A DNA stretch of 64,000 bases from Aureispira sp. CCB-E (GTDB lineage: Bacteria; Bacteroidota; Bacteroidia; Chitinophagales; Saprospiraceae). Location: NCBI RefSeq assembly GCF_031326345.1, contig NZ_CP133671.1:7103501-7167500 (forward strand), written 5' to 3'. Positions 1 to 64,000 of the stretch are shown piece after piece; position 1 is the first letter of the stretch, and every line of letters begins with the position of its first letter. Position numbers and translations under genes: made by a program. The notes under the pieces are model-generated. The model did not search any database and was not told the origin of the DNA. It saw nothing but the letters and a program-made list of their open reading frames with translations.

Positions 1-3000
1 GGTCAGCAATGGTAATGCAAGTATCCATTTGACAACCGGCTACATCGGTGACGGTGACACAATAAGTCCCCGCTACTAAACCATTGATGTTGGCGGTATT
101 TTGTCCTTGTGGGCTCCAAACATAGCTGTAACCACCACTGCCACCAGCCACAACCACACCAACCGATCCATCGGCAGCTCCGGTACAACTAATGGCAGCA
201 CCATTGTAGTTGCTTAGAACTTGTGGATTTAATGTGATAGCTGTTGGTTCGGTTAAGACAGAACCTGTGCTCACACTACAACCATTGGCATCGGTTACCG
301 TTACGGTATGTGCTCCAGCACAAACGTTGGTGGCGATGCTTGTATTTTGTCCGTTGCTCCATTGATAGGTGTAATTTGGTGTTGCTCCTTGTGCATCTAC
401 TTCTATGCTACCATCACAACTTCCATGACACGATGGATTTAGTTGATTGATGATGGCGGCAGTTAATACCGTTGATGGTTCAAAGACCGTAGCACTACCT
501 AAAATGGTACAACCATTAAAGTCAGTTACAGTTACTGTATAAGTTCCTACTGTTAGATTACTTGCTGTAGCAGTTACCTGTCCACCACTTCCAGTTGATG
601 GATCCCATTGATAGCTATATGGGAAGGTTCCGCCAGTAACTAAGGCTGTTACCGAACCATCATTTCCGTTTTTACATTGTACCGAATCTACATCAAATCC
701 TAGTTGTAAAGCCGTTGGCTCTGTAATAATTACGTTTGCTGTTACGGTACATCCATTGGCATCGGTTACGGTAACACTATGTGTATTGGCATCTAATCCT
801 GTTGCCGTTGCGGTATTATCTCCATTACTCCAGTTATAAGTATATGCTCCGACACCACCAGTTAGACTAATGGTTGCTTGTCCATTTGAGCCACCAAAAC
901 AACTCACGTTGATGGTAGAGAAATTGATATTACTAAAGCCTGCTGGTTCGTTCACCTGAATACAAGTATCAACCGTACAACCATTCCCATCGGTAACCGT
1001 TACACAATGCAACCCTGCTGGTAAACCTGTTGCCGTTGCTGTCGTTTGTGCACTGCTATTCCATGCGTAGCTAAAGCCTCCGACACCACCACTAGCATTG
1101 ATCGTCGCACTTCCGTCAGAAGCTCCGTTACAGCTTGCCGATGTACTTGATACGGTAAAGCTGATAGGTTGTCTTAAAACATTGATAGTTATAATAGAAT
1201 CACAGCCTGTTACTGTTTGCAAATGAAAGGTAGTTGTTGTACCTGCCATTAATACTTGACCATTATAAGTAATACTATTTCCAGCACAAATAATAGTATC
1301 TATCACCCTATTAAAGGTGTCCATCCCTTGTACATTAATCGTAACTATAGAATCACAGCCTCCTTGTGTTTGAAGATAAAACTTAGTACTCGTATTTGGA
1401 AGTAACTGTTGTCCTCTATATAAGAGACTATTACCATAACAAATACTAGTATCTAAGATTATATTAAATGTATCTAATCCTAATACATTCACAAAAACGA
1501 AGGAATCTAAGCCATTGTTTGCTATATAAGCAAAGGTATCTATTGTTCCTGGTGATAGATTATTACCTTCATACACAAAAAAGGTTCCTTGGCAAATTGA
1601 AGTATCTATTATAGTAAAGATATTACAAGTATCTATCGATATTGTAAAAGTATCTACAGAAAAACAACCTATAGAATTGCTTGTAACTAATGTATAGGTC
1701 TTTGAAAGTGTAGGATAAAACTCTGGATTCGAACAATTGTTACAACTAATATCTTGATTGGGAAACCATTGATAAGTATAATTGTTATTTAAATTCAAAT
1801 TCAAAGTATCCCCTTGACAAATTGAGGTATCCACTAATGCTGTTAAACCAATTGTATCTATGTTTATTATAATACTATCTCGAAGTGTATCTCTACATTC
1901 ATTAATTACTTCAACCCAATACACTCCTGAATCATATACAGTTAAAGTAGAATCTGTAGTATTATTCTGCCATAAATAATAATCAAAACCAGTTCCTGCA
2001 TTCAAGGATAGTACAGCATTTTCACATAGTATAGTATCTGATCCTAAATTTAACGTTGGACTAATTATCCTAAATATAGTACTATCTATATTATTTAAGT
2101 AATTACATTCCAAAATATTTGTAATTGGGAAATCTGTACTAAAGCTATAGATAGGCGCTCGACTCCCATTATCATTAATAACAACATAAAAGCTAGTCGC
2201 AGCTTTACTCGCTTTTACATTTAACAAATAACAAGAATCCTTCTCAATATTTTGCCCCAATATATAAATAGGTGCAATTAAATTAGCTGTTGGAGTAGTA
2301 CTAGGATTAGCATCATAAATAGCAATAGGGGTCTGATAAGATAAACTGTTGCTCCCTTCATTGCAAATATTCAACATTAGAATAACGCTATCCGAACTAC
2401 AAGAAACGGCATGGATATCAACTGTTGCATCTGCAACAAGAAGCTCTGTGTTAGAATACTGGTTTAAGAAATTATTCAATACACAACTATCTCCTACTAA
2501 ATGATGCTTTTGTTGAACTACAGGGACAGTTAAATCATCATTAATATTGGTATAAGCATAAGCGTGCTGGTTCCAAATATTTCGCGCAGGTCCCCAACGA
2601 GTTATACTAGATTCAAAAATAGAAATTTGTGCCATATTTGCATTTGAAGTTGTTCCACCACAATTACAAATAACTTCTGCTTCTCCATCATCGTCTACAT
2701 CTGCTATAATTGGGTACTCAACAACTGTCTCTGATAAACAAGCTGTTGTCCCCATTACATTACCATTCTGACCATTAACAACATACAAATTTGTTTGATC
2801 TCTATAAAGCACTTCTTTTTGACCATCATTATTAAAGTCAAAAGCTGTACATCCTATTATTCCTGATATATCATTGTTTATCAATGACCACAATACGGTC
2901 ATATCATTATCTAAAACATGCAGTCGTCCCCCTCCTAATGCTCCTGCCTGAACAGCTATTTCTAGTTCGCCATCACCGTCAAAATCAGCTACACTAGGTC

Positions 3001-6000
3001 GTCCAATTGGAGCTGGAATATTTGTATAGTTCCAGAATGGTCGAACTAAAGATTCTGTTTTGGGATTCCAAACATATACTCCTCTTTGAGCAGTTCCAAT
3101 CTCAAAGCCAGAAACAATAACGTCCAATGTTCCATCTTTGTCAAAGTCTGCCACACTAGTAAAGCCATCTCCATGACCTGCCATTGTTTTTACAACTGTC
3201 ATCGAATTAAGAGCTGAATTTGTATAGGATACAATATTAACAGCATATACATTCGGTCCCGCAATTAATTCTAATCCATTGCAGTCAGGATTACCAGCAC
3301 AATCAATTGCATCAATTACATCTGCCCCTACCACTAGTCCTCCTAGGTTATAATCTATATTTTTTCCTCTCGCTCCTATTCCCGTGACTAATAGATTACC
3401 ATTAGTGCTACTATAAATTCGGCGACCATACACTATTTCAGGAATACTATCTTCATTGAAATCATAAATTCCTATTGTGTTATCTCCTGAATCTATCATA
3501 GTAATCACTGACCATTTGAGTGTCCCATCATGTTCATATACACGTAAACTAGAGTCTTGCCTAATTACAATTTCACTTTCTGGATCATTATCTAAGTTTG
3601 CAATAGCAGGATAACCATTAGAAGTAGTTGAGTTTCCAAAGTTATAAGTATACTTCAGAGATCCACTTCGACCATCTATTGCAATTCCTGTTCCATCTGA
3701 TCGGAACCCCACAATTTCCGTATTACCGTCATTATCAACATCTCCAGATACAGCTAATCCCCAATTAGTAACATTCTGAGTAGATTGCCAAGAAGGTTGA
3801 ATTCCAAAGCTTCCTGTTGGGAAGCTGTCTGTACAGTTATTTCCTAAACAAGCTTGGTAGTTCCAATTATCACATACAACATCTCCACAGCAATCAGGAT
3901 CATAACAATCTATTAAACCATCTCCATCATCATCTAAACCATTGTCACAAATTTCGCCTGAACAGGCAGTACGATTACTAAAATCAAAAATATTAGTTCC
4001 ATTTGGATAAAAAGTCTCCCCTTCAAAAATAGCATAGGGATACCTAACACCTAATGTATCTCTAAGCTCATAGATCAAACTGGTATCTGCACAAAATGCA
4101 ATTGTATCAGGGCATTTTTCAATTAAGTATGTATTTATAATGCTACCACTAGAATCTACAAGTTCTAATACATAATTATTTGTATCACAGACCTCATCGC
4201 AATCTAACTTTTGTACTATCATCTCTACTTTTTTGTACTGGCTAGACAAATAATTAAAACCGTCTATTTGGTCTGGCATGGCAAATAAAGCTCCAGGTAT
4301 ATTACTTATGTTGGGCTCTGTTCCTGTTGATAAATCAATATTAGACGGCACTAAGTTTTGAGGCATAAAATTATTAGGATTAGGGATAACATATAATGTA
4401 TTTGTAATTCTCTTTGTAAAGTACAAATTCCCATCATAACATGACTCTATACTTCGAATTCCTTGCCAAGCACTCAAACAGGCTGCATTACTAACTGAAC
4501 ATCCAACTCCTGTAGTCATATTTAAGCTATTAGGTACTGTTTGTACCTGTAATCGCACTTCAAGAGGTCTTATTCCTAAATCTATCTGCCCCAAGTATGT
4601 TAAATTACTACCTCCACTTGAAGTACCGCCTCCATTTGTGAAATATAAAAACCTTCCATTAGGGCTAAATTCTATTTCACTAACACGACTTTCCATATTT
4701 CTTAAAAAACCTAAAGGATAAGTTGTGTTATAAGCTATTGTACTCACCATCCCTGATATATTCAATACATTAGACTGATCATTAGGTGTCCCATCTGGCT
4801 GTAATATCAAATCTCCCAAACTAATACTTTCTGACGAAGCTGTGTTAAAAAGGACAGCATCAAATAAAACAATATCTGTATAATTAATAGATTCATTTCT
4901 GCAAATAACAGCAATTTTATCTTCTGCAGAATTTAGTTCAATTGGAGAACCAGCTACTGTTAAATACCACCAGTTAGCAAATACATTTCCTGTATTAGCA
5001 TCCCAAGTTATTCCTGTTGTTGTAATCAAGAACCTATCTAATGATATATTATTTACATTTACACTACGTCGACACAGATAAAGGTAATGTTGATCACTTG
5101 CCCCAGCTGCCGTTCTCGATACTGCAGCTCCATCTGTATAAGTACGAGACACACCACTTCCATCGACTAATGGCATGTCTCTTTGCAATACACTTAAGCT
5201 ATTACCTCCTGTATATCGAACCCTAGAATAGAGCCAATTCGCTGGCATATAAGACCCATTAGAGCCTATAGACCCAACATCTGTCACCCATTTTTTATAA
5301 ATAATATACCATTCATCATCAACTTGAGGAACCTTAATAACTTGTATTTCTTGTAAGGCTCTTATAGCATTTAATCCAGGTCCATTAGTTGTCGTATTTG
5401 TTAACAAAGGCGTGCCATCTGCCTTATAAATAAAAAGGTTATTGGCATTACTACTGCCAGTATGCAAAACATAAAAAGCTAATTCCCCACAACTATTCAA
5501 GGCAACTCCCGTTTGACCTCCATTACTTGTTGTAGACGTTATAGAATTAACAGAGGGAGTTGGGTTTCTCCAATCAACTATAGATGGATTGACATTTCCA
5601 TAAGGAGCTAGAGGCCATACAGGTAACCCTGTTTGTGCCAAGCCTGTTGTTGAAACTGTAATAATAGTAGCTGCTGTAGTATCACTACAAGTACTACTTG
5701 TGGCTACCAAAAACACATCATAGGTTCCTATCGTAGGAAATGTAAAATTAAAGTTTATATTTGTCCCTTGTGAAATATTATTGACAAACCACTCATAGCT
5801 CGTTGCTCCTGTTGATGTATTATTGAATATAACCGCATCTCCTGGAGATATCTGTGTAGTGTTAGCTATAAACCCTGCCTGAGTACTACAAGTGACTATA
5901 ATACTCACAGAATCTTTTTTAGTGCAATTTGGATCCCCATTTTTTGCTTCTAAAACTATATTATAAGTTCCTATTGTATTGAACATATAACTACTATTAG

Positions 6001-7219
6001 TAGTAGTAGCAAAGGAGACTCCATTATTAAACCATTCGTAAGTACTTGCTCCTGTCGTTAAATTATTAAAATTAACGCTTGTACCTGTTGTAATTATGGT
6101 ACTACTACTTGAAAAAGCTACATTAATTGGTGTTGAACAGGGAGGCATGCATCCTTGAGAAGTCAGAAGACTAGCTCTCGCTCCTGTCAAGAAAAAATGA
6201 GCCCGAACCTTTTGACCTTGGGTAAAACGATTATAACAAGCTAAATTAGAATAATCCATATAATTTTCTTGTTGATCTGGTTGATCTCCTACCCCTCCAT
6301 TAGTAACTGGTCGGAATGGATTATTGAGTGACCAATCATCTTCGTCTGTTCCGCAAGAATTCGGATTGCTTCCACAAGGTGGTCTAGCTGTAGTATTATC
6401 AGGTGGTGTATCACAAACTCGATCTCCATCAACTAGACAATTATTATTAACACATCCTCCTTGAAAAGTGTGATACAAACCTAGATAGTGCCCCATTTCA
6501 TGTACTAATACTTTTGAATTGTTAGTATTAGTTCCCATATAATTAGATTCTACTACTATTCCATCTCGATTATTACCATGGGAAGAAGGGAAATAAGCAT
6601 AACCAGCTACACCTCCTTGTATTTCATTCACAACCCAAATATTAACATAATCCAAAGGGTTCCAACGAATTAAGTTTTTCAATATTAAATCTTGAGTATT
6701 CCGATTTAAACTTGTTAAAGTAGATACTGTATTAGTAATTCCATTAGTATTATTACCATTGGGGTCTCGTTGTGCCAAACAAAATTGGATTTCAACATCG
6801 ACACCAGTAGATGGGTTATATACTCCAACATTTGCAAAAGCATCATTTAAGTGTTGAATAGCATCCTGTACTTGGGCATTCGAAATGTTTCCAACACCAT
6901 TATTATGAATCACATGTACTACAACAGGTAATGTATACAGTGTTCTACCATTCATTGACAGAGATCCTTCTTGTAGTATATTTTGCAACTGGTGCTCTAA
7001 TTGATTTTGGAGTCGCTTCTCTTGTAAAGAAAGGTTATTTTGTAACTCATCAAATGCGCAAAAGCCATTGTGACTATGTGTGTGTTGTAACGAATGTGTT
7101 GTTTGTAATTCTATGTTGTTACTTAAACTCGTTAATAACTCTACTTTATTGATATAACCCAATACACCAAGAAGCCCTACTAGCAAGCTACTCGTTAGTA
7201 CCATTGAAAGATAACGCAT
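1..7219 (-). CDS. Giant secreted M43 (pappalysin-type) metalloprotease with PKD, FG-GAP and SprB-like repeats, 3' end outside window
   Basis: I read one minus-strand frame from the ATG at 7219 to the window edge: the frame at the start codon and the frame coding SprB-like repeats at position 1 agree, giving more than 2400 residues without a stop in the parts I translated. The N-terminus is a hydrophobic signal sequence. Residues 240-250 read HEMGHYLGLYH, the HExxHxxGxxH zinc motif of metzincins, and a Met-turn follows as NYMDYS, so an M43 pappalysin-like catalytic domain is well supported. Behind it (about 6110-5640) are two PKD-like domains, then a propeller-like stretch, a DDDGDGLID calcium-type motif near 3920, FG-GAP/VCBS-like Asp-rich repeats (about 3850-2650), and repeats ending in CxVTVTDxxGC of SprB type (about 1900-1). 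Such proteins are normally exported by the type IX system; the sorting domain would lie beyond the window. Likely roles are cell-surface proteolysis or adhesion. Confidence 0.85.
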   Translation of the reverse strand, partial: MRYLSMVLTSSLLVGLLGVLGYINKVELLTSLSNNIELQTTHSLQHTHSHNGFCAFDELQNNLSLQEKRLQNQLEHQLQNILQEGSLSMNGRTLYTLPVVVHVIHNNGVGNISNAQVQDAIQHLNDAFANVGVYNPSTGVDVEIQFCLAQRDPNGNNTNGITNTVSTLTSLNRNTQDLILKNLIRWNPLDYVNIWVVNEIQGGVAGYAYFPSSHGNNRDGIVVESNYMGTNTNNSKVLVHEMGHYLGLYHTFQGGCVNNNCLVDGDRVCDTPPDNTTARPPCGSNPNSCGTDEDDWSLNNPFRPVTNGGVGDQPDQQENYMDYSNLACYNRFTQGQKVRAHFFLTGARASLLTSQGCMPPCSTPINVAFSSSSTIITTGTSVNFNNLTTGASTYEWFNNGVSFATTTNSSYMFNTIGTYNIVLEAKNGDPNCTKKDSVSIIVTCSTQAGFIANTTQISPGDAVIFNNTSTGATSYEWFVNNISQGTNINFNFTFPTIGTYDVFLVATSSTCSDTTAATIITVSTTGLAQTGLPVWPLAPYGNVNPSIVDWRNPTPSVNSITSTTSNGGQTGVALNSCGELAFYVLHTGSSNANNLFIYKADGTPLLTNTTTNGPGLNAIRALQEIQVIKVPQVDDEWYIIYKKWVTDVGSIGSNGSYMPANWLYSRVRYTGGNSLSVLQRDMPLVDGSGVSRTYTDGAAVSRTAAGASDQHYLYLCRRSVNVNNISLDRFLITTTGITWDANTGNVFANWWYLTVAGSPIELNSAEDKIAVICRNESINYTDIVLFDAVLFNTASSESISLGDLILQPDGTPNDQSNVLNISGMVSTIAYNTTYPLGFLRNMESRVSEIEFSPNGRFLYFTNGGGTSSGGSNLTYLGQIDLGIRPLEVRLQVQTVPNSLNMTTGVGCSVSNAACLSAWQGIRSIESCYDGNLYFTKRITNTLYVIPNPNNFMPQNLVPSNIDLSTGTEPNISNIPGALFAMPDQIDGFNYLSSQYKKVEMIVQKLDCDEVCDTNNYVLELVDSSGSIINTYLIEKCPDTIAFCADTSLIYELRDTLGVRYPYAIFEGETFYPNGTNIFDFSNRTACSGEICDNGLDDDGDGLIDCYDPDCCGDVVCDNWNYQACLGNNCTDSFPTGSFGIQPSWQSTQNVTNWGLAVSGDVDNDGNTEIVGFRSDGTGIAIDGRSGSLKYTYNFGNSTTSNGYPAIANLDNDPESEIVIRQDSSLRVYEHDGTLKWSVITMIDSGDNTIGIYDFNEDSIPEIVYGRRIYSSTNGNLLVTGIGARGKNIDYNLGGLVVGADVIDAIDCAGNPDCNGLELIAGPNVYAVNIVSYTNSALNSMTVVKTMAGHGDGFTSVADFDKDGTLDVIVSGFEIGTAQRGVYVWNPKTESLVRPFWNYTNIPAPIGRPSVADFDGDGELEIAVQAGALGGGRLHVLDNDMTVLWSLINNDISGIIGCTAFDFNNDGQKEVLYRDQTNLYVVNGQNGNVMGTTACLSETVVEYPIIADVDDDGEAEVICNCGGTTSNANMAQISIFESSITRWGPARNIWNQHAYAYTNINDDLTVPVVQQKHHLVGDSCVLNNFLNQYSNTELLVADATVDIHAVSCSSDSVILMLNICNEGSNSLSYQTPIAIYDANPSTTPTANLIAPIYILGQNIEKDSCYLLNVKASKAATSFYVVINDNGSRAPIYSFSTDFPITNILECNYLNNIDSTIFRIISPTLNLGSDTILCENAVLSLNAGTGFDYYLWQNNTTDSTLTVYDSGVYWVEVINECRDTLRDSIIINIDTIGLTALVDTSICQGDTLNLNLNNNYTYQWFPNQDISCNNCSNPEFYPTLSKTYTLVTSNSIGCFSVDTFTISIDTCNIFTIIDTSICQGTFFVYEGNNLSPGTIDTFAYIANNGLDSFVFVNVLGLDTFNIILDTSICYGNSLLYRGQQLLPNTSTKFYLQTQGGCDSIVTINVQGMDTFNRVIDTIICAGNSITYNGQVLMAGTTTTFHLQTVTGCDSIITINVLRQPISFTVSSTSASCNGASDGSATINASGGVGGFSYAWNSSAQTTATATGLPAGLHCVTVTDGNGCTVDTCIQVNEPAGFSNINFSTINVSCFGGSNGQATISLTGGVGAYTYNWSNGDNTATATGLDANTHSVTVTDANGCTVTANVIITEPTALQLGFDVDSVQCKNGNDGSVTALVTGGTFPYSYQWDPSTGSGGQVTATASNLTVGTYTVTVTDFNGCTILGSATVFEPSTVLTAAIINQLNPSCHGSCDGSIEVDAQGATPNYTYQWSNGQNTSIATNVCAGAHTVTVTDANGCSVSTGSVLTEPTAITLNPQVLSNYNGAAISCTGAADGSVGVVVAGGSGGYSYVWSPQGQNTANINGLVAGTYCVTVTDVAGCQMDTCITIAD

Positions 7220-7966
7220 AAATATTATCAAGATTTAGTTGATTGAAAAAATTATGGGATTTAATAATAGAACGTTATCAGTTGTTCCGTATGTAGTGAT
7301 TTTTATTTGGTGTCGCAAAGATATGCCTTTTAACAATATCTTACAATTATCTCTGACAAGACTTTAAAAAAATAATCATTAATTTTTGTAAAATTAATCT
7401 GCCTCACATATAAAGTTTAAAAAACTTATTTACGTTGATGTCTATATATTAACATCATTGTAAGTTTTTAGTACTTCCTTGCCTGCTACTTTGTAACACT
7501 TTCTTGGTACATGATTTTTGGACTTATAGTTTTAATCAATCATTGGAAAGTGCTTCATCACCTTCAAAAAGAACTAATCTATTTACTTTACAAATTATTA
7601 TATGTAAAATTTCATAAATAAAACTTCAAAAACGTTGCAACAAATTAAAAAAATAATTATATTTACAAAACATATTGTGATTTTAATACACCAATCATTC
7701 AAAAAAATCATCTATTCCCAAACGTTATCTTCATAAAACTCTGATTTTCAAAAATCAAAAAGTTTTTTTTTGTAAAAAAAATGTATCGGAATTTGATTTT
7801 CTGCCAAAAAAGACCGTTTTTGTATAAGACTTAACATAAATACCCCCTTTTATATTTATAATAAGTCTGTTAGACCAAATAACAACTGAATAAATTGTTA
7901 TGTCTCAAGTGTTGATACCCCTTTTGTTGAACAATAAAAAAATTTAGGAAAACAATAACCATTAAG
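7220..7966. other. AT-rich divergent intergenic region, no gene seen
   Basis: About 750 bases separate the divergent starts of the metalloprotease and the first sigma factor. The sequence is very AT-rich with many A and T runs and no convincing reading frame. Promoters for both neighbours must lie here, but I could not place a clear -33/-7 pair. Confidence 0.6.
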
Positions 7967-8524
7967 ATGAAATCGGTCGTCCTCGCAGAAATATCTGAAC
8001 GTGAATTAATAGAAGGTTGTATTGCCAAAAAAAGGCGATACCAAGAGCAACTATACTATAGATATGGTACAGATATGTATCAAGTATGCCTGATGTATGC
8101 CAAGAATGAAGCAGATGCTTCTGACATCTTACAAGAGAGCTTTATCAAAGTTTTCAAAAACATACATACCTTTAAATTTCAAGGAGCGTTAGGAGGATGG
8201 ATTCGTAGGACTGTTGTTTTTACTGCTATTAATGCTTATAAAAAGAAGCAAAGGGAAACACAATTAGTTGTCTCTATGCCAGAGACGGAATATGTTGATT
8301 TTTCGGTTAATGAAATTGCAGAAGGATTAGATCCTAGTGAAATTGTAAAACTAGTTAATCAGTTGCCTAAGAAGGCACAACAAGTTTTAAAATTATATGC
8401 GATAGAAGGCTATAAGCATCAAGAAATTGCTGATATGCTAGGTATTTCTGTTGGGACATCAAAATCTCAATTAAATCGAGCAAAAAAAATATTACAAGAA
8501 GCAGTAAAAACACTTCATGGATAA
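7967..8524 (+). CDS. RNA polymerase sigma factor, ECF (sigma-70) family, copy 1
   Basis: A 185-residue ECF-type sigma factor. Residues about 25-90 form region 2, with a DASDILQESFIKVFKN helix typical of the core-binding part and a following GGWIRR segment. Residues about 125-180 form region 4, with LPKKAQQVLKLYAIEGYKH followed by a helix-turn-helix (EIADMLGISVGTSKSQLNRAKK) that would contact the -35 region. It lacks region 3, as ECF factors do. The stop codon overlaps the start of the next gene by 8 bases (ATGGATAA), indicating translational coupling and a functional pair. It is paralogous to the sigma factor at 11679. The regulon cannot be read from the sequence; autoregulation of the pair would be typical. 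Confidence 0.93.
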   Translation: MKSVVLAEISERELIEGCIAKKRRYQEQLYYRYGTDMYQVCLMYAKNEADASDILQESFIKVFKNIHTFKFQGALGGWIRRTVVFTAINAYKKKQRETQLVVSMPETEYVDFSVNEIAEGLDPSEIVKLVNQLPKKAQQVLKLYAIEGYKHQEIADMLGISVGTSKSQLNRAKKILQEAVKTLHG

Positions 8525-10514
8525 CAAAAATCAGAGCAACAACTCGGTTGGAGATACTTCTAAATTCTCTCATGAAAACCAACTGCCTCCTATATGGGAC
8601 AACATCTCTAAAGAGCTTAATGCTTTAGATGAAGATGCTATGCCCCTAGATAACCAAACGGTAGATTCTAACGAGTTATCTGATCTTGCTGACTTTAGTA
8701 TTGTCAAAGAAAGTTTTCAAACTAATTTTAGTACTAAAGAGCCCCCTAAGTTTATGTGGGACAAAATTGAGCAAGATTTAGAATCATTTACAGTTACTGA
8801 TGACCCATCAACATTTAGTGCTATAAAAGATGGTTTTGAGCAAAACTACAAAGAAACCTCTGTTCCTAATTTCACTTGGGCTGATTTAGCGGAAGAAATG
8901 GATAATCCGAAGCCTAAAGAGAAAGTAGAAGATTACGCATTTGTCAAACGAGGTTTTGAAAAGCAATATAGTGCTGTTGTTGTTCCCTTATTTAGCTGGG
9001 ATGACTTGGCCAAACGCATGGATAATGAAGCTGCCCTTGCCGATACACCTGATCGCTACTCTATTGTCAAAGATAGTTTCCAAAAAGTATACGCCAATAA
9101 CCAACCAGCAGTTGACACATGGGCAAACTTAGAGCAACAATTGCAATCTAATTCTCATTGGAAGAAAATAGGGCTACTTTTATCTGCTCCTGCTTTCTTG
9201 AAAAAAGCAGCTTTATTCACAGCTATTGGCGTCTTTATGCTAGGTAGCAAATTCTACCTAGCTAACGAATCAACTCCTATTTCTATTCCAACCTCTTCTG
9301 TTATCGCCAGTAACCAAGAACCTCAAAAGGAAACGACTGCTAAAGATTTGTTTCATAAAATACACGAATCTAGTCTAAATGCAGCTGGTCACAGAAGTCA
9401 CACTGAAGAAACTTCGGAGAAGGTATTGCCGCTTTCTGATGCTTTATACTCTGATGTTGTTACTCCTGAGTCATCAGAAAATACTCCTTCTAGTTTGGAA
9501 AATAACAAAGAACAAGATGGTTCTAACGTTCAAAACCACTTTACTCAAACTGTAGATAAAGATACACCGAACAATACAGGCAATTCTTCCAATACAACAG
9601 GTACTGTTGCCAATGAACAAGATTTATTGTATCAAGAGGATGAAATAAAGCCTAAGGTAGAGCAATCTATTCATACGTCTGATCTTAACTGGATTGGACA
9701 GGCTGGTGTCAATGTAGAAGCATTTGACAAAGGTGTCAATGTTTTGGTTCAAGACTTCATTTTAGATTCGGAAATTACTAAAATGGATGAAGATAACTTT
9801 ACCCTTGTTCGTCAAGCTCAAAAAGGGAAGAAAATTCGTTTTGAAGTAGGGCTAACAGGGAAAGGAGGCACCTCCATCTTATTAGGTCAAAATAAGTACG
9901 AAACTTGGAACAATGGAGAACCAACACATTTGTGCCCTACAGGCGCCTTTGGGATTATGGCTAATTATCACTTTACACTCAATGATGCTGTTGTTCTAGG
10001 AATTTACCCTTACTCTTCAATGAAACAATGCTTTGGCAAATACGATAACAATGGTAATTATGAAGCAACAGATATTGATTTATCTCTATTTGATTTTACT
10101 TTAGGTTATCAAAGGACACTAATTCGATACAATAGTTTGAGCCAAATTCCTTCTAAAATTTACGCTCGCTTGGATTTTGGTCTTGGAATTTTAACGAATG
10201 CAAAAACTAAAGTAAACGAACAAGTTATTAGTTCTGAAAAACTATATAATAAATTTAATTTCTCGGCAGGATTAGCTTTAGGTAATGCACATGAAATTAA
10301 TCAGTTTATCATTGACTATGGCATTACTAGCAATATTGGAGTCAACAACTTAATAACAGGTTCTAACCCTACTATCTTACAGCCTGCCCAATTACTAAAC
10401 ATTGGTGCTTACCTTGGCGTACGATACATCCTTGTTCCTAGGCTTGAACCATCCAAAAAACAACGCCAATTTGACTGGTCTCCTCCATTCTACATAGAAG
10501 AACCTGCGTTTTAA
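8517..10514 (+). CDS. Putative anti-sigma-like membrane protein fused to an outer-membrane-barrel-like domain, copy 1
   Basis: 665 residues in a layout I do not recognise as a named family. Residues about 22-210 hold five related units, four of them spaced almost exactly 40 residues apart (Trp at 81, 121, 161, 202). Each reads roughly [IV]KxxF, then PxFxW[DA]xLxxxM/L. One membrane segment follows (about 228-248), then a Ser/Thr/Asn-rich linker to about 430. The C-terminal 200 residues alternate polar and aromatic residues as in a small beta-barrel (for example FEVGLTGKGGTSILLG, SLFDFTLGYQRTLIRY) and the protein ends in Phe. Position behind a sigma factor, with an 8-base overlap, suggests the N-terminal repeats bind or restrain the sigma factor. 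A barrel in the same chain would imply a protein reaching from cytoplasm to outer membrane. The function is inference; the layout is seen. Confidence 0.75.
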   Translation: MDNKNQSNNSVGDTSKFSHENQLPPIWDNISKELNALDEDAMPLDNQTVDSNELSDLADFSIVKESFQTNFSTKEPPKFMWDKIEQDLESFTVTDDPSTFSAIKDGFEQNYKETSVPNFTWADLAEEMDNPKPKEKVEDYAFVKRGFEKQYSAVVVPLFSWDDLAKRMDNEAALADTPDRYSIVKDSFQKVYANNQPAVDTWANLEQQLQSNSHWKKIGLLLSAPAFLKKAALFTAIGVFMLGSKFYLANESTPISIPTSSVIASNQEPQKETTAKDLFHKIHESSLNAAGHRSHTEETSEKVLPLSDALYSDVVTPESSENTPSSLENNKEQDGSNVQNHFTQTVDKDTPNNTGNSSNTTGTVANEQDLLYQEDEIKPKVEQSIHTSDLNWIGQAGVNVEAFDKGVNVLVQDFILDSEITKMDEDNFTLVRQAQKGKKIRFEVGLTGKGGTSILLGQNKYETWNNGEPTHLCPTGAFGIMANYHFTLNDAVVLGIYPYSSMKQCFGKYDNNGNYEATDIDLSLFDFTLGYQRTLIRYNSLSQIPSKIYARLDFGLGILTNAKTKVNEQVISSEKLYNKFNFSAGLALGNAHEINQFIIDYGITSNIGVNNLITGSNPTILQPAQLLNIGAYLGVRYILVPRLEPSKKQRQFDWSPPFYIEEPAF

Positions 10515-10784
10515 ACTATAAAAGGAGTTTGTTTGAGGATTAGCTTTGTTACTCCCTGTGATTATGAACTCGCACAGCTCGGCTTGCTGTTGTTATCTAG
10601 TATTTATTTCATGAACAGTCCATTGTGTTCAGCATAAGTCTACTCGCCTGTCGCTTAGTTGAGAAACTTATAATTGAGATAGTCTATTTCACGTTCAATT
10701 CCTTTGATTTAGCATGATTTTTGTAGCCCAATTCCTTAGTAAATAGCCCTCCCATTACTGATACTCGCTTGAAAATATGTGACT

Positions 10785-11489
10785 ATGAAATTACTTTTAC
10801 GCTCCAATTTTTCTTTATTTCTAATTTTTCTTTTCTTACTAAGTAGTTGTGAGAAAGAAGATGCTTTTAAAAATCCGACTCCTGTTATTTTTAATTTTGG
10901 CATGAATCAGCAAGGTGTTGGCGGTTCAGATGATTTGACTTTTTCGGATGGATACATCATTATTCATCAGTTTTCAGTTATCGGAGAACGTGTGGAAGGA
11001 GAAGATTTTGAATTTTTGCGGACATTTCCCAATGGTTTAAAAATTCCGTTTTATAATAATTCTACTTTTGATGAATTGAGTTTTGATTTGCCACAAGGAG
11101 CATACAATAGTTTAAAGATTCGTTTTGAAACCCAAAGTGGTATTAACACCAACTTATTTGTAAAGGGTCGTTATTTGTATAATAATCCTCTCAAAAATCC
11201 TTCTACAGTACATTTAAAGTGGAATACAAATAAAGTTTTTGAAGCCAATCTATTGTCTTCTACAGGGATGCGTTCTTTGGTACTAAATGAAACCAAAACC
11301 GAAACGCCTCGAATCATCTTCAAACCTAAGCCTTGGTTTGCCGACGTCACAGAAATGATGCTTGAAAATGCTTCGTTTTTAACAACAGCAAACAACGAAC
11401 AAATCATGACAATTGATCCAACTAATAATGTAACTATCTTCACAGAGATTGATTTAAAAATAGGAACAGAATTAAAATGTTCGTTGTAA
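10785..11489 (+). CDS. Hypothetical lipoprotein
   Basis: 234 residues from the ATG at 10785; a GTG two codons earlier is also possible. The N-terminus is a short charged and hydrophobic segment ending in LLSSC followed by EKED, a clear lipobox (signal peptidase II) with acidic residues after the Cys. The rest is beta-rich with no catalytic motif. A 270-base gap precedes it and about 190 bases follow before the second sigma gene, so it may be transcribed on its own. It resembles the general class of Bacteroidota lipoproteins with an immunoglobulin- or carboxypeptidase-like fold, but I do not assign a family. Its place between two paralogous sigma pairs makes it a candidate member of the same regulon. 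Confidence 0.8.
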   Translation: MKLLLRSNFSLFLIFLFLLSSCEKEDAFKNPTPVIFNFGMNQQGVGGSDDLTFSDGYIIIHQFSVIGERVEGEDFEFLRTFPNGLKIPFYNNSTFDELSFDLPQGAYNSLKIRFETQSGINTNLFVKGRYLYNNPLKNPSTVHLKWNTNKVFEANLLSSTGMRSLVLNETKTETPRIIFKPKPWFADVTEMMLENASFLTTANNEQIMTIDPTNNVTIFTEIDLKIGTELKCSL

Positions 11490-11678
11490 GTTTAATTTTC
11501 AAGAAAAAAAACCTTACATTAAACTAATAGCCAACAAGTTAATACTCAACAAACATAATATTGATCACAACAATTCACAAAATATCTTAGAGAAACATTA
11601 AACACACTATTCTTTTATACATCTATGTCCACTAGACATACGTTTCGTTTTTCATAACTTGCATAAAATACAATAACC

Positions 11679-12221
11679 TTGAAGGAACTTTCAGAGAGAG
11701 AACTAGTAGAACGTTGTGCTGCCGATGAGCGACAGTACCAAGAACTACTATATCGCAAGTATGCTGGCGATATGTATAAAGTATGCCTAATGTATGCCAA
11801 CAACAAGGCAGATGCGGCTGATATTTTACAAGAAAGCTTTATTAAAGTATTCAAAAATATACACCGCTTTAGATTCGAAGGCTCTCTAAGAGGTTGGATT
11901 CGTCGTACCGTTGTCCATACTGCTATCAACGCCTATAACAAAAAACAGCGTGACACGCAAGTAATCATTCCAATGGCAGAAAGTGGGGAGGTAGATGCTT
12001 CTATTGATAGTATTGTTGGACAGCTAGAAGCTAATGACATTATTAAGTTGGTTAACTCTTTGCCTCAAAAAGCTAGGCAAGTTCTTAAATTATATGCCAT
12101 AGAAGGCTACAAACATAAAGAAATTGCCGCTTTGTTAGGAATTACAGAAGGTACTTCTAAATCCCAATTCAGTAGAGCTAAAAAAATGCTACAAACTTCA
12201 ATTGAAACACTCCATGGCTAA
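11679..12221 (+). CDS. RNA polymerase sigma factor, ECF (sigma-70) family, copy 2, TTG start
   Basis: 180 residues, closely similar to the sigma factor at 7967 over its whole length (for example DILQESFIKVFKNIH and QVLKLYAIEGYKHKEIA are shared). Region 2 occupies about 20-85 and region 4 about 120-175. The only sensible start is the TTG at 11679, because an in-frame stop lies at 11664 and the next ATG would remove the first helix of region 2. A weak start may keep the amount low. Its stop codon overlaps the next gene by 8 bases (ATGGCTAA), as in copy 1. The two pairs look like an old tandem duplication with a lipoprotein gene between them. Confidence 0.9.
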   Translation: MKELSERELVERCAADERQYQELLYRKYAGDMYKVCLMYANNKADAADILQESFIKVFKNIHRFRFEGSLRGWIRRTVVHTAINAYNKKQRDTQVIIPMAESGEVDASIDSIVGQLEANDIIKLVNSLPQKARQVLKLYAIEGYKHKEIAALLGITEGTSKSQFSRAKKMLQTSIETLHG

Positions 12222-14010
12222 GAAACAACAGCAAAATAAAATTGGAGAAAGTTTTGAACAACATCTCCCTGATGAATTGGTTCCTGATTTTATTTGGAAT
12301 AACATCTCCAGTGCCTTAGACAAGGCTCCTGCTATGGAAGAAAGTACCGAAAAAATCAAATCCTCTTTTGAAAAGGGATTTGAGCAGGAAGCATTGCCCG
12401 TATTTCTATGGGATAACATCGAGTCTTCTCTGAATCATGCAAGCTTTTTGGAGGAATCTGTCGAAAATGAAAATAAAATTAAGGCTTCTTTTGAAGAGGG
12501 CTTTCAAGATACTATTCCTGACAACTTATGGGAAAATGTAGAAAATCAGTTGGAAATTGAAGGTGTTTGGCAGCGGGTCTTGAAACGCTTAAACAAAAAT
12601 ACTAGAAGACGGTATTGGCAGGAAAAAGGAATGCAACTGGGCATTCTTGCCTTGGCTGTTTTGCTACTTAGAGGCTGTGACTTTGGGCAATGGTCTACTA
12701 TAACTCCTATCGCTCAAAAAGTAAATGTATCTACTCAAACAACTTCTTCTACAACACCTCCGTTTGTATCCAATAAAAAGGTTAAAAATGGTTCTGAGAA
12801 CCACTCTAGTAATTCCATTGCCCCTACAAAGAATCCAAAACTTTCAGATGCTAGTCATTCTCTTATTGATAATACTAGTTCGTTGACCTCTTCAAAAGAA
12901 ACAACAATAACGAATACGATTACCAATAATCCTACTTCGGTTGCTGCTCTTTCTAAGTCTAAGAATCATCATCCGTTCGATAATCTGTCAAAAGGATCTA
13001 TTAAACCATCTGTTACTGCTGCTAAACAAGAAAAACAGGATATTACAGCACCTAATCATAACAACCAACCCTATCTAGAACCTATAACAAATAAGGCACA
13101 AGGCAAGTCAGATCAACAAATATCTGAACTTCAAGAAACAGCATCGTTAACACAACAATCTCCTAGAGTACCGCTTAACAATAACAAAACTTCTGACCTT
13201 TCCTCCATAAAAGCGTCTACTACTCCAGCTAATAATTATAATAGTTCTAATTCTACAAATTCAACACCAACTCCTTCTGCTCTACTAAGTCAAGCTGCCA
13301 TTGCGACACTGACAAACAAACCATTTGTTGATTCATCCATTCAGGTACTTCAGGATTTCCACATTAAAAATATCCTTAATAAGAAAAAGCATCAAGTTAG
13401 ATTTGAAGTAGGAATGAATGGGAAAATAGGTACTTCTCTTTTATTAGGAAATGCGACCAGTAAAGGTATGGAAACAACAAGTATGACTAAAACAAAAACT
13501 CGTGTGGCAGGTGGCATTGGGATTATAGTAAACAGCTACCTAACCGCTAATGATGCGATTGTTTTTGGCGCCTACCCTTTGTCCAATAGCCAACAATACT
13601 TTGGAGGGTATACCAATGAGGGACGTTATTACCACAAAGAAGTCAAACTGGCTTACTTTGATTTTACGCTAGGTTATCAACGAGTCTTAGTACACTACAA
13701 TGATTTTGGCACGATTCCATCTTCTATCTATGCTAGAATAGACTATGGATTAGGTTATTTAAGTAAAAGTGAGGAAATCGTCAATGGGCTTGCTTCTGAA
13801 CTAGGTGATGCCTATAACAAATTGAATCATAATATTGGTCTGACCATTGGTAATACACATCGCATCAATCGTTTTGTTATTGATTATGGTCTTTATGGCA
13901 ATCTGGGTTTAAGTGCTGTTCTTAACTTTAGCCCATCTGGAACCAATACAATAGAATACAGCAACTTAGCGACCATGGGTGGCTATGTAGGTCTTCGTTA
14001 TGTCTTGTAA
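12214..14010 (+). CDS. Putative anti-sigma-like membrane protein fused to an outer-membrane-barrel-like domain, copy 2
   Basis: 598 residues. I chose the ATG at 12214 rather than the TTG at 12202 because it reproduces the 8-base start/stop overlap of copy 1. Three Trp-centred units precede the membrane segment (Trp at 28, 66, 106), against five in copy 1; the fullest reads IKSSFEKGFEQEALPVFLWD. A single hydrophobic helix lies at about 141-154. It is followed by a long Ser/Thr/Asn/Lys linker, then a C-terminal barrel-like domain from about 385 that matches copy 1 in several places (FDFTLGYQR, IPSSIYARIDYG, FVIDYG) and ends in YVGLRYVL. The same role is inferred: restraining the adjacent sigma factor and linking it to the envelope. 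The linker is far less conserved than the two ends. Confidence 0.75.
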   Translation: MAKKQQQNKIGESFEQHLPDELVPDFIWNNISSALDKAPAMEESTEKIKSSFEKGFEQEALPVFLWDNIESSLNHASFLEESVENENKIKASFEEGFQDTIPDNLWENVENQLEIEGVWQRVLKRLNKNTRRRYWQEKGMQLGILALAVLLLRGCDFGQWSTITPIAQKVNVSTQTTSSTTPPFVSNKKVKNGSENHSSNSIAPTKNPKLSDASHSLIDNTSSLTSSKETTITNTITNNPTSVAALSKSKNHHPFDNLSKGSIKPSVTAAKQEKQDITAPNHNNQPYLEPITNKAQGKSDQQISELQETASLTQQSPRVPLNNNKTSDLSSIKASTTPANNYNSSNSTNSTPTPSALLSQAAIATLTNKPFVDSSIQVLQDFHIKNILNKKKHQVRFEVGMNGKIGTSLLLGNATSKGMETTSMTKTKTRVAGGIGIIVNSYLTANDAIVFGAYPLSNSQQYFGGYTNEGRYYHKEVKLAYFDFTLGYQRVLVHYNDFGTIPSSIYARIDYGLGYLSKSEEIVNGLASELGDAYNKLNHNIGLTIGNTHRINRFVIDYGLYGNLGLSAVLNFSPSGTNTIEYSNLATMGGYVGLRYVL

Positions 14011-14012
14011 TT

Positions 14013-15209
14013 TTACAAGCTATAATCTCTGGCATCACTTTGTTCACCAGTATCAAAATACTTAAACCACTTCCCTTCTCGGACTCCTTTTTTATAACGA
14101 CCAACTAATTTTAATTGTCCATTGGAGTAATAATGCTTCCATAAATCATCTTTTGCAGAACGTTTAGGATCTACGAGTATATAATTCCCAACACTTTCTA
14201 GTTCGCCATTGGAATGATAGGATTCCCATTTCCCTACCCTACGATCTAAGTTTAGCATTCCTTTTATTTTCAGTTGTCCATTTTCATAATAAGAAAAATA
14301 GTTACCTACCCCCTGCTTATATTGGCAAGTATTTTTAAGTTGCCCCTGCTCATAATAAACCGCACAGCGACCATTCTTAATACCTTCGTTGTACACAAAT
14401 TCGCTATTGAGGGCTCCAGTTGGATAATATGTTTGTAAAACTCCATGTAGAATACCGTGCTTAAACGATTGCTTCATAGCTAATTGTCCATTTTCAAAAT
14501 AATACTGATACCATCCGTGCATCTTGTTCTTATAATTAGAATAGACCACCTTCAGTTGCCCATTTTCATAGTATTCTCGAACGGCACCATCCAGCGTATC
14601 TAGGTGATAATGACGTGCTATTCTCAGCTGTCCATTTTTATAATATTCCTTAGAAATACCATCCAACCGACCAAAATCATAGACCTGAATGGATTGAATT
14701 TGCTTTTTATCGGTATCATAATAAGTTTTGTGGACACCATCTTTGGGACCAAATCCATATTGATTTTGGGTTCCCCCTAGCACCAATAAAATAACGGTTA
14801 TTACATAGAATGTTGATAACAGCCAACTAAAAATTGGTAGTCTCCAACGTAAACTGCCAATGATAAAACACAAAGTAGGCACTCCCCAAAGTACAGCACC
14901 AGGATATATATAAGTTCTTATATAAATTAGTCCTGCAAAAAACAAGCTATTGATTGTCCACAATATAGCAGCCCCTGTTTTGAAATCTGCATGCTTCCTA
15001 ATTCCATACGTATGCCCATTAACAGCAAAGAAAAAAGAAGCCAACGCAAAAGGTAAGTGAAATATCAACAGGACTACTCCTATATAAAAAGGAACCGAAT
15101 GGGTAGGCTCGTCTAGTTCTGTTGTATAAAATGCAGCAACTTCAAACGATTGCAAGACAAATACAACCATCAACAAGAATACTAAACGAATTGATTTATA
15201 GGTGTCCAT
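14013..15209 (-). CDS. Membrane protein with MORN-like (YwqK-type) repeats
   Basis: 398 residues. The first 165 hold four to five hydrophobic segments typical of an integral membrane domain. The remaining 230 consist of about nine repeats around YYENGQLK with GxxxG spacing, the MORN_2/YwqK pattern that folds as a beta-solenoid. Annotation pipelines often call such proteins toxin-antitoxin YwqK antitoxins, but nothing here supports a toxin partner. It is convergent with the preceding gene, with only two bases between stop codons. A role is not known; a membrane-anchored repeat platform is all the sequence shows. Confidence 0.8.
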   Translation of the reverse strand: MDTYKSIRLVFLLMVVFVLQSFEVAAFYTTELDEPTHSVPFYIGVVLLIFHLPFALASFFFAVNGHTYGIRKHADFKTGAAILWTINSLFFAGLIYIRTYIYPGAVLWGVPTLCFIIGSLRWRLPIFSWLLSTFYVITVILLVLGGTQNQYGFGPKDGVHKTYYDTDKKQIQSIQVYDFGRLDGISKEYYKNGQLRIARHYHLDTLDGAVREYYENGQLKVVYSNYKNKMHGWYQYYFENGQLAMKQSFKHGILHGVLQTYYPTGALNSEFVYNEGIKNGRCAVYYEQGQLKNTCQYKQGVGNYFSYYENGQLKIKGMLNLDRRVGKWESYHSNGELESVGNYILVDPKRSAKDDLWKHYYSNGQLKLVGRYKKGVREGKWFKYFDTGEQSDARDYSL

Positions 15210-15435
15210 TATGAAACTTTTAAATTGGTAAACAGGTAGTTCTATTAAAATAAGGTAATTTTTTTAAAAAGTTACACTAAATAAGCAATCCATAACAATA
15301 GAGAATTGATACTTTAGTTGCTTTTGATTACCTTTACATTTCCAAATTGAAATCTCATGAGCATGTTTTAACACGAAAAAACTTTTTTTGTACTAAAAAG
15401 GACTAAAACAGAAATTTCTATTGGAAACCAATTCG

Positions 15436-15477
15436 TTAACCCTATGGTCAAATGGTTTTATTTGACCATAAGGTTAA
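15436..15477. promoter_or_regulatory. Large palindrome upstream of metH
   Basis: The arms TATGGTCAAAT and ATTTGACCATA are perfect complements around a six-base centre. After one mismatched pair they continue with TTAACC and GGTTAA, giving 17-bp arms. The element ends 27 bases before the metH ATG. There is no T-run behind it, so it is not a simple terminator. It could be an operator for a dimeric regulator or a leader hairpin controlling metH. It does not match the SAM or cobalamin riboswitch consensus motifs I know. Confidence 0.6.
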
Positions 15478-15504
15478 TAACATGTACTTTAAACTGTAGA
15501 TTGA

Positions 15505-18500
15505 ATGATTAACACAACAACAGTTCCAACTGTTAACACACTCGAGCGTCTTCATAAAATTGTAGAGCAACGCATCATGGTCATTGATGGTGCAATGGGT
15601 ACTATGATTCAAGAGTACAACTTGACGGAAAAAGACTATCGAGGCAAGCGATTTGAAGATTTTCATCAAGATCTTAAAGGTAATAATGACTTATTGTCTA
15701 TAACGAGACCTGATGTTATCGAAAACATTCACAAGGCATACTTAAAGGCAGGTGCAGATATTATTGAAACCAATACCTTTAATGCCAATGCCATTTCGCA
15801 AGAAGACTATGATTTGGCAGAATTAGCCTATGAGATGAATGTTGCTTCTGCTCAATGTGCCAAACGTGCTACTGAATATTACAATCAACTGAATCCTGAT
15901 AGACCTCGTTTTGTAGCAGGTGCCATTGGTCCTACTAGCAAAACAGCTTCTATGTCTCCTGATGTGAACGACCCAGGATATAGAGCCGTTACGTTTGACG
16001 ATTTGGTAGAAGCTTATTATTTGCAAGTAAGAGGTCTAGCCGATGGAGGAGCAGATTTATTTTTAGTAGAAACAATTTTTGATACCTTAAATTGTAAAGC
16101 AGCACTCTTTGCTATTGACAAGTACTGTGAAGATGTAGGCATTCAATACCCCATTATGGTATCTGGAACCATAACAGATGCTAGTGGTCGAACGCTCTCT
16201 GGGCAAACAGTAGAAGCCTTTTGGATTTCGGTAAGCCATGCCAATTTATTTAGCGTTGGGCTAAACTGTGCGCTTGGTGCTACTGAAATGCGTCCACACG
16301 TAGAAGCATTATCTAATATTGCCGATTGTTATGTTAGTGCCTATCCCAATGCAGGATTGCCCAATGAGTTTGGAGAATACGATCAAGACGGTATAGAGAT
16401 GAGTGGCTACATCAAGGATTTTGCTTCCAGTGGTTTTGTCAACATTATTGGAGGTTGCTGTGGAACATCTCCAGAACATATTCAATGTATGGCTGAAGCC
16501 GTGCAGGGTCTCCCTACTCGCAAAAAAAATGAACCGTCTAAATATACTCAATACAGTGGTTTAGAACCGTTGATTGTTCGAGAAAACCTAAACTTCATCA
16601 ATGTTGGAGAACGTACTAATGTCACTGGTTCTCGTAAGTTTGCTCGTTTGATTAAAAATGGCAACTACGAGGAAGCTCTTTCTGTTGCTCGTCAACAGGT
16701 AGAAGGAGGGGCACAAGTTATTGACGTTAATATGGATGAAGGGCTTTTGGACTCTAAACAAGCCATGATTAACTTCTTGAATCTAATTGCGGCTGAGCCT
16801 GATATTTCTAAGCTTCCTATTATGATTGATTCTTCTAAATGGGAAGTAATCGAAGCTGGATTAAAATGCGTACAAGGAAAATCCATTGTCAACTCTATCT
16901 CTCTCAAAGAGGGAGAAGAAGCATTTATTAAGCATGCAAAACTATGCAAACGCTATGGTGCAGCAATGATTGTAATGGCTTTTGATACAGAAGGACAAGC
17001 AGATACAACCGAAAGAAAGGTAGAAATTTGTCATCGTGCTTACAAAATATTAACCGAACAAGTTGGCGTTCGTCCACAAGACATCATCTTTGATCCTAAT
17101 ATCTTTGCTATTGGGACAGGAATTGACGAACACGCCAATTATGGGATTTACTTCATCGATGCTTGCCGTGAAATTAAGCGTTTAATGCCTAATGTAAAGA
17201 TTAGTGGTGGTGTTAGTAATATTTCGTTCTCCTTCCGTGGTAATAATGTCATTCGAGAAGCGATTCACTCTGTTTTCTTATACCATGCCGTAAAAGCAGG
17301 AATGGATATGGGGATTGTCAATGCAGGAATGATGGAGGTTTATGAAGATATTCCTCAAGAATTATTGGTCTTAGTAGAGGATTTGCTGTTCAATAGAAAT
17401 CCTGAAGCAACCGACCGCCTAATGGAATATGCGGAGAAGGTAAAGGGGCAAGGTAAAAAACGTACGGTGGATTTATCTTGGCGTGAAGGAACTGTCGAAG
17501 AACGTTTGTCGCACTCTTTAGTAAAAGGTATTACAGATTATATCGTAGAAGATACCAAAGAAGCTCATGCCAAGTATGTTAGCCCACTCCGAGTTATTGA
17601 AGAACCTTTAATGGCGGGAATGGATGTTGTTGGGGATTTATTTGGAGCAGGAAAAATGTTTTTGCCACAAGTAGTCAAGTCAGCCCGTGTTATGAAACAA
17701 GCGGTAGCTTATTTGACACCTTTTATTGAAGAGGAAAAGAAAGATGCAGGTGGATCATCTAAAGGAAAAATTCTGATGGCAACCGTAAAGGGGGATGTGC
17801 ATGATATTGGTAAAAATATTGTTGGGATTGTTTTGGCTTGTAACAATTATGAAATTGTTGATTTAGGTGTAATGGTTTCTTGTGACGCTATTTTAAAAGC
17901 AGCTCGCAAAGAACAAGTGGACATCATTGGCTTGAGTGGTCTGATTACTCCTTCTTTGGATGAAATGGTCTATGTTGCCAAAGAAATGCAGCGCCAAGGG
18001 TTCGACATTCCTTTGATGATTGGAGGGGCAACGACTTCTAAAACACATACTGCTGTAAAAATTGAGCCTCAGTATACTAATAATATTGCTGTTCATGTTT
18101 TAGATGCGTCTCGTTCTGTTACAGTTGCTAGTTCGTTATTAAATGAAAATAAAAATGAGCAAGAAGCCTACGTCCAAGGAATTCGAAAGGAATTTGATGA
18201 AGTTCGTTTGCGCCGTGGGAATCGAAAATCAGCTAAAAAATACTTGACCTACAAAAAAGCCAAAGAAAATAAACTCCAATTAGATTGGGAAAACTACACG
18301 CCTCCTGTTCCTACATTTACAGGAACAAAGGTATTTGAAAATTTTGATTTAAACACACTTCGCCAATACATCGACTGGACTCCTTTCTTTACTAGTTGGC
18401 AATTGCGAGGCAAATATCCTGCGATTTTAACAGACGATGTTGTTGGTACAGAAGCTCAAAAATTATTTGATGATGCACAGGTTCTTCTAGACCGCATTAT

Positions 18501-19224
18501 CAACGAAAAATGGCTAACGGCTACTGCTGTTATTGGGTTCTTTCCTGCCAATAGCATCAACGATGATGATATCGAAGTTTATACCGATGAATCTCGCTCA
18601 CAAGTGGCACATACGTTACGCAACTTGCGTCAACAACGCCAAAAAGCACCTGGACAGGCTAATTTCTGCCTGAGTGACTACATTGCTCCTAAAGAAACAA
18701 ATGTCAACGATTATATTGGTGCATTTGCCGTAACCGCAGGGGGTAATATAGAAGGATGGGTCAAAAAGTTTGAAGAAGCATTGGACGATTACAATGCGAT
18801 TATGACAAAAGCCTTGGCAGATCGTTTGGCAGAAGCCTTTGCAGAATGTATGCATGAGCAAGTCCGAAAGCTACATTGGGGCTATGATCAATCCGAAAGC
18901 TTGAGTAATGATGAGTTAATTAAAGAACGTTATGTAGGTATTCGTCCTGCGCCTGGCTATTCCGCTTGTCCTGAACACACCGAAAAACGCACGCTGTTCG
19001 AATTACTAAACGTTGAAGCGCAAACGGGTATTACTTTAACCGAAAGTTGTGCTATGTATCCTGCTGCGTCGGTAAGTGGTTGGTATTTTTCTCACCCAGA
19101 ATCGAAGTATTTTGGATTAGGAAATATAGAAAAAGACCAAGTGGAAGCTTACGCCCAACGCAAAGGAATGCATACAGCAGAAGCAGAACGTTGGTTAATG
19201 CCTGTTTTAAATTATGACATTTAG
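15505..19224 (+). CDS. metH: Cobalamin-dependent methionine synthase
   Basis: 1239 residues, the normal length. It transfers a methyl group from 5-methyltetrahydrofolate to homocysteine through cobalamin, giving methionine. All four modules are present in order. The homocysteine module has its zinc-binding Cys at 255 (GLNCALG) and 318-319 ([10 protein letters not shown]). The pterin-binding module spans about 355-620 ([12 protein letters not shown]). The cobalamin module has the DVHDIGKN signature with axial His766. The C-terminal activation module carries [15 protein letters not shown], which binds AdoMet for reductive reactivation. The ATG at 15505 is the natural start. A 42-base palindrome lies just upstream and a strong terminator just downstream, so it appears to be a single-gene unit. 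Confidence 0.98.
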
Positions 19225-19284
19225 TCTATTTTACCATAAATTTTTAGTTTGTACAAACTAGTGCTACTCCAACTAAAAAAGGTT

Positions 19285-19330
19285 GAAGTTGTTTAAAAGA
19301 AAGAATACTTTTAAGCAACTTCTTTTTTTT
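19285..19330 (+). terminator. Rho-independent terminator of metH
   Basis: Fifteen-base arms (19285-19299 and 19308-19322) pair with a single mismatch, followed directly by eight T residues. It lies 60 bases after the metH stop. Confidence 0.9.
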
Positions 19331-19471
19331 GTAGAACCAAACACATCCCTGTAAGCCTACTAGGCATTATTAATACAACAAAACATAGCAATACTCTAAT
19401 TCTTCTCGTCTTAATCGGCATAAAATTTGGAGTGCTGCTTACTAAATTTCGCAATATCAATCACATCAATT

Positions 19472-19927
19472 ATGAAGTGGGTAGTGGTTTATTTATTTTG
19501 TTTTTTATCAACCAGTGGAATGACTCAGTTAAATAAAAAGGACTTAATAGGTACTTATTACTACCAAGAAATTGCTAGTGGAAATCGAGCTAAAGTAGAT
19601 CATGCTAATTATTACTATAACATTCAGCTCAAAAAAGATGGTTCTTTTCTGTGGACACGCAAGCAAGGTCGCTTATCCGTAAAATATTACTATCGCTATG
19701 GCTTGTGGACAATGAACGGAGATAAAGTAGTGCTTCATATAAAATTAGAAGCCTACGATCCTCAAACATACCATTCTGCTAAAAACGGATTCACTCCCAC
19801 TGCTCCTCTTGACGTTCTAAAAAACCAAAAAGCGAGTGGACTTTATTATATGATGACAAAAATAGATAGCGACTCTATTAAAGGATTGAATTATCAAGAT
19901 AGTTTTTATCAAAAAGTAAGAAATTAG
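19472..19927 (+). CDS. Small secreted hypothetical protein
   Basis: 151 residues from the ATG at 19472. The N-terminus is a Sec signal peptide (hydrophobic run ending in LSTSGMTQ). An upstream TTG at 19427 would put 15 hydrophobic residues in front and is less likely. The mature part is rich in Tyr and Lys with a GTYYYQE motif and a KKDGSFLWTRKQG stretch, reminiscent of small lipocalin-like stress or storage proteins of Bacteroidota, but I cannot name a family. The metH terminator precedes it, so it needs its own promoter, which I could not place. Confidence 0.7.
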   Translation: MKWVVVYLFCFLSTSGMTQLNKKDLIGTYYYQEIASGNRAKVDHANYYYNIQLKKDGSFLWTRKQGRLSVKYYYRYGLWTMNGDKVVLHIKLEAYDPQTYHSAKNGFTPTAPLDVLKNQKASGLYYMMTKIDSDSIKGLNYQDSFYQKVRN

Positions 19928-19944
19928 TTTGCGTTCAAACAACC

Positions 19945-19974
19945 TTTTCCACTATTGGTGCATCTATACTTTTG
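19945..19974 (+). promoter_or_regulatory. Candidate Bacteroidota-type promoter for the lipoprotein at 20033
   Basis: TACTTTTG at 19967-19974 matches the TAnnTTTG -7 consensus exactly. A TTTT partial -33 element lies 18 bases upstream (19945-19948). The start codon is about 58 bases downstream. Confidence 0.4.
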
Positions 19975-20032
19975 AAATTTACACAAAGCATACAAACAAA
20001 TGCTCTTTATTTTTTTAACAATAAACAATAAT

Positions 20033-20428
20033 ATGAATCTTTTTAAACAAAGTTTAGCCCTATTGATGGTAGCAGTAGCTTTATTCACGACAGCATGTGC
20101 AACACAAGATCAAGAATGTACTCCTCCTACTGTGGAGCAAAATATCATTGGTACGTGGACAGTAACAAGTGGAACTGGTACCGTTGAATTTAAAGCAAAC
20201 GGAACTTTTGACGATCCTAATGACGATATTATTGGTGGCTATTTCAATAGCGATACCTTGGATGTAAAAACGTACTCGATTGCCAATGATACACTATATG
20301 CTACTGCTGCATCATCGGACACTTCTAGCAGCAATGCGCTGAATGCTAAATTCCCTATTGAGAAGAATGAATGTGATAAAATTACACTTTCAATTATTAG
20401 CATTCCTTTTATCCTAACTCGTCAATAA
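20033..20428 (+). CDS. Small lipoprotein, lipocalin-like
   Basis: 131 residues from the ATG at 20033; an ATG at 20000 would add 11 residues before the signal and is disfavoured. The signal ends in FTTAC, a lipobox. The mature part carries NIIGTWTVTSGTGTVEFKANGTF, a W- and G-centred motif common in lipocalin-like lipoproteins of Bacteroidota, and a single further Cys near the C-terminus that could pair with one after the lipobox. No enzyme motif is visible. It ends just before a strong bidirectional terminator. Confidence 0.8.
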   Translation: MNLFKQSLALLMVAVALFTTACATQDQECTPPTVEQNIIGTWTVTSGTGTVEFKANGTFDDPNDDIIGGYFNSDTLDVKTYSIANDTLYATAASSDTSSSNALNAKFPIEKNECDKITLSIISIPFILTRQ

Positions 20429-20484
20429 TAAATTTGTTATGGTGAAATGGTTGTTTTCCATCCGTTAAGCCCTAGTAATAAAAA

Positions 20485-20531
20485 TAAAAAAACGAGGCTT
20501 CTTTTTAAGTCAAAGAAGCCTCGTTTTTTTA
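20485..20531. terminator. Bidirectional terminator between convergent units
   Basis: A perfect 14-bp stem (20491-20504 with 20512-20525) around a seven-base loop is flanked by an A-run on the left and a T-run on the right. It can end both the plus-strand lipoprotein transcript and the minus-strand biosynthetic operon. Confidence 0.92.
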
Positions 20532-21587
20532 TTATCTGTTTATTTTGTTCATCAAAATAAAGCCATGCTGTGTGCCTTCATAATGGTTATAAATTAACAC
20601 TCGTTCAATAGGCTTGGTGGATGCTTTTTGGATTACTTCCTGTGGCATTGTTCTTCCTGAAAATAAGTTAGCTGCAAGCCACACCGCAAAAGAAGAAACG
20701 GTATAATAATCTCCTACTAAGTTTTTGTACGTGTAAACCCCTTGTGTTGGAAAAAGAGTTTCTTGTACATTTTTATAATAATAATCGGTTCGATTATCTC
20801 CATTATACCCTAGAAACAACGCATCAATATCTGTTGTAGTTAGCCCGTTTCGATCTAAAAACGCGTTGGTCTTTGCCAATATTTCGTCCGTTGTTGGATG
20901 TATCATTTGAGCCACATCTACAATCTGAGCAATGGCCAACTCTGAAGGCTTAGCATCGACAACAAAAAGTGCAGCTCCCTCTCCTGATACAGTACCAGGT
21001 GTGTCAGAATCGAGCAACTGGGTAGAATCAATTTTTTCTTCTTTAAACATTCCCCTCAAAGAATCTACATTATAATTAGCTTGAGAGATTTCTTCTACGC
21101 CCCCCAATAACAATCGTTGTGCAGCATTTTCTTCAAACAACAGCAAGGCATCCAGTATCGCACATTCAAAGGCAATTCCATTGTTAACATGCGTATTATT
21201 GTATCCTGTTACTTTTCCCATCAAAGCCAATGTACCTGCAATGGAGTTAGAGGTAGATTGAATAAAATCAGTCGGTGTTAAAGTACCTTCATCATATTCT
21301 ACTATTTGATTTAAAAAGCTAATAGACTTTTTGATAGAACCATTGGCTGAACCAATAATAATTCCATCCAAACTATCTTTAAAACGATCAATCAAAGGAA
21401 TTCCAGTCCCTACTCCCATTCGGACAGATTTGCTCATTCTACGCAACAAATTGAGAGGAACCATTTTTTTATACTTTGGTTCTATTGCCCAATATTGAGG
21501 CTCGGTGTGTACTTTTACCCCTTCTTCAAAAATAGCATTATTATAAGTATCCTGAGCAGAGATACAAGACATGTCAACGATATACAT
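20532..21587 (-). CDS. Ketosynthase-like protein without active-site Cys (chain-length-factor type)
   Basis: 351 residues with a thiolase-like fold of the beta-ketoacyl synthase family. At the place of the nucleophile, where active enzymes have ACSS, it reads HVNNGIAFE, so the Cys is missing. The following LLLGGVEEIS helix and TVSGEGAALFVV segment confirm the alignment. Such partners heterodimerise with an active ketosynthase and set chain length in type II polyketide and aryl-polyene/flexirubin systems. It is the last gene of the operon, six bases behind the active ketosynthase, which fits a dimer. It is shorter than a full ketosynthase (about 400) because the N-terminal part is reduced. Confidence 0.85.
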   Translation of the reverse strand: MYIVDMSCISAQDTYNNAIFEEGVKVHTEPQYWAIEPKYKKMVPLNLLRRMSKSVRMGVGTGIPLIDRFKDSLDGIIIGSANGSIKKSISFLNQIVEYDEGTLTPTDFIQSTSNSIAGTLALMGKVTGYNNTHVNNGIAFECAILDALLLFEENAAQRLLLGGVEEISQANYNVDSLRGMFKEEKIDSTQLLDSDTPGTVSGEGAALFVVDAKPSELAIAQIVDVAQMIHPTTDEILAKTNAFLDRNGLTTTDIDALFLGYNGDNRTDYYYKNVQETLFPTQGVYTYKNLVGDYYTVSSFAVWLAANLFSGRTMPQEVIQKASTKPIERVLIYNHYEGTQHGFILMNKINR

Positions 21588-21593
21588 AAAACT

Positions 21594-22787
21594 CTAGGCT
21601 TTTGAAAGAATAATAGATGAGCAATTACCACCAAAACCAAAGGAATTGGACAATAAATGCTTTATTTCATAATCACGTTGATAAGTTGTGATGGGGCGAG
21701 CCTCATATTCTTCTATCGGATGAACACAATTGAGGCTGGGGTATAATTCGCTATATTCCATAGATAAAAGACCGAATACAGCTTCAATACTCCCTGCTGC
21801 TGCCAAGGTATGCCCCGTATAAGGCTTGGTAGATTGATAAGGAGGAATATCTCCAAAAACCGAACTCAAGCCAAACATTTCAGAAATATCATTATTTTCG
21901 GTTCCAGTTCCATGAGCATTGATATAGTCAATTTGATGTGGTTGCAGTTGAGCAGTTTCAATAGCTTGCGAAATCGAACCAATAATCCCTACAGCATCGT
22001 CAGAAATAGAAGAAGGATGAAAAGCATCGTTGGTATTCCCATACCCTGTTACTTCTCCATATACTTTTTTGTCGCCAACTAACTCCTCTGCTTCTAAGAT
22101 TAAAAAGGCAGCCCCTTCGCCCAAAGTCAACCCCGAACGATCTCGATCAAAAGGCATACAAGGCTTCGCGGACAAAATTCTCAAAGCATTAAATCCATTG
22201 ACCGTAAACTTTGCTAAGCCATCTGCACCACCAACAATAGCGCGTTTGGCTCTACCAGATTTAATCAATTTTGCGCCAAACATAATAGAATTTGCCGAAG
22301 AAGAACAGGCTGTATTAAAGGTTGTTGACAATCCTTTCATTTGGTAACGATTGGTCAATTTTAAGGTATGTGCCCCACAAATATAAGAAGACAGATACTC
22401 AGAAGGCGTTCCAATTTTATTGCCATCTCGATATAACTCATCCGTCATGGACATGCCTCCTACCGTACTAGCAGAAACAAAAGCGGTATCCATTGCCGAG
22501 ATTTCTTCTGCGGACATTCCTGCACAAGTCAATGCTTCTTGCAACGCAACTGTTGCTAAAATATCTGTTCGGGTAATGCCTTTTTCGTTGGCTATTCCCG
22601 CCATTTCCATCAAATATTCTGTACTATGAGGAACTTCCCCAAATGGAAAAACATCTACATAACGAGTATCCATTAGGGTAGCTTTTCCTATACCCGTTTG
22701 TCCTTTTTGTAATTGACTCCTATTCTCGGCAGCATTTTTACCTATCGCTGAAATGGCTCCAATACCAGTTATTAAAACTCTTGTCAT
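21594..22787 (-). CDS. Beta-ketoacyl-ACP synthase, FabF/KAS II type
   Basis: 397 residues. The nucleophile Cys161 (NTACSSSANS) and both His motifs (NAHGTGTENND and the TGHTLAAAG segment) of the Cys-His-His triad are present, so the enzyme should condense malonyl-ACP with acyl-ACP. Together with the Cys-less partner just downstream it would build the polyene or fatty chain of the product. It lies after a 390-base gap behind the ACP gene on the same strand. A housekeeping FabF role is less likely given the neighbours. Confidence 0.95.
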   Translation of the reverse strand: MTRVLITGIGAISAIGKNAAENRSQLQKGQTGIGKATLMDTRYVDVFPFGEVPHSTEYLMEMAGIANEKGITRTDILATVALQEALTCAGMSAEEISAMDTAFVSASTVGGMSMTDELYRDGNKIGTPSEYLSSYICGAHTLKLTNRYQMKGLSTTFNTACSSSANSIMFGAKLIKSGRAKRAIVGGADGLAKFTVNGFNALRILSAKPCMPFDRDRSGLTLGEGAAFLILEAEELVGDKKVYGEVTGYGNTNDAFHPSSISDDAVGIIGSISQAIETAQLQPHQIDYINAHGTGTENNDISEMFGLSSVFGDIPPYQSTKPYTGHTLAAAGSIEAVFGLLSMEYSELYPSLNCVHPIEEYEARPITTYQRDYEIKHLLSNSFGFGGNCSSIILSKA

Positions 22788-23177
22788 ATATTCTTTGATT
22801 TGACGAAGGGAATGAATTAAACCTATTTCTATGAATAGCTTTATAAATTAGTCGCCTGCTGATGCCACTTTACAAACACTAGGGTTGCCTCTAACAACTT
22901 TAGTTATTAGTGTATTTTAACAGACTATTGATGAATAACAATGAGCTATTCTATTACAATAGTTCGTTGAAACCACGCAGTAGCAGCGAAGCTAAACTTT
23001 ATTAGTTTGATAATCAATAAATTACAATTTTAACACATTCTGTGGTAACATTTTGATTATCAAACTAATATGAATGTGCTTTTTTATCTTTTTGGTAAAA
23101 AAGTAAACAACTAAGCTTGCGCCCTCATGAGCGTAGCGAACTAATCAACGAACTACTACTATTAAGTACAATTTGCA
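22788..23177. other. Non-coding gap inside the biosynthetic locus
   Basis: About 390 bases between the ketosynthase and ACP genes contain no credible gene. The main structure is the long inverted repeat at 23000-23070, listed separately. Confidence 0.6.
23000..23070. repeat. 18-bp perfect inverted repeat
   Basis: TATTAGTTTGATAATCAA at 23000-23017 is the exact reverse complement of 23053-23070, with a 35-base spacer. There is no T-run on either side typical of a terminator, and the element contains no transposase. It could be a transcript-processing hairpin, an operator pair or the remnant of a small mobile element. Confidence 0.8.
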
Positions 23178-23447
23178 TTAGGCTTTGCCGTTATCAATGA
23201 TATATTGAGCCATACTATTGACATCAACTAAGACTTTTCGTCCTTCCTTAGGGTCTGTAATTTTTAATTTATACTCACGCTCTAACAATACCAACAATTC
23301 TACTGAGTCGATAGAGTCTAAACCTAGGTCACCGTCTGGTCCAAATAAAGGAGAATCGTTTTCCATGTCCTCTGGTTCTATATCAATCAAGTTCAAATAA
23401 TCAATAATTTGTTGTTTCAATTGCTCCTTTAACTCTGTTGTTTCCAT
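23178..23447 (-). CDS. Acyl carrier protein
   Basis: 89 residues, the usual size. The DLGLDSIDSVELL motif contains Ser45, to which the phosphopantetheine arm is attached. It carries the growing chain for the ketosynthases encoded around it. It corresponds in role to DarC-type carriers of dialkylresorcinol clusters. It is the fourth protein from the operon end and is separated from the permease gene by 140 bases. Confidence 0.95.
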   Translation of the reverse strand: METTELKEQLKQQIIDYLNLIDIEPEDMENDSPLFGPDGDLGLDSIDSVELLVLLEREYKLKITDPKEGRKVLVDVNSMAQYIIDNGKA

Positions 23448-23588
23448 GATAATCTTGTTATTATTTTTTTAATTCGCTACAAAGTACTCTGCAAAATAAT
23501 TATCTAATAATTTTTAAGCGAGCCTTTTATAAACTGAACTGGCAATATAGTTTGTTCAACTATTTCTAGAAATAGAACCATTGCCAAT

Positions 23589-24860
23589 TTATATAATTTT
23601 ATCTTTTTTTAGCTTTACAAAAGCAAAACTTAAGCAAACAGCGATGAAAATCATTAGTCCGATCACTACATTCTGTAAAGCAGCCCAAGAACCTCCTTTC
23701 AAAAATAGTATATAAAATCCTTCTAGACACCAATTTAATGGAGAAATTAGACTGATTGTTTGCATATATTCTGGCATTACAAAGCTTGGCACCCAAATTC
23801 CTCCTATTGCTGCTAAAATGACAATCGACATTGAGCCAAATCCATGTGCCTGTTCTTGAGTCCGCACCATTGTTCCGACAAGCATAGCATAACTAACCGC
23901 AGCCAAACCACTCAACAAAACCATAAATACAAAACCTAATTGATTGGAAGGCAAGGTTAGCTCTGGTAATCCTAACAAAGGAAAGGTTAGCTTTGCAGAT
24001 GAAAAAACTAAAGTTACTTGTGCCACGGCTGCTGCCAGATACAATAACATTTTTGCCCCCAAAACTAAAGAAAAGCTTGTTGGCATTGTTTTCAAACGGA
24101 TAAAGCTACCATTTAAACGCTCTTTAACGATATTGTTTCCTAGAGAAACCACCATAAAAAACATCGCAAAAATAGTCCATGCAGGAACATTATGCTGAGT
24201 AGAATTTGGCAGTTTATCACTATCCGAAGTTGTCGCTGGTATCCTATTAATAGGCACCCGATTTTCAATCATAGCTTCTTTCAACTGTTGTGGCGACTCT
24301 GTCAACTCTAGTTGTTCACACATTTGGTTGATGAATAATTCTCCCTCTATGCTCTTCAAAAAAGCATCCACCATATTGATAATAGAAAAACAATAATTCT
24401 CTTGCAAAACAGGGTCGTGATAAAAATCGAGGGCAGGCAGTTTGATTTTTTTGGGCAAGTCATTGGGTTCTCCCAAACCTAATTCATTCATCATTGTAGA
24501 ACTCACTAAGTTTGCTTTATCGGTTATCTTTTCTGTAAAATTACTCGCAATTACTAAACCCGTTAGATAATCCTCTTGATCCATCACCTGTTTTATATTC
24601 TGTACAGAATCTTTTTGGGATAGATCAAACAAGCCAGAAACCTTCATAAGATCAACTAGCTTTTGCCCTTCTGCTCCTTTATCTTTGTTGACAATTAAGA
24701 TAGAAATTTTATTTTCATTAACAATCTTAAACGCAGAATCTTGAATAATAGTTATAACATACACCAATAAAAAAGGCATTCCAAACATCACTGCTAGACC
24801 TGCCTTATCATACATAAGGATTTGAAACTCTTTTTTTATGGCTACCCAAAGCTTAAACAT
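23589..24860 (-). CDS. ABC-2 type transporter permease
   Basis: 423 residues: one N-terminal membrane helix (about 20-42), a large extracytoplasmic domain (about 45-220), then five C-terminal helices, the layout of ABC-2 exporters of the YhaP/YbhR kind. The ATPase encoded upstream on the same strand is its obvious partner. Within this locus it probably exports the pigment or lipid, or places it in the envelope. A 106-base gap separates the two genes. Confidence 0.9.
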   Translation of the reverse strand: MFKLWVAIKKEFQILMYDKAGLAVMFGMPFLLVYVITIIQDSAFKIVNENKISILIVNKDKGAEGQKLVDLMKVSGLFDLSQKDSVQNIKQVMDQEDYLTGLVIASNFTEKITDKANLVSSTMMNELGLGEPNDLPKKIKLPALDFYHDPVLQENYCFSIINMVDAFLKSIEGELFINQMCEQLELTESPQQLKEAMIENRVPINRIPATTSDSDKLPNSTQHNVPAWTIFAMFFMVVSLGNNIVKERLNGSFIRLKTMPTSFSLVLGAKMLLYLAAAVAQVTLVFSSAKLTFPLLGLPELTLPSNQLGFVFMVLLSGLAAVSYAMLVGTMVRTQEQAHGFGSMSIVILAAIGGIWVPSFVMPEYMQTISLISPLNWCLEGFYILFLKGGSWAALQNVVIGLMIFIAVCLSFAFVKLKKDKII

Positions 24861-24966
24861 TTCTCTTTTTTATTTCAATAATCCGCTAAAATCACCGTTT
24901 CATTAGATGTGATTTTACATTTTTAAGGTTATTACTTATACATTTTTATTCCAAGCAGCCCTTTTA

Positions 24967-25713
24967 TTAGTCCCTGTATTCTTCTCCTGTAAATTGGATA
25001 AATAATGATTTTAAATCTTTTGCAGCATGAGTAGATAATAATGTCTCCATTTCACCTTTCATGATAATTTCGCCCTGATCTATCAATGCAATTCGGTTGC
25101 AAAAATCTTGTGCCTCTGATAAATGATGAGAAGTATAAATAATCGTCGTTCCCATTGCATTTAAATGGTTGAGAAACTTTAAAATGGCTACCTTACTTTG
25201 TACATCCACGCCTACTGTAGGTTCGTCCAAGAACAAGATAGAAGGTTCATGAATAATTCCTATCGCCAAATTAACCCTACGCTTCATACCGCCAGAAAAT
25301 GTTTCGACTCGTTGATGTGCCACACGAGACAATCCCAAGACATCTAATATTTCTGTTGTTCGAGCAGCTATTTTTTCTTTTGATAAATTATACAATGCTC
25401 CAAAATATTCTAAATTCTGCACTGGCGTCAATTCCTGATACAACGCATACTCTTGAGGGACAAAGCCAATTTTAGGCTGAATCCCCTGAAAATTCACCTC
25501 TTCGTTATTATCTCGGTATAATACGTGCCCACCAGATGCTTCTATGATGCCACACAAAATAGAAATGAGGGTTGTTTTTCCCGCTCCATTAGGACCTAAA
25601 ATCCCATAGACATCTCCTGTTTGAATTGTCAAACTAACTTTCTTTAAGCTATCTTTTGCAGCTCCTTTATAGCGTTTGCTAACTTCCTCTATTTGAATAC
25701 AATTAAAACTCAT
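24967..25713 (-). CDS. ABC transporter ATP-binding protein
   Basis: 248 residues with all motifs of an ABC ATPase: Walker A GPNGAGKT at 40-47, Q-loop Gln87, signature FSGGMKR at 139-145, Walker B ILFLDEP at 159-165 and a switch His in YTSHH. It drives the ABC-2 permease encoded downstream. Seven bases separate it from the BtrH-like gene, so it is in the same operon. Confidence 0.96.
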   Translation of the reverse strand: MSFNCIQIEEVSKRYKGAAKDSLKKVSLTIQTGDVYGILGPNGAGKTTLISILCGIIEASGGHVLYRDNNEEVNFQGIQPKIGFVPQEYALYQELTPVQNLEYFGALYNLSKEKIAARTTEILDVLGLSRVAHQRVETFSGGMKRRVNLAIGIIHEPSILFLDEPTVGVDVQSKVAILKFLNHLNAMGTTIIYTSHHLSEAQDFCNRIALIDQGEIIMKGEMETLLSTHAAKDLKSLFIQFTGEEYRD

Positions 25714-25719
25714 CGTACT

Positions 25720-26739
25720 CTAAAATTTCATTTTATATAATTCTAAGAAAGTCGCTTTTTCCAAAGCACCAATCTCATCAAAACCATCTGCTACCTCCTC
25801 AAAGTGTTGTTGCTCTGTATTTCTGCCTTTGTAAATTGCAGCCATACGAACTGCTGAAGCACGCAACAAATCTCCAGACCTAGTGATTTGTTCCGAAAGT
25901 CGGCTCAAACGATCGTCTTGTAATCGTTCTGCCGCTTGTTCTAAAAATGCAGCGTAAATAAATCGAAAACCGCCACCACCTGTACCAATTTCCTCCTGCA
26001 TTCGAACAATTTGTCCAAGGTTGAGACCAGCTTGCTTTGCTCCTAACTTATTCCTCCACTTTCGGATCTGTTTGGCGGTATAATTAAACCCTGTACTTCC
26101 TATAAAAGGTACTCGTACTTGTGTCATCCACCAAGCATTTTTTCTCAAAGCTATTTGAATTGCTTTTCTTAATTGTGCATCTGTAATTGTAGGAACATTA
26201 ACAGGAAAATAGACATGTCCCCTAGGTGCTAGAGGTCCTCTAGCAAATCGGACGTCCTCTAATTCTGCTGGCGATAAACTAGTTACCGTTTCCATAACTG
26301 GGTCACTAATTAAATAACGCCCCTCCTCTTTTCCATAGACAATTAGGTTGTGTGCATTAAAATGAAACCTGTATTCTCTTGGGAAATAGGTTAAATGAAA
26401 AACCCCAACTTGGCAACCAATGGGAGTACCTTCCGTTATTTTTTGATCTAAAAAAGTTTGTGCTGTTACAGGGTTTCTAAACTTTTTGCGAGCTATTTTT
26501 ATTCCTAATGAACGGCTAGCTCGTTTAAAAATTTCTCCTGGCATCGTACGAAAAGAGATGGCTGGACCATGATTTATTTTCATAAATGGAATATGGATAT
26601 AAAACAGTCCGACCCCTAAACCAAATACAAGTGGTTCAGACATAAAATCCAAACCATGATACCGTAACAAGCTTGTTGCTACGCCATTTTCACAATGGGC
26701 AGTTTGTATGTGGTTAAAGTCCTTTGTTATCGTTTCCAT
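25720..26739 (-). CDS. BtrH N-terminal-domain protein, putative acyltransferase
   Basis: 339 residues from the ATG at 26739; a TTG one codon earlier is possible. Cys16 (HCENGV), His130 (HFNAHNLIVYG) and Asp146 (ISDPV) are spaced as in the papain-like triad of BtrH, the enzyme that moves an acyl chain from ACP to an amino group in butirosin synthesis. Members of this family are regular companions of flexirubin-type clusters. Here it could transfer the chain from the ACP to a hydroxyl or amino acceptor, for example in ester formation between the polyene and the resorcinol. The start lies inside the preceding gene (26-base overlap). Confidence 0.82.
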   Translation of the reverse strand: METITKDFNHIQTAHCENGVATSLLRYHGLDFMSEPLVFGLGVGLFYIHIPFMKINHGPAISFRTMPGEIFKRASRSLGIKIARKKFRNPVTAQTFLDQKITEGTPIGCQVGVFHLTYFPREYRFHFNAHNLIVYGKEEGRYLISDPVMETVTSLSPAELEDVRFARGPLAPRGHVYFPVNVPTITDAQLRKAIQIALRKNAWWMTQVRVPFIGSTGFNYTAKQIRKWRNKLGAKQAGLNLGQIVRMQEEIGTGGGGFRFIYAAFLEQAAERLQDDRLSRLSEQITRSGDLLRASAVRMAAIYKGRNTEQQHFEEVADGFDEIGALEKATFLELYKMKF

Positions 26740-27130
26740 CAAAATTTTTCAATTCGTCTATAGTAATTCTAAATGCCTTAGCATATCTACTTAATTTCTT
26801 GTCATTCAAGCGCCGAAATGACTTTGGTTTTAGATGTCTTTTGATACAAAAAGACCAAAACCCAGTGTACCCCGCCAACGTAGGCAAATCCATCAAATTC
26901 TTTTCCATATAATAAAGAATAGGGCTTGCGGTTCCAGTTCGAAAGGCCTCTAAAGCTAATGCAACCCTCCGGTCTACTTCTTCCCATGCACCATCTAGTG
27001 CATCCGCTTTAACTTGCCACCCAGTACTAAGTGCCTGTTCATAGGATCCATCTTTGTTTTTGACATAGTGAACTTCACGAGTAAAGTTCTTTAAACTACT
27101 TTCGTCTTGAGGTAAATCTTCTTTTTTCAT
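26714..27130 (-). CDS. Hypothetical protein of the pigment locus
   Basis: 138 residues, mostly helical, no membrane segment and no recognised motif. The middle carries a short segment with Leu-Pro-Thr-Leu-Ala-Gly that resembles a helix-turn-helix opening (LPTLAGYTGFWSFCIKRH), and the C-terminus reads SRYAKAFRITIDELKNF, which is also HTH-like, so a small DNA-binding or phage-terminase-like fold is possible but weak. It lies 26 bases downstream of the KAS III gene and overlaps the BtrH-like gene, so co-translation is likely. Confidence 0.7.
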   Translation of the reverse strand: MKKEDLPQDESSLKNFTREVHYVKNKDGSYEQALSTGWQVKADALDGAWEEVDRRVALALEAFRTGTASPILYYMEKNLMDLPTLAGYTGFWSFCIKRHLKPKSFRRLNDKKLSRYAKAFRITIDELKNFDGNDNKGL

Positions 27131-27156
27131 AGCTAAAGGTCTCCATTAATAATAAC

Positions 27157-28299
27157 CTAGCAAACCGTTAACCATGTAAACACATAGGAAAAACGAGCGC
27201 TTTCAGGAACAGCCAATAATATCTGATCACCTTTTTTTAATGTTCCACTATTCATCAATTCTTCTACCATCAAATAGATAGAACCTGCCCCAACATTCCC
27301 TTTGGTTGCTAGATTGGTAAACCATTTTTCTTTGGGAATTTCCATTCCATTTTCTTTCAAAATTTCCTCGATGGGTTTTTCGAAAAAGAAGCTAGAAATG
27401 TGTGGGAGGAAATAAGATAACTCATCTACATTTTTATTCTTTTCTTTTAGAATTCTTTGTAGATGATCAAAACCAAGTCGCAAGATATTCTTACTAAGCA
27501 ACTTAACATCTTGCTTAATACTCATAACAGAAGCATTGATCAATCCTTTGGCATCATAATCCTTGTACGAAATCAACTCTCCCGAATCATTCTTGTCTGC
27601 CGCTGCATACATACACGCTTCTACTTCGTTTGCATAAGAGCAGCCTTCTATCCAATCTACTCTTAAAGAAAGACCGCTTTTGTTTTTCTCAGACTCTACT
27701 AGAAAAGCTCCAGCACCATCGGAAAGCATCCAACGGAGAAAGTCCTTTGAAAAAGCGAGGTAAGGGTTTTCCTCTATTTTTTCAGCAAATAAGATTTCTT
27801 CATCAAATTTATCTCTTGTCATCATAGAGGCAATACGCTCTGAACCAGTTGATATCGCTCGTTTTTTATCGCCTATCTTGATAGACATATAAGCATATTT
27901 TAACGCATGCATTCCAGAGCAACACACACCTGAAGGAGAAACAACTTCGATATTTCTAGTTTCTGGTAGGTAACCGTGTACCATGACACCATGTGAAGGC
28001 ATTGTTTGATCGGGAGTAGAAGTACCACAACAAAGCAAATCAATTGTTTTTAACGCTGCTTCGTCATTGTTAAAGAGGTTTTTCACAGCCAAGGCGGTCA
28101 TTTCAGCATTGGTATGCGTACTCTTTCCTCCTTTCTTCAAAGCATAATACCGTTTTTTTATGCCATTTCTTCGTAATACAATAGCTTTAGAGCGAGATGG
28201 TTTTCCATTTACATAACCTAAATATTCTTCCATTTCATTATTTTCTACCACTTTATTAGGCAAAAAAACTGCTGCTTTATTGATATATACTTCTTTCAT
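27157..28299 (-). CDS. KAS III-type ketosynthase, DarB-like
   Basis: 380 residues. The thiolase fold carries Cys127 (SGVCCSGMHAL), a His in LPHISSF and an Asn in KGNVGAGSIYL, the Cys-His-Asn triad of KAS III enzymes. DarB-type members join two beta-ketoacyl chains and cyclise them to a cyclohexanedione, the precursor of dialkylresorcinols. The DarA-like gene farther upstream (31365) supports that reading. The alternative is a plain FabH, but the neighbours argue against it. Confidence 0.87.
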   Translation of the reverse strand: MKEVYINKAAVFLPNKVVENNEMEEYLGYVNGKPSRSKAIVLRRNGIKKRYYALKKGGKSTHTNAEMTALAVKNLFNNDEAALKTIDLLCCGTSTPDQTMPSHGVMVHGYLPETRNIEVVSPSGVCCSGMHALKYAYMSIKIGDKKRAISTGSERIASMMTRDKFDEEILFAEKIEENPYLAFSKDFLRWMLSDGAGAFLVESEKNKSGLSLRVDWIEGCSYANEVEACMYAAADKNDSGELISYKDYDAKGLINASVMSIKQDVKLLSKNILRLGFDHLQRILKEKNKNVDELSYFLPHISSFFFEKPIEEILKENGMEIPKEKWFTNLATKGNVGAGSIYLMVEELMNSGTLKKGDQILLAVPESARFSYVFTWLTVC

Positions 28300-28422
28300 C
28301 TGTCTTCTAAAATAAGCCTTAGTTTCTATAATCTAAAGTTGTTTAGATCACATTTTCTTGATATTAGTGTGTAAAAGTACTATTTTTTTCCTTTATACAA
28401 CTTTTTATTACAGAAACAATCA

Positions 28423-28430
28423 AAAATAAG
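28423..28430 (-). promoter_or_regulatory. Candidate -7 box upstream of the darB-like gene
   Basis: On the minus strand this reads TATTTTTG, matching TAnnTTTG. A GTTG lies 23 bases upstream, a rather long spacing for the -33 box. It sits in the 214-base gap before the darB-like gene. Confidence 0.3.
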
Positions 28431-28513
28431 GATTGAAAAAATGCGTACTTTCAACCTGAATAATTATTATTAATTTTATAAAATTTTTTAACAAAAAATG
28501 GGGAGTATTCAGC

Positions 28514-29371
28514 TCAAGATTTGAACACTTCATCTAACTGCATAATCCAAGTATGGTACCACGCTGCATTCGCAACAGTTGAATCTATTGCATTGTTGTT
28601 CAGTAAGTCTATTATTTTTAAAATAGGTAAATTGAACCATTCTCGCGCCAATATTTCTGTATCTTCAACTACTGTATTAGCAGCTACCCTAGATTTGATA
28701 GCCAAAGCTGCACCTGCTTTTAATTGGGCTTGATAAGTAGCTGCCAATTGCCATAATTGCTGACAATCTTCGCTCCGAAGACCACCGACATAAGCTGACG
28801 CAATACCTATTCCTCGCCAAAAACTAGCTTGATAATTAAGAGGAATTTTTGAACTTATTTTTTGTAGTTTTTCTCTATTTCCTTTGCATGTATACCAAAA
28901 GCTGCGCCCAGCTCCTTGCCAATATACTTGTAGTTCTTCTTCTAAAATATTAGGGGGATAGGCTTCTTGTAATACTTTTCGTTTTCTAAAAAAACCATCA
29001 TAGTACCCATAGCCATCCCAAATTCGCCATCCCAGTAAAGGTGTAGTCATATTAATCCAAAGAGAGGGATTCAAACGCTGCTGTCCACAAGCCCAACCTA
29101 AACCAATGTGCACTTGAACTGCATGCTCTTGTGCATATTTTTCTAAAAAAACTTGCCAAGTATCCAGCGTTTTTCCTTGCTCTAAATCGTTTAATGCCAG
29201 AACCATTGCTACCGCCTCGTAAGCTATGGAAACAAATTCTGAGTTTTTGTGCTGAGTAAGGAATTTGATCACATCTGACAAATCCGTTGTTTGCTCAACA
29301 AAAGCTTTTGTTGATTGAAAAAGCTCCTGTAAGATTTGCATTTTTTCAGCAACCCTATTTTCTGCATTCAT
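28514..29371 (-). CDS. DUF1702 family protein
   Basis: 285 residues from the ATG at 29371, which shares its A with the TGA of the upstream gene (TGATG); a GTG at 29398 would add nine residues. The segments GWRIWDGYGYYDGFF, GAGRSFWYTC and FWRGIGIASAYVGGL match what I know of the DUF1702 family, first noticed beside enediyne polyketide synthases and of unknown function. Stop/start overlap with the halogenase-like gene argues that both act on the same substrate. No catalytic residues can be named. Confidence 0.75.
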   Translation of the reverse strand: MNAENRVAEKMQILQELFQSTKAFVEQTTDLSDVIKFLTQHKNSEFVSIAYEAVAMVLALNDLEQGKTLDTWQVFLEKYAQEHAVQVHIGLGWACGQQRLNPSLWINMTTPLLGWRIWDGYGYYDGFFRKRKVLQEAYPPNILEEELQVYWQGAGRSFWYTCKGNREKLQKISSKIPLNYQASFWRGIGIASAYVGGLRSEDCQQLWQLAATYQAQLKAGAALAIKSRVAANTVVEDTEILAREWFNLPILKIIDLLNNNAIDSTVANAAWYHTWIMQLDEVFKS

Positions 29372-31062
29372 CAAACTGCTAATTTTTCTTTCAACCACAT
29401 CATTTCTAAATCTTTGGCAATGTAAGCTGCTGTATCTATAGCCCCCTTTTCTTCTGCTTGCGCCAGCAATTCTTCTTTTGACAATTCCAAAGAAGCCTTA
29501 TAAGGATTAATTTTCATATTTTGAGGCGTGCCTTTCTGCTCTGCCAATACTCTTCGATAGATTTCTGCTGCCATTTGCTCTAGAATTTCTAAATTCTCTT
29601 TGCACTGCGCAATCAAGCCTTCTACAGAATGCTGTATTTCTAAATCTAGGTGCATTTTTTTCAAGAATGGAATATCAAAGAAATCAATAAAAAAATTGAT
29701 GTAAGGTTCGTTGCTACACACCGCCCATTGTCTAAAAAACTGCTGAAGTTGACTATTTAATTTCCCTAAACGAGTCCCCAAGGAATTTCGACTCGTAAAC
29801 AAAGCTCGTAGTACTTCCAAGTTGATATAACCTTTATTTGTAAACAAGAGTGTTGGGATTCCCCAATATACTCCCCAGTCCCACAATACTTTACTGACCA
29901 TTACTTGCGTATTGCCAAACAACTCATATTGTTGATTATAAATAGGCACCCAACTATCAAAAAATGCGGCATGCACACGTTCGTAAATAATAGATCGAGA
30001 AGCAACATCCTCCCCTCGATAATCTCTTAAAATCAAATCCGACATCCAAGTATTTCCAATAGAAATAAAATCCGTTCCAGGAGAATAAAATGGATCTAAG
30101 AATGCCCCTGCTTCTCCTACCACTCCCCATTTTTCTGTAGAGTAGAAACGTCCTGAATGATGCGAGTAATGCTTCAATATTCTAAAATCAATTACATCTT
30201 CTCGGTACGATTCCAATTTTTGAGCACACAGTGGTTCATTTTTCTGTAACCACTCCATTGCCTTATCCAACTTATTAAATTCTGAGAAATCATGAAATCT
30301 AGGATCGGCAACAATTCCCACACTTGTATTACCAGATACCAATGGAATTAACCAAACCCAATAGCCAGTTCCCATAAAATGAATCGTCCCCAAACGCCTC
30401 AAACCTTTTGGCAATTTATTTGCCCATTGCTCATTATTAGACCAATCATTTACATCAACTTCTCCTTTTACTCGAAACCAAACAGCATTGATGTTATGCT
30501 CTAACGGTTTTTCAAAACCTAGTTTTCGTTTCAATAAACCAACTCTCCCTGTAGCATCAGAGACCCATCGACCAGTCACTTCGTAATTTTGACCTTCTTT
30601 GGAATAGGTTACTGTATGTCCTTCTATTTCGTTCAAATCTACGGCTTTGATTCTTGCTCCCAAGATTACATCTACCCCCATATTTAGTAGACGTTTGGTG
30701 AGTTCATTTTCAAAAATACCTCGATCAATTTGGTGGCTAGGTACTGGTAACGTACCTTTAGCTCCTAACTCTACACGTTGGTCAATTTGTTCTTTGATTT
30801 GTGGGGAAAAATAAAACCTCAACCCAATCTTTGGCAATTGGTATTCGTCTAAATAATCCTTCAGTCCTAACACTTCTCTTAAGTAATAGGTACCTAGTTC
30901 TACCGTAGACTCTCCCACTTTATGAGCCGAATTAGGGGCTTCCTTTTTTCGCATCTCAAGCACAGCTATACGAATCTGAGGTTCTTCTTGCTTTAACTGC
31001 AAGGCCAATGTTAAACCAGCCAATCCTCCTCCTAATATTACAACATCATATTGGTTATTCAT
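29371..31062 (-). CDS. Flavin-dependent halogenase-like FAD oxidoreductase
   Basis: 563 residues. The N-terminal GGGLAG at 11-16 binds FAD. WVWLIP at 235-240 matches the WxWxIP motif of tryptophan-type halogenases, and Lys78 (QLPKIGLRFYF) sits where the catalytic Lys lies in PrnA-like enzymes, so chlorination or bromination of the aromatic part of the product is plausible. Chlorinated flexirubins are known. GEAGAFLDPFYSPGTDF is the second FAD motif. An FAD monooxygenase role cannot be excluded. The C-terminal 150 residues go beyond the catalytic core and are helical. Confidence 0.85.
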   Translation of the reverse strand: MNNQYDVVILGGGLAGLTLALQLKQEEPQIRIAVLEMRKKEAPNSAHKVGESTVELGTYYLREVLGLKDYLDEYQLPKIGLRFYFSPQIKEQIDQRVELGAKGTLPVPSHQIDRGIFENELTKRLLNMGVDVILGARIKAVDLNEIEGHTVTYSKEGQNYEVTGRWVSDATGRVGLLKRKLGFEKPLEHNINAVWFRVKGEVDVNDWSNNEQWANKLPKGLRRLGTIHFMGTGYWVWLIPLVSGNTSVGIVADPRFHDFSEFNKLDKAMEWLQKNEPLCAQKLESYREDVIDFRILKHYSHHSGRFYSTEKWGVVGEAGAFLDPFYSPGTDFISIGNTWMSDLILRDYRGEDVASRSIIYERVHAAFFDSWVPIYNQQYELFGNTQVMVSKVLWDWGVYWGIPTLLFTNKGYINLEVLRALFTSRNSLGTRLGKLNSQLQQFFRQWAVCSNEPYINFFIDFFDIPFLKKMHLDLEIQHSVEGLIAQCKENLEILEQMAAEIYRRVLAEQKGTPQNMKINPYKASLELSKEELLAQAEEKGAIDTAAYIAKDLEMMWLKEKLAV

Positions 31063-31364
31063 GCTTGTTGGTTTTTAGATTATTGATAGGGTATTTGAAG
31101 CATTTATTCGCAACTTGTAAAACAATACAAACAAGCATTGAAGGTCTCTTCGAATTATCATGAGGTTATTGAATAATTAGCGAACAACTCTATTGCTTCA
31201 ACTCATTTATATTATTACTCTTGCACTTGCGAACAAATAGTTCCATTAATATACAAACTACTCGTAATTCGGTTCACTGCTACCAAGGTTCTTTTGAATA
31301 CTATTGATATGAATTTAGTAATTTTTCATTTCCCAAATATGATTCCTATCTAATAGTGAGTTTT
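31063..31364. other. Non-coding gap in the pigment locus
   Basis: 300 AT-rich bases between the DarA-like stop and the halogenase-like start, with no frame that resembles a gene. A promoter for the downstream part of the locus may lie here; I could not identify one. Confidence 0.5.
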
Positions 31365-32279
31365 TTATGTACGATTGATCCCTAAGTATAAAAAATGCTC
31401 TTTTTTCTTCTGAATACGTTTGCCACTAAATGGTCGGATTAACACATTATAAATTGTTAAAATGATTGGAGAGACAATAAATAGGGCTACCAACAGATAG
31501 TATTTATACATACTCACCCAAAAGGAGCGTTTTTTTTCAGTAGTTCCTTTTCGTTTAATCAACTTTGCCCAAGCCAAAAATAATCCTTTAGCCCTCATTT
31601 CGATCAATAATATGGTAGGGTGAATATCTATTTTTTTTTCTGCTAAAATCGCATCTTGCAAGCCACCGTAATTGTTTTTTTGAAAAGCTTGAAACACCTT
31701 TTCGCCAAAAATTTCTACTTCATTTATATCCTTTTCGGAAACTCCTGGATAAGGTAAAATTCCCCATTTTCGCTCCTTACGTCCAGTTAACATCCAATGT
31801 AAAATACTCAATGCACTGATCAAATTTTGGTGTCTGTCTATCAATGGAACATTACCTACAATATTCCCTCCAGCCCCTTCTATGTATTCGACAACACTCT
31901 CTTGTGCATTTAGCCACATATTTCTAGCCCCAATTATAGTGACCACAGGTGTATTTTTTAAGACAGCCAAAAATTGAGGATCTTTCAAAATAGAAGTAGC
32001 AGGAATCGAGGGCGACAAATACCAAGGTTGATAAGCAAAGATGACTAAATCGTACCGATTGAATTGCAACGTATAAGGTGCTAAATCGACGGGTTCTTCC
32101 AAGACCGATTCAGGCATTGTATCAAAAAACACTTCGCTAGTCCATGGGAAAGGAAAAGGTTTTGCCGTATCAATACGCACCTGCTCTATCTCTACATCTT
32201 TAAAAGGCTTTAAGAAATTGCCCACAATCTCATACAATTGTCCAGATTGAGAATAACCTATTACTAGAATTCGTTTCAT
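31365..32279 (-). CDS. DarA-like dialkylresorcinol-forming protein
   Basis: 304 residues. The start MKRILVIGYSQSGQLYEIV has the phosphate-binding loop of flavodoxin/NAD(P)H-quinone-reductase-like folds. The central part (FAYQPWYLSPSIPATS, VVTIIGARNMWLNAQE) agrees with DarA proteins, which aromatise the DarB product to a dialkylresorcinol. A hydrophobic helix near residues 255-275 suggests membrane attachment. It follows the small gene at 32291 by 11 bases. A gene symbol is not given because paralogues exist and the assignment rests on memory of the family. Confidence 0.8.
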   Translation of the reverse strand: MKRILVIGYSQSGQLYEIVGNFLKPFKDVEIEQVRIDTAKPFPFPWTSEVFFDTMPESVLEEPVDLAPYTLQFNRYDLVIFAYQPWYLSPSIPATSILKDPQFLAVLKNTPVVTIIGARNMWLNAQESVVEYIEGAGGNIVGNVPLIDRHQNLISALSILHWMLTGRKERKWGILPYPGVSEKDINEVEIFGEKVFQAFQKNNYGGLQDAILAEKKIDIHPTILLIEMRAKGLFLAWAKLIKRKGTTEKKRSFWVSMYKYYLLVALFIVSPIILTIYNVLIRPFSGKRIQKKKEHFLYLGINRT

Positions 32280-32290
32280 ATGAATCTTAT

Positions 32291-32764
32291 TTATTCAAAA
32301 TCTTTAGCAGACAAAATATCCGATTGTTTTGCATAATCTAACACATAAGCGCGTGTCTTAGAGCTCATTTTTCCATAGCCTTTTACAATGATTGCCTTAT
32401 CTTCTTCTATTTGTTTGTTATATTTTAAAATCTTAGGCGCATGCTCTTGAATTGTCAAACGAATGAAACGATATTCAGGATTTTTAGGCTCTTTTTTAAT
32501 AGCAGATTCTAGTAATTGATGTCCTTGCTTGAATGTCTCGATTTTTTTTGCAGCCGACTTAAGATAATCCGACTTTTTCATGATCAAGCCTCCTTTATAA
32601 GCTTCTACCATTGTCGTTGTTTTTTCTCTATTTAACGCTTCTAAGGCAGTTTCAACTGTCTCCAAAGAGTCGCTATACAAGGCATTATAAAAAGTAGTAT
32701 TTAAGCCTACTCCCCCAAAACTAATGCCTAGAAATAGTACTAAAATTGGTATATTCAATGTCAT
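32291..32764 (-). CDS. Hypothetical exported helical protein, first gene before darA-like
   Basis: 157 residues. The N-terminus is hydrophobic (LNIPILVLFLGISFGGVGL), consistent with a signal or anchor. The rest is Lys/Glu-rich and helical, with no Cys and no catalytic motif. It is probably co-transcribed with the DarA-like gene 11 bases downstream. Small exported proteins of this sort accompany flexirubin-type loci, but I cannot assign a function. Confidence 0.75.
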   Translation of the reverse strand: MTLNIPILVLFLGISFGGVGLNTTFYNALYSDSLETVETALEALNREKTTTMVEAYKGGLIMKKSDYLKSAAKKIETFKQGHQLLESAIKKEPKNPEYRFIRLTIQEHAPKILKYNKQIEEDKAIIVKGYGKMSSKTRAYVLDYAKQSDILSAKDFE

Positions 32765-33221
32765 GTTTTTCTCTATTAAAAAAGATTTTTAAAATAAAAT
32801 AGCTTCTACTTTCGGCTTTCTTTTTACGAAAACTGTTCCGATTAATTCTCAATAACTTATTTTAACAGCATTTATAACAGGAAAATAGAAAAGTTGTTGG
32901 CAAAACGAGTAGGACAATTTTTTCAATGAAAAAATTTGAATATAGATTTGCTTATTCATGTATTCTAAACAATAAGAAATACTACTTCAGAGGATTGTGC
33001 AAAGATATACTTTTTTTAGAATTCTAAAAATGTGACTTCTTGCTCTTGAGGTTCAAGATTAGGAATTGATACTCTTATTATAAAAGAAAAAACCATCCTC
33101 GATGCTTCGGAATGGTTGGTATCTTAATAATCTTCTGATTGTTTTCTCTTTTGCCTAAGTTCTTGCCTTATCTTCTATAAGAGTAATTTAATTTGGATTA
33201 ACTTTCATCCAAACAAAAAAA
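32765..33221. other. Boundary gap between pigment locus and injection-system locus
   Basis: 457 bases without a credible gene. It holds the terminator at 33082-33119 and, nearer 32765, the presumed promoter of the small gene at 32291. Confidence 0.6.
33082..33119 (-). terminator. Terminator at the end of the contractile-system locus
   Basis: On the minus strand AACCATTCC pairs with GGATGGTT (one bulge) around a ten-base loop and is followed by a T-rich run. It lies about 100 bases after the stop of the fibre-like gene. Confidence 0.75.
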
Positions 33222-33995
33222 CTAACGTTTATTTTCATCTTCAGCAATCATTGAAGTATCCCAGAGTTTGGATACATAATATCTAATTTTGGCTGGTTTA
33301 GAATCTTTTTCATCTAAAAAGCCATAGTTTTGAGCTGTTTTAACTTGGAGTTGATAGCCATCATTTCCTTTTGCCCAGCGAAAAGATATTTTATGAAACA
33401 AAGGTCCCAATATTCGGCTATAAGTAGATCGAATGTGTTGGATTTTCCCTACACCATAATTAGATAAAGCGATTGCATATGTAAAGGCATATTTGCCTCG
33501 CCCTTCCTTACCTCCTGCTTGAGCCACCAACTCAAACGCCTCTACTCCTTCTAAGCGGTCGATGATAGTCTGCCATTCACCATTTGCCTTTACTTCTCCA
33601 GAAGCAAATGTTCCGACACGACCAGCCATACCAGCCATGCCATTCACCTCCAATCTATACTGAGGTGTTGTTGTGCCAATACCAATATCTCCCGTATCTC
33701 TTAAGAACAAAATACTGTTGTGCTCTGCATCGTCCAAGCTTAATCCTTTGCTATGGCGAGTAGGATTTAAAGACAAACTAAAAGCAGCATTAGGATCTCG
33801 AATACTTTCAAAGAAACTCATCAATTTTCTATTAGCGCCTTGAGGAGCTAACATAAAACCATGTTCTGGGCTTTGCGAAAAACCATCGTCTACTTTATTT
33901 ACGGTAGAATCTATGAAATCAGAAAAATTAACTTCTGTTGGTACAGATCCTCTTGTAAACAAATTTTTAAGTGTAGTTCTAGTTAATAGCGTCAT
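33222..33995 (-). CDS. Tail-fibre-like protein of the contractile system
   Basis: 257 residues. The N-terminus (about 1-45) reads RTTLKNLFTRGSVPTE, NFSDFIDSTVNK, a segment common at the start of fibre-like proteins of Bacteroidota phages and injection systems. A GDIGIGTTTPQYRLEVNG motif at about 107-124 is the junction often found before fibre tips. The C-terminal 130 residues are beta-rich with no chaperone motif. It lies last in the locus, behind the baseplate-J gene, so a receptor-binding or fibre role is probable. There is no intramolecular chaperone peptidase domain. Confidence 0.7.
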   Translation of the reverse strand: MTLLTRTTLKNLFTRGSVPTEVNFSDFIDSTVNKVDDGFSQSPEHGFMLAPQGANRKLMSFFESIRDPNAAFSLSLNPTRHSKGLSLDDAEHNSILFLRDTGDIGIGTTTPQYRLEVNGMAGMAGRVGTFASGEVKANGEWQTIIDRLEGVEAFELVAQAGGKEGRGKYAFTYAIALSNYGVGKIQHIRSTYSRILGPLFHKISFRWAKGNDGYQLQVKTAQNYGFLDEKDSKPAKIRYYVSKLWDTSMIAEDENKR

Positions 33996-34107
33996 AGCTT
34001 AATTTATAATTATCAACAATAACTCAATTCTATTGCATAAAGTTACTGTCCACCAAAAATTTTATTTTAATTCTCTATAGAAAAAATAAGGTATTATCAA
34101 CCTTAAA

Positions 34108-34149
34108 TACACTATCCACTAAAGACGATATAGTTTAATGGACAGTGTA
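34108..34149 (-). promoter_or_regulatory. Long hairpin between baseplate-J and fibre genes
   Basis: Sixteen-base arms (34108-34123 and 34134-34149) pair fully if two G-U pairs are allowed, with a ten-base loop. No T-run follows on the minus strand. It may slow transcription or protect the upstream transcript end and so lower fibre expression. Confidence 0.55.
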
Positions 34150-34213
34150 CTAAGTTAAGATTTTTTTCTACAAAAAGACAAAATTCTAATTAGGGAATCT
34201 AAAAACGACACCA

Positions 34214-37200
34214 CTAATCTTCGTCTTCTTCATCCTTTTTGCGACGTTTATCAGATAAATAATCATCTAAATCTCTTTCTTTTTCCTCTGTCATTACAAA
34301 GTCTCCGTCAATAATCATCGAACTAATAGATGCTTTTTCTGGAACTTGGAATGTTTCATCATCCAAGAAGTAAATAGGATTCGATTCAAAAGGAATCAAA
34401 ATAGACCAAGGTTTCGTTGCTTTTATCAATGGAGAATTGGTTGCATGAATTGCCGTATCATCTACATCAAACCCTACACCATCCTCTGGGAAAACTTGTA
34501 CCGCAGAAAATTTAGTTACAAAATCGACATAATCACATTTCTCAATAAAGCTCAGGACAACATCTTTTACCAATGTACCGCCCAAATTTAATTCTTGAGA
34601 ACCACCCAACATCCAAGGGCATAAGAATTCAATAATATCTTGATTGAGTTTCTTCAAGTAAGTACCATTATTCTTACCTTTCTCAAAACGAACTCCTGCC
34701 GTAATTTTGACTCGCTCGTAAATTGGATTACGAACTTGGATTGTTACAAAAGGAGAAGACAATTGTTCCAAATACTCCTTGATGGCATTCAATACTGTAA
34801 AGTTAACCATTGGTAAATGATAACTTCTTGAATTTTTATCAATTTTAGGGACTACTACTAAAATAACCGTTCCTGGATCGACAAAATTTTCATTTCCTAC
34901 GTGAGTCACACATTTCACCTGATGTATGTTGGGGAATTTTTCCAACACCAATCGTTCATAATCCCAAGCCGATACCGCCCTGTTTTTATGGCGCAAACGC
35001 TCGCTTGTTCTTCTATAAAAATCATACTTAGTTTCTCCTGGGCGACCGCCAAAAGAAGGGAACGGTTGATTGACTCCTCTCACTTGTGCAATAGACGATG
35101 CCAATTTTTTAATCGTATACCCTGGCAATGGTTCTACCAAATGCGTAGCACTATGACCGTTATCTTGCCACACCACCCGAACTGCTTGTGTAGCAACTTT
35201 CAAACATCTAGGCAACAAACTTGGCTCGCCTTTCACAGTTACTCTTAACCAATGCAAGCCACTCTCCAAAATAGAATTTTTATCTGTCAAATCACGTGGA
35301 ATTTCTAAATTGATAATTCCAGAATTGTTAAACCCATTTGTCGTATCAGACAGAATCATATTCTGAGAAAAATCCTTCCACTCATCTTCAGATAAATAGC
35401 TCCAAACCACCTCTGGTTTAGCAAACTTGGCCGCTTCATCAGAGAACAAGTTAATATTTTCTTTTAATTCAAAATATAAGGTCAAATTATTGGGTGGCAC
35501 TAAGCCCTTAACACCTAAATACAAATAAGCGTTATCATCATAATTAGGCATTAACAGTCGGTTCGACGAACGCCCTTTTCCAAACGTTTGAATAATTCCA
35601 AATGGGTGGATGTGATAAATCTGCTCTTTGGTCTCTTCTCCTTTCGTTAGGGTTCCCATAGACAATACGTTAATCTCTGTCGTCGCAGAATAATCAATGG
35701 TAATTGATTTCATCATTGGAGCAACAGGCTGTAGTGGCAATGGTTTTTCAGGTCCTTTTCGTTTAGGATCGGTATTGTATTTGACGCGCTTAGCGTATAT
35801 TTTAGCATATTCTCTATGAGCAAAAGCCACCTTTGGACCAAAAATTTCTAATTTAAAGTATCCTGCTCTAGCCTCGTGATCGTAGTTAGGACGCATCTCT
35901 AGTTCCTCATCAGGTTTGATGTTCAGAGCATCCACATCTATATCACAAATAGTTCGCTTGTGGTGAATCGCTTGTGGGTTATCTTCTTCCGCCTCAAACA
36001 TTTTAAACGTCAACGGCACCTCCTCCTCGACAGGATGGAACACACCATCTGACAAAGCAGTTAACTTCAACTCAAACTGGTCGTTCTTAATTCCTAATCC
36101 ATAATCTTTATAATGCCCTCTGAAACCTTTTTTATCATCAGGCAAAGCATGCCATTCTATATTGAACTGTAAATCTGTAATTTCTTTTTTGAAAATCTCT
36201 TCTTTTCCAATCATCAAATAAGAACCTACTTGAGGAATTGGACCAAAAGGTTGGAAAGGCACATTAGGGTAAATTGTCCCTACATCGCTAGACAAAGACA
36301 AACCTTTTATTTCTTTTACATCTATATCCAAGCCAATTCGTTGAACCTCTAACTCTTTTAAGAATGAGTAGGAAAAGAATGAACCTTCATTTCTGTGCAA
36401 TATACGAATAACAGGGTCTTTAGTTTGATAACCGTCACCATGCACTTCAGCATCATATTTCACAACGCTAGGGGCATTGGCTGTTAGTGTAGCAACGATG
36501 GTAATTTCAGGGCTTCCCCATTCATTTGGAGGCAAAATTTCGCAAGTATATGCTTGCTCCCACCCCTCTTGAGTCGTAAAGAATACTTCCAAACTATTTT
36601 TAAATATTTTAGAAAAAGCATCTTCACGTGAAATATCTTGATTGATACTAATATCTTTTATCAACAAATTGAGTGTGTACATCGTACTTTGCACAAACTT
36701 AAAGTTCATCGTGACAATTCGATGTCCTTCATCCATTTCCAAAATAGGAGACGACATCGCCCATCCTATATCTGCAAATTTCATTTGTTGTTCATCCTTA
36801 GGCAACTCTAAGATTTCGTGCCCAAATGTTGGCCAGTTTTCTTCATCATTGACAAAACGCCCTCCTTCACCATCTTTGGAATTAGCTATATTGGCTGAAT
36901 ATAAATTTGTGATAACTCGGTAGGAACTTCCAATGCCAATTTTAGGGTTTTTACTCACAAACAAGGTATGAATCGACTCAACTTTAGCTTGATTGAGTGT
37001 TAGGTCATCCTCTGTAGCATAAAAATGCTCTACACCATGTTCGTCTTTCCCCGCAGTCAACAACGTCCCTTTTTCCAAGAGATGGGTATCAATATGTGTT
37101 GCCACATTAAAATAAACATTGGCACGGTCTGGAGCCAAACCTTGCTGACGTTGTTTTAGTACGTTATAATAATAAAAGTCTAAATGCTTTTCTGTGAGCG

Positions 37201-38032
37201 TATTAACTTGATACTGTAATTTCTTAAACATCTTTGCAAAAGAAATAAACAGCGCAATATCTGGACGATGGTTGGCTTTGCCCGTTAGCGATTCCATCAA
37301 ATATTTAGGTGCAATTTGCAAGATATAAGAAGTCACACTGTAGAAGGTACGGAATTGTATCCGTATTTTTTTAGTATAACTTTTAATCTTATCAGCCGAC
37401 TCTCTACCTTTAATCAAGATATTTCTAGCCCCAATTTGTTCGTGTTTCTTGAACCAATTGCTATGAAAATGCTTACGAATTTCTGCGGCACTAAACGGTC
37501 CTGTTGGATTAAATCCTAAATCTTCTTGGTACACCAACAAATCCATTAAATTTTGTGCTAACTGCTGTTTAATGGCATTTTCTAATTCATTTTCTAGCTC
37601 TGAAGAATGCATCATATTCAAGCGATCCATGTTCAGCGCATGCATATACCAATCATTGATTTGCTTTGCCAAATCCAAAATCTGTTGCATCAATCCCTCC
37701 AAAGCTTCCAACTTTTCTTCTGCTCTTGGAGCATTGTCTAAGATATGGATCAAGCGATTGTGCTCTTTCTCAATCTTATGCAAATCCGTAGAAACAATAG
37801 TAGACAAAAAGATGGTTTCATCTTTTTCAAAGAACCGACTCCAACTGCCATCTCTAGTGTTCTCTAAATTATAGTACTGAACGATCTCTGCAAATTTAGC
37901 CGCAAAAGCCAAAATATCACTGATTGAACGTTCATCTACTTGAACAGAATCGGGCAACAAAGCTTTTAGAACGCGTTCATCTTGCGAAACGCCGTTCCAA
38001 TGTAATATATGGGTATTATTATTTTGACTCAT
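34214..38032 (-). CDS. Large baseplate protein, baseplate-J family (Afp11/Alg11-like)
   Basis: 1272 residues. The N-terminal half is helical, with a long-range pattern typical of the wedge protein of extracellular injection systems. The region around 985-1190 (QVRGVNQPFPSFGGRPGETKY and following, RHKNRAVSAWDYERLVLEKFP, then a KYNxxVxNPIYERVKI-like beta region) matches baseplate J/gp47. It would form the baseplate wedge with the gp25 protein encoded upstream. The C-terminus is very acidic and charged (ends EDED). A second large baseplate gene (Afp12 type) usually follows in such clusters but is missing here. Confidence 0.88.
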   Translation of the reverse strand: MSQNNNTHILHWNGVSQDERVLKALLPDSVQVDERSISDILAFAAKFAEIVQYYNLENTRDGSWSRFFEKDETIFLSTIVSTDLHKIEKEHNRLIHILDNAPRAEEKLEALEGLMQQILDLAKQINDWYMHALNMDRLNMMHSSELENELENAIKQQLAQNLMDLLVYQEDLGFNPTGPFSAAEIRKHFHSNWFKKHEQIGARNILIKGRESADKIKSYTKKIRIQFRTFYSVTSYILQIAPKYLMESLTGKANHRPDIALFISFAKMFKKLQYQVNTLTEKHLDFYYYNVLKQRQQGLAPDRANVYFNVATHIDTHLLEKGTLLTAGKDEHGVEHFYATEDDLTLNQAKVESIHTLFVSKNPKIGIGSSYRVITNLYSANIANSKDGEGGRFVNDEENWPTFGHEILELPKDEQQMKFADIGWAMSSPILEMDEGHRIVTMNFKFVQSTMYTLNLLIKDISINQDISREDAFSKIFKNSLEVFFTTQEGWEQAYTCEILPPNEWGSPEITIVATLTANAPSVVKYDAEVHGDGYQTKDPVIRILHRNEGSFFSYSFLKELEVQRIGLDIDVKEIKGLSLSSDVGTIYPNVPFQPFGPIPQVGSYLMIGKEEIFKKEITDLQFNIEWHALPDDKKGFRGHYKDYGLGIKNDQFELKLTALSDGVFHPVEEEVPLTFKMFEAEEDNPQAIHHKRTICDIDVDALNIKPDEELEMRPNYDHEARAGYFKLEIFGPKVAFAHREYAKIYAKRVKYNTDPKRKGPEKPLPLQPVAPMMKSITIDYSATTEINVLSMGTLTKGEETKEQIYHIHPFGIIQTFGKGRSSNRLLMPNYDDNAYLYLGVKGLVPPNNLTLYFELKENINLFSDEAAKFAKPEVVWSYLSEDEWKDFSQNMILSDTTNGFNNSGIINLEIPRDLTDKNSILESGLHWLRVTVKGEPSLLPRCLKVATQAVRVVWQDNGHSATHLVEPLPGYTIKKLASSIAQVRGVNQPFPSFGGRPGETKYDFYRRTSERLRHKNRAVSAWDYERLVLEKFPNIHQVKCVTHVGNENFVDPGTVILVVVPKIDKNSRSYHLPMVNFTVLNAIKEYLEQLSSPFVTIQVRNPIYERVKITAGVRFEKGKNNGTYLKKLNQDIIEFLCPWMLGGSQELNLGGTLVKDVVLSFIEKCDYVDFVTKFSAVQVFPEDGVGFDVDDTAIHATNSPLIKATKPWSILIPFESNPIYFLDDETFQVPEKASISSMIIDGDFVMTEEKERDLDDYLSDKRRKKDEEDED

Positions 38033-38109
38033 AATATGTGGTTGTGGGATACTTTTTTTGGTTCATAGCTAGGTCCTTGCTTGGTATATCTGCAAGTACA
38101 TACATCTTT

Positions 38110-38520
38110 TTAGATATCTGTTCCCTCTGTTAAGTAGAACGGATACACCATATTCTTACGGGAGTTGGTGCCTTTGATATCGTAGACAATATTAATTTCC
38201 AATTTCCCTTCTAATTGATGCGTATCGTCAATTTCAATTGCGACCAAGTTCACCCTTGGTTCATAAAATAAAATCGCGGTAGAAATCAAATCTTCTATTC
38301 TTGTTTTGGTAGAGGTAGTTACCGAAGAGAAGACCATGCTCTGTAGATTACAGCCATACCCAGGATTCATCACACGTTCCCCTGGAGTTGTAGACAATAA
38401 AATATAGATAGATTCTGCTATATCTCTATCATTATGAGAAAGTTCTAAACCCTCTGTACTATCCAAAAATCGAGGAGGAAAACTCCATCCAGAACCTAAA
38501 AAAGATTTATTTTCTGCCAT
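38110..38520 (-). CDS. Baseplate wedge protein, gp25/lysozyme-like (Afp9/Alg9-like)
   Basis: 136 residues. The order ILLSTTPGERVMNPGYGCNL, then TRIEDLISTAILFYEPRV, is characteristic of the IraD/gp25 family, which links sheath initiation to the baseplate; the conserved EPR is present. It lies between the LysM protein and the baseplate-J gene, as in Afp-type clusters. Confidence 0.92.
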   Translation of the reverse strand: MAENKSFLGSGWSFPPRFLDSTEGLELSHNDRDIAESIYILLSTTPGERVMNPGYGCNLQSMVFSSVTTSTKTRIEDLISTAILFYEPRVNLVAIEIDDTHQLEGKLEINIVYDIKGTNSRKNMVYPFYLTEGTDI

Positions 38521-38709
38521 TTTTATTTTTTATTTCGTTAGCAATCTGCTATAACCATGAGGAAATAAACAGGTTACTATTATTTTTATCTTTACTTAAT
38601 ATCCTTTCTATACTTTCTTATCTAGATATTGTCGTAAGGAGTATATTTTTTTATAAAAGGAACTTATAAACCAAAACAAAAGCCCCTTTAGAGCTCATTT
38701 CGTTATCTA

Positions 38710-39654
38710 TTATGCTTCCCCTGTTTTAAACGGAAAAGCCTTAAAGTGTTGCTTGGCTCGTTTTTCTCCAATCAACTCCACCATTTGCTCGTATTCTGAC
38801 TGCTCGTCAAGCGGTCTAACTTCCATATCCTCATAATTATCCAAATACTCTTGATTTAATAAATGAATAGAAGGAAAAACCATTTTAGATTCAGGCTTCA
38901 AATCCCAATCAATCAAGTTATTGTACTCCGCTACCGCCGAACAAATTTTGCTATCATAACGCCCATAGATGCGTTCACAATGCATGGTCATCTTATCGCC
39001 ATGACTAATATCTACATGGTGCGTAATATCGGGAGAATTTCCCATTGGACGAGCTTCTGGGGCAATTTCGGACTTTAATTTTAGGTTAATTTCTGCTTTA
39101 ACAGGTTCTCCTTTCAAGGAAAAAAGAACAATCTTAACCGTACAACTTTCTAATGTTCCCTTAAAAACCGCTGGTTTTTTCTCCTTATTGTCGTTTCCCG
39201 TATCTGGGAAAATATTTCCCCAAACCAATTTTAAATAAGGTGGTCCATGCACTTCTGGTTCGTATCCATACACCGTATTTTGCAACAAATCCAAGTGCTT
39301 TCGAATAGAAGGTGTTTTTTTATCATCTAAAAAAAATTGCTCCTTTATCGAGTCTTTAACAGGTACAATTCCCGTTGCATCAGCATAGAACTTAAAGTCC
39401 ATTACAATTCTTTGATACCCTGAGAATACAGCTGGTGGTCCTCCTGATGAGCCTGGGGTGCCAATTCCTGCTCCTTGGTTATCTTTACCACTCTTGCCTT
39501 TCGGATCTTCAATCCCAAAACTATACTCCACATTTTCTGGATTCATTTGCACCTCAAAAGTATTTACTTCCTCATCCGTACAAGTTAATTTTTTATGTGA
39601 GGTAATGGTTAAACGAGAAATCCCATCGTCACTACCAGAAAAAAAACTGCCCAT
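38710..39654 (-). CDS. LysM-containing tube/baseplate protein (Afp7/Alg7-like)
   Basis: 314 residues from the ATG at 39654; a GTG at 39717 would add 21 residues but would lie almost in the terminator of the upstream gene, so I prefer the ATG. The N-terminal domain (about 10-180) contains the EVQMNPENVEYSFGIE segment of the CIS tube family. Residues near 215-270 form a LysM-like module (HHVDISHGDKMTMHCERIYG). In Afp/PVC particles this protein joins the inner tube to the baseplate. Its own promoter would have to lie between the terminator and the start. Confidence 0.85.
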   Translation of the reverse strand: MGSFFSGSDDGISRLTITSHKKLTCTDEEVNTFEVQMNPENVEYSFGIEDPKGKSGKDNQGAGIGTPGSSGGPPAVFSGYQRIVMDFKFYADATGIVPVKDSIKEQFFLDDKKTPSIRKHLDLLQNTVYGYEPEVHGPPYLKLVWGNIFPDTGNDNKEKKPAVFKGTLESCTVKIVLFSLKGEPVKAEINLKLKSEIAPEARPMGNSPDITHHVDISHGDKMTMHCERIYGRYDSKICSAVAEYNNLIDWDLKPESKMVFPSIHLLNQEYLDNYEDMEVRPLDEQSEYEQMVELIGEKRAKQHFKAFPFKTGEA

Positions 39655-39721
39655 ATTGCCTTTTAATTTGAGTTCATATAAATAATAACAGAATTTATTT
39701 GCATCCAAACTCTGCACTTAT

Positions 39722-39759
39722 AAAAATAAAAAAACCCTTTGGCATTTCCAAAGGGTTTT
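39722..39759 (-). terminator. Terminator after the mini-protein genes
   Basis: A perfect 12-bp stem (39731-39742 with 39748-39759) around five bases, followed on the minus strand by a run of seven T. It lies about 25 bases after the stop of the gene at 39783. Confidence 0.9.
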
Positions 39760-39782
39760 CATTATTAATCTTTTATTTTTAA

Positions 39783-40082
39783 CTATAATGGATTCGAAGG
39801 CAATTGATATTGCCCATTAGCTAGACTCATTCCTTCGCCTTTGTTACCATAATAAAACTTTGAGCGTCCTGTTTCTGTATCCCATACAAGAATATACCAA
39901 TTCATTTGATTGCTACCTATCGTTGCCTGTAAGCTCATCATATACTTCCCAGTACCATAAGTAGTCTTTGGTTCATAATTAGCCTGAGCGGGGCTAGCCG
40001 AGCGAATTAAAAAAGCAAAGGCAAAAATAATCGCTGCTGTACCAAACAAACTGGCACATATGCGTTGTGTTATCTTATCCAT
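39783..40082 (-). CDS. Exported mini-protein, paralogue C
   Basis: 99 residues. An N-terminal hydrophobic segment (about 10-28) ends in SASPAQA, a good signal peptidase site, leaving a mature part of about 65 residues. The core shares with its two neighbours YGTGKYMM, NWYxxVWDTETGRSKFYYGN and a C-terminal YxxPxxPL. WDTETGRS resembles the DTxTG motif of small exported beta-proteins, but no function is known. It is the last of three tandem copies, followed by a strong terminator. Confidence 0.8.
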   Translation of the reverse strand: MDKITQRICASLFGTAAIIFAFAFLIRSASPAQANYEPKTTYGTGKYMMSLQATIGSNQMNWYILVWDTETGRSKFYYGNKGEGMSLANGQYQLPSNPL

Positions 40083-40234
40083 GATGTATTTTTTTTAGAT
40101 TTTAATGAAATGTTATTTAAGAACGACTAATATATGACAAATTGTATACCAATCCATTTTTTAATTATGTCTTTTCTTGGCAAAGGTCTTAAATCAAGTT
40201 GTTTTTCGATTGTACATCTAATTATGTGGTATAA

Positions 40235-40522
40235 TTACAATGGACTAGATGGTAACGTATAATGACTTGAAGCCAACAATATACCTTCTCCTTTATTTCC
40301 GTAATAAAATTTTGAACGTCCTGTTTCGGTATCCCATACCACGTAATACCAATTCATTACACCATCTCCCATTACTGCCTCCATCTGCATCATATACTTC
40401 CCCGTTCCATAGGTAGTTTGTGGGGCATGATTCGCTTGAACAGGACTAAAAGATCGAATTAAGAAAGCAAAAGCGAAAATAATCGCTGCTATGCCCAAAA
40501 GGCGTTGTGTTAGTTTATCCAT
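40235..40522 (-). CDS. Exported mini-protein, paralogue B
   Basis: 95 residues from the ATG at 40522 (MDKLTQRLLG), chosen because it aligns with MDKITQRICA of paralogue C; earlier in-frame starts would run into paralogue A. It has the same plan: signal segment ending in FSPVQA, then YGTGKYMM, NWYYVVWDTETGRSKFYYGN, and SSPL at the end. It differs from the others mainly in the segment between the first two motifs. Confidence 0.8.
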   Translation of the reverse strand: MDKLTQRLLGIAAIIFAFAFLIRSFSPVQANHAPQTTYGTGKYMMQMEAVMGDGVMNWYYVVWDTETGRSKFYYGNKGEGILLASSHYTLPSSPL

Positions 40523-40574
40523 GATGTATTTCTTTTCAATTTTTACATTCCAAAGATTTTCTAAGTTTTTATTA

Positions 40575-40889
40575 CTACAACGGACTAGCAGGAATTTGAT
40601 ACTGCCCATTGGCAGCATTCATTCCTTCATTTTTATTACCATAGTAAAACTTTGAACGACCTGTTTCCGTATCCCATACTAAAATATACCAATTAGCTCT
40701 TCCTTCTCCATAAATAGAACTTAAACTCATCATATACTTCCCAGTTCCATAAGTAGTCTTTGGTTCATGATTCGCTTGAACAGGGCTAGCCGAATATACC
40801 AATGCCGCCGCTCCAAACAATAGTAGCGCCACAGCAGAAAAAACCAAAGCAACTCCTTTGCATTGACCTAAAAATGTTGTCTCTTTCAT
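40575..40889 (-). CDS. Exported mini-protein, paralogue A
   Basis: 104 residues, first of the three tandem copies. The signal region (ALVFSAVALLLFGAAALVYS) is longer than in the others and ends in ASPVQA; the mature part is almost the same (YGTGKYMM, NWYILVWDTETGRSKFYYGN, ASPL). It lies 85 bases behind the orphan gene at 40975 and may be co-transcribed with it. The position inside an injection-system locus suggests effector, cap or immunity functions, all untested. Confidence 0.8.
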   Translation of the reverse strand: MKETTFLGQCKGVALVFSAVALLLFGAAALVYSASPVQANHEPKTTYGTGKYMMSLSSIYGEGRANWYILVWDTETGRSKFYYGNKNEGMNAANGQYQIPASPL

Positions 40890-40974
40890 TGTTAATTTTG
40901 TTTTAGTGTTTAAATAAAAATTTAAAAGCAGAAGTCTAAAAAGTCCATTTGCCTTCTGTCCTGAAATTTAACTC

Positions 40975-43266
40975 CTATTTTTTCCAATGCAAGGTTTTCC
41001 CTCTTGTCATTTGAAGTTGCGCAGGAATAGCCCCTTTCGCATCTGGAGAAGTAATCTGTCCTTCTAAGACATTAACATCGACTTCAATGGTTCCTTCTGA
41101 GGTAAAGTTAAAAGAATAAAGATGTCCTTTTACAACAAGGAAACTAGTATCGACTCCTCGCTCCTCTGTGATTTCTTGCGTGGTACTAGTAGAACGATTA
41201 TAGTTAGAAGAATTAAATGTTCCTTTTGTTTTTTCTGTTCCTTCTTCCTTTCCCCAATCATAAGCATAATGCCCTGACACTTCTCCATCCACCAAATAGC
41301 TAATAGGATTAAATTTCTTTAATACATTAGGAATCCACTTAGGAGCTTGGAGCGAACCATCTACCCCCAAGGTATTATTCGTCACATCGATATCTACCTC
41401 GGTCTCTGAACTTTCAGAACCTAACTCGATTCCGTAACTGCTACCCGTTTCAGAACCTCTAGTCACCGAGCCTTTCGCTTTAGAAAGGAGAATTTTAAAT
41501 TCAAAATCACAACTAATCCCTTCTTTTCCATGCTCTATTGGGCTTAAAGCATAAAAATCTGTTGCTTGAAACTCCAAACCATTTTTATTCGCCACCGTCA
41601 AAGAAATATCCGTAGGCATTGCATAAGCACGTTCATTGAGTGACTCTATTTTTGTAAAAATAGTGCTATTAAGCACCGAGCCATCTTTTAGTTTAATGAC
41701 CAAGTTTAAGGCTTCTCCCTTTGCTAATAAAGGTTTTATGCTAAGCTTAGGACGTTTGCTGTCCAAGAAAATTGCTTTGATAGAGTCTATTGGCGCATTA
41801 CTGCGTAGTTGATTGCTAATATTCTCTATCTGCTGTTTTTCCTCAAAGCTCAAACTATTAAATAAAGAACGTACCGAACCACCATTCATAGTTACCTGAT
41901 ACAAAGCATTTTGCCATGCTTCGCTGACATCCGTACGACTAGGAAATGGACTACCAATCGCTTGAATAGATTGTTTTAATACAGGATAAAAGATACTCAA
42001 TTCTTTGTTGGAAAATAATTTTTCGAACTTTTTTAATAGTTTATTGGCATCAAATTGCTGTGTTGGCGGCAACTGCAAGCTATCTAATGCCCCGCTGACT
42101 TCAGCAGCCCACTCTACATATTCTCCAATAAAGTTATAGGGACTTGTACCGTCTGAAGACGTAATAATTGCCGTTTTTAACACGCTAAAAGAGGGCATCA
42201 CCTGCGATTCTTGCCAACTTTTGTAAATATACTCTTCTGGCGTATGAATCGAAAGAAGGGATTTGGACATTGCATTGACAAAATCTTTCACTTGAGCATC
42301 TTCCCTCAACTCTGCCATTATATTTACCCGCAGTTCTTTTGACAGCAATGGTTGTGTCTTTTGCCAATCGTTGCAAGCCTCTACCAAAGCCGTAAAAAAA
42401 GCAGCTTTGGACATATTGCAAATAGAATCTGTTTTGGTATCGTGGCTAATAATGCTTGAACATATTTCGTCTTGTTTTGCCTTCCAGGCTGCAAACGCTT
42501 TTCGAAATTCTTGCTTCCTTAATTCAGTTTTTTCTTTCTTTAATTCTTCTTTTTCCTTCTTTAGTTCTTCCTCCTTACTTAACTCTTTATTCAAATTAAA
42601 AGCAACATCATCAATAGCATGAACCACACAAGTTTTTATACTGTGCTGCAACCCTCCAAAATCTCCTCGTAGATCAGAAGCAAAGATTGCTGCTAGATTC
42701 AATTCATCTGTTGAATTTTCTTGGTTGTATGTGGTTTGATAATTGCTATAATGCTTTAATAAATAGCTCTTATTATTAAATTTATTGAGAATGGCACTAA
42801 GTACTTTTTGTGTGTTGTCTACGGTCGTGCAAGCCGAAATATTTCCCTGAAACAACTCCATAAATTTTTGCCCCAAAGGCGTATGCGGTTTTAATTTACC
42901 TAAGTTTGTTTTCAATTTTTCTGTATCAATACTATACGCTCCATTGTTGACCAATTGAGGGTCAAAAAGTTGAAAAGGATCTTTAGATTGAAGCAATTGA
43001 CTTAGAATTTCACTGGCAACTTTTAGAAACTCTTTCTTTCCTATATCATCAGGCTCTCCTGTAAAAGAGTAATTGCTCATTCCTTTGATTTCAGGTGTAA
43101 TTGTTTTTAGGTAAGCTATATCTGCTTCATACTGTTTTAATTCCTGCTCAGAAAATACAGTCCTCAAATCTATATTATTGAGCTTACAGTGATTCTGAAT
43201 CCGCTTTACTTGTTGTATTAGATGTGTTAAAGGTTCTTCTAATGCTTTGTTCTCTGTATCTTTCAT
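40975..43266 (-). CDS. Uncharacterised 763-residue protein behind the PAAR gene, candidate cargo or effector
   Basis: I prefer the ATG at 43266 (MKDTENKA) because the 72 bases before it are T-rich; an ATG at 43338 would add a hydrophobic segment of 24 residues that could act as a membrane anchor. The first 220 residues are helical. A charged coiled-coil rich in ELKKEK follows (about 222-262). The C-terminal 250 residues are beta-rich and polar, with Ser/Thr/Glu-rich stretches (TGSSYGIELGSESSETEVDIDV) and a final MTRGKTLHWKK. I recognise no enzyme motif. It has its own unit: a terminator and a set of 10-bp repeats lie upstream. Lying between PAAR tip and the other baseplate genes, it is a reasonable effector or accessory candidate. 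Confidence 0.8.
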   Translation of the reverse strand: MKDTENKALEEPLTHLIQQVKRIQNHCKLNNIDLRTVFSEQELKQYEADIAYLKTITPEIKGMSNYSFTGEPDDIGKKEFLKVASEILSQLLQSKDPFQLFDPQLVNNGAYSIDTEKLKTNLGKLKPHTPLGQKFMELFQGNISACTTVDNTQKVLSAILNKFNNKSYLLKHYSNYQTTYNQENSTDELNLAAIFASDLRGDFGGLQHSIKTCVVHAIDDVAFNLNKELSKEEELKKEKEELKKEKTELRKQEFRKAFAAWKAKQDEICSSIISHDTKTDSICNMSKAAFFTALVEACNDWQKTQPLLSKELRVNIMAELREDAQVKDFVNAMSKSLLSIHTPEEYIYKSWQESQVMPSFSVLKTAIITSSDGTSPYNFIGEYVEWAAEVSGALDSLQLPPTQQFDANKLLKKFEKLFSNKELSIFYPVLKQSIQAIGSPFPSRTDVSEAWQNALYQVTMNGGSVRSLFNSLSFEEKQQIENISNQLRSNAPIDSIKAIFLDSKRPKLSIKPLLAKGEALNLVIKLKDGSVLNSTIFTKIESLNERAYAMPTDISLTVANKNGLEFQATDFYALSPIEHGKEGISCDFEFKILLSKAKGSVTRGSETGSSYGIELGSESSETEVDIDVTNNTLGVDGSLQAPKWIPNVLKKFNPISYLVDGEVSGHYAYDWGKEEGTEKTKGTFNSSNYNRSTSTTQEITEERGVDTSFLVVKGHLYSFNFTSEGTIEVDVNVLEGQITSPDAKGAIPAQLQMTRGKTLHWKK

Positions 43267-43454
43267 GTTCTTAGAGTTAAAAAAAATTAAAAAAAAGGAT
43301 ATCACCAAGGCAATATTTCCATACAATACAGTAACCATTACGTTGATTTAATAGAGATGAAAAAATAAGCTTGTCGTTAAAGGCACTAAGATAGAAAAAA
43401 AACATTCAAAAAAAAACAGTAAAAAACAGATATTAATAAATATATTTTATATTC

Positions 43455-43504
43455 ATTTACAATTAGTTACACTTCGATACATTTGGATACATTTCGATAC
43501 ATTT
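43455..43504. repeat. 10-bp phased repeats upstream of the orphan gene
   Basis: GATACATTT occurs three times exactly ten bases apart (43476, 43486, 43496). Read on the minus strand, AAATGTATC units continue as two weaker ones (AAGTGTAACT, AATTGTAAAT). One helical turn per unit puts all copies on the same DNA face, as in a cooperative binding site. Confidence 0.7.
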
Positions 43505-43516
43505 GCGCTTTAGATC

Positions 43517-43558
43517 AATAAAAAATCCTCTTTTAAGCCAAGCCTAAAAGAGGATTTT
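43517..43558 (-). terminator. Terminator after the PAAR gene
   Basis: A perfect 14-bp stem (43522-43535 with 43545-43558) around nine bases, followed on the minus strand by a T-rich run. It ends the main structural unit just after the PAAR stop. Confidence 0.88.
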
Positions 43559-43581
43559 AAATTTACACGAAACGTTTATAT

Positions 43582-43872
43582 TTAGCCTATCATTACAGTA
43601 AATTCGCCCAAAACGATAGAACCACCATGTGCACAAGTATCTCCCAACCGAGCAGCAGGCATACCACCTATTAAAACAGTCGTAGACCCCATTGCAATCG
43701 TATCTGGGGGACCGGTACACACACACATATCTCCAACCAATGCAGCAGGTAATTTACCAATCATAACCGTTGGGCAACCAGGTCCTGAAATTGGACCACC
43801 AACATGAGGTACTGTTCCTGTAACCATTGGGCAAACGTGCATATCTGTTAATCTTGATGCTGGAGGCGCCAT
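43582..43872 (-). CDS. PAAR-domain spike tip protein (Afp10/Alg10-like)
   Basis: 96 residues, the full length of a PAAR protein. Repeated motifs of the PAAR fold are visible: PAALVGDMCVC, TTVLIGGMPAARLGDTC and VMIG at the end. His and Cys residues (HVCP, HVGG, CVC, CAHGG) fit a zinc site at the tip. It caps the spike encoded just upstream (71-base gap). There is no C-terminal extension, so it carries no fused toxin. Confidence 0.95.
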   Translation of the reverse strand: MAPPASRLTDMHVCPMVTGTVPHVGGPISGPGCPTVMIGKLPAALVGDMCVCTGPPDTIAMGSTTVLIGGMPAARLGDTCAHGGSIVLGEFTVMIG

Positions 43873-43943
43873 AGTTTTATTTATTTTTTATTAAAGAATA
43901 TTTTTTCATTGATACTTATAATACACTGTTTCAAAACAGATGA

Positions 43944-45818
43944 TTAGTTAATCATAACCATCCCCCCTTTAACCGTTAACATTCCACCACCATCTACTGT
44001 TCCCATTCCAGAACCTTTGACCTCAAACTGAGCACCTTCTGCTTTAAATGCAGCGGTTCCCTTTGCCTCAAAGTTTGTTTGTGCTTCAAACTTAACATTC
44101 ATCCCTTTTCCAGTGATATCATTTGTTGCTTCCATAGCAATACCTTTTCCTGCTGTAATTTTGATATCTCCAGTAACATCAATCGTCAAATCTTGATCTA
44201 CCGTCATCGTTACTCCCTTGGAATCCAACAAGATATTATTTTTATTAACAGGGTCATCAATTGTGATGGTATCTTTATCATCATCAATTTGAATCATCAT
44301 TTTATCCTCTGTAAATACCTTGTATATATTCTTACCTGGTTCATCAAAAAACTCCATGCGCAACTTTCCTTTATTGAAAGAAAGCGCTTTCATATGATTC
44401 ACATCAGTAGGGTCGTGCGATTCTTCAGTTGTAATTTTTCGCTTACTACTATACATAGAACCAAGTATAACAGGGTATGTTGGGTCATTATCAAAGAAAC
44501 CTAAGACTACCTCATCACCTACTTCGGGAAAAATAACCATTCCACAATCTTCAGTAGCGTAGAGCTGTGAGACTCTAGCCCAAACACCTTCACCTTCTAG
44601 ATTGTCAATAATTGGGATATTGACCAAGACTCTATATTCTCCATCAGGGTCATCATTAACCTGTATAACAACACCATGTTGTAACCCATTAATCGCAGGC
44701 AAAGCACCACCTGCCCCCAAAGGGCTAGCAGAAGGATATTTTTCTAAATGTGGTTTTTCAGGTAAGCCCAACTCCACTTCTGTCAACCATTGAGCATTTT
44801 TAATAGTATGGCGTACTTTTCCTATATAGGCATCTCCATTAAAACGAGAACCAAAGCCAACTAATTCTACCACTTTCCCAACCTCTATTTTCTCAGATCC
44901 AACAAACTTAACTCGACCTCGAATTCTTGACAGATGACCACGTTGATAAACCGAGTCTGCCCAAGATTGAATAAAATCCTTTGTTATAGGTGCTGACGAA
45001 TGCACCAACTCTTTTGGCTTTAAGACACTTGATAATTTAGCACTGTCAATGTCACCTTGTTTATTCGTTGTTGGTTTTGTTCCTGCTGTATTTTCAATAG
45101 CTTGTGTTGTATGATCCCAAAAATTTGCTTGAACTTCTTCATATTGGTGTGAAGAATGAATTTTCAAGTCCATTTCCATCAAATCAACACCATAAGTAAT
45201 TGAAATATCTGTTTTTTCGGATACAGTTGGTTTTTTTATATTAATCTCTCCATCGTTAACAATGGTAACCAAACTATTCGCATCCGCTCTAGCTTGAATA
45301 AAGTCCCAATTGGTACAATAATATTGTATCAATTTTTTGTGTGTTGCCTTAGTTGCTTCTACAGTTGCTTTGGATTTGATACCAGAATCTTTAATTATTG
45401 CAGAAATGATATCAGAGTCTTTTTGGTCATAAAAAATCATATTTCTACGCCCAACAGTTAATGCCAATGCTTCATCTCGACAAATTAGTGTCAAACAAGA
45501 AGAACCATTTCGATTCAATTTAATCCCATGCTCTACGATTAAGCCTTTGTAGATACTTTCCATCGTTGACGAAGGGTCATGAGATACTTTAATTTCTATT
45601 TCAGCCCCTGGTTCAAACATACTTTCTTCACTTTGAGGAAAGGTTTGCTCTCTAGAATCGCCATCAAAAATAACCACTCTAGCATAAGGTATCTTATTAA
45701 TTTCCTTAACAACCTCTGTCTCTAACACAAGCATAGCATCAGGAAGTTTCGTACCATCTACTGTAACTTCGAGGTTAATAACCCCACTACCGAGTTTTTT
45801 TATAGGAGAATCAGCCAT
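43944..45818 (-). CDS. VgrG-like spike protein (Afp8/Alg8-like)
   Basis: 624 residues. The N-terminal part has the phage_GPD/gp27-like hub. The middle contains the gp5 OB-fold with the GEGVWARVSQLYATEDCG and PEVGDEVVLGFFDNDPTYPVILGS segments, diagnostic for VgrG and T4 gp5. The last 100 residues repeat short KxGxxxF units (GDIKITAGKGIAMEATND, FEAKGTAAFKAEGAQF) that build the triple-stranded beta-helix needle. It ends MVMIN, as PAAR-bound spikes often do. No extra effector domain. Confidence 0.95.
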   Translation of the reverse strand: MADSPIKKLGSGVINLEVTVDGTKLPDAMLVLETEVVKEINKIPYARVVIFDGDSREQTFPQSEESMFEPGAEIEIKVSHDPSSTMESIYKGLIVEHGIKLNRNGSSCLTLICRDEALALTVGRRNMIFYDQKDSDIISAIIKDSGIKSKATVEATKATHKKLIQYYCTNWDFIQARADANSLVTIVNDGEINIKKPTVSEKTDISITYGVDLMEMDLKIHSSHQYEEVQANFWDHTTQAIENTAGTKPTTNKQGDIDSAKLSSVLKPKELVHSSAPITKDFIQSWADSVYQRGHLSRIRGRVKFVGSEKIEVGKVVELVGFGSRFNGDAYIGKVRHTIKNAQWLTEVELGLPEKPHLEKYPSASPLGAGGALPAINGLQHGVVIQVNDDPDGEYRVLVNIPIIDNLEGEGVWARVSQLYATEDCGMVIFPEVGDEVVLGFFDNDPTYPVILGSMYSSKRKITTEESHDPTDVNHMKALSFNKGKLRMEFFDEPGKNIYKVFTEDKMMIQIDDDKDTITIDDPVNKNNILLDSKGVTMTVDQDLTIDVTGDIKITAGKGIAMEATNDITGKGMNVKFEAQTNFEAKGTAAFKAEGAQFEVKGSGMGTVDGGGMLTVKGGMVMIN

Positions 45819-45960
45819 TCTATTTTTATAATAAATATTAGTTGCGTTTTATTTTAAGTACTAATAATAGTCCTCAAGTATTTAAACGCTAAAAAAATTA
45901 AACCTTATTTATAAATCTTTGTGCCAATATCATTGCCATTTCGATCTACCACAAAACAAT

Positions 45961-46143
45961 TTAAGGTTTCAATTCGTATTCTATCATATCTCGAACTTTA
46001 TCCAAGCACTCTTGAATTAGTTCCTCTTTTTCTAATTTAGACATTGCACCACCGCCACCACCTTCGGTAGCATCTTTAGAGCTGCCTTTACTTTTTTTAT
46101 TAATTTTTGTATTAAACAGCAATTTTTTAATTGAAATAGACAT
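45961..46143 (-). CDS. DUF5908-like small protein (Afp6/Alg6-like)
   Basis: 60 residues. The N-terminal MSISIKKLLFNTKI strand and a C-terminal helix (LIQECLDKVRDMIEYEL) follow the plan of DUF5908 proteins, regularly encoded between the tube initiator and the spike of these systems. A Gly-rich linker (GGGGGA) lies between. It sits 28 bases from the upstream gene. Confidence 0.75.
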   Translation of the reverse strand: MSISIKKLLFNTKINKKSKGSSKDATEGGGGGAMSKLEKEELIQECLDKVRDMIEYELKP

Positions 46144-46171
46144 AGTAATATATATTTATTTAGATAAAAAA

Positions 46172-46777
46172 TTAGGATGGAGGAATTTCTAAACGTTCAA
46201 TTTCTGTATACTTAAACTTGATGGTTTCCTTAATTGGTGCATCTCCAGATGTTGAGCTCAAATCAGAAATTTCCCAACTTGTTGGAAAAGCCTCGTGAAT
46301 CAAAAATCCTGCTACAGGAAAAGAGGAAGGACCAATCGGTAATGGATTTTGAATCATAGGGTGATAGATACAAATCATAATATCTTTCACTTCTATTTTC
46401 TCTTCCCAAGTTTTAGCAGAGGACATTGTCTTTTGGCACCATTCACTAGTAGGATCTAATGAGAATCCCATTACTCCAATATGACGAGGTCTCAAATAGC
46501 GTTGCAGTACCAACTCATCGTTATCAATTTTATCAAAAGAAGGTCTTGGAGTAGACCAACCTGCTTCATTTAAAGGAGTTGTTGCAAAACTCATTTTTAA
46601 TCCTTGTACATCTGAAAAAGCAGTAGCCATTGGGTCTAATGCTTGCAATGCTAAAGAAGCAGAAATTGACATCGTCTTAAACGAGAAGGAATCTGATCTT
46701 TCAAAAAATAAGACTTCAAAGAAAAAACTCGGAATCGGTTCATTCATGAAGCCAACTATATTCGATAGTAAGTCCAT
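46172..46777 (-). CDS. Tube-initiator-like protein (Afp5/Alg5-like, gp19 fold)
   Basis: 201 residues. The end of the protein, KETIKFKYTEIERLEI, and the ISASLALQALDPMATAFSDVQG opening are the hallmarks of phage tail tube (gp19) proteins that start the tube on the spike. Its position right before the DUF5908 and spike genes is as in Afp-type clusters. It is longer than the main tube subunit (160 residues), with an extra segment in the middle. Confidence 0.85.
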   Translation of the reverse strand: MDLLSNIVGFMNEPIPSFFFEVLFFERSDSFSFKTMSISASLALQALDPMATAFSDVQGLKMSFATTPLNEAGWSTPRPSFDKIDNDELVLQRYLRPRHIGVMGFSLDPTSEWCQKTMSSAKTWEEKIEVKDIMICIYHPMIQNPLPIGPSSFPVAGFLIHEAFPTSWEISDLSSTSGDAPIKETIKFKYTEIERLEIPPS

Positions 46778-46909
46778 AACTTATTGATTGTTAATCGTAT
46801 CTTTTAGAAGCTGCTTATCAATAGAATACTTGATGTTATCAGCTATTTGCATTTCTTCTAATCAAAAAACGCTATTGATTATAGGAAATGAATGGATGCT
46901 ATTATTAGA

Positions 46910-47656
46910 TTAGAAAATTTTAGATACAGCACCACCAATGGCACCACCGATTGCGCCTCCTACAGCACCGCCTACGATACTTCCAATACCGCCTAAGACA
47001 GAACCAAGAAGACCTGAACCAGCATTCATTGAAAAAGATTGATACGTTAGCTCTACTTCTTCAATAGCTATTTCACTCTCTGCCTCACCGTCTAAATTAG
47101 AGGGTGTAAATTTGGTCACAAAAGCCTTTTCTAGCGTCCAAGTAAACATATGTGTTCGTCCTCCTCCTGTTAGTTCTGACAAATTGATGGTGACAGTTCT
47201 CATGTCGCTAAACATAGAGCCTTGCGATACATTAGAAAACCAATCAAAAAGATCTGTATCTCCCGAAAACATACCTTTTTTTAAGGTTACGGGATCATAA
47301 GAAGTTAAGGTAGGTCGACTTTGTTCATAAAATTTGTTTGAGTTGCCATCCCTAAACTTCATGGTTGCGATTGTGGCTCCCATTCCATCCATTCCTTGAA
47401 AGGACACATTGCCCGTAAAGCCTCCTATGTTGATTTCAAAAGCAAATTTGGTTAATGGCCATTCATTGTGTGACAAATTTCCTCCTGTATTTACCTGCTT
47501 AATTTGGTTTTGCCCAACAGCAGAAATTTGTAGATGAGACAAATCTCCAATCTTGCTAACAGGATTTGTATTCGTAGGATTTAAATGAGATAGGTCTCCC
47601 ACTCCATCAGCATTTAAGTGGGGGTTGTTATTACTATTAGATACTTTTTTTGCCAT
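46910..47656 (-). CDS. Tube paralogue with N-terminal repeats and C-terminal glycine zipper
   Basis: 248 residues from the ATG at 47656. Residues about 70-212 are a gp19-type tube domain (NEWPLTKFAFEINIGGFTG, then ALEKAFVTKFTPSNLDGEAE, IEEVELTYQSF). Two extensions are unusual. The first 65 residues carry three GDLSHL-type repeats. The last 36 residues are hydrophobic and Gly-rich (GGAVGGAIGGAIGGAVSKIF), a GxxxGxxxG zipper as in membrane-active channels and anchors. A normal Hcp-like subunit has neither. It may be a tip or specialised tube layer that meets a membrane. A terminator separates it from the main tube gene. Confidence 0.88.
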   Translation of the reverse strand: MAKKVSNSNNNPHLNADGVGDLSHLNPTNTNPVSKIGDLSHLQISAVGQNQIKQVNTGGNLSHNEWPLTKFAFEINIGGFTGNVSFQGMDGMGATIATMKFRDGNSNKFYEQSRPTLTSYDPVTLKKGMFSGDTDLFDWFSNVSQGSMFSDMRTVTINLSELTGGGRTHMFTWTLEKAFVTKFTPSNLDGEAESEIAIEEVELTYQSFSMNAGSGLLGSVLGGIGSIVGGAVGGAIGGAIGGAVSKIF

Positions 47657-47791
47657 ATTATAGGGAATTTCAAAACATTGAAAACAAAGAAAATGATATT
47701 CAAATGTCAAATACAAACCTAATTTAGGAGGGCATTCAAATTAGAAAAATCAAGTAACTCTAAAGTACAAAACTTATTCGAATAATACAAA

Positions 47792-47832
47792 TAAAAAATT
47801 GACCTAGCAGAAAATGGATTCTACTAGGTCAA
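47792..47832 (-). terminator. Terminator between the two tube genes
   Basis: Fourteen-base arms (47799-47812 and 47819-47832) pair with one wobble around six bases, followed on the minus strand by TTTTTT. It lies about 175 bases after the main tube gene. If only partly active it would set a large excess of sheath and main tube over the rest. Confidence 0.85.
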
Positions 47833-48007
47833 TAAATTATTCTTATATGTATTGATTATCTACGATTAATGCTGTTTTTAGGAAAACATTATAAATAATC
47901 AAGGAACAATAATTTTTATAAAATTAACTTAAGATTAAAATTGCATTTTAAAGTTAACATATGCCTATTGATTGCATACTGAATAACTTTTGCAATATTA
48001 ATTATTC

Positions 48008-48490
48008 TTAAGATCCTTTTTCTAGAACGAAAGATTCGATAGCAACCTCAAGTTCTTCGAAAGCAACTTCAGAATCTGCTTCAGCATCCAAGCTAGTTGG
48101 AGTAAATTTAACAGGGAAAGCACCATAAAGTGTCCAAGTCATCATTACGTCACTTGCTTCATCCAAAAGCTCAATCAAGATTTCTTTACGCTCGTTACGG
48201 TTAGTTGTGTGCTCCCAAGCGTACATGTGCCACCAATCTTTTAAGTTAGCATCACCCAAAAATTCACCTTTCTTGAAAGTAACGTTACTGAATGAAACCA
48301 TACCTGGTCTCTTAGATTTGAAAAGGAAATCAGAGTTCCCCATGCGGTACTCTATAGCAGTTATTTCAGACTCTAGTCCTTCAACAGTTTGGAAACCTAA
48401 TTCAGGAAGTCCGTCGATAGTTACACGGAAAGAGAATTTAACTAATGGCCATTCGAATGGATTGACCGAAGTTCCACTATAATCACTCAT
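48008..48490 (-). CDS. Inner tube protein (Hcp/gp19 fold)
   Basis: 160 residues, a normal length for a contractile-system tube subunit. It carries EWPLVKFSFRVTIDGLPELGFQTV near the start and FEELEVAIESFVLE at the end, typical of gp19 proteins. It is encoded directly behind the sheath, and a strong terminator follows, as expected for the two most abundant subunits. It shows no extensions, in contrast to the tube paralogue downstream. Confidence 0.95.
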   Translation of the reverse strand: MSDYSGTSVNPFEWPLVKFSFRVTIDGLPELGFQTVEGLESEITAIEYRMGNSDFLFKSKRPGMVSFSNVTFKKGEFLGDANLKDWWHMYAWEHTTNRNERKEILIELLDEASDVMMTWTLYGAFPVKFTPTSLDAEADSEVAFEELEVAIESFVLEKGS

Positions 48491-48584
48491 AATATATAAA
48501 GTTTAAATCTTTTTTTTTAAATATTTTTTACTAAAACCAAATCATGCTTTGATGTGTTCGACTTCTAATTTAATTGACTAGAGT

Positions 48585-50078
48585 CTATTCGCCACCAGGC
48601 ATTTTTTGTTGGAAAGAGATTACAATAAACTCGGCAGGGCGAGAGATTGCTACTTTAACAGATACTTTCATGTAACCATCTAGTACATCTTGAGGAGTCA
48701 TTGTAGTTCCTAGACCACAATCTACAGCATAAGCTTCTGCTTCGCTATTTCCTACTAATGCACCACTTTGCCATTGATTACGTAAGAAGTTAGAAATCAT
48801 TGTTCTAACAGCCAACCAAGTGTTGCTATCATTTGGACGGAACACATAAGGCTCACAAGCAAACTTGATAGATTGTTCTAACATAATCATTGTACGACGT
48901 ACGTTGATGTATCTCCAGTCTCCACTGTTTCCATCAAGAGTACGAGCACCCCATACTAAAGTACCTTTACCAACAAATGGACGGATTGCATTAACTGCTT
49001 TACCGCTCAATGGTAAGTTCAAATTTTCTTGCTCCTCAGCATTAACATTTACTGTAGGACCAGTAACAGCCGATACACTTACATTTGCAGGTGCTTTGTG
49101 AACTCCCACAGAGCTATCTACCAATGCATAGATACCAGCAACAGCACCAGATGGAGGAAGAACGTTAAGAGCCTCCTTCATTTGGCCTAAAATATCGTTA
49201 TAGATAGGACTAACTGCTTTCAACAAGTTGCTTACAGCAGTAGCGTTAGCATCATCATCAGAAATCTTAGCGATCTCTTCTTTGATCATGTCACCTTTTT
49301 CTTCTTTTACATAACCAGCAGCTACATTTTCGTCAACTTCACTGTTCAAGATGTCGATAAGCCCATCAGCGTTGCTAATGTTTTTGTAGCTCAAGTCGTC
49401 AGCACTTACAACAGTAGCGTTCAACCAAGGGTAGTAAGCTGCACCAAAATCCAAGAAATTTCCACCATATGCTGTACGAGCAGCAGTTACAACATCGTCA
49501 TCCAACAATGTTCTAGCTTGGTGACCATTCCATACGTCCAAAATTGCAAAACGGCTACGAGTATCCGCACCACAATGTTTGATCATTGCTTGTTGAACAG
49601 AAGCACAATCTCCTTCCTCTAGTAATACTGCATCTGGAATTACAACCAATGTAGGCTCTTGCTCTTTCAACAAAGCAGTAATACCACCTCCATTTTCTGC
49701 ACCGATCAAAGCAGAAGCTTTCACACCACCAGTATAGTTACCTACTGATACGATGTAACAAGCACCACCTCCGTTTGCAAAGAATAATTGCAAGCTGCGG
49801 AACAAGTTGTAGTTAGTTTCTCCTTCTACGTCTAAGCTGTAGTTATTGTCATCAGCTTCGATTGTAAATTGAGTTGTTGGCGCTCCTCCAAAAAAGCTAA
49901 TGTACTCCACCATAGAAGTAATTCGCATTGGAACATTCGTCAAGTCTTTTTTACCAGCTGCTGCTTTTTGAGTATACCCAATAAAAGCAGGTACTGCAGT
50001 TGCTACAGAAACTACAGAGTTGGAAAAGGCACTTTTCTCTTCGATATACACACCGGGTGTTGCATATTGTTTTGCCAT
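48585..50078 (-). CDS. Contractile tail sheath protein
   Basis: 497 residues. The beginning, MAKQYATPGVYIEEKSAFSNSVV, and the C-terminal GTLVWGARTLDGNSGDWRYINVRRT and VNVSVAISRPAEFIVIS-like parts are conserved in all phage tail sheath and Afp sheath subunits. The middle part (about 210-330) is the variable outer domain. Only one sheath gene is present; many eCIS clusters have two or three. It assembles around the tube and contracts on firing. Confidence 0.97.
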   Translation of the reverse strand: MAKQYATPGVYIEEKSAFSNSVVSVATAVPAFIGYTQKAAAGKKDLTNVPMRITSMVEYISFFGGAPTTQFTIEADDNNYSLDVEGETNYNLFRSLQLFFANGGGACYIVSVGNYTGGVKASALIGAENGGGITALLKEQEPTLVVIPDAVLLEEGDCASVQQAMIKHCGADTRSRFAILDVWNGHQARTLLDDDVVTAARTAYGGNFLDFGAAYYPWLNATVVSADDLSYKNISNADGLIDILNSEVDENVAAGYVKEEKGDMIKEEIAKISDDDANATAVSNLLKAVSPIYNDILGQMKEALNVLPPSGAVAGIYALVDSSVGVHKAPANVSVSAVTGPTVNVNAEEQENLNLPLSGKAVNAIRPFVGKGTLVWGARTLDGNSGDWRYINVRRTMIMLEQSIKFACEPYVFRPNDSNTWLAVRTMISNFLRNQWQSGALVGNSEAEAYAVDCGLGTTMTPQDVLDGYMKVSVKVAISRPAEFIVISFQQKMPGGE

Positions 50079-50170
50079 GATTAAATTTGTTTAAATTTAG
50101 TTGATTTAATAAGTTTTAAATTCTAGTATTACATTTATATACAATTACATTATATCATTTGTAATACTCC

Positions 50171-51298
50171 CTACAAATATACTATTAATTCTGAATAAAC
50201 CTCAGATTTGTCTAATAAATTTACTTTTAAGTTCCCAAGTGCCGATGCACAGGGCAATTGAACAATCCACTCTACGCCACTTTTGCCTCTTTTTGTCTTT
50301 AATTTGAACTTTTCTAGCTGTTTTTCTTTAAAGGCAATGGGTTCCATTGTCCAAATATGAAATACTTCTTTTCCTCCGTCCAAAGCGACCGTTTCTGGCT
50401 CCTCAAAAGACATTGGAACATAACCTTCGGCTCTATTGGTATCATAGATTTCAGGTTCTCGATGCATCTGGTCATTGCCATTTTCTATCAAAACATATTG
50501 CCAACGAACAGAACGAGCACCAAATCGAATATTATACACTTGTGATACCAAGCCTCCATCATCATCAAACAAAGCATAATCACTAAAATCATCTTTGTCA
50601 ATAATAATATCAATCACTCCAAAGATTTTTTTCAATCCAGTGTACAAGTAAAAGGATTTTTCTTCCAGACCGTCAATAAGAATAGAGTATTTGCCCTCGG
50701 GTTCTCCCAATAAAGAAATTTCACAAGAGACAGCTCCATCTTCTAAAATTTCTTCAAATACAATTTCTTCCAAAGCGTTCATTACCTGTACTTCGGTTCC
50801 ATATTGTTCTTCGTCAAAATCGTAAATAATGATAGAACTACAAATTTCTACCTTATCTTCTGGTGTTACGTATTGATTTAGAGATAAGTTCTTATGTTCT
50901 GTATCGTCTTTTTCTAAACTCTTATTATTAAAATAAAAGATGGTGTTATCATCAAACTCAAACGGCAGATCGGTATAGTTCAAAAATCGCTGATCAACAA
51001 CATCTAACAAAATAGAAAGATGAACTGGTTTTTCAATATCGGCAATTGGTGTATAAGAATCTGTCGAGGCATAGCCCAACATAAAACCACTGGCCATAGA
51101 TCGGTATTGTAGTCCATTACGTGCCAATTCTTTCAGGGTTCCTTCTGTTGGTGTCAATCTAACTTTTCCTGCGGGAAAGACTCCTTCTTCAAAAAAATCA
51201 TGCTTAATTTGAACATCAAGAAGCTCTTGAAACTGCGCCAACAGTTCCAATTTCATTTGAGGAAATTTGCTTTTTTTATTTCTTTTAATTTTAGCCAT
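50171..51298 (-). CDS. Unknown protein between cap and sheath genes
   Basis: 375 residues, acidic, beta-rich, without signal or membrane helices. The N-terminus is highly basic (MAKIKRNKKSKFPQMKLEL), then beta strands dominate with many Asp/Glu. A segment FGARSVRWQYVLIENGNDQ and the final KVNLLDKSEVYSELIVYL suggest repeated beta sandwich domains. I do not know this family. It lies between the DUF4255 cap gene and the sheath gene and is cotranscribed with both (gap 62 and 92 bases), so it is likely a structural or assembly component particular to this lineage. Confidence 0.8.
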   Translation of the reverse strand: MAKIKRNKKSKFPQMKLELLAQFQELLDVQIKHDFFEEGVFPAGKVRLTPTEGTLKELARNGLQYRSMASGFMLGYASTDSYTPIADIEKPVHLSILLDVVDQRFLNYTDLPFEFDDNTIFYFNNKSLEKDDTEHKNLSLNQYVTPEDKVEICSSIIIYDFDEEQYGTEVQVMNALEEIVFEEILEDGAVSCEISLLGEPEGKYSILIDGLEEKSFYLYTGLKKIFGVIDIIIDKDDFSDYALFDDDGGLVSQVYNIRFGARSVRWQYVLIENGNDQMHREPEIYDTNRAEGYVPMSFEEPETVALDGGKEVFHIWTMEPIAFKEKQLEKFKLKTKRGKSGVEWIVQLPCASALGNLKVNLLDKSEVYSELIVYL

Positions 51299-51360
51299 TA
51301 GATTTCTCTATTTTATATGCTTCTTTGTTAATAAACATTACCATTATCAAGCAAAAAAAT

Positions 51361-51921
51361 TTATGTTTTTTTGATAACAGGAATATCTGGAAAGATAAGA
51401 TCATGTTTGATGGGCAGTGTCTTTATTTTATATACCACAGAGGGTAAATATTTAGACCCCATAATTCCCCAAAAATTCCCCAAGTCTCTTGTTTCCATTG
51501 TAATTAACTCTGCTTGAAGACGATCAACGATTCCGTTGATTGCAGGCGTATTTTGGTTGTTAAAACTTCCTGCTCTAGATTGAAAAAAAGCAATGACAGA
51601 AGTTATAAATTTAAGTCCCTCCAAATAATTTTCACTTGTAAAATAAGCAGAAAACAAAACGGTTATATTTATATTAATGGGTGGATTAAATTTTTGAAAA
51701 CTTCCTCTTCCCGTCTGTTTGTACCCCCCCACATTACTTTGGCTTTTATCCATTTCGATATTGGCCAAGGTCATAACAATTTTATCGGGTTCTTGAACAG
51801 CCACACTACCATCTAAATTGACAATGTTAGACATGACAACCTTTTCTTCTGTAATATTATGTTTGGATTGCAAAAAACGATTAAGTTCCCCTGCAATAGC
51901 TGCAATTGTGTCGTGAATCAT
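51361..51921 (-). CDS. Tail-cap/terminator protein, DUF4255 family (Afp16/Alg16-like)
   Basis: 186 residues. The order MIHDTIAAIAGELNRFL, PININITVLFSAYF, YLEGLKFITSVIAFFQS and ELITMETRDLGNFWGIMG is characteristic of DUF4255 proteins, which cap the end of tube and sheath. It is the first recognisable particle gene in the transcription direction. It stands 62 bases ahead of the unknown protein. Confidence 0.93.
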   Translation of the reverse strand: MIHDTIAAIAGELNRFLQSKHNITEEKVVMSNIVNLDGSVAVQEPDKIVMTLANIEMDKSQSNVGGYKQTGRGSFQKFNPPININITVLFSAYFTSENYLEGLKFITSVIAFFQSRAGSFNNQNTPAINGIVDRLQAELITMETRDLGNFWGIMGSKYLPSVVYKIKTLPIKHDLIFPDIPVIKKT

Positions 51922-52042
51922 TAGATATTAAAACTAATTAGAAAATAGTTCAGCTATTCTTTTTGTCGTTTCTATTCTTTTGTCGCAAGACAAACCGAAC
52001 TCCCCTGAATCTAGTTGAACTAATTTAATAGAAATTTCAGAT

Positions 52043-52300
52043 TTACTCCTCTTCTTCTTCCGTTTCAGGTGCTGTCAAGGTTTTCAAAGCCATTGATACA
52101 AAACGGATAATATAGATTCCAACAAAAGAAGTTAGATATCCTATTAAATATAACCAAAAGATATAGTTCTTTCGAATCTCTGGTAAATTAATTATTTCAT
52201 TTGTCGTTCCGAAAAACCACAAAAACACAATCCCTAATGGAATAGCTGCAATTAGACCAACAAACAGCCAAATAAATTCTCGGGCAATTACCTTTCCCAT
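52043..52300 (-). CDS. Small two-helix membrane protein of the locus
   Basis: 85 residues with two hydrophobic helices (about 8-30 and 47-68) and a short acidic tail ending EEEEE. It has no known motif. Its position 121 bases ahead of the cap gene and the same strand link it to the particle operon; free extracellular systems rarely encode such a protein, so it hints at a membrane-linked assembly or release step. Confidence 0.75.
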   Translation of the reverse strand: MGKVIAREFIWLFVGLIAAIPLGIVFLWFFGTTNEIINLPEIRKNYIFWLYLIGYLTSFVGIYIIRFVSMALKTLTAPETEEEEE

Positions 52301-52423
52301 TGTTATCCTTTTTTATTTAAAAATAGTGGTTCTTTTCTCGACTTGATCGATTTCAAAGTTTTTTCTCAACACGCTCGGTAATTCGTATTCTGAAAAACAA
52401 ACTCCTTGTGTTTTTGCAATGTA

Positions 52424-54601
52424 CTAAGGCAACTCCTTGTGTTTATTGGCTACCAAATTGGACGCCACCCAAGTCAATAGTAATCCCAAGCCTGTTCCTA
52501 TAGCAAACGTAATCATTCTATTTTGGAACCACCCCAACCAATTTCCAACTACTAACAGTACAATTGTAAAGACAACTAGATAAAAAATTCGAAAGGCACC
52601 ACTATAAAACAATACATCTCGCACCTTCCAATCCAATACTGAGAAACAGAAGCTAATACAGATGAAAATGGTGATCAAAAATAAGGTGGCAAAAATGAGA
52701 TGACTAAATCGCTTCAATAAGTATTGAATGGTATAATTAATTTTATTTTCTTTATCAACACTTATTCTTGTATACTTCCCTTTTTTGTGGTTCCAAACTT
52801 TTCTTTTAACAAAGCTTTCTTCTATTGTAGACCACAAATCTGTGTGCGCATAATCTGCTCCCAAAGCCCACAGACCAACTCCCCCCATTCCTTGGTCAAC
52901 TGCAAAATCAAACTTTCGCCCCAACGAGGTAGAATTATCAAAATAAATCTTGTAGACCCCTCCTAGTGTATCTCGAACGGTTGCTTCCATAGAATGCGTC
53001 CCTTTGTCATAGTCGATACTGGCTCTACCTTTTTCTGCCAAGCGCAAGATTTCGCTGTAAGGCATATAACCTTCAAAATCTTTTTTGCCTGCTCTGTCTT
53101 TGTACCAAACGGCTCCATGATAAGGCAATCCCAAAACCAAACTACCAATATGATCGTAGCCAATTTTTGCTTTAAAAAGCTCAATCATTTTATTCAAATC
53201 CATTTGTTGGGAATCTACTTCTGCTCGAATGGCAATATTCTTAAAAAGATCCAACTCTTTAAAGACCAATGTATCTCGCTTGGGCTTAAAAATAAAGAAG
53301 CCAACATTTTCATTATCTTTAGCCGCTTTTGAATATTGCGACAACATCCCTACACAATTCGTTTTTCTCAACAAACGATTAATTTGATAATCTTGCCACA
53401 AAGGGCGACCATCCATATCTTTTGTAATTTTGATTGTGTTTAGAATATCGGTAATATCATATGGCTCATATTCTAGATTTTGATAAGTGCGTTGGATGTA
53501 GTAATTCAACGAATCTCTCAATCGACTTTCATATACTTCATCATGCTCCAAAACGACGTCTGTAATATCATAAGGAACAGCCAATAATTCATCTAAGGTA
53601 GTGTACAGTTTATACAAACATACTGTTCCTCTAATAGAAGCATCATAGTCCGTCAATGGCGCCAAAGGACCTTCGTGCAATTGTGTTGGCTGAATGTGAA
53701 AATTAAAACTATTGATGACAAATAAATCAATCCATGGCTTTAATTGAGGCAAATCATATACATTATCACGATCATACAAAGGCACAGACATACTAATTAC
53801 ATAGTCGTTGTTATCTTCTCTAATAGCAAAAGAAAGCTCCTTAACAAAGTCCATGAAATTCGCTTTCTGTGTAATTGGAACATCTTCAAAGTTCAAATCA
53901 ATTCCATCCGCTCCAGAGCGTAACAAAATACTTTTTAAACTATCTATTAAATTGCGCTGAACATCTGGCTCACTGGTAAAAAATATTTCATTATTACTAT
54001 ACCCTCTATTGCTTACTGTCAATAACACTTTGCAAGTATCTAAATGAGCGGTCATAATCAAATCGCTACTCATTAGTTCTTCAATTGCCTCAAAGCTAGT
54101 GTAACCTCCTGTAAATGGATTAACTTCATAGCCAAAGTAAGCCAAATGCGTTAACAACCTATAGTTATAAGTCTTGTAAGTATCCCCTTTCCAGTAAGGA
54201 TGCCAGCCCATTACCGTTAAGTTTTGTTTGGGAAGTATTTTATTGTTACTTCTATAAAAGACGCCTCTTTTATTTCTCCAATCTGAGTTTTCAAGACTAG
54301 TATTATAAGGCTCATAACGACTATCCAAAGCCTTGTCAATGCGTGTTTGTTCGATGTTGGTAGGCAATTCCCACCATTCGTAAGCAAGCATCAACAAGCG
54401 GTGCTCATTAATTTTGTGATCTACACGTTCCTGTATGGGTGGTGTCGCTTTTAAAACCTGTCTTTTTTCTAGCTGAACTCGTTCGATAGAGTCTAGTTCA
54501 TCTCCCCATAATTGTCCCCAAAGGCTAGTTTGACAACAACAAAGGAACAATGTCCAAAGCAGCAGTTGTGCTGAAAAATGAGATATTATTGATTGTTTCA
54601 T
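52424..54601 (-). CDS. GH18-like domain protein with three C-terminal membrane helices, copy 1
   Basis: 725 residues: signal-like N-terminus (about 8-28), a glycoside hydrolase family 18-like barrel (about 125-600), and three hydrophobic helices near the end (about 625-720). The catalytic signature DxxDxDxE appears as DGIDLNFE at 232-239: the Glu acid is kept, but the third Asp is Asn, so activity may be weakened or altered. Typical barrel strands are seen at GWHPYWKGD and LVLGLPYHGAVWY. It stands at the promoter-proximal side of the injection-system genes with a paralogue of the same plan right upstream. A role in binding or opening peptidoglycan or a polysaccharide layer during assembly or firing is inference. 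Confidence 0.82.
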   Translation of the reverse strand: MKQSIISHFSAQLLLWTLFLCCCQTSLWGQLWGDELDSIERVQLEKRQVLKATPPIQERVDHKINEHRLLMLAYEWWELPTNIEQTRIDKALDSRYEPYNTSLENSDWRNKRGVFYRSNNKILPKQNLTVMGWHPYWKGDTYKTYNYRLLTHLAYFGYEVNPFTGGYTSFEAIEELMSSDLIMTAHLDTCKVLLTVSNRGYSNNEIFFTSEPDVQRNLIDSLKSILLRSGADGIDLNFEDVPITQKANFMDFVKELSFAIREDNNDYVISMSVPLYDRDNVYDLPQLKPWIDLFVINSFNFHIQPTQLHEGPLAPLTDYDASIRGTVCLYKLYTTLDELLAVPYDITDVVLEHDEVYESRLRDSLNYYIQRTYQNLEYEPYDITDILNTIKITKDMDGRPLWQDYQINRLLRKTNCVGMLSQYSKAAKDNENVGFFIFKPKRDTLVFKELDLFKNIAIRAEVDSQQMDLNKMIELFKAKIGYDHIGSLVLGLPYHGAVWYKDRAGKKDFEGYMPYSEILRLAEKGRASIDYDKGTHSMEATVRDTLGGVYKIYFDNSTSLGRKFDFAVDQGMGGVGLWALGADYAHTDLWSTIEESFVKRKVWNHKKGKYTRISVDKENKINYTIQYLLKRFSHLIFATLFLITIFICISFCFSVLDWKVRDVLFYSGAFRIFYLVVFTIVLLVVGNWLGWFQNRMITFAIGTGLGLLLTWVASNLVANKHKELP

Positions 54602-54653
54602 ATTCGGTATTAATATAGTATGGGCTTCTATGTGCTAGCCTCAATTCGACTAA

Positions 54654-56516
54654 TTAGGGAGTTAATGACTTTTTTTGAGAAACATACTTCCAACCTGCCC
54701 AACTCACAATCGCCCCAAAAATCACTCCTACAAGTAATGGTATGGTTGTGCCTTCAAATAAGCCCATATAACCTCCAACAAGCAACATTAAAAAGGTAAA
54801 GAACAGCATATATCCAATTCTAAATCGTCCATTGTCAAACAACGCTTGACGAACTTGGCGATTAAATAGTGCCGCACACAAGCCAATAGCCAGAAAAATA
54901 GCTAGATAGAGCAATACAACCAATGCATAAATAGAATTTTGGCGAAAAGTATTGCTTTTTTCATAGACCTCTGCCAACTTTTCGTTTTGTGGTTCAACGA
55001 TTTCCATAAACTCATTAGAAAGCATCGTTTCCAAATGCTGAAACCCTGCGTCATTACCTAAAAACTGAATTCCGACACCGCCTAATCTTGCATCCATCAA
55101 ATAGCGATATTTTTTCTGAAGGCTCAAACTATCATCAAAATAGATTGTTACATCAGCAGGGATGTCTCCAAGTGCCGTATCGACTCCATAATAATCATAA
55201 TAACTAAACACATATGAAGTTTGTATGCTATCGTACCGCAATCTTGCCCCTGGAAACTTTTGGTAGTTGTCAATTTGCATCACAAATTCAAATTGGAGGT
55301 CATTATAAGTAATGGCTTGCATATCCAATATCTCTTCTGTGATTCCGTCCGTTACCCATCGTGTTCCATAATACGGTAGTGCCAAAATTAAACGAGCACT
55401 ATATATGGGTCCTAAGTCGGCAATATATCGATCAACAGCTGTTCTCAAATCGGGTGCAGAAGTTAATGGACTATAATTTAGTGGTGCCGTTGGCATCTTT
55501 TTCAACCCATTTGGAGTCTCTTGAAAGTCAAATCCTTTGACAACAAAAATATCGACAAAATTTTGTAGCTCTGCTACGTTATAAACATTATCAGGATCAT
55601 AAGCAGGCACACTCAAAAATACAAAACTAGTATCTCCTCTAGCCCCTGTTAAAGTTGTTGATAATATTCGTATAAATTTAGAAAACTCATCTTTTGTATT
55701 GGCATTGACTCCTTCAAAATTTATTTCAATTCCATCTGCATTCGTAGAATCTAAAATAAAAAGAATAGAATCCATGAATCGTTGTTGTGCAGGAATGTTT
55801 TGACTCAAAAAGCGGGTAACATTTTGTTCTCCATGGCAACTTACTGACAATAATGCGCTACAATTTTTGTCATGAGCCGTACGAACAAATTCTCCTGTCA
55901 TAAAACTAGTCATTGCCGCAGGATTCTGTGGCGCACCACTTTCAGGGTTGATGTCGTAAGAATAATAAGCAACTACATTAAACATATCATAATCGTAGCC
56001 CTTGTAAATATCTCCCAACCAATAAGGATGCCAGCCAAAAATGATCATAGGGCGACTATCATCCCAAATATTTTTAGTAACTCGAAAGTATTTTCGGTCG
56101 ATATTATTCAAAGAATCTTGTATTGCCTTTAGTTTGGCTCTAGCCAGCAACTCTGCATCACTAGGCATTGTTGTCCACTCTCCAAATAACTCGACATAAC
56201 GACTTCTATTCGTATTATCAGTTAAACTCTCTCTTGTTTCTTTGTCTTCTATTAATTCATCCAATGTTGCTTCCGAACCTGGACCAATTCCGGGCTTCCC
56301 TCCCTTTAATGAATTTTTTAACGCTCTTTTGGTAGAATTGACTTGAACTCTTCCTGTCGATTTTAATTCACTTATTTTCTCTGCTGTTTTACGTTTTGCT
56401 GCATTTTTAACTCTATTTTGAATTTTTTGTGCAGGAATCGGTTCTACATAAAAGAGCAATAACATTAGTACACTAAGGACACAGCTCAAATAATATGTTG
56501 CAGTATTATGTTTCAC
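54654..56516 (-). CDS. GH18-like domain protein with three C-terminal membrane helices, copy 2
   Basis: 620 residues. The first codon is GTG at 56516; the next in-frame ATG (56465) would cut the hydrophobic signal, so GTG is preferred. After the signal and a basic helical stretch (about 30-150), a GH18-like barrel follows (about 158-500). The active-site motif is DGIEINFE at 261-268, with Glu replacing one Asp and Asn another, but with the acid Glu268 kept. ALPYYGTRW is the seventh-strand motif. Three hydrophobic helices close the protein (about 536-616). It shows the same architecture as the gene downstream, with a 52-base gap. Confidence 0.82.
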   Translation of the reverse strand: MKHNTATYYLSCVLSVLMLLLFYVEPIPAQKIQNRVKNAAKRKTAEKISELKSTGRVQVNSTKRALKNSLKGGKPGIGPGSEATLDELIEDKETRESLTDNTNRSRYVELFGEWTTMPSDAELLARAKLKAIQDSLNNIDRKYFRVTKNIWDDSRPMIIFGWHPYWLGDIYKGYDYDMFNVVAYYSYDINPESGAPQNPAAMTSFMTGEFVRTAHDKNCSALLSVSCHGEQNVTRFLSQNIPAQQRFMDSILFILDSTNADGIEINFEGVNANTKDEFSKFIRILSTTLTGARGDTSFVFLSVPAYDPDNVYNVAELQNFVDIFVVKGFDFQETPNGLKKMPTAPLNYSPLTSAPDLRTAVDRYIADLGPIYSARLILALPYYGTRWVTDGITEEILDMQAITYNDLQFEFVMQIDNYQKFPGARLRYDSIQTSYVFSYYDYYGVDTALGDIPADVTIYFDDSLSLQKKYRYLMDARLGGVGIQFLGNDAGFQHLETMLSNEFMEIVEPQNEKLAEVYEKSNTFRQNSIYALVVLLYLAIFLAIGLCAALFNRQVRQALFDNGRFRIGYMLFFTFLMLLVGGYMGLFEGTTIPLLVGVIFGAIVSWAGWKYVSQKKSLTP

Positions 56517-56585
56517 ATCGTATTTTTTAAATGAATACTCTTTGGGATTAATTGTTAAAAAGAAATCAAGCGTTATGGCAACATT

Positions 56586-57623
56586 TTATCCCTCCTCTGG
56601 CGCCAATACTTCTAGGGTCTTTTCTCTAAAAATTTCTTGGACTCGTTCCCTTATAATGTATTCGTTGTAATAAATTCTATCCAATTTAAATTTAGCAAAT
56701 TTAACGTATACTGGCACTCCTGTCGTTGTATTAAAATTGCGAATACTCAACAACAACTCTCTATATTTACTAGCACTACTAATTGGAATTCTACCAAAAA
56801 AATCCGCTCGTTTATCCTTGCGAGTTAATCTCGGTTTTTTATCGGTATTATTATACTTTTCAGGATTCATAAACTTGAACATAACATCTCTAGAGATAGA
56901 TGATGAGCTAAACGGGAGCAAATCTGTTATGCCCAAGCCGTACGCCATTAAAGGTTCATTAATCCCCGCAATACTCCAACTTGGAGGAGGACTATTTTTG
57001 AGTTTGTTATACGCAGCAATCGATTCGCTTCCTATTCCAATCCAATAAGCAGCATATTGATATTCTGTATTTTCGTCTTTTAATAGCTCTTCAAAAATAA
57101 TAGAATCACTAACAGCACTATAATTCATAGCAGGACTCAATACAAATTCATATTCTGCCAAATCAGGCACTGGAATAGTATCGTCTCTATATTGTTTGAT
57201 GGTATCTCGAAAAGAAGAAAAAATAACATCATCTAAAATGATGGTATCTTTATTGACTGTACTACGTTGTTTATAAATTTTTATATCTAATTCTTTTTTG
57301 CTAATATCACTATTAACAAAATGAAATACATAGGTACCAGATTGAGCCACTCGAATTCTTTCACGATCTAGCTTCACTAGTTTTTTATTAACATACTGAA
57401 AATTAGAACCAGGAATATCAATTACTAGCTTTCCTAGTTTTCCTTTCATTGGTGTAACAGTCACAATAAGCTCCTCTCCTGTTTTTACATCAAATGTCTT
57501 ATTCAATGTTTGAAAAGCGCCAATTTGTTCCAAATTATTGAATAGCTCTACTTTGTCTTGAGCTAGTGACTCAGTTGATAAACAAAGGCAGTAAAAACAA
57601 AAGAGCATTAGGGTACATCTCAT
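56586..57623 (-). CDS. Secreted protein, first gene of the GH18-TM group
   Basis: 345 residues. A signal peptide (LMLFCFYCLCLSTESLAQ) is followed by a beta-rich domain (about 25-130) and a mixed domain (about 150-340). The protein has no Cys after the signal, no catalytic motif and no membrane helix. It lies 69 bases ahead of GH18-like copy 2 on the same strand, so it is probably the first gene of this unit and a periplasmic partner of the two membrane proteins. Confidence 0.75.
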   Translation of the reverse strand: MRCTLMLFCFYCLCLSTESLAQDKVELFNNLEQIGAFQTLNKTFDVKTGEELIVTVTPMKGKLGKLVIDIPGSNFQYVNKKLVKLDRERIRVAQSGTYVFHFVNSDISKKELDIKIYKQRSTVNKDTIILDDVIFSSFRDTIKQYRDDTIPVPDLAEYEFVLSPAMNYSAVSDSIIFEELLKDENTEYQYAAYWIGIGSESIAAYNKLKNSPPPSWSIAGINEPLMAYGLGITDLLPFSSSSISRDVMFKFMNPEKYNNTDKKPRLTRKDKRADFFGRIPISSASKYRELLLSIRNFNTTTGVPVYVKFAKFKLDRIYYNEYIIRERVQEIFREKTLEVLAPEEG

Positions 57624-57881
57624 AACAGTTTACAATATCTTGGGCACACCGTTTTAATAATAATAATAGTTATATCTTCTATAGAATCTTCGATAAAGTT
57701 GTGGTTCTTGCTCACAGAAGCGTGTTGTGCAGTGTCGCTTTGTGGTGGCTTATTAACTCTTGCTAAAGCTAGCTACGAATGAACTATCTCTTTTAGGTAG
57801 ACCAAATTATCTACTAAAATCAAATTAACACAATTCAAAACCTATTAAGCTCTAAAAATCAGCAAGCTACAAGATAAAAAA
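57624..57881. other. Divergent intergenic region ahead of the injection-system locus
   Basis: About 260 bases with A/T-rich tracts. The transcript for 56586 leaves it leftward and that of the micro-gene at 57882 rightward. I found no clear -33/-7 pair. Confidence 0.5.
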
Positions 57882-58043
57882 ATGAGTCAACATAAAATAA
57901 TTTTGTATATTTTAATTCTTTTTTTCATAAGTATTTTGTTTGTGTTTACTCTAGAAAGAGCCATCTACCCGACTTATACAAATTGTACAAGAGACAATAC
58001 TTATAAGTATCATGAACAAATCATTGAACTACTAAAAGATTAG
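57882..58043 (+). CDS. 53-residue membrane micro-protein
   Basis: ATG at 57882 to TAG at 58043. Residues 5-24 form one strongly hydrophobic helix (IILYILILFFISILFVFTLE), followed by a polar tail with one Cys and a final EQIIELLKD. A-rich sequence precedes the start, as for other genes here, and a terminator stands 65 bases behind. No homologue is recognised. It is oriented away from the injection-system locus. Confidence 0.55.
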   Translation: MSQHKIILYILILFFISILFVFTLERAIYPTYTNCTRDNTYKYHEQIIELLKD

Positions 58044-58104
58044 ATATACACCAATTTAATTCTTTTTTTGAAAAAGAATAAATAATATTCAAGTTTATAT
58101 TGCA

Positions 58105-58140
58105 AAATAAAAAAGAGGCATCACAAGACACCTCTTTTTC
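58105..58140. terminator. Bidirectional terminator between micro-gene and lytic transglycosylase
   Basis: AAAAAGAGG at 58110-58118 pairs with CCTCTTTTT at 58131-58139. T-rich runs lie on both sides in each direction. It ends the minus-strand transglycosylase transcript (stop at 58204) and the plus-strand micro-gene. Confidence 0.75.
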
Positions 58141-58203
58141 ACATTAAGATATGTTTAATTTTTGTTGAATAACTTGCACGTTGAAGCTTGTCAAGGCATC
58201 CAT

Positions 58204-60591
58204 CTACTTCTTTCTAATTTTCAACTCCATTCCTTTTCTAAGGATAGTTTGAGTAGAGATATTATTCAAAGTTTGGAGATCACTTACCGAAACATTATAT
58301 TTTGCAGCAATTTGCAATATTGTTTCACCATTTTTGACTTGGTGATACTGATAGGTTTTTCCCAATTGCGCATTTTCAGCAGCTAATTTTGCCTCCAACT
58401 TCGCTTGACGTTCTGCTGCTGCTTTTGCTTTCATTTCTGCTTCCAACTTCGCTTGACGTTCTGCTGCTGCTTTTGCTTTCATTTCTGCTTCCAACTTCGC
58501 TTGACGTTCTGCTGCTACTTTTGCTTTCATTTCTGCCTCCAACTTCACTTGACGTTCTGCCGCCGCTTTTGCTTTCATTTCTGCTTCCAACTTCGCTTGA
58601 CGTTCTGCTGCCGCTTTTGCTTTCATTTCTGCTTCCAACTTCGCTTGACGTTCTGCCGCTGCTTTTGCTTTCATTTCTGCTTCCAACTTCGCTTGACGTT
58701 CTGCTGCCGCTTTTGCTTTCATTTCTGCTTCCAACTTCGCTTGACGTTCTGCCGCTGCTTTTGCTTTCATTTCTGCTTCTACCTTAGCCTTTTTTTTTGC
58801 CATTCGAGTCTCTTTTAATGCCTCTGACTTATTATTAAGGTAAGACAATGCCGCAACCTCTTCAGCACTTGTTGTGCTATATGATTTGGCTTTTACGATA
58901 GCTTGTTCTTTTGATTGAATGGCTCGACTTAAGTCGTTAATTTGCTTGCTTGCAGATAATTTTTGAGCTTCTTTAGCTGCTTTTTCCTGAAGTGCAAGGG
59001 TCGCTGCGTCAGAAGAAGACACAACTTTCTCAGAAGGAGTCGTATTATTTTGAATATTGACCGTGCTTTTATTTAGTGTTGTATTGTTACGCAATCTACG
59101 CTCTCTACTTCTATTTTGAGAAATAGCGGCCATAACTTCGTTCTTTTGTGATGGAACTACTTTTGCATTTTGGGTATTACTTTTTGTTGGAGCGATACCA
59201 AAACTAGAACGCTCTTTTCTATTCGATGGACTAATAGAAGTTGTTGCTAGTTTTTGTGCTAATTTCTTGTTCTTAATAGAAACATACACAGGTGCCGTTA
59301 CAGCTTTTTCTTGTTTATCATCTAGCCCTACTACCTTTAGAGAAGCAATTGAAATGCTCTGAATATCTTTACGAACCTCCTTTTTAGGCCAAGCATCTTT
59401 TGGGACACGGTATTTTCTTACAGCAATAATATCCCCTTTTTTTACTCTGTAATTAGTCGATAAGCCATTCCAAAACAATAGATCATTGCGTGAAAAACGA
59501 TGGGCTTTCATCAACTTACTCAAATCAGCTTCACTATTGACACGTCGAATACATTTGATTGGGTTCTCTGATTTCATTGCCATGATTCGTTTCAGTGCTG
59601 GAGCATAATTTCTCACTTGAGCCACAATACGAGCTGGAAGTACCAAAATATTCAACTTAGAACCAGACGGTATATAATTTTTGATATAACCAGGATTTAA
59701 GCGTTTTAAAGTATCTAGGCTAATTTTATACTTTTTGCTTAATTGAGAAAGTGTCTGATAGCCTGGTTCTAGATGAATAGAATCTGTCAAGACTAAATCA
59801 CTAGGCAATTTCTTGGGAGTCAATTCGTGCAAGTGATGAAACTCATAAGAATAAGCTACTGCCATAAAATAAGGCACATACATTTGTGTTTCTCTTGGAA
59901 GATATTTTCTAATATCCCAAAAATCTTTATCGTTGCCTTTTACGTATTTATCAACACGCCCAGGACCACAATTGTAGGCCGCTAAAGCCAATGGCCAATC
60001 CCCATATCGTTTGTACAAGTTAGACAACATTGTAGCTGCTGCTTGTGATGCCTTGTGCGTATCACTTCTCTCGTCCAGATAAGAAGCCACTTTCAAACCA
60101 TAAAGCTTTCCTGTTCCAGGAATAAATTGCCATAAACCAACAGCAGAAGCATGAGATTTGGCAACTGCATTTAAGTTTGACTCAACAATTGGTAAATACT
60201 TTAAGTGATGTGGAATATTTTTTTCAGACAAGTATTCTTCAAAAATAGGAAAATACATTTCCGTCAATCCCAAAGTACGCTCTGTAGCGCTTCTGTATCG
60301 CTCTGTACGATGGATGATGTGGTTCTTAATATCAGGAGTTAGACGATATTGAATTTCGCCAGACATTTCTAGGAAACGTGCTCTATAATGTTCGTCTGTA
60401 AAAGTCGGATAGTCAGGATTGTTGTCTGGATAGTCATTCATCAGACTCCCCATTCCATCAACTAGTATTTTTCCTAATTCTTCATCGATTACGGGATAAT
60501 CAGGGGACGTTGCATTAGCGGCTATATTGGTCAAAAGTGAAGTTACTAAGATCAAAGATATAGCTCTTAACACATAAAAATTCAAGTTCAT
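58204..60591 (-). CDS. mltD: MltD-like membrane-bound lytic murein transglycosylase with LysM domains
   Basis: 795 residues from the ATG at 60591; a TTG at 60639 would add 16 residues before the signal. The SLT domain spans about 120-230 with catalytic Glu137 (LPIVESNLNAVAKSH), then GLWQFIPGTGKLYGL and AYNCGPGRV, all standard. LysM-like modules follow (about 270-310 and 370-400) and a final LysM at the C-terminus (YHQVKNGETILQIAAKY). The enzyme cleaves peptidoglycan strands to anhydromuropeptides. Between them is a charged helical region with eight 16-residue repeats, encoded by 48-bp tandem repeats. That region would form a long stalk crossing the periplasm. Confidence 0.93.
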   Translation of the reverse strand: MNLNFYVLRAISLILVTSLLTNIAANATSPDYPVIDEELGKILVDGMGSLMNDYPDNNPDYPTFTDEHYRARFLEMSGEIQYRLTPDIKNHIIHRTERYRSATERTLGLTEMYFPIFEEYLSEKNIPHHLKYLPIVESNLNAVAKSHASAVGLWQFIPGTGKLYGLKVASYLDERSDTHKASQAAATMLSNLYKRYGDWPLALAAYNCGPGRVDKYVKGNDKDFWDIRKYLPRETQMYVPYFMAVAYSYEFHHLHELTPKKLPSDLVLTDSIHLEPGYQTLSQLSKKYKISLDTLKRLNPGYIKNYIPSGSKLNILVLPARIVAQVRNYAPALKRIMAMKSENPIKCIRRVNSEADLSKLMKAHRFSRNDLLFWNGLSTNYRVKKGDIIAVRKYRVPKDAWPKKEVRKDIQSISIASLKVVGLDDKQEKAVTAPVYVSIKNKKLAQKLATTSISPSNRKERSSFGIAPTKSNTQNAKVVPSQKNEVMAAISQNRSRERRLRNNTTLNKSTVNIQNNTTPSEKVVSSSDAATLALQEKAAKEAQKLSASKQINDLSRAIQSKEQAIVKAKSYSTTSAEEVAALSYLNNKSEALKETRMAKKKAKVEAEMKAKAAAERQAKLEAEMKAKAAAERQAKLEAEMKAKAAAERQAKLEAEMKAKAAAERQAKLEAEMKAKAAAERQVKLEAEMKAKVAAERQAKLEAEMKAKAAAERQAKLEAEMKAKAAAERQAKLEAKLAAENAQLGKTYQYHQVKNGETILQIAAKYNVSVSDLQTLNNISTQTILRKGMELKIRKK
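58397..58780 (-). repeat. Eight 48-bp tandem repeats in the transglycosylase gene
   Basis: The unit encodes LEAEMKAKAAAERQAK and occurs eight times, with only a few base changes between copies. Near identity indicates recent expansion or homogenisation, so copy number is expected to differ among strains. Confidence 0.92.
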
Positions 60592-60940
60592 TAGTAGGTA
60601 GTGTTTTTTCTTCTGGGGCTCAAATTGTATTTTTTCCAAGATATAATGTAAAACATTGAAGGGTTAGCAATGTTTATTTTTATTTCCATCAGCTTAAATT
60701 TTGCCTCTCATTGTGTGAAATGATATTTAAGCTAATGTGCTAATAACTGTAAAGTTATAAAAAAAAGCTTGTTTTCAAAAAAACAAAAACGAACATTCCT
60801 GATCATCTTAACAATGAGCATAAATGTTCGTTTTTGTGCTATTGTATGAAGCTTTGTTTACAATAAAGCAAAAAAATAGCTGTTTATTGTCCTTTTAGGA
60901 GAATATTAACGAAATAATTCTGGTAAAAAATCAAGCTTTT
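60592..60940. other. Intergenic region with terminator
   Basis: Apart from the hairpin at 60783-60837 this 350-base stretch has no gene. The promoter for the lytic transglycosylase must lie between that hairpin and 60591. Confidence 0.55.
60775..60837 (-). terminator. Terminator of tatA
   Basis: ACAAAAACGAACATT at 60783-60797 is the perfect complement of 60823-60837 with a 25-base loop, and a T-run follows on the minus strand. It lies about 100 bases after the tatA stop. Confidence 0.75.
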
Positions 60941-61171
60941 CTAAGAAGCCTTAGAGTTCTCTTCAATTTTTATTTTTTCCTTTTCACCCTCCTTCATTCC
61001 TTGTCTAAATTCTTTGGTCACAGAATCACGAGCATTATTAAACTCGCTCACTCCTTTTCCTAAACCTCTCATTAGTTCTGGTATTTTTTTACCACCGAAC
61101 AACAAAAGAATAACAAAGAATACAAGAAGCATCTCTGGTCCTAAAAATTGCATTAAAAAAACTGTATTCAT
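60941..61171 (-). CDS. tatA: Twin-arginine translocase subunit TatA/TatB family
   Basis: 76 residues. A single N-terminal helix ([24 protein letters not shown]) followed by an amphipathic helix with the [19 protein letters not shown] signature is diagnostic of TatA/E. It ends in a charged tail. It forms the pore that carries folded proteins across the membrane. TatC is not in the window. The length is shorter than TatB, so TatA is preferred. Confidence 0.95.
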
Positions 61172-61558
61172 GATCTATGATATTTATTTTATAAAATTCG
61201 TCTCAATTTGTGAACTACTATAAACAAAGATACACTTTTTAATTGAATCTTTTGACTTGTCTCTACCTAAATAAGATTTAGTTAACTAAAACTTTTAGAT
61301 TCAAAAAGAGCTATTTAGGTCTATTTTCAAAAACTAACTTCAAGGTCTGCTAGTTGTTTTTTTAGTTTCTCTTTCTTTACTTTTTGAGTTCTTTTTTATT
61401 TAGTAAATTTCCTTCCAATTCTGTTTTTTGAACAAACTCGTTGGAATCGTTTCACAACCATCTCAAATGACTAATAAGTGGCAAAATTTCAACCAACTTA
61501 AGCCCTTCCAATCAAAATAAGAAAACCGCAAAACCTATTACTTTACCTTACCTTCCTT
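61172..61558. other. AT-rich intergenic region, nothing recognised
   Basis: About 390 bases ahead of tatA and behind the M16 peptidase gene (both minus strand). No credible frame and no clear terminator were found; the tatA promoter presumably lies here. Confidence 0.5.
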
Positions 61559-62797
61559 TTATTTATTTTTTGCCTTGTAATACAATACCGAACATTTCTC
61601 ATCTTGAAAAATTTGCTGGCTACGTTTTTGAATATCCAAAGCAGTAATGGCATTATATTTTGCTTTTTCCTCATTAATCATTGCCGCATCTCCTAGTATC
61701 TCATAATATCCTAGATTGATTGCCTTGTGCAAATTATTCAATTCACTAAATTCAATATTGTGTTCAGTTCGATTCCGAAATTTTTCCACAGCTTTGGCAG
61801 GCAATAAAGTATTCTTAAGCTTTTCTAGCTCTTTCCAAATCGCCTTTTCTGCTTCTTCAAATGTTGCCTCATCCGATAATTTTCCTTCAATAATCATTAA
61901 ACCAGTATCAATAGAAGCCGTAATATAGGCATCAATAGACGAAAACAATTCCTGTTCTTTCACCAAGTTTTGATACAGTTGCGAAGCATCGCCTTCTGCC
62001 AACACATCGGTTATAAAATCATCTACATAATAATCATTGTGGTTGCGTTCTGCGCTATGAAACACCAAATACAAAGCATTTAAAGGAACATTAGCAGCGA
62101 CCTCAATCACTCGTTTCTCTGTTTGTAACGGTTCGTAAGGCGACTTTATCTTATTTACCTTTCCTTGCTCAATATCTCCAAACCATTTTTGAGTCAGCCT
62201 TAAAGCCTGTTCAGGTTCTACATTTCCACAGATACTCAATACAGCATTGTTAGGACAGTAAAAGCGATCAAAAAAAGCCTTTACATCTTCCAAAGTTGCA
62301 TCCTCAATGTGTTGTGGCACCTGTCCTATCGTAGGAATTCGGTAAGGATGTACTCGGTAAGCCATAGGTCCTATATGATGCCAAATATCGCCATAAGGTT
62401 CGTTTAAACAGCTCTCTTTAAATTCTTCTAATACCACTTTTTTTTCTCGCTCCAAAGCCTTTGCATCTAGGTTAAGATGCAACATTCGATCGGCTTCCAA
62501 CCAGAGGGCTGTTTCGAGGTTTTGATAAGGCATATATTCATAATAAACGGTCATATCTTGGTTGGTAAAAGCATTGTTTTCACCTCCTGCTTGTTGAATA
62601 TAATCATCAAAGCTCAAAGCGTGCTTTGAACCTCCAAACATCAAATGTTCAAACAAGTGTGCAAAACCAGACTTTCCCTCTTCTTCGTCTTTTGTCCCTA
62701 CATTGTAGGTAATACAAACGGAAACCAGTGGGGTACTTTTATCTTGGTGTACCAACAGCTTCAAGCCGTTATCCAATTGATATCGTGTAAATTCCAT
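61559..62797 (-). CDS. M16 family zinc peptidase
   Basis: 412 residues. The inverted zinc motif HLFEH (His47, Glu50, His51) is intact, and the third zinc ligand lies in the REKKVVLEEFKES helix near residue 120. The LVFHSAERNHNDYYVDDF region belongs to the second lobe. The size matches a half-molecule M16B enzyme, which often pairs with an inactive partner; no partner is adjacent on the visible side. There is no signal peptide, so it would act in the cytoplasm unless the start is mis-set. Confidence 0.93.
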   Translation of the reverse strand: MEFTRYQLDNGLKLLVHQDKSTPLVSVCITYNVGTKDEEEGKSGFAHLFEHLMFGGSKHALSFDDYIQQAGGENNAFTNQDMTVYYEYMPYQNLETALWLEADRMLHLNLDAKALEREKKVVLEEFKESCLNEPYGDIWHHIGPMAYRVHPYRIPTIGQVPQHIEDATLEDVKAFFDRFYCPNNAVLSICGNVEPEQALRLTQKWFGDIEQGKVNKIKSPYEPLQTEKRVIEVAANVPLNALYLVFHSAERNHNDYYVDDFITDVLAEGDASQLYQNLVKEQELFSSIDAYITASIDTGLMIIEGKLSDEATFEEAEKAIWKELEKLKNTLLPAKAVEKFRNRTEHNIEFSELNNLHKAINLGYYEILGDAAMINEEKAKYNAITALDIQKRSQQIFQDEKCSVLYYKAKNK

Positions 62798-63097
62798 TCT
62801 TTATTATTCGTTCTTTTTCTTTAAATGAGAACCACTACTTTTTATATTGAAGCATAAAACAACTAAAGTGTCAAAAAGATTGCAAAATTAGTTAAATTTG
62901 TGATAAGGTCTATTCTTCTGTGGAGAATAAGCACTTTTTATCAAACTTAATAGTTTGCTAAATAACCTTATAAAGTGTGTGACTATTTTTGCTGGGCAAA
63001 TTAACAGAACCTAAAAACTCTACTTAATCACTAGCAATCAATAATTTAAACTCTATCAAACCTATTTTATAATCGTTATGTCTAATACCTTGAAATA
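62798..63097. other. Divergent intergenic region
   Basis: 300 bases separate the divergent M16 and LutB-like starts. It is AT-rich, with TAnnTTTG-like boxes on both strands near 62883-62900 but without good -33 partners. No gene is seen. Confidence 0.5.
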
Positions 63098-64000
63098 ATG
63101 AATAAACACTTAGCTACTTTTTTAGAAAAATCCGAGGAAAAAGCGTTTTCAAAAGAGCACCGAAAGCGTCTTAAATTTAATATGGGGAAATACCATACCA
63201 AAGTAGCTATAGGCAAACAGCAGTTTGAAAACTTAGAGCAGGCAAGGCAATTGGCTAAAAACATCAAAGCAAAAACAATTCAAAATTTACCTGCTCTCCT
63301 AGAAGAATTTGAAGCAAAGTTTACGGCTCGTGGAGGAAAAGTTATTTGGGCAGAAGATATCGAAGAAGCACAAAAGGCGATTACCCAAATCATGAAAGAA
63401 AAAGCAGCAAAAATTGTTGTTAAGTCTAAATCCATGATTACAGAAGAAATAAAACTAAACCATCTATTAGAAGAACAAGGTATTGAAGTTCTAGAAACTG
63501 ATTTAGGAGAATTTATTGTTCAAGTCAAAGGAGAAACACCTTATCATATTGTTACTCCTGCCATGCATTTGTCTAAAGAAGATATTGCTGATTTGTTTCA
63601 CGAAAAATTCCAAACCGCTCCAGATGCAAGCCCCGAAGCACTAACAGCTTATGTTCGCCAAGTTTTACGAGAACGTTTCACACAAGCAGACATTGGTATT
63701 TCTGGAGGCAACTTCCTTTTGGCAGATACAGGTTCTATGGTCTTGGTAGAAAATGAAGGTAATGGGCGTTTAGCAACAACGCTTCCCAAAACACATATTG
63801 CTATTATCGGAATTGAAAAAATGATTCCCTCAATAGAAGATTTAGATCTATTTTTGCCTTTGTTGGCAACGTTTGGTACAGGACAAAATACCACTGTCTA
63901 CAATACTATTTTGAGCGGTCCTAAGCAAGCACATGAAGTAGATGGTCCCGAAGATATGTATGTTATTTTGCTTGATAATGGACGCAGCGAAGTTATGGGC
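63098..64000 (+). CDS. LutB-like lactate-utilisation protein (LUD domain), 3' end outside window
   Basis: The first 301 residues of a longer protein (LutB is about 460). Visible features are the LUD domain with VVKSKSMITEEIKLNHLLEEQGI, GNFLLADTGSMVLVENEGNGRL, LPKTHIAIIGIEKMIPS and the preceding IGISGGN. These match the quinone-linked lactate oxidation protein LutB, whose two 4Fe-4S motifs lie in the part cut off here. The start ATG at 63098 (MNKHLATFLEKSEEKAF) follows an in-frame stop closely. The rest of the operon would lie to the right. Confidence 0.9.
   Translation, partial: MNKHLATFLEKSEEKAFSKEHRKRLKFNMGKYHTKVAIGKQQFENLEQARQLAKNIKAKTIQNLPALLEEFEAKFTARGGKVIWAEDIEEAQKAITQIMKEKAAKIVVKSKSMITEEIKLNHLLEEQGIEVLETDLGEFIVQVKGETPYHIVTPAMHLSKEDIADLFHEKFQTAPDASPEALTAYVRQVLRERFTQADIGISGGNFLLADTGSMVLVENEGNGRLATTLPKTHIAIIGIEKMIPSIEDLDLFLPLLATFGTGQNTTVYNTILSGPKQAHEVDGPEDMYVILLDNGRSEVMG

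Follow-up and report, generated by a model that had tools for sequence, protein, structure and literature searches.

The window, by which we mean the whole 64,000-nucleotide stretch of DNA that was analysed, comes from the 7.39 Mb genome of an Aureispira and encodes two ECF sigma factors, each followed by a long Dma-like anti-sigma factor. The genes of interest are:

7967 to 8524, plus strand: ECF sigma factor 1 (185 aa), the presumed cognate sigma factor (PF08281, 1.2e-16; PF04542, 2.1e-11)
8517 to 10514, plus strand: Dma-like anti-sigma factor 1, an ORF of 665 aa that overlaps sigma 1 by 8 nt
10779 to 11489, plus strand: lipoprotein-like gene with no match in Pfam, located 189 nt ahead of sigma 2
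11679 to 12221, plus strand: ECF sigma factor 2, a paralogue 66% identical to sigma 1
12214 to 14010, plus strand: Dma-like anti-sigma factor 2, 598 aa from the ATG at 12214, with three units

Sigma 1 contains both sigma regions, 2 and 4, according to Pfam. These domains and the ORF coordinates bear out the original prediction of an ECF sigma gene overlapping a 665-residue ORF by 8 bases. TIGR02985 and NF058625 also match sigma 1, both under their cut-offs, and a profile of its subfamily finds 29 matches in its own genome at E<=0.001. Anti-sigma 1 has a 99% identical counterpart in Aureispira sp. CCB-QB1, which places the host group in the Bacteroidota. Two uncultured Aureispira (loci L007 and L008) share the gene order of the window, with sigma 1, anti-sigma 1, the lipoprotein-like gene, sigma 2 and anti-sigma 2. 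Their sigma 1 proteins are each identical to that of the window at 180 of 185 residues, and the three anti-sigma 1 orthologues are 59-65% identical over their whole length. Upstream of sigma 1, the DNA of the three orthologues is conserved mostly within ~60 nt of the start, and we therefore claim no ECF promoter motif; the DNA upstream of the lipoprotein-like gene and of sigma 2 holds no clearer promoter signal. A tblastn search against plasmids gave no match. On the minus strand of the window (2-7231), an open ORF of 2410 aa extends past the edge; its product looks secreted and combines a metalloprotease-like start with many repeats in the C-terminal part.

With the ATG at 12214 as its start, anti-sigma 2 would overlap sigma 2 by 8 nt. 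Its Trp residues are at positions 28, 66 and 106 from this ATG, or 32, 70 and 110 from an upstream TTG, and a weak anti-sigma match of this protein (E 0.072) is the only one that NCBIfam gave for the two long proteins of the window. A third cluster of the genome (L009) comprises a lipoprotein-like gene, a sigma gene and an anti-sigma gene. Three multi-unit clusters are present in the genome, and in at least five other pairs of a sigma gene and a long partner the partner has one or two units. The lipoprotein-like family has no convincing Pfam match and lies directly upstream of a sigma gene in many lineages. Besides the window, its relatives occur in L009, L012, L013, L016, L036-L039, L042, L053, L054 and L057; of these, L053 and L057 match less well, and those rows that went into the profile match it by construction.

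Tandem tryptophan units of anti-sigma 1

The N-terminal part of anti-sigma 1 carries Trp residues at positions 27, 81, 121, 161 and 202, spaced by 54, 40, 40 and 41 residues. Four 40-residue repeats (Trp 81, 121, 161 and 202) and a weaker additional unit had been predicted; the fifth is centred on Trp27, and a profile search with the unit recovers all five:

8517 to 8630, plus strand: unit 1, the weaker one, Trp27, residues 1-38 (HMM iE 0.001)
8691 to 8792, plus strand: unit 2, Trp81, residues 59-92 (HMM iE 2.9e-7)
8811 to 8912, plus strand: unit 3, Trp121, residues 99-132 (HMM iE 4.7e-4)
8931 to 9032, plus strand: unit 4, Trp161, residues 139-172 (HMM iE 0.0046)
9054 to 9155, plus strand: unit 5, membrane-proximal, Trp202, residues 180-213 (HMM iE 0.017; alignment A5)

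The HMM was trained on 58 units, all from loci outside Aureispira. When residues 1-225 were shuffled, any unit appeared at iE<0.01 in 3 of 200 sequences and at iE<0.1 in 18 of 200, which rules out chance repeats as the source of the units. A recent tandem array at the DNA level is likewise ruled out: a repeat check found no array and only a 23-nt trace in three copies, at 8699, 8939 and 9062.

Each unit is built around a Trp, often with Pro before it, and has Ile/Leu three and Leu/Met seven residues further on. This core is kept in all five units of the window, L007 and L008. In alignment A5, whose members are 13-27% identical to anti-sigma 1 of the window, the Trp202 column is invariant across all 39 sequences (the window protein included) and L209 is at least 90% conserved. 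From the comparison of relatives, the Trp/Ile-Leu/Leu-Met motif is the likely sigma contact. Two proteins of the same genome that we take to be FecR-like (L098:4237-5241:+ and L100:1580-2602:+) have a Trp..Leu...Leu motif ahead of the membrane helix, and more than one anti-sigma type may therefore share it.

Sigma-adjacent partners and unit copy number

Relatives of anti-sigma 1 were collected from overlapping samples of family, class and order genomes, each of which includes the source genome. At E<=0.001, profile A1 matched 14 of 199 family genomes and profile A4 matched 36 of 395 class genomes and 27 of 198 order genomes, some short barrel-less proteins and ordinary outer-membrane proteins being among the matches. 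A sigma ORF and a partner ORF lying -80 to +250 nt from it were then treated as a sigma/partner pair. Partners whose last 150 residues were the same entered the count a single time, which puts L006 together with the window, and 60 distinct pairs came from 91 loci and from the first 16 kb of the window.

In 58 of the 60 pairs, a sample partly collected with profiles that contain the unit, one or more Trp units precede a membrane helix in the partner; the exceptions are L070 and a 199-aa partner in L083. The C-terminus varies across the pairs and may be barrel-like, a T9SS sorting domain, or short. As unit and membrane helix are the constant parts beside the sigma gene, we infer that the unit is the sigma contact. 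The predicted binding of sigma by the Trp repeats is thus favoured by comparison only, through a unit before the helix in nearly all pairs and a variable C-terminus.

A second set approached the relatives from their C-terminal halves, with 26 loci chosen from those class and order matches of A4 whose start lies no earlier than profile position 244. A separate N-terminal match is also present in six of them (L034, L035, L038, L039, L045 and L064), which were left out; 14 of the other 20 loci encode a unit and a membrane helix (20 of 26 with the six). Among these 14, an ECF sigma gene lies directly upstream in eight, two run into the end of the locus, and four show no sigma gene in the DNA examined. 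The remaining six of the 20 include four that look like ordinary secreted proteins and two that were not classed.

Six short proteins (L018-L023, 203-297 aa) resemble anti-sigma 1 in having tandem Trp units before one membrane helix, and differ from it in having ~100 residues past the helix and no barrel. They carry two to five units, the five of L019 and of L023 being counted by eye. An ECF sigma gene is adjacent in five of the six loci, and the sixth, L023, starts near the locus edge. Since these barrel-less proteins beside sigma genes carry the same units, the unit is the common part. Each of them precedes a similar ~300-aa gene.

Two further sigma-adjacent proteins, L051:1480-2925:+ and L052:616-1818:-, have two and three Trp units, respectively, and a membrane helix. 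Where the barrel would be, both end in a type B sorting domain of the T9SS (CHU_C, E 2.1e-11 and 1.4e-12). These proteins are possibly anti-sigma factors that report on the T9SS.

The 42 long partners carry one (20), two (11), three (7), four (1) or five (3) units, as counted by a regular expression that by eye is one too low for L035, L042 and L053 and one too high for L057. Only anti-sigma 1 of the window and the orthologues from L007 and L008 have five. A sigma tree of 58 rows was built with sigma factors of more than 230 residues trimmed to their last 200, six counts set by eye (L019, L035, L042, L053, L057 and L058) and the unit-less rows L070 and L083 dropped. On this tree, which is rough and has several long branches, the state 'two or more units' requires 7 changes, compared with 16.9 in shuffles, and at least 4 of the 7 are forced by well-supported branches. 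Unit number changes repeatedly along the sigma tree.

The conservation of five units in three orthologues suggests a multivalent anti-sigma factor, a single chain of which may hold two or more sigma factors. We give an even chance to the alternative that a chain binds one sigma only: either the five copies provide avidity, or sigma docks at the membrane-proximal unit alone and the remaining copies serve as spacers or as sites for a different partner. This alternative opposes the multivalent detail and not the Dma-type reading of the pair. It fits the position of the invariant Trp, which is the membrane-proximal one, and the prevalence of one or two units (31 of the 42 long partners). It also fits anti-sigma 2, which has three units in the window, three in L007 and two in L008; a number that differs between close relatives indicates that extra copies can be lost. 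Against it, the core residues are retained in every one of the five units in each of the three orthologues, and conservation of the units matches that of the barrel region: relative to L007 and L008, identity is 78% and 72% for unit 1, 76% and 78% for units 2-5, and 75% and 68% for the barrel region. This argues against idle copies.

Membrane helix, linker and C-terminal domain

Beyond the units, anti-sigma 1 contains four further parts:

9207 to 9263, plus strand: single membrane helix, residues about 231-249, from hydropathy
9282 to 9800, plus strand: variable linker or tether, residues 256-428, from orthologue identity and composition
9801 to 10430, plus strand: C-terminal barrel-like domain, residues 429-638, from hhalign to the C-termini of L069/L067 (probability 96%)
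10431 to 10514, plus strand: 27-residue tail after the barrel region, plus stop codon, from orthologue identity

The single membrane helix and the long linker were both foreseen and both hold. The top 19-residue hydropathy window begins at residue 231 (mean 1.6), and the linker is 32% identical to that of L007 and 28% to that of L008. With S/T/N/P/Q making up 40% of its residues, the linker is predicted from composition and conservation to be a long intrinsically disordered tether. A poorly conserved linker of this length fits either a tether or a cleavage region, and the chain could be cut after assembly, so that barrel and anti-sigma factor act as two proteins with no lasting link across the periplasm. 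We consider this unlikely, as the long partners in the sampled families keep these parts together in one protein and PMC13088901 regards Dma as one chain.

The tail is identical at 25 of 27 residues in L007 (93%) and at 26 of 27 in L008 (96%). It is absent from anti-sigma 2 and anti-sigma 3, and a search of the genome for a second copy found none at E<=10.

The beta-barrel-like C-terminus that had been predicted finds its support in relatives. Neither anti-sigma 1 nor anti-sigma 2 matches any Pfam family, hence there is no direct barrel match. Within A5, 11 of the 39 sequences match PF13505 and seven match PF13568 at E<=0.1; eight match an outer-membrane barrel family of NCBIfam (best 8.3e-10) and eight the NCBIfam 'anti-sigma factor' model (best 6.7e-4). 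In hhalign, with E-values that apply per single comparison, the C-termini of Aureispira and near relatives align with those of L069/L067 over 165 columns (probability 96%, E 4e-9), and L069 passes PF13568 with 50.9 bits against a cut-off of 27. The Aureispira-set C-termini also align with L038/L039 (probability 99%, E 1.9e-18), which match PF13505 slightly under its cut-off. The alignment with the L077 group is partial (probability 75%, 71 columns), the PF13568-positive L047/L048 do not match (probability 0.6), and a control with the linker gave a probability of 0.05. In the same genome, L094, L095 and L096 encode sigma-adjacent proteins with one or two Trp units and PF13568 above its cut-off, which L096 clears only when neighbouring pieces are summed. 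Two more sigma/partner pairs of this genome, L098 and L099, have one unit each. The unit HMM detects the units in four of these five loci, and the unit of L096 was found by eye.

Strand periodicity was not significant in the barrel region of anti-sigma 1 (10 peaks, shuffle mean 7.3, fraction 0.088) or in anti-sigma 2 (8 peaks, shuffle mean 7.5, fraction 0.506). Of two profile searches against solved structures (PDB), which found no relevant chain, one returned none and the other had DotF as its best match (E 0.031). The C-terminus could instead be a periplasmic beta domain, making the protein an inner-membrane anti-sigma factor with a large sensor. The missing Pfam match and the non-significant strand test would fit such a domain, as would the two relatives with a T9SS sorting domain where the barrel would be, which show that the C-terminus is exchangeable. 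The profile links to members of PF13568 and PF13505 speak against it, together with a composition rich in Gly (10%) and aromatic residues (12%), and we judge a periplasmic domain very unlikely. Through the profile homology of its relatives only, the C-terminus of anti-sigma 1 is assigned as a putative outer-membrane-type barrel (PF13568/PF13505).

Comparison with known systems and proposed mechanism

FecR-type anti-sigma factors of TonB-dependent signalling relay an outer-membrane event to an ECF sigma factor from the inner membrane, and the outer-membrane receptor is a separate protein. Anti-sigma 1 is proposed to perform the same kind of relay, but with barrel and anti-sigma factor on one chain.

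A one-chain layout beside a sigma gene has been published for the Dma family of gut bacteria (PMC13088901). Dma comprises an N-terminal anti-sigma domain, one membrane helix, a long disordered tether and a C-terminal barrel, with a neighbouring ECF sigma factor; the class was named recently, little is known about most of its members, and Pardue 2024 PNAS is cited there as the founding paper. The features that define Dma also include a sigma factor of group ECF21 and a chain that reaches from the inner to the outer membrane and represses its sigma factor in vivo. Compared by description, anti-sigma 1 shares with Dma the four-part layout, with a candidate anti-sigma domain at the N-terminus, the adjoining ECF sigma gene and a Bacteroidota host. 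It differs, again by description, in its five tandem N-terminal units, in the conserved 27-residue tail past the barrel region, and in a locus where two sigma/anti-sigma pairs flank a lipoprotein-like gene. The available portion of PMC13088901 does not mention tandem units, and a literature search whose scope did not extend to the founding 2024 Dma paper found no tandem, copy-variable anti-sigma units. The original idea that one chain would link an outer-membrane barrel to a sigma factor agrees with the relatives and with what PMC13088901 says of Dma; as both share the layout, it is known and not unprecedented. The layout of anti-sigma 1 is therefore not new, and the multiplication of the unit is its distinctive part.

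Sigma 1 and anti-sigma 1 very probably form a Dma-type pair that connects an outer-membrane barrel to a sigma factor, and the five units suggest a multivalent holder. The gene pairing, the five units, the membrane helix, the variable linker, the C-terminal homology to barrels and the conservation of each part are read from the sequence; we infer the binding of sigma by the units, the placement of the chain across the membranes, the signal it senses and the release of sigma. The units at the cytoplasmic N-terminus would keep sigma 1 inactive at the inner membrane, which the single helix would cross. The flexible linker of roughly 170 residues would span the periplasm as a tether to the C-terminal barrel, which would sit in the outer membrane. 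A change there, such as in barrel ligand, assembly or envelope state, could alter or cut the chain and free sigma 1. If multivalent, the five units may allow one chain to hold several sigma factors, namely sigma 1 and perhaps the 66%-identical sigma 2.

We tentatively propose, as a possibility that is rather less probable than not, that Bacteroidota tune anti-sigma capacity by gain and loss of a ~40-residue unit that binds sigma. A five-unit chain might then store several sigma factors on one sensor linked to the outer membrane, to be released all at once or stepwise, and two related sigma factors might be mixed on it. The same units also sit on other sensors, including the T9SS sorting domain. 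For the recently named Dma class, the comparison supplies a short conserved motif as the likely sigma contact. Copy numbers from one to five offer a natural series for how valency sets anti-sigma capacity and, if the proposal is true, units mounted on T9SS sorting domains could report on secretion.
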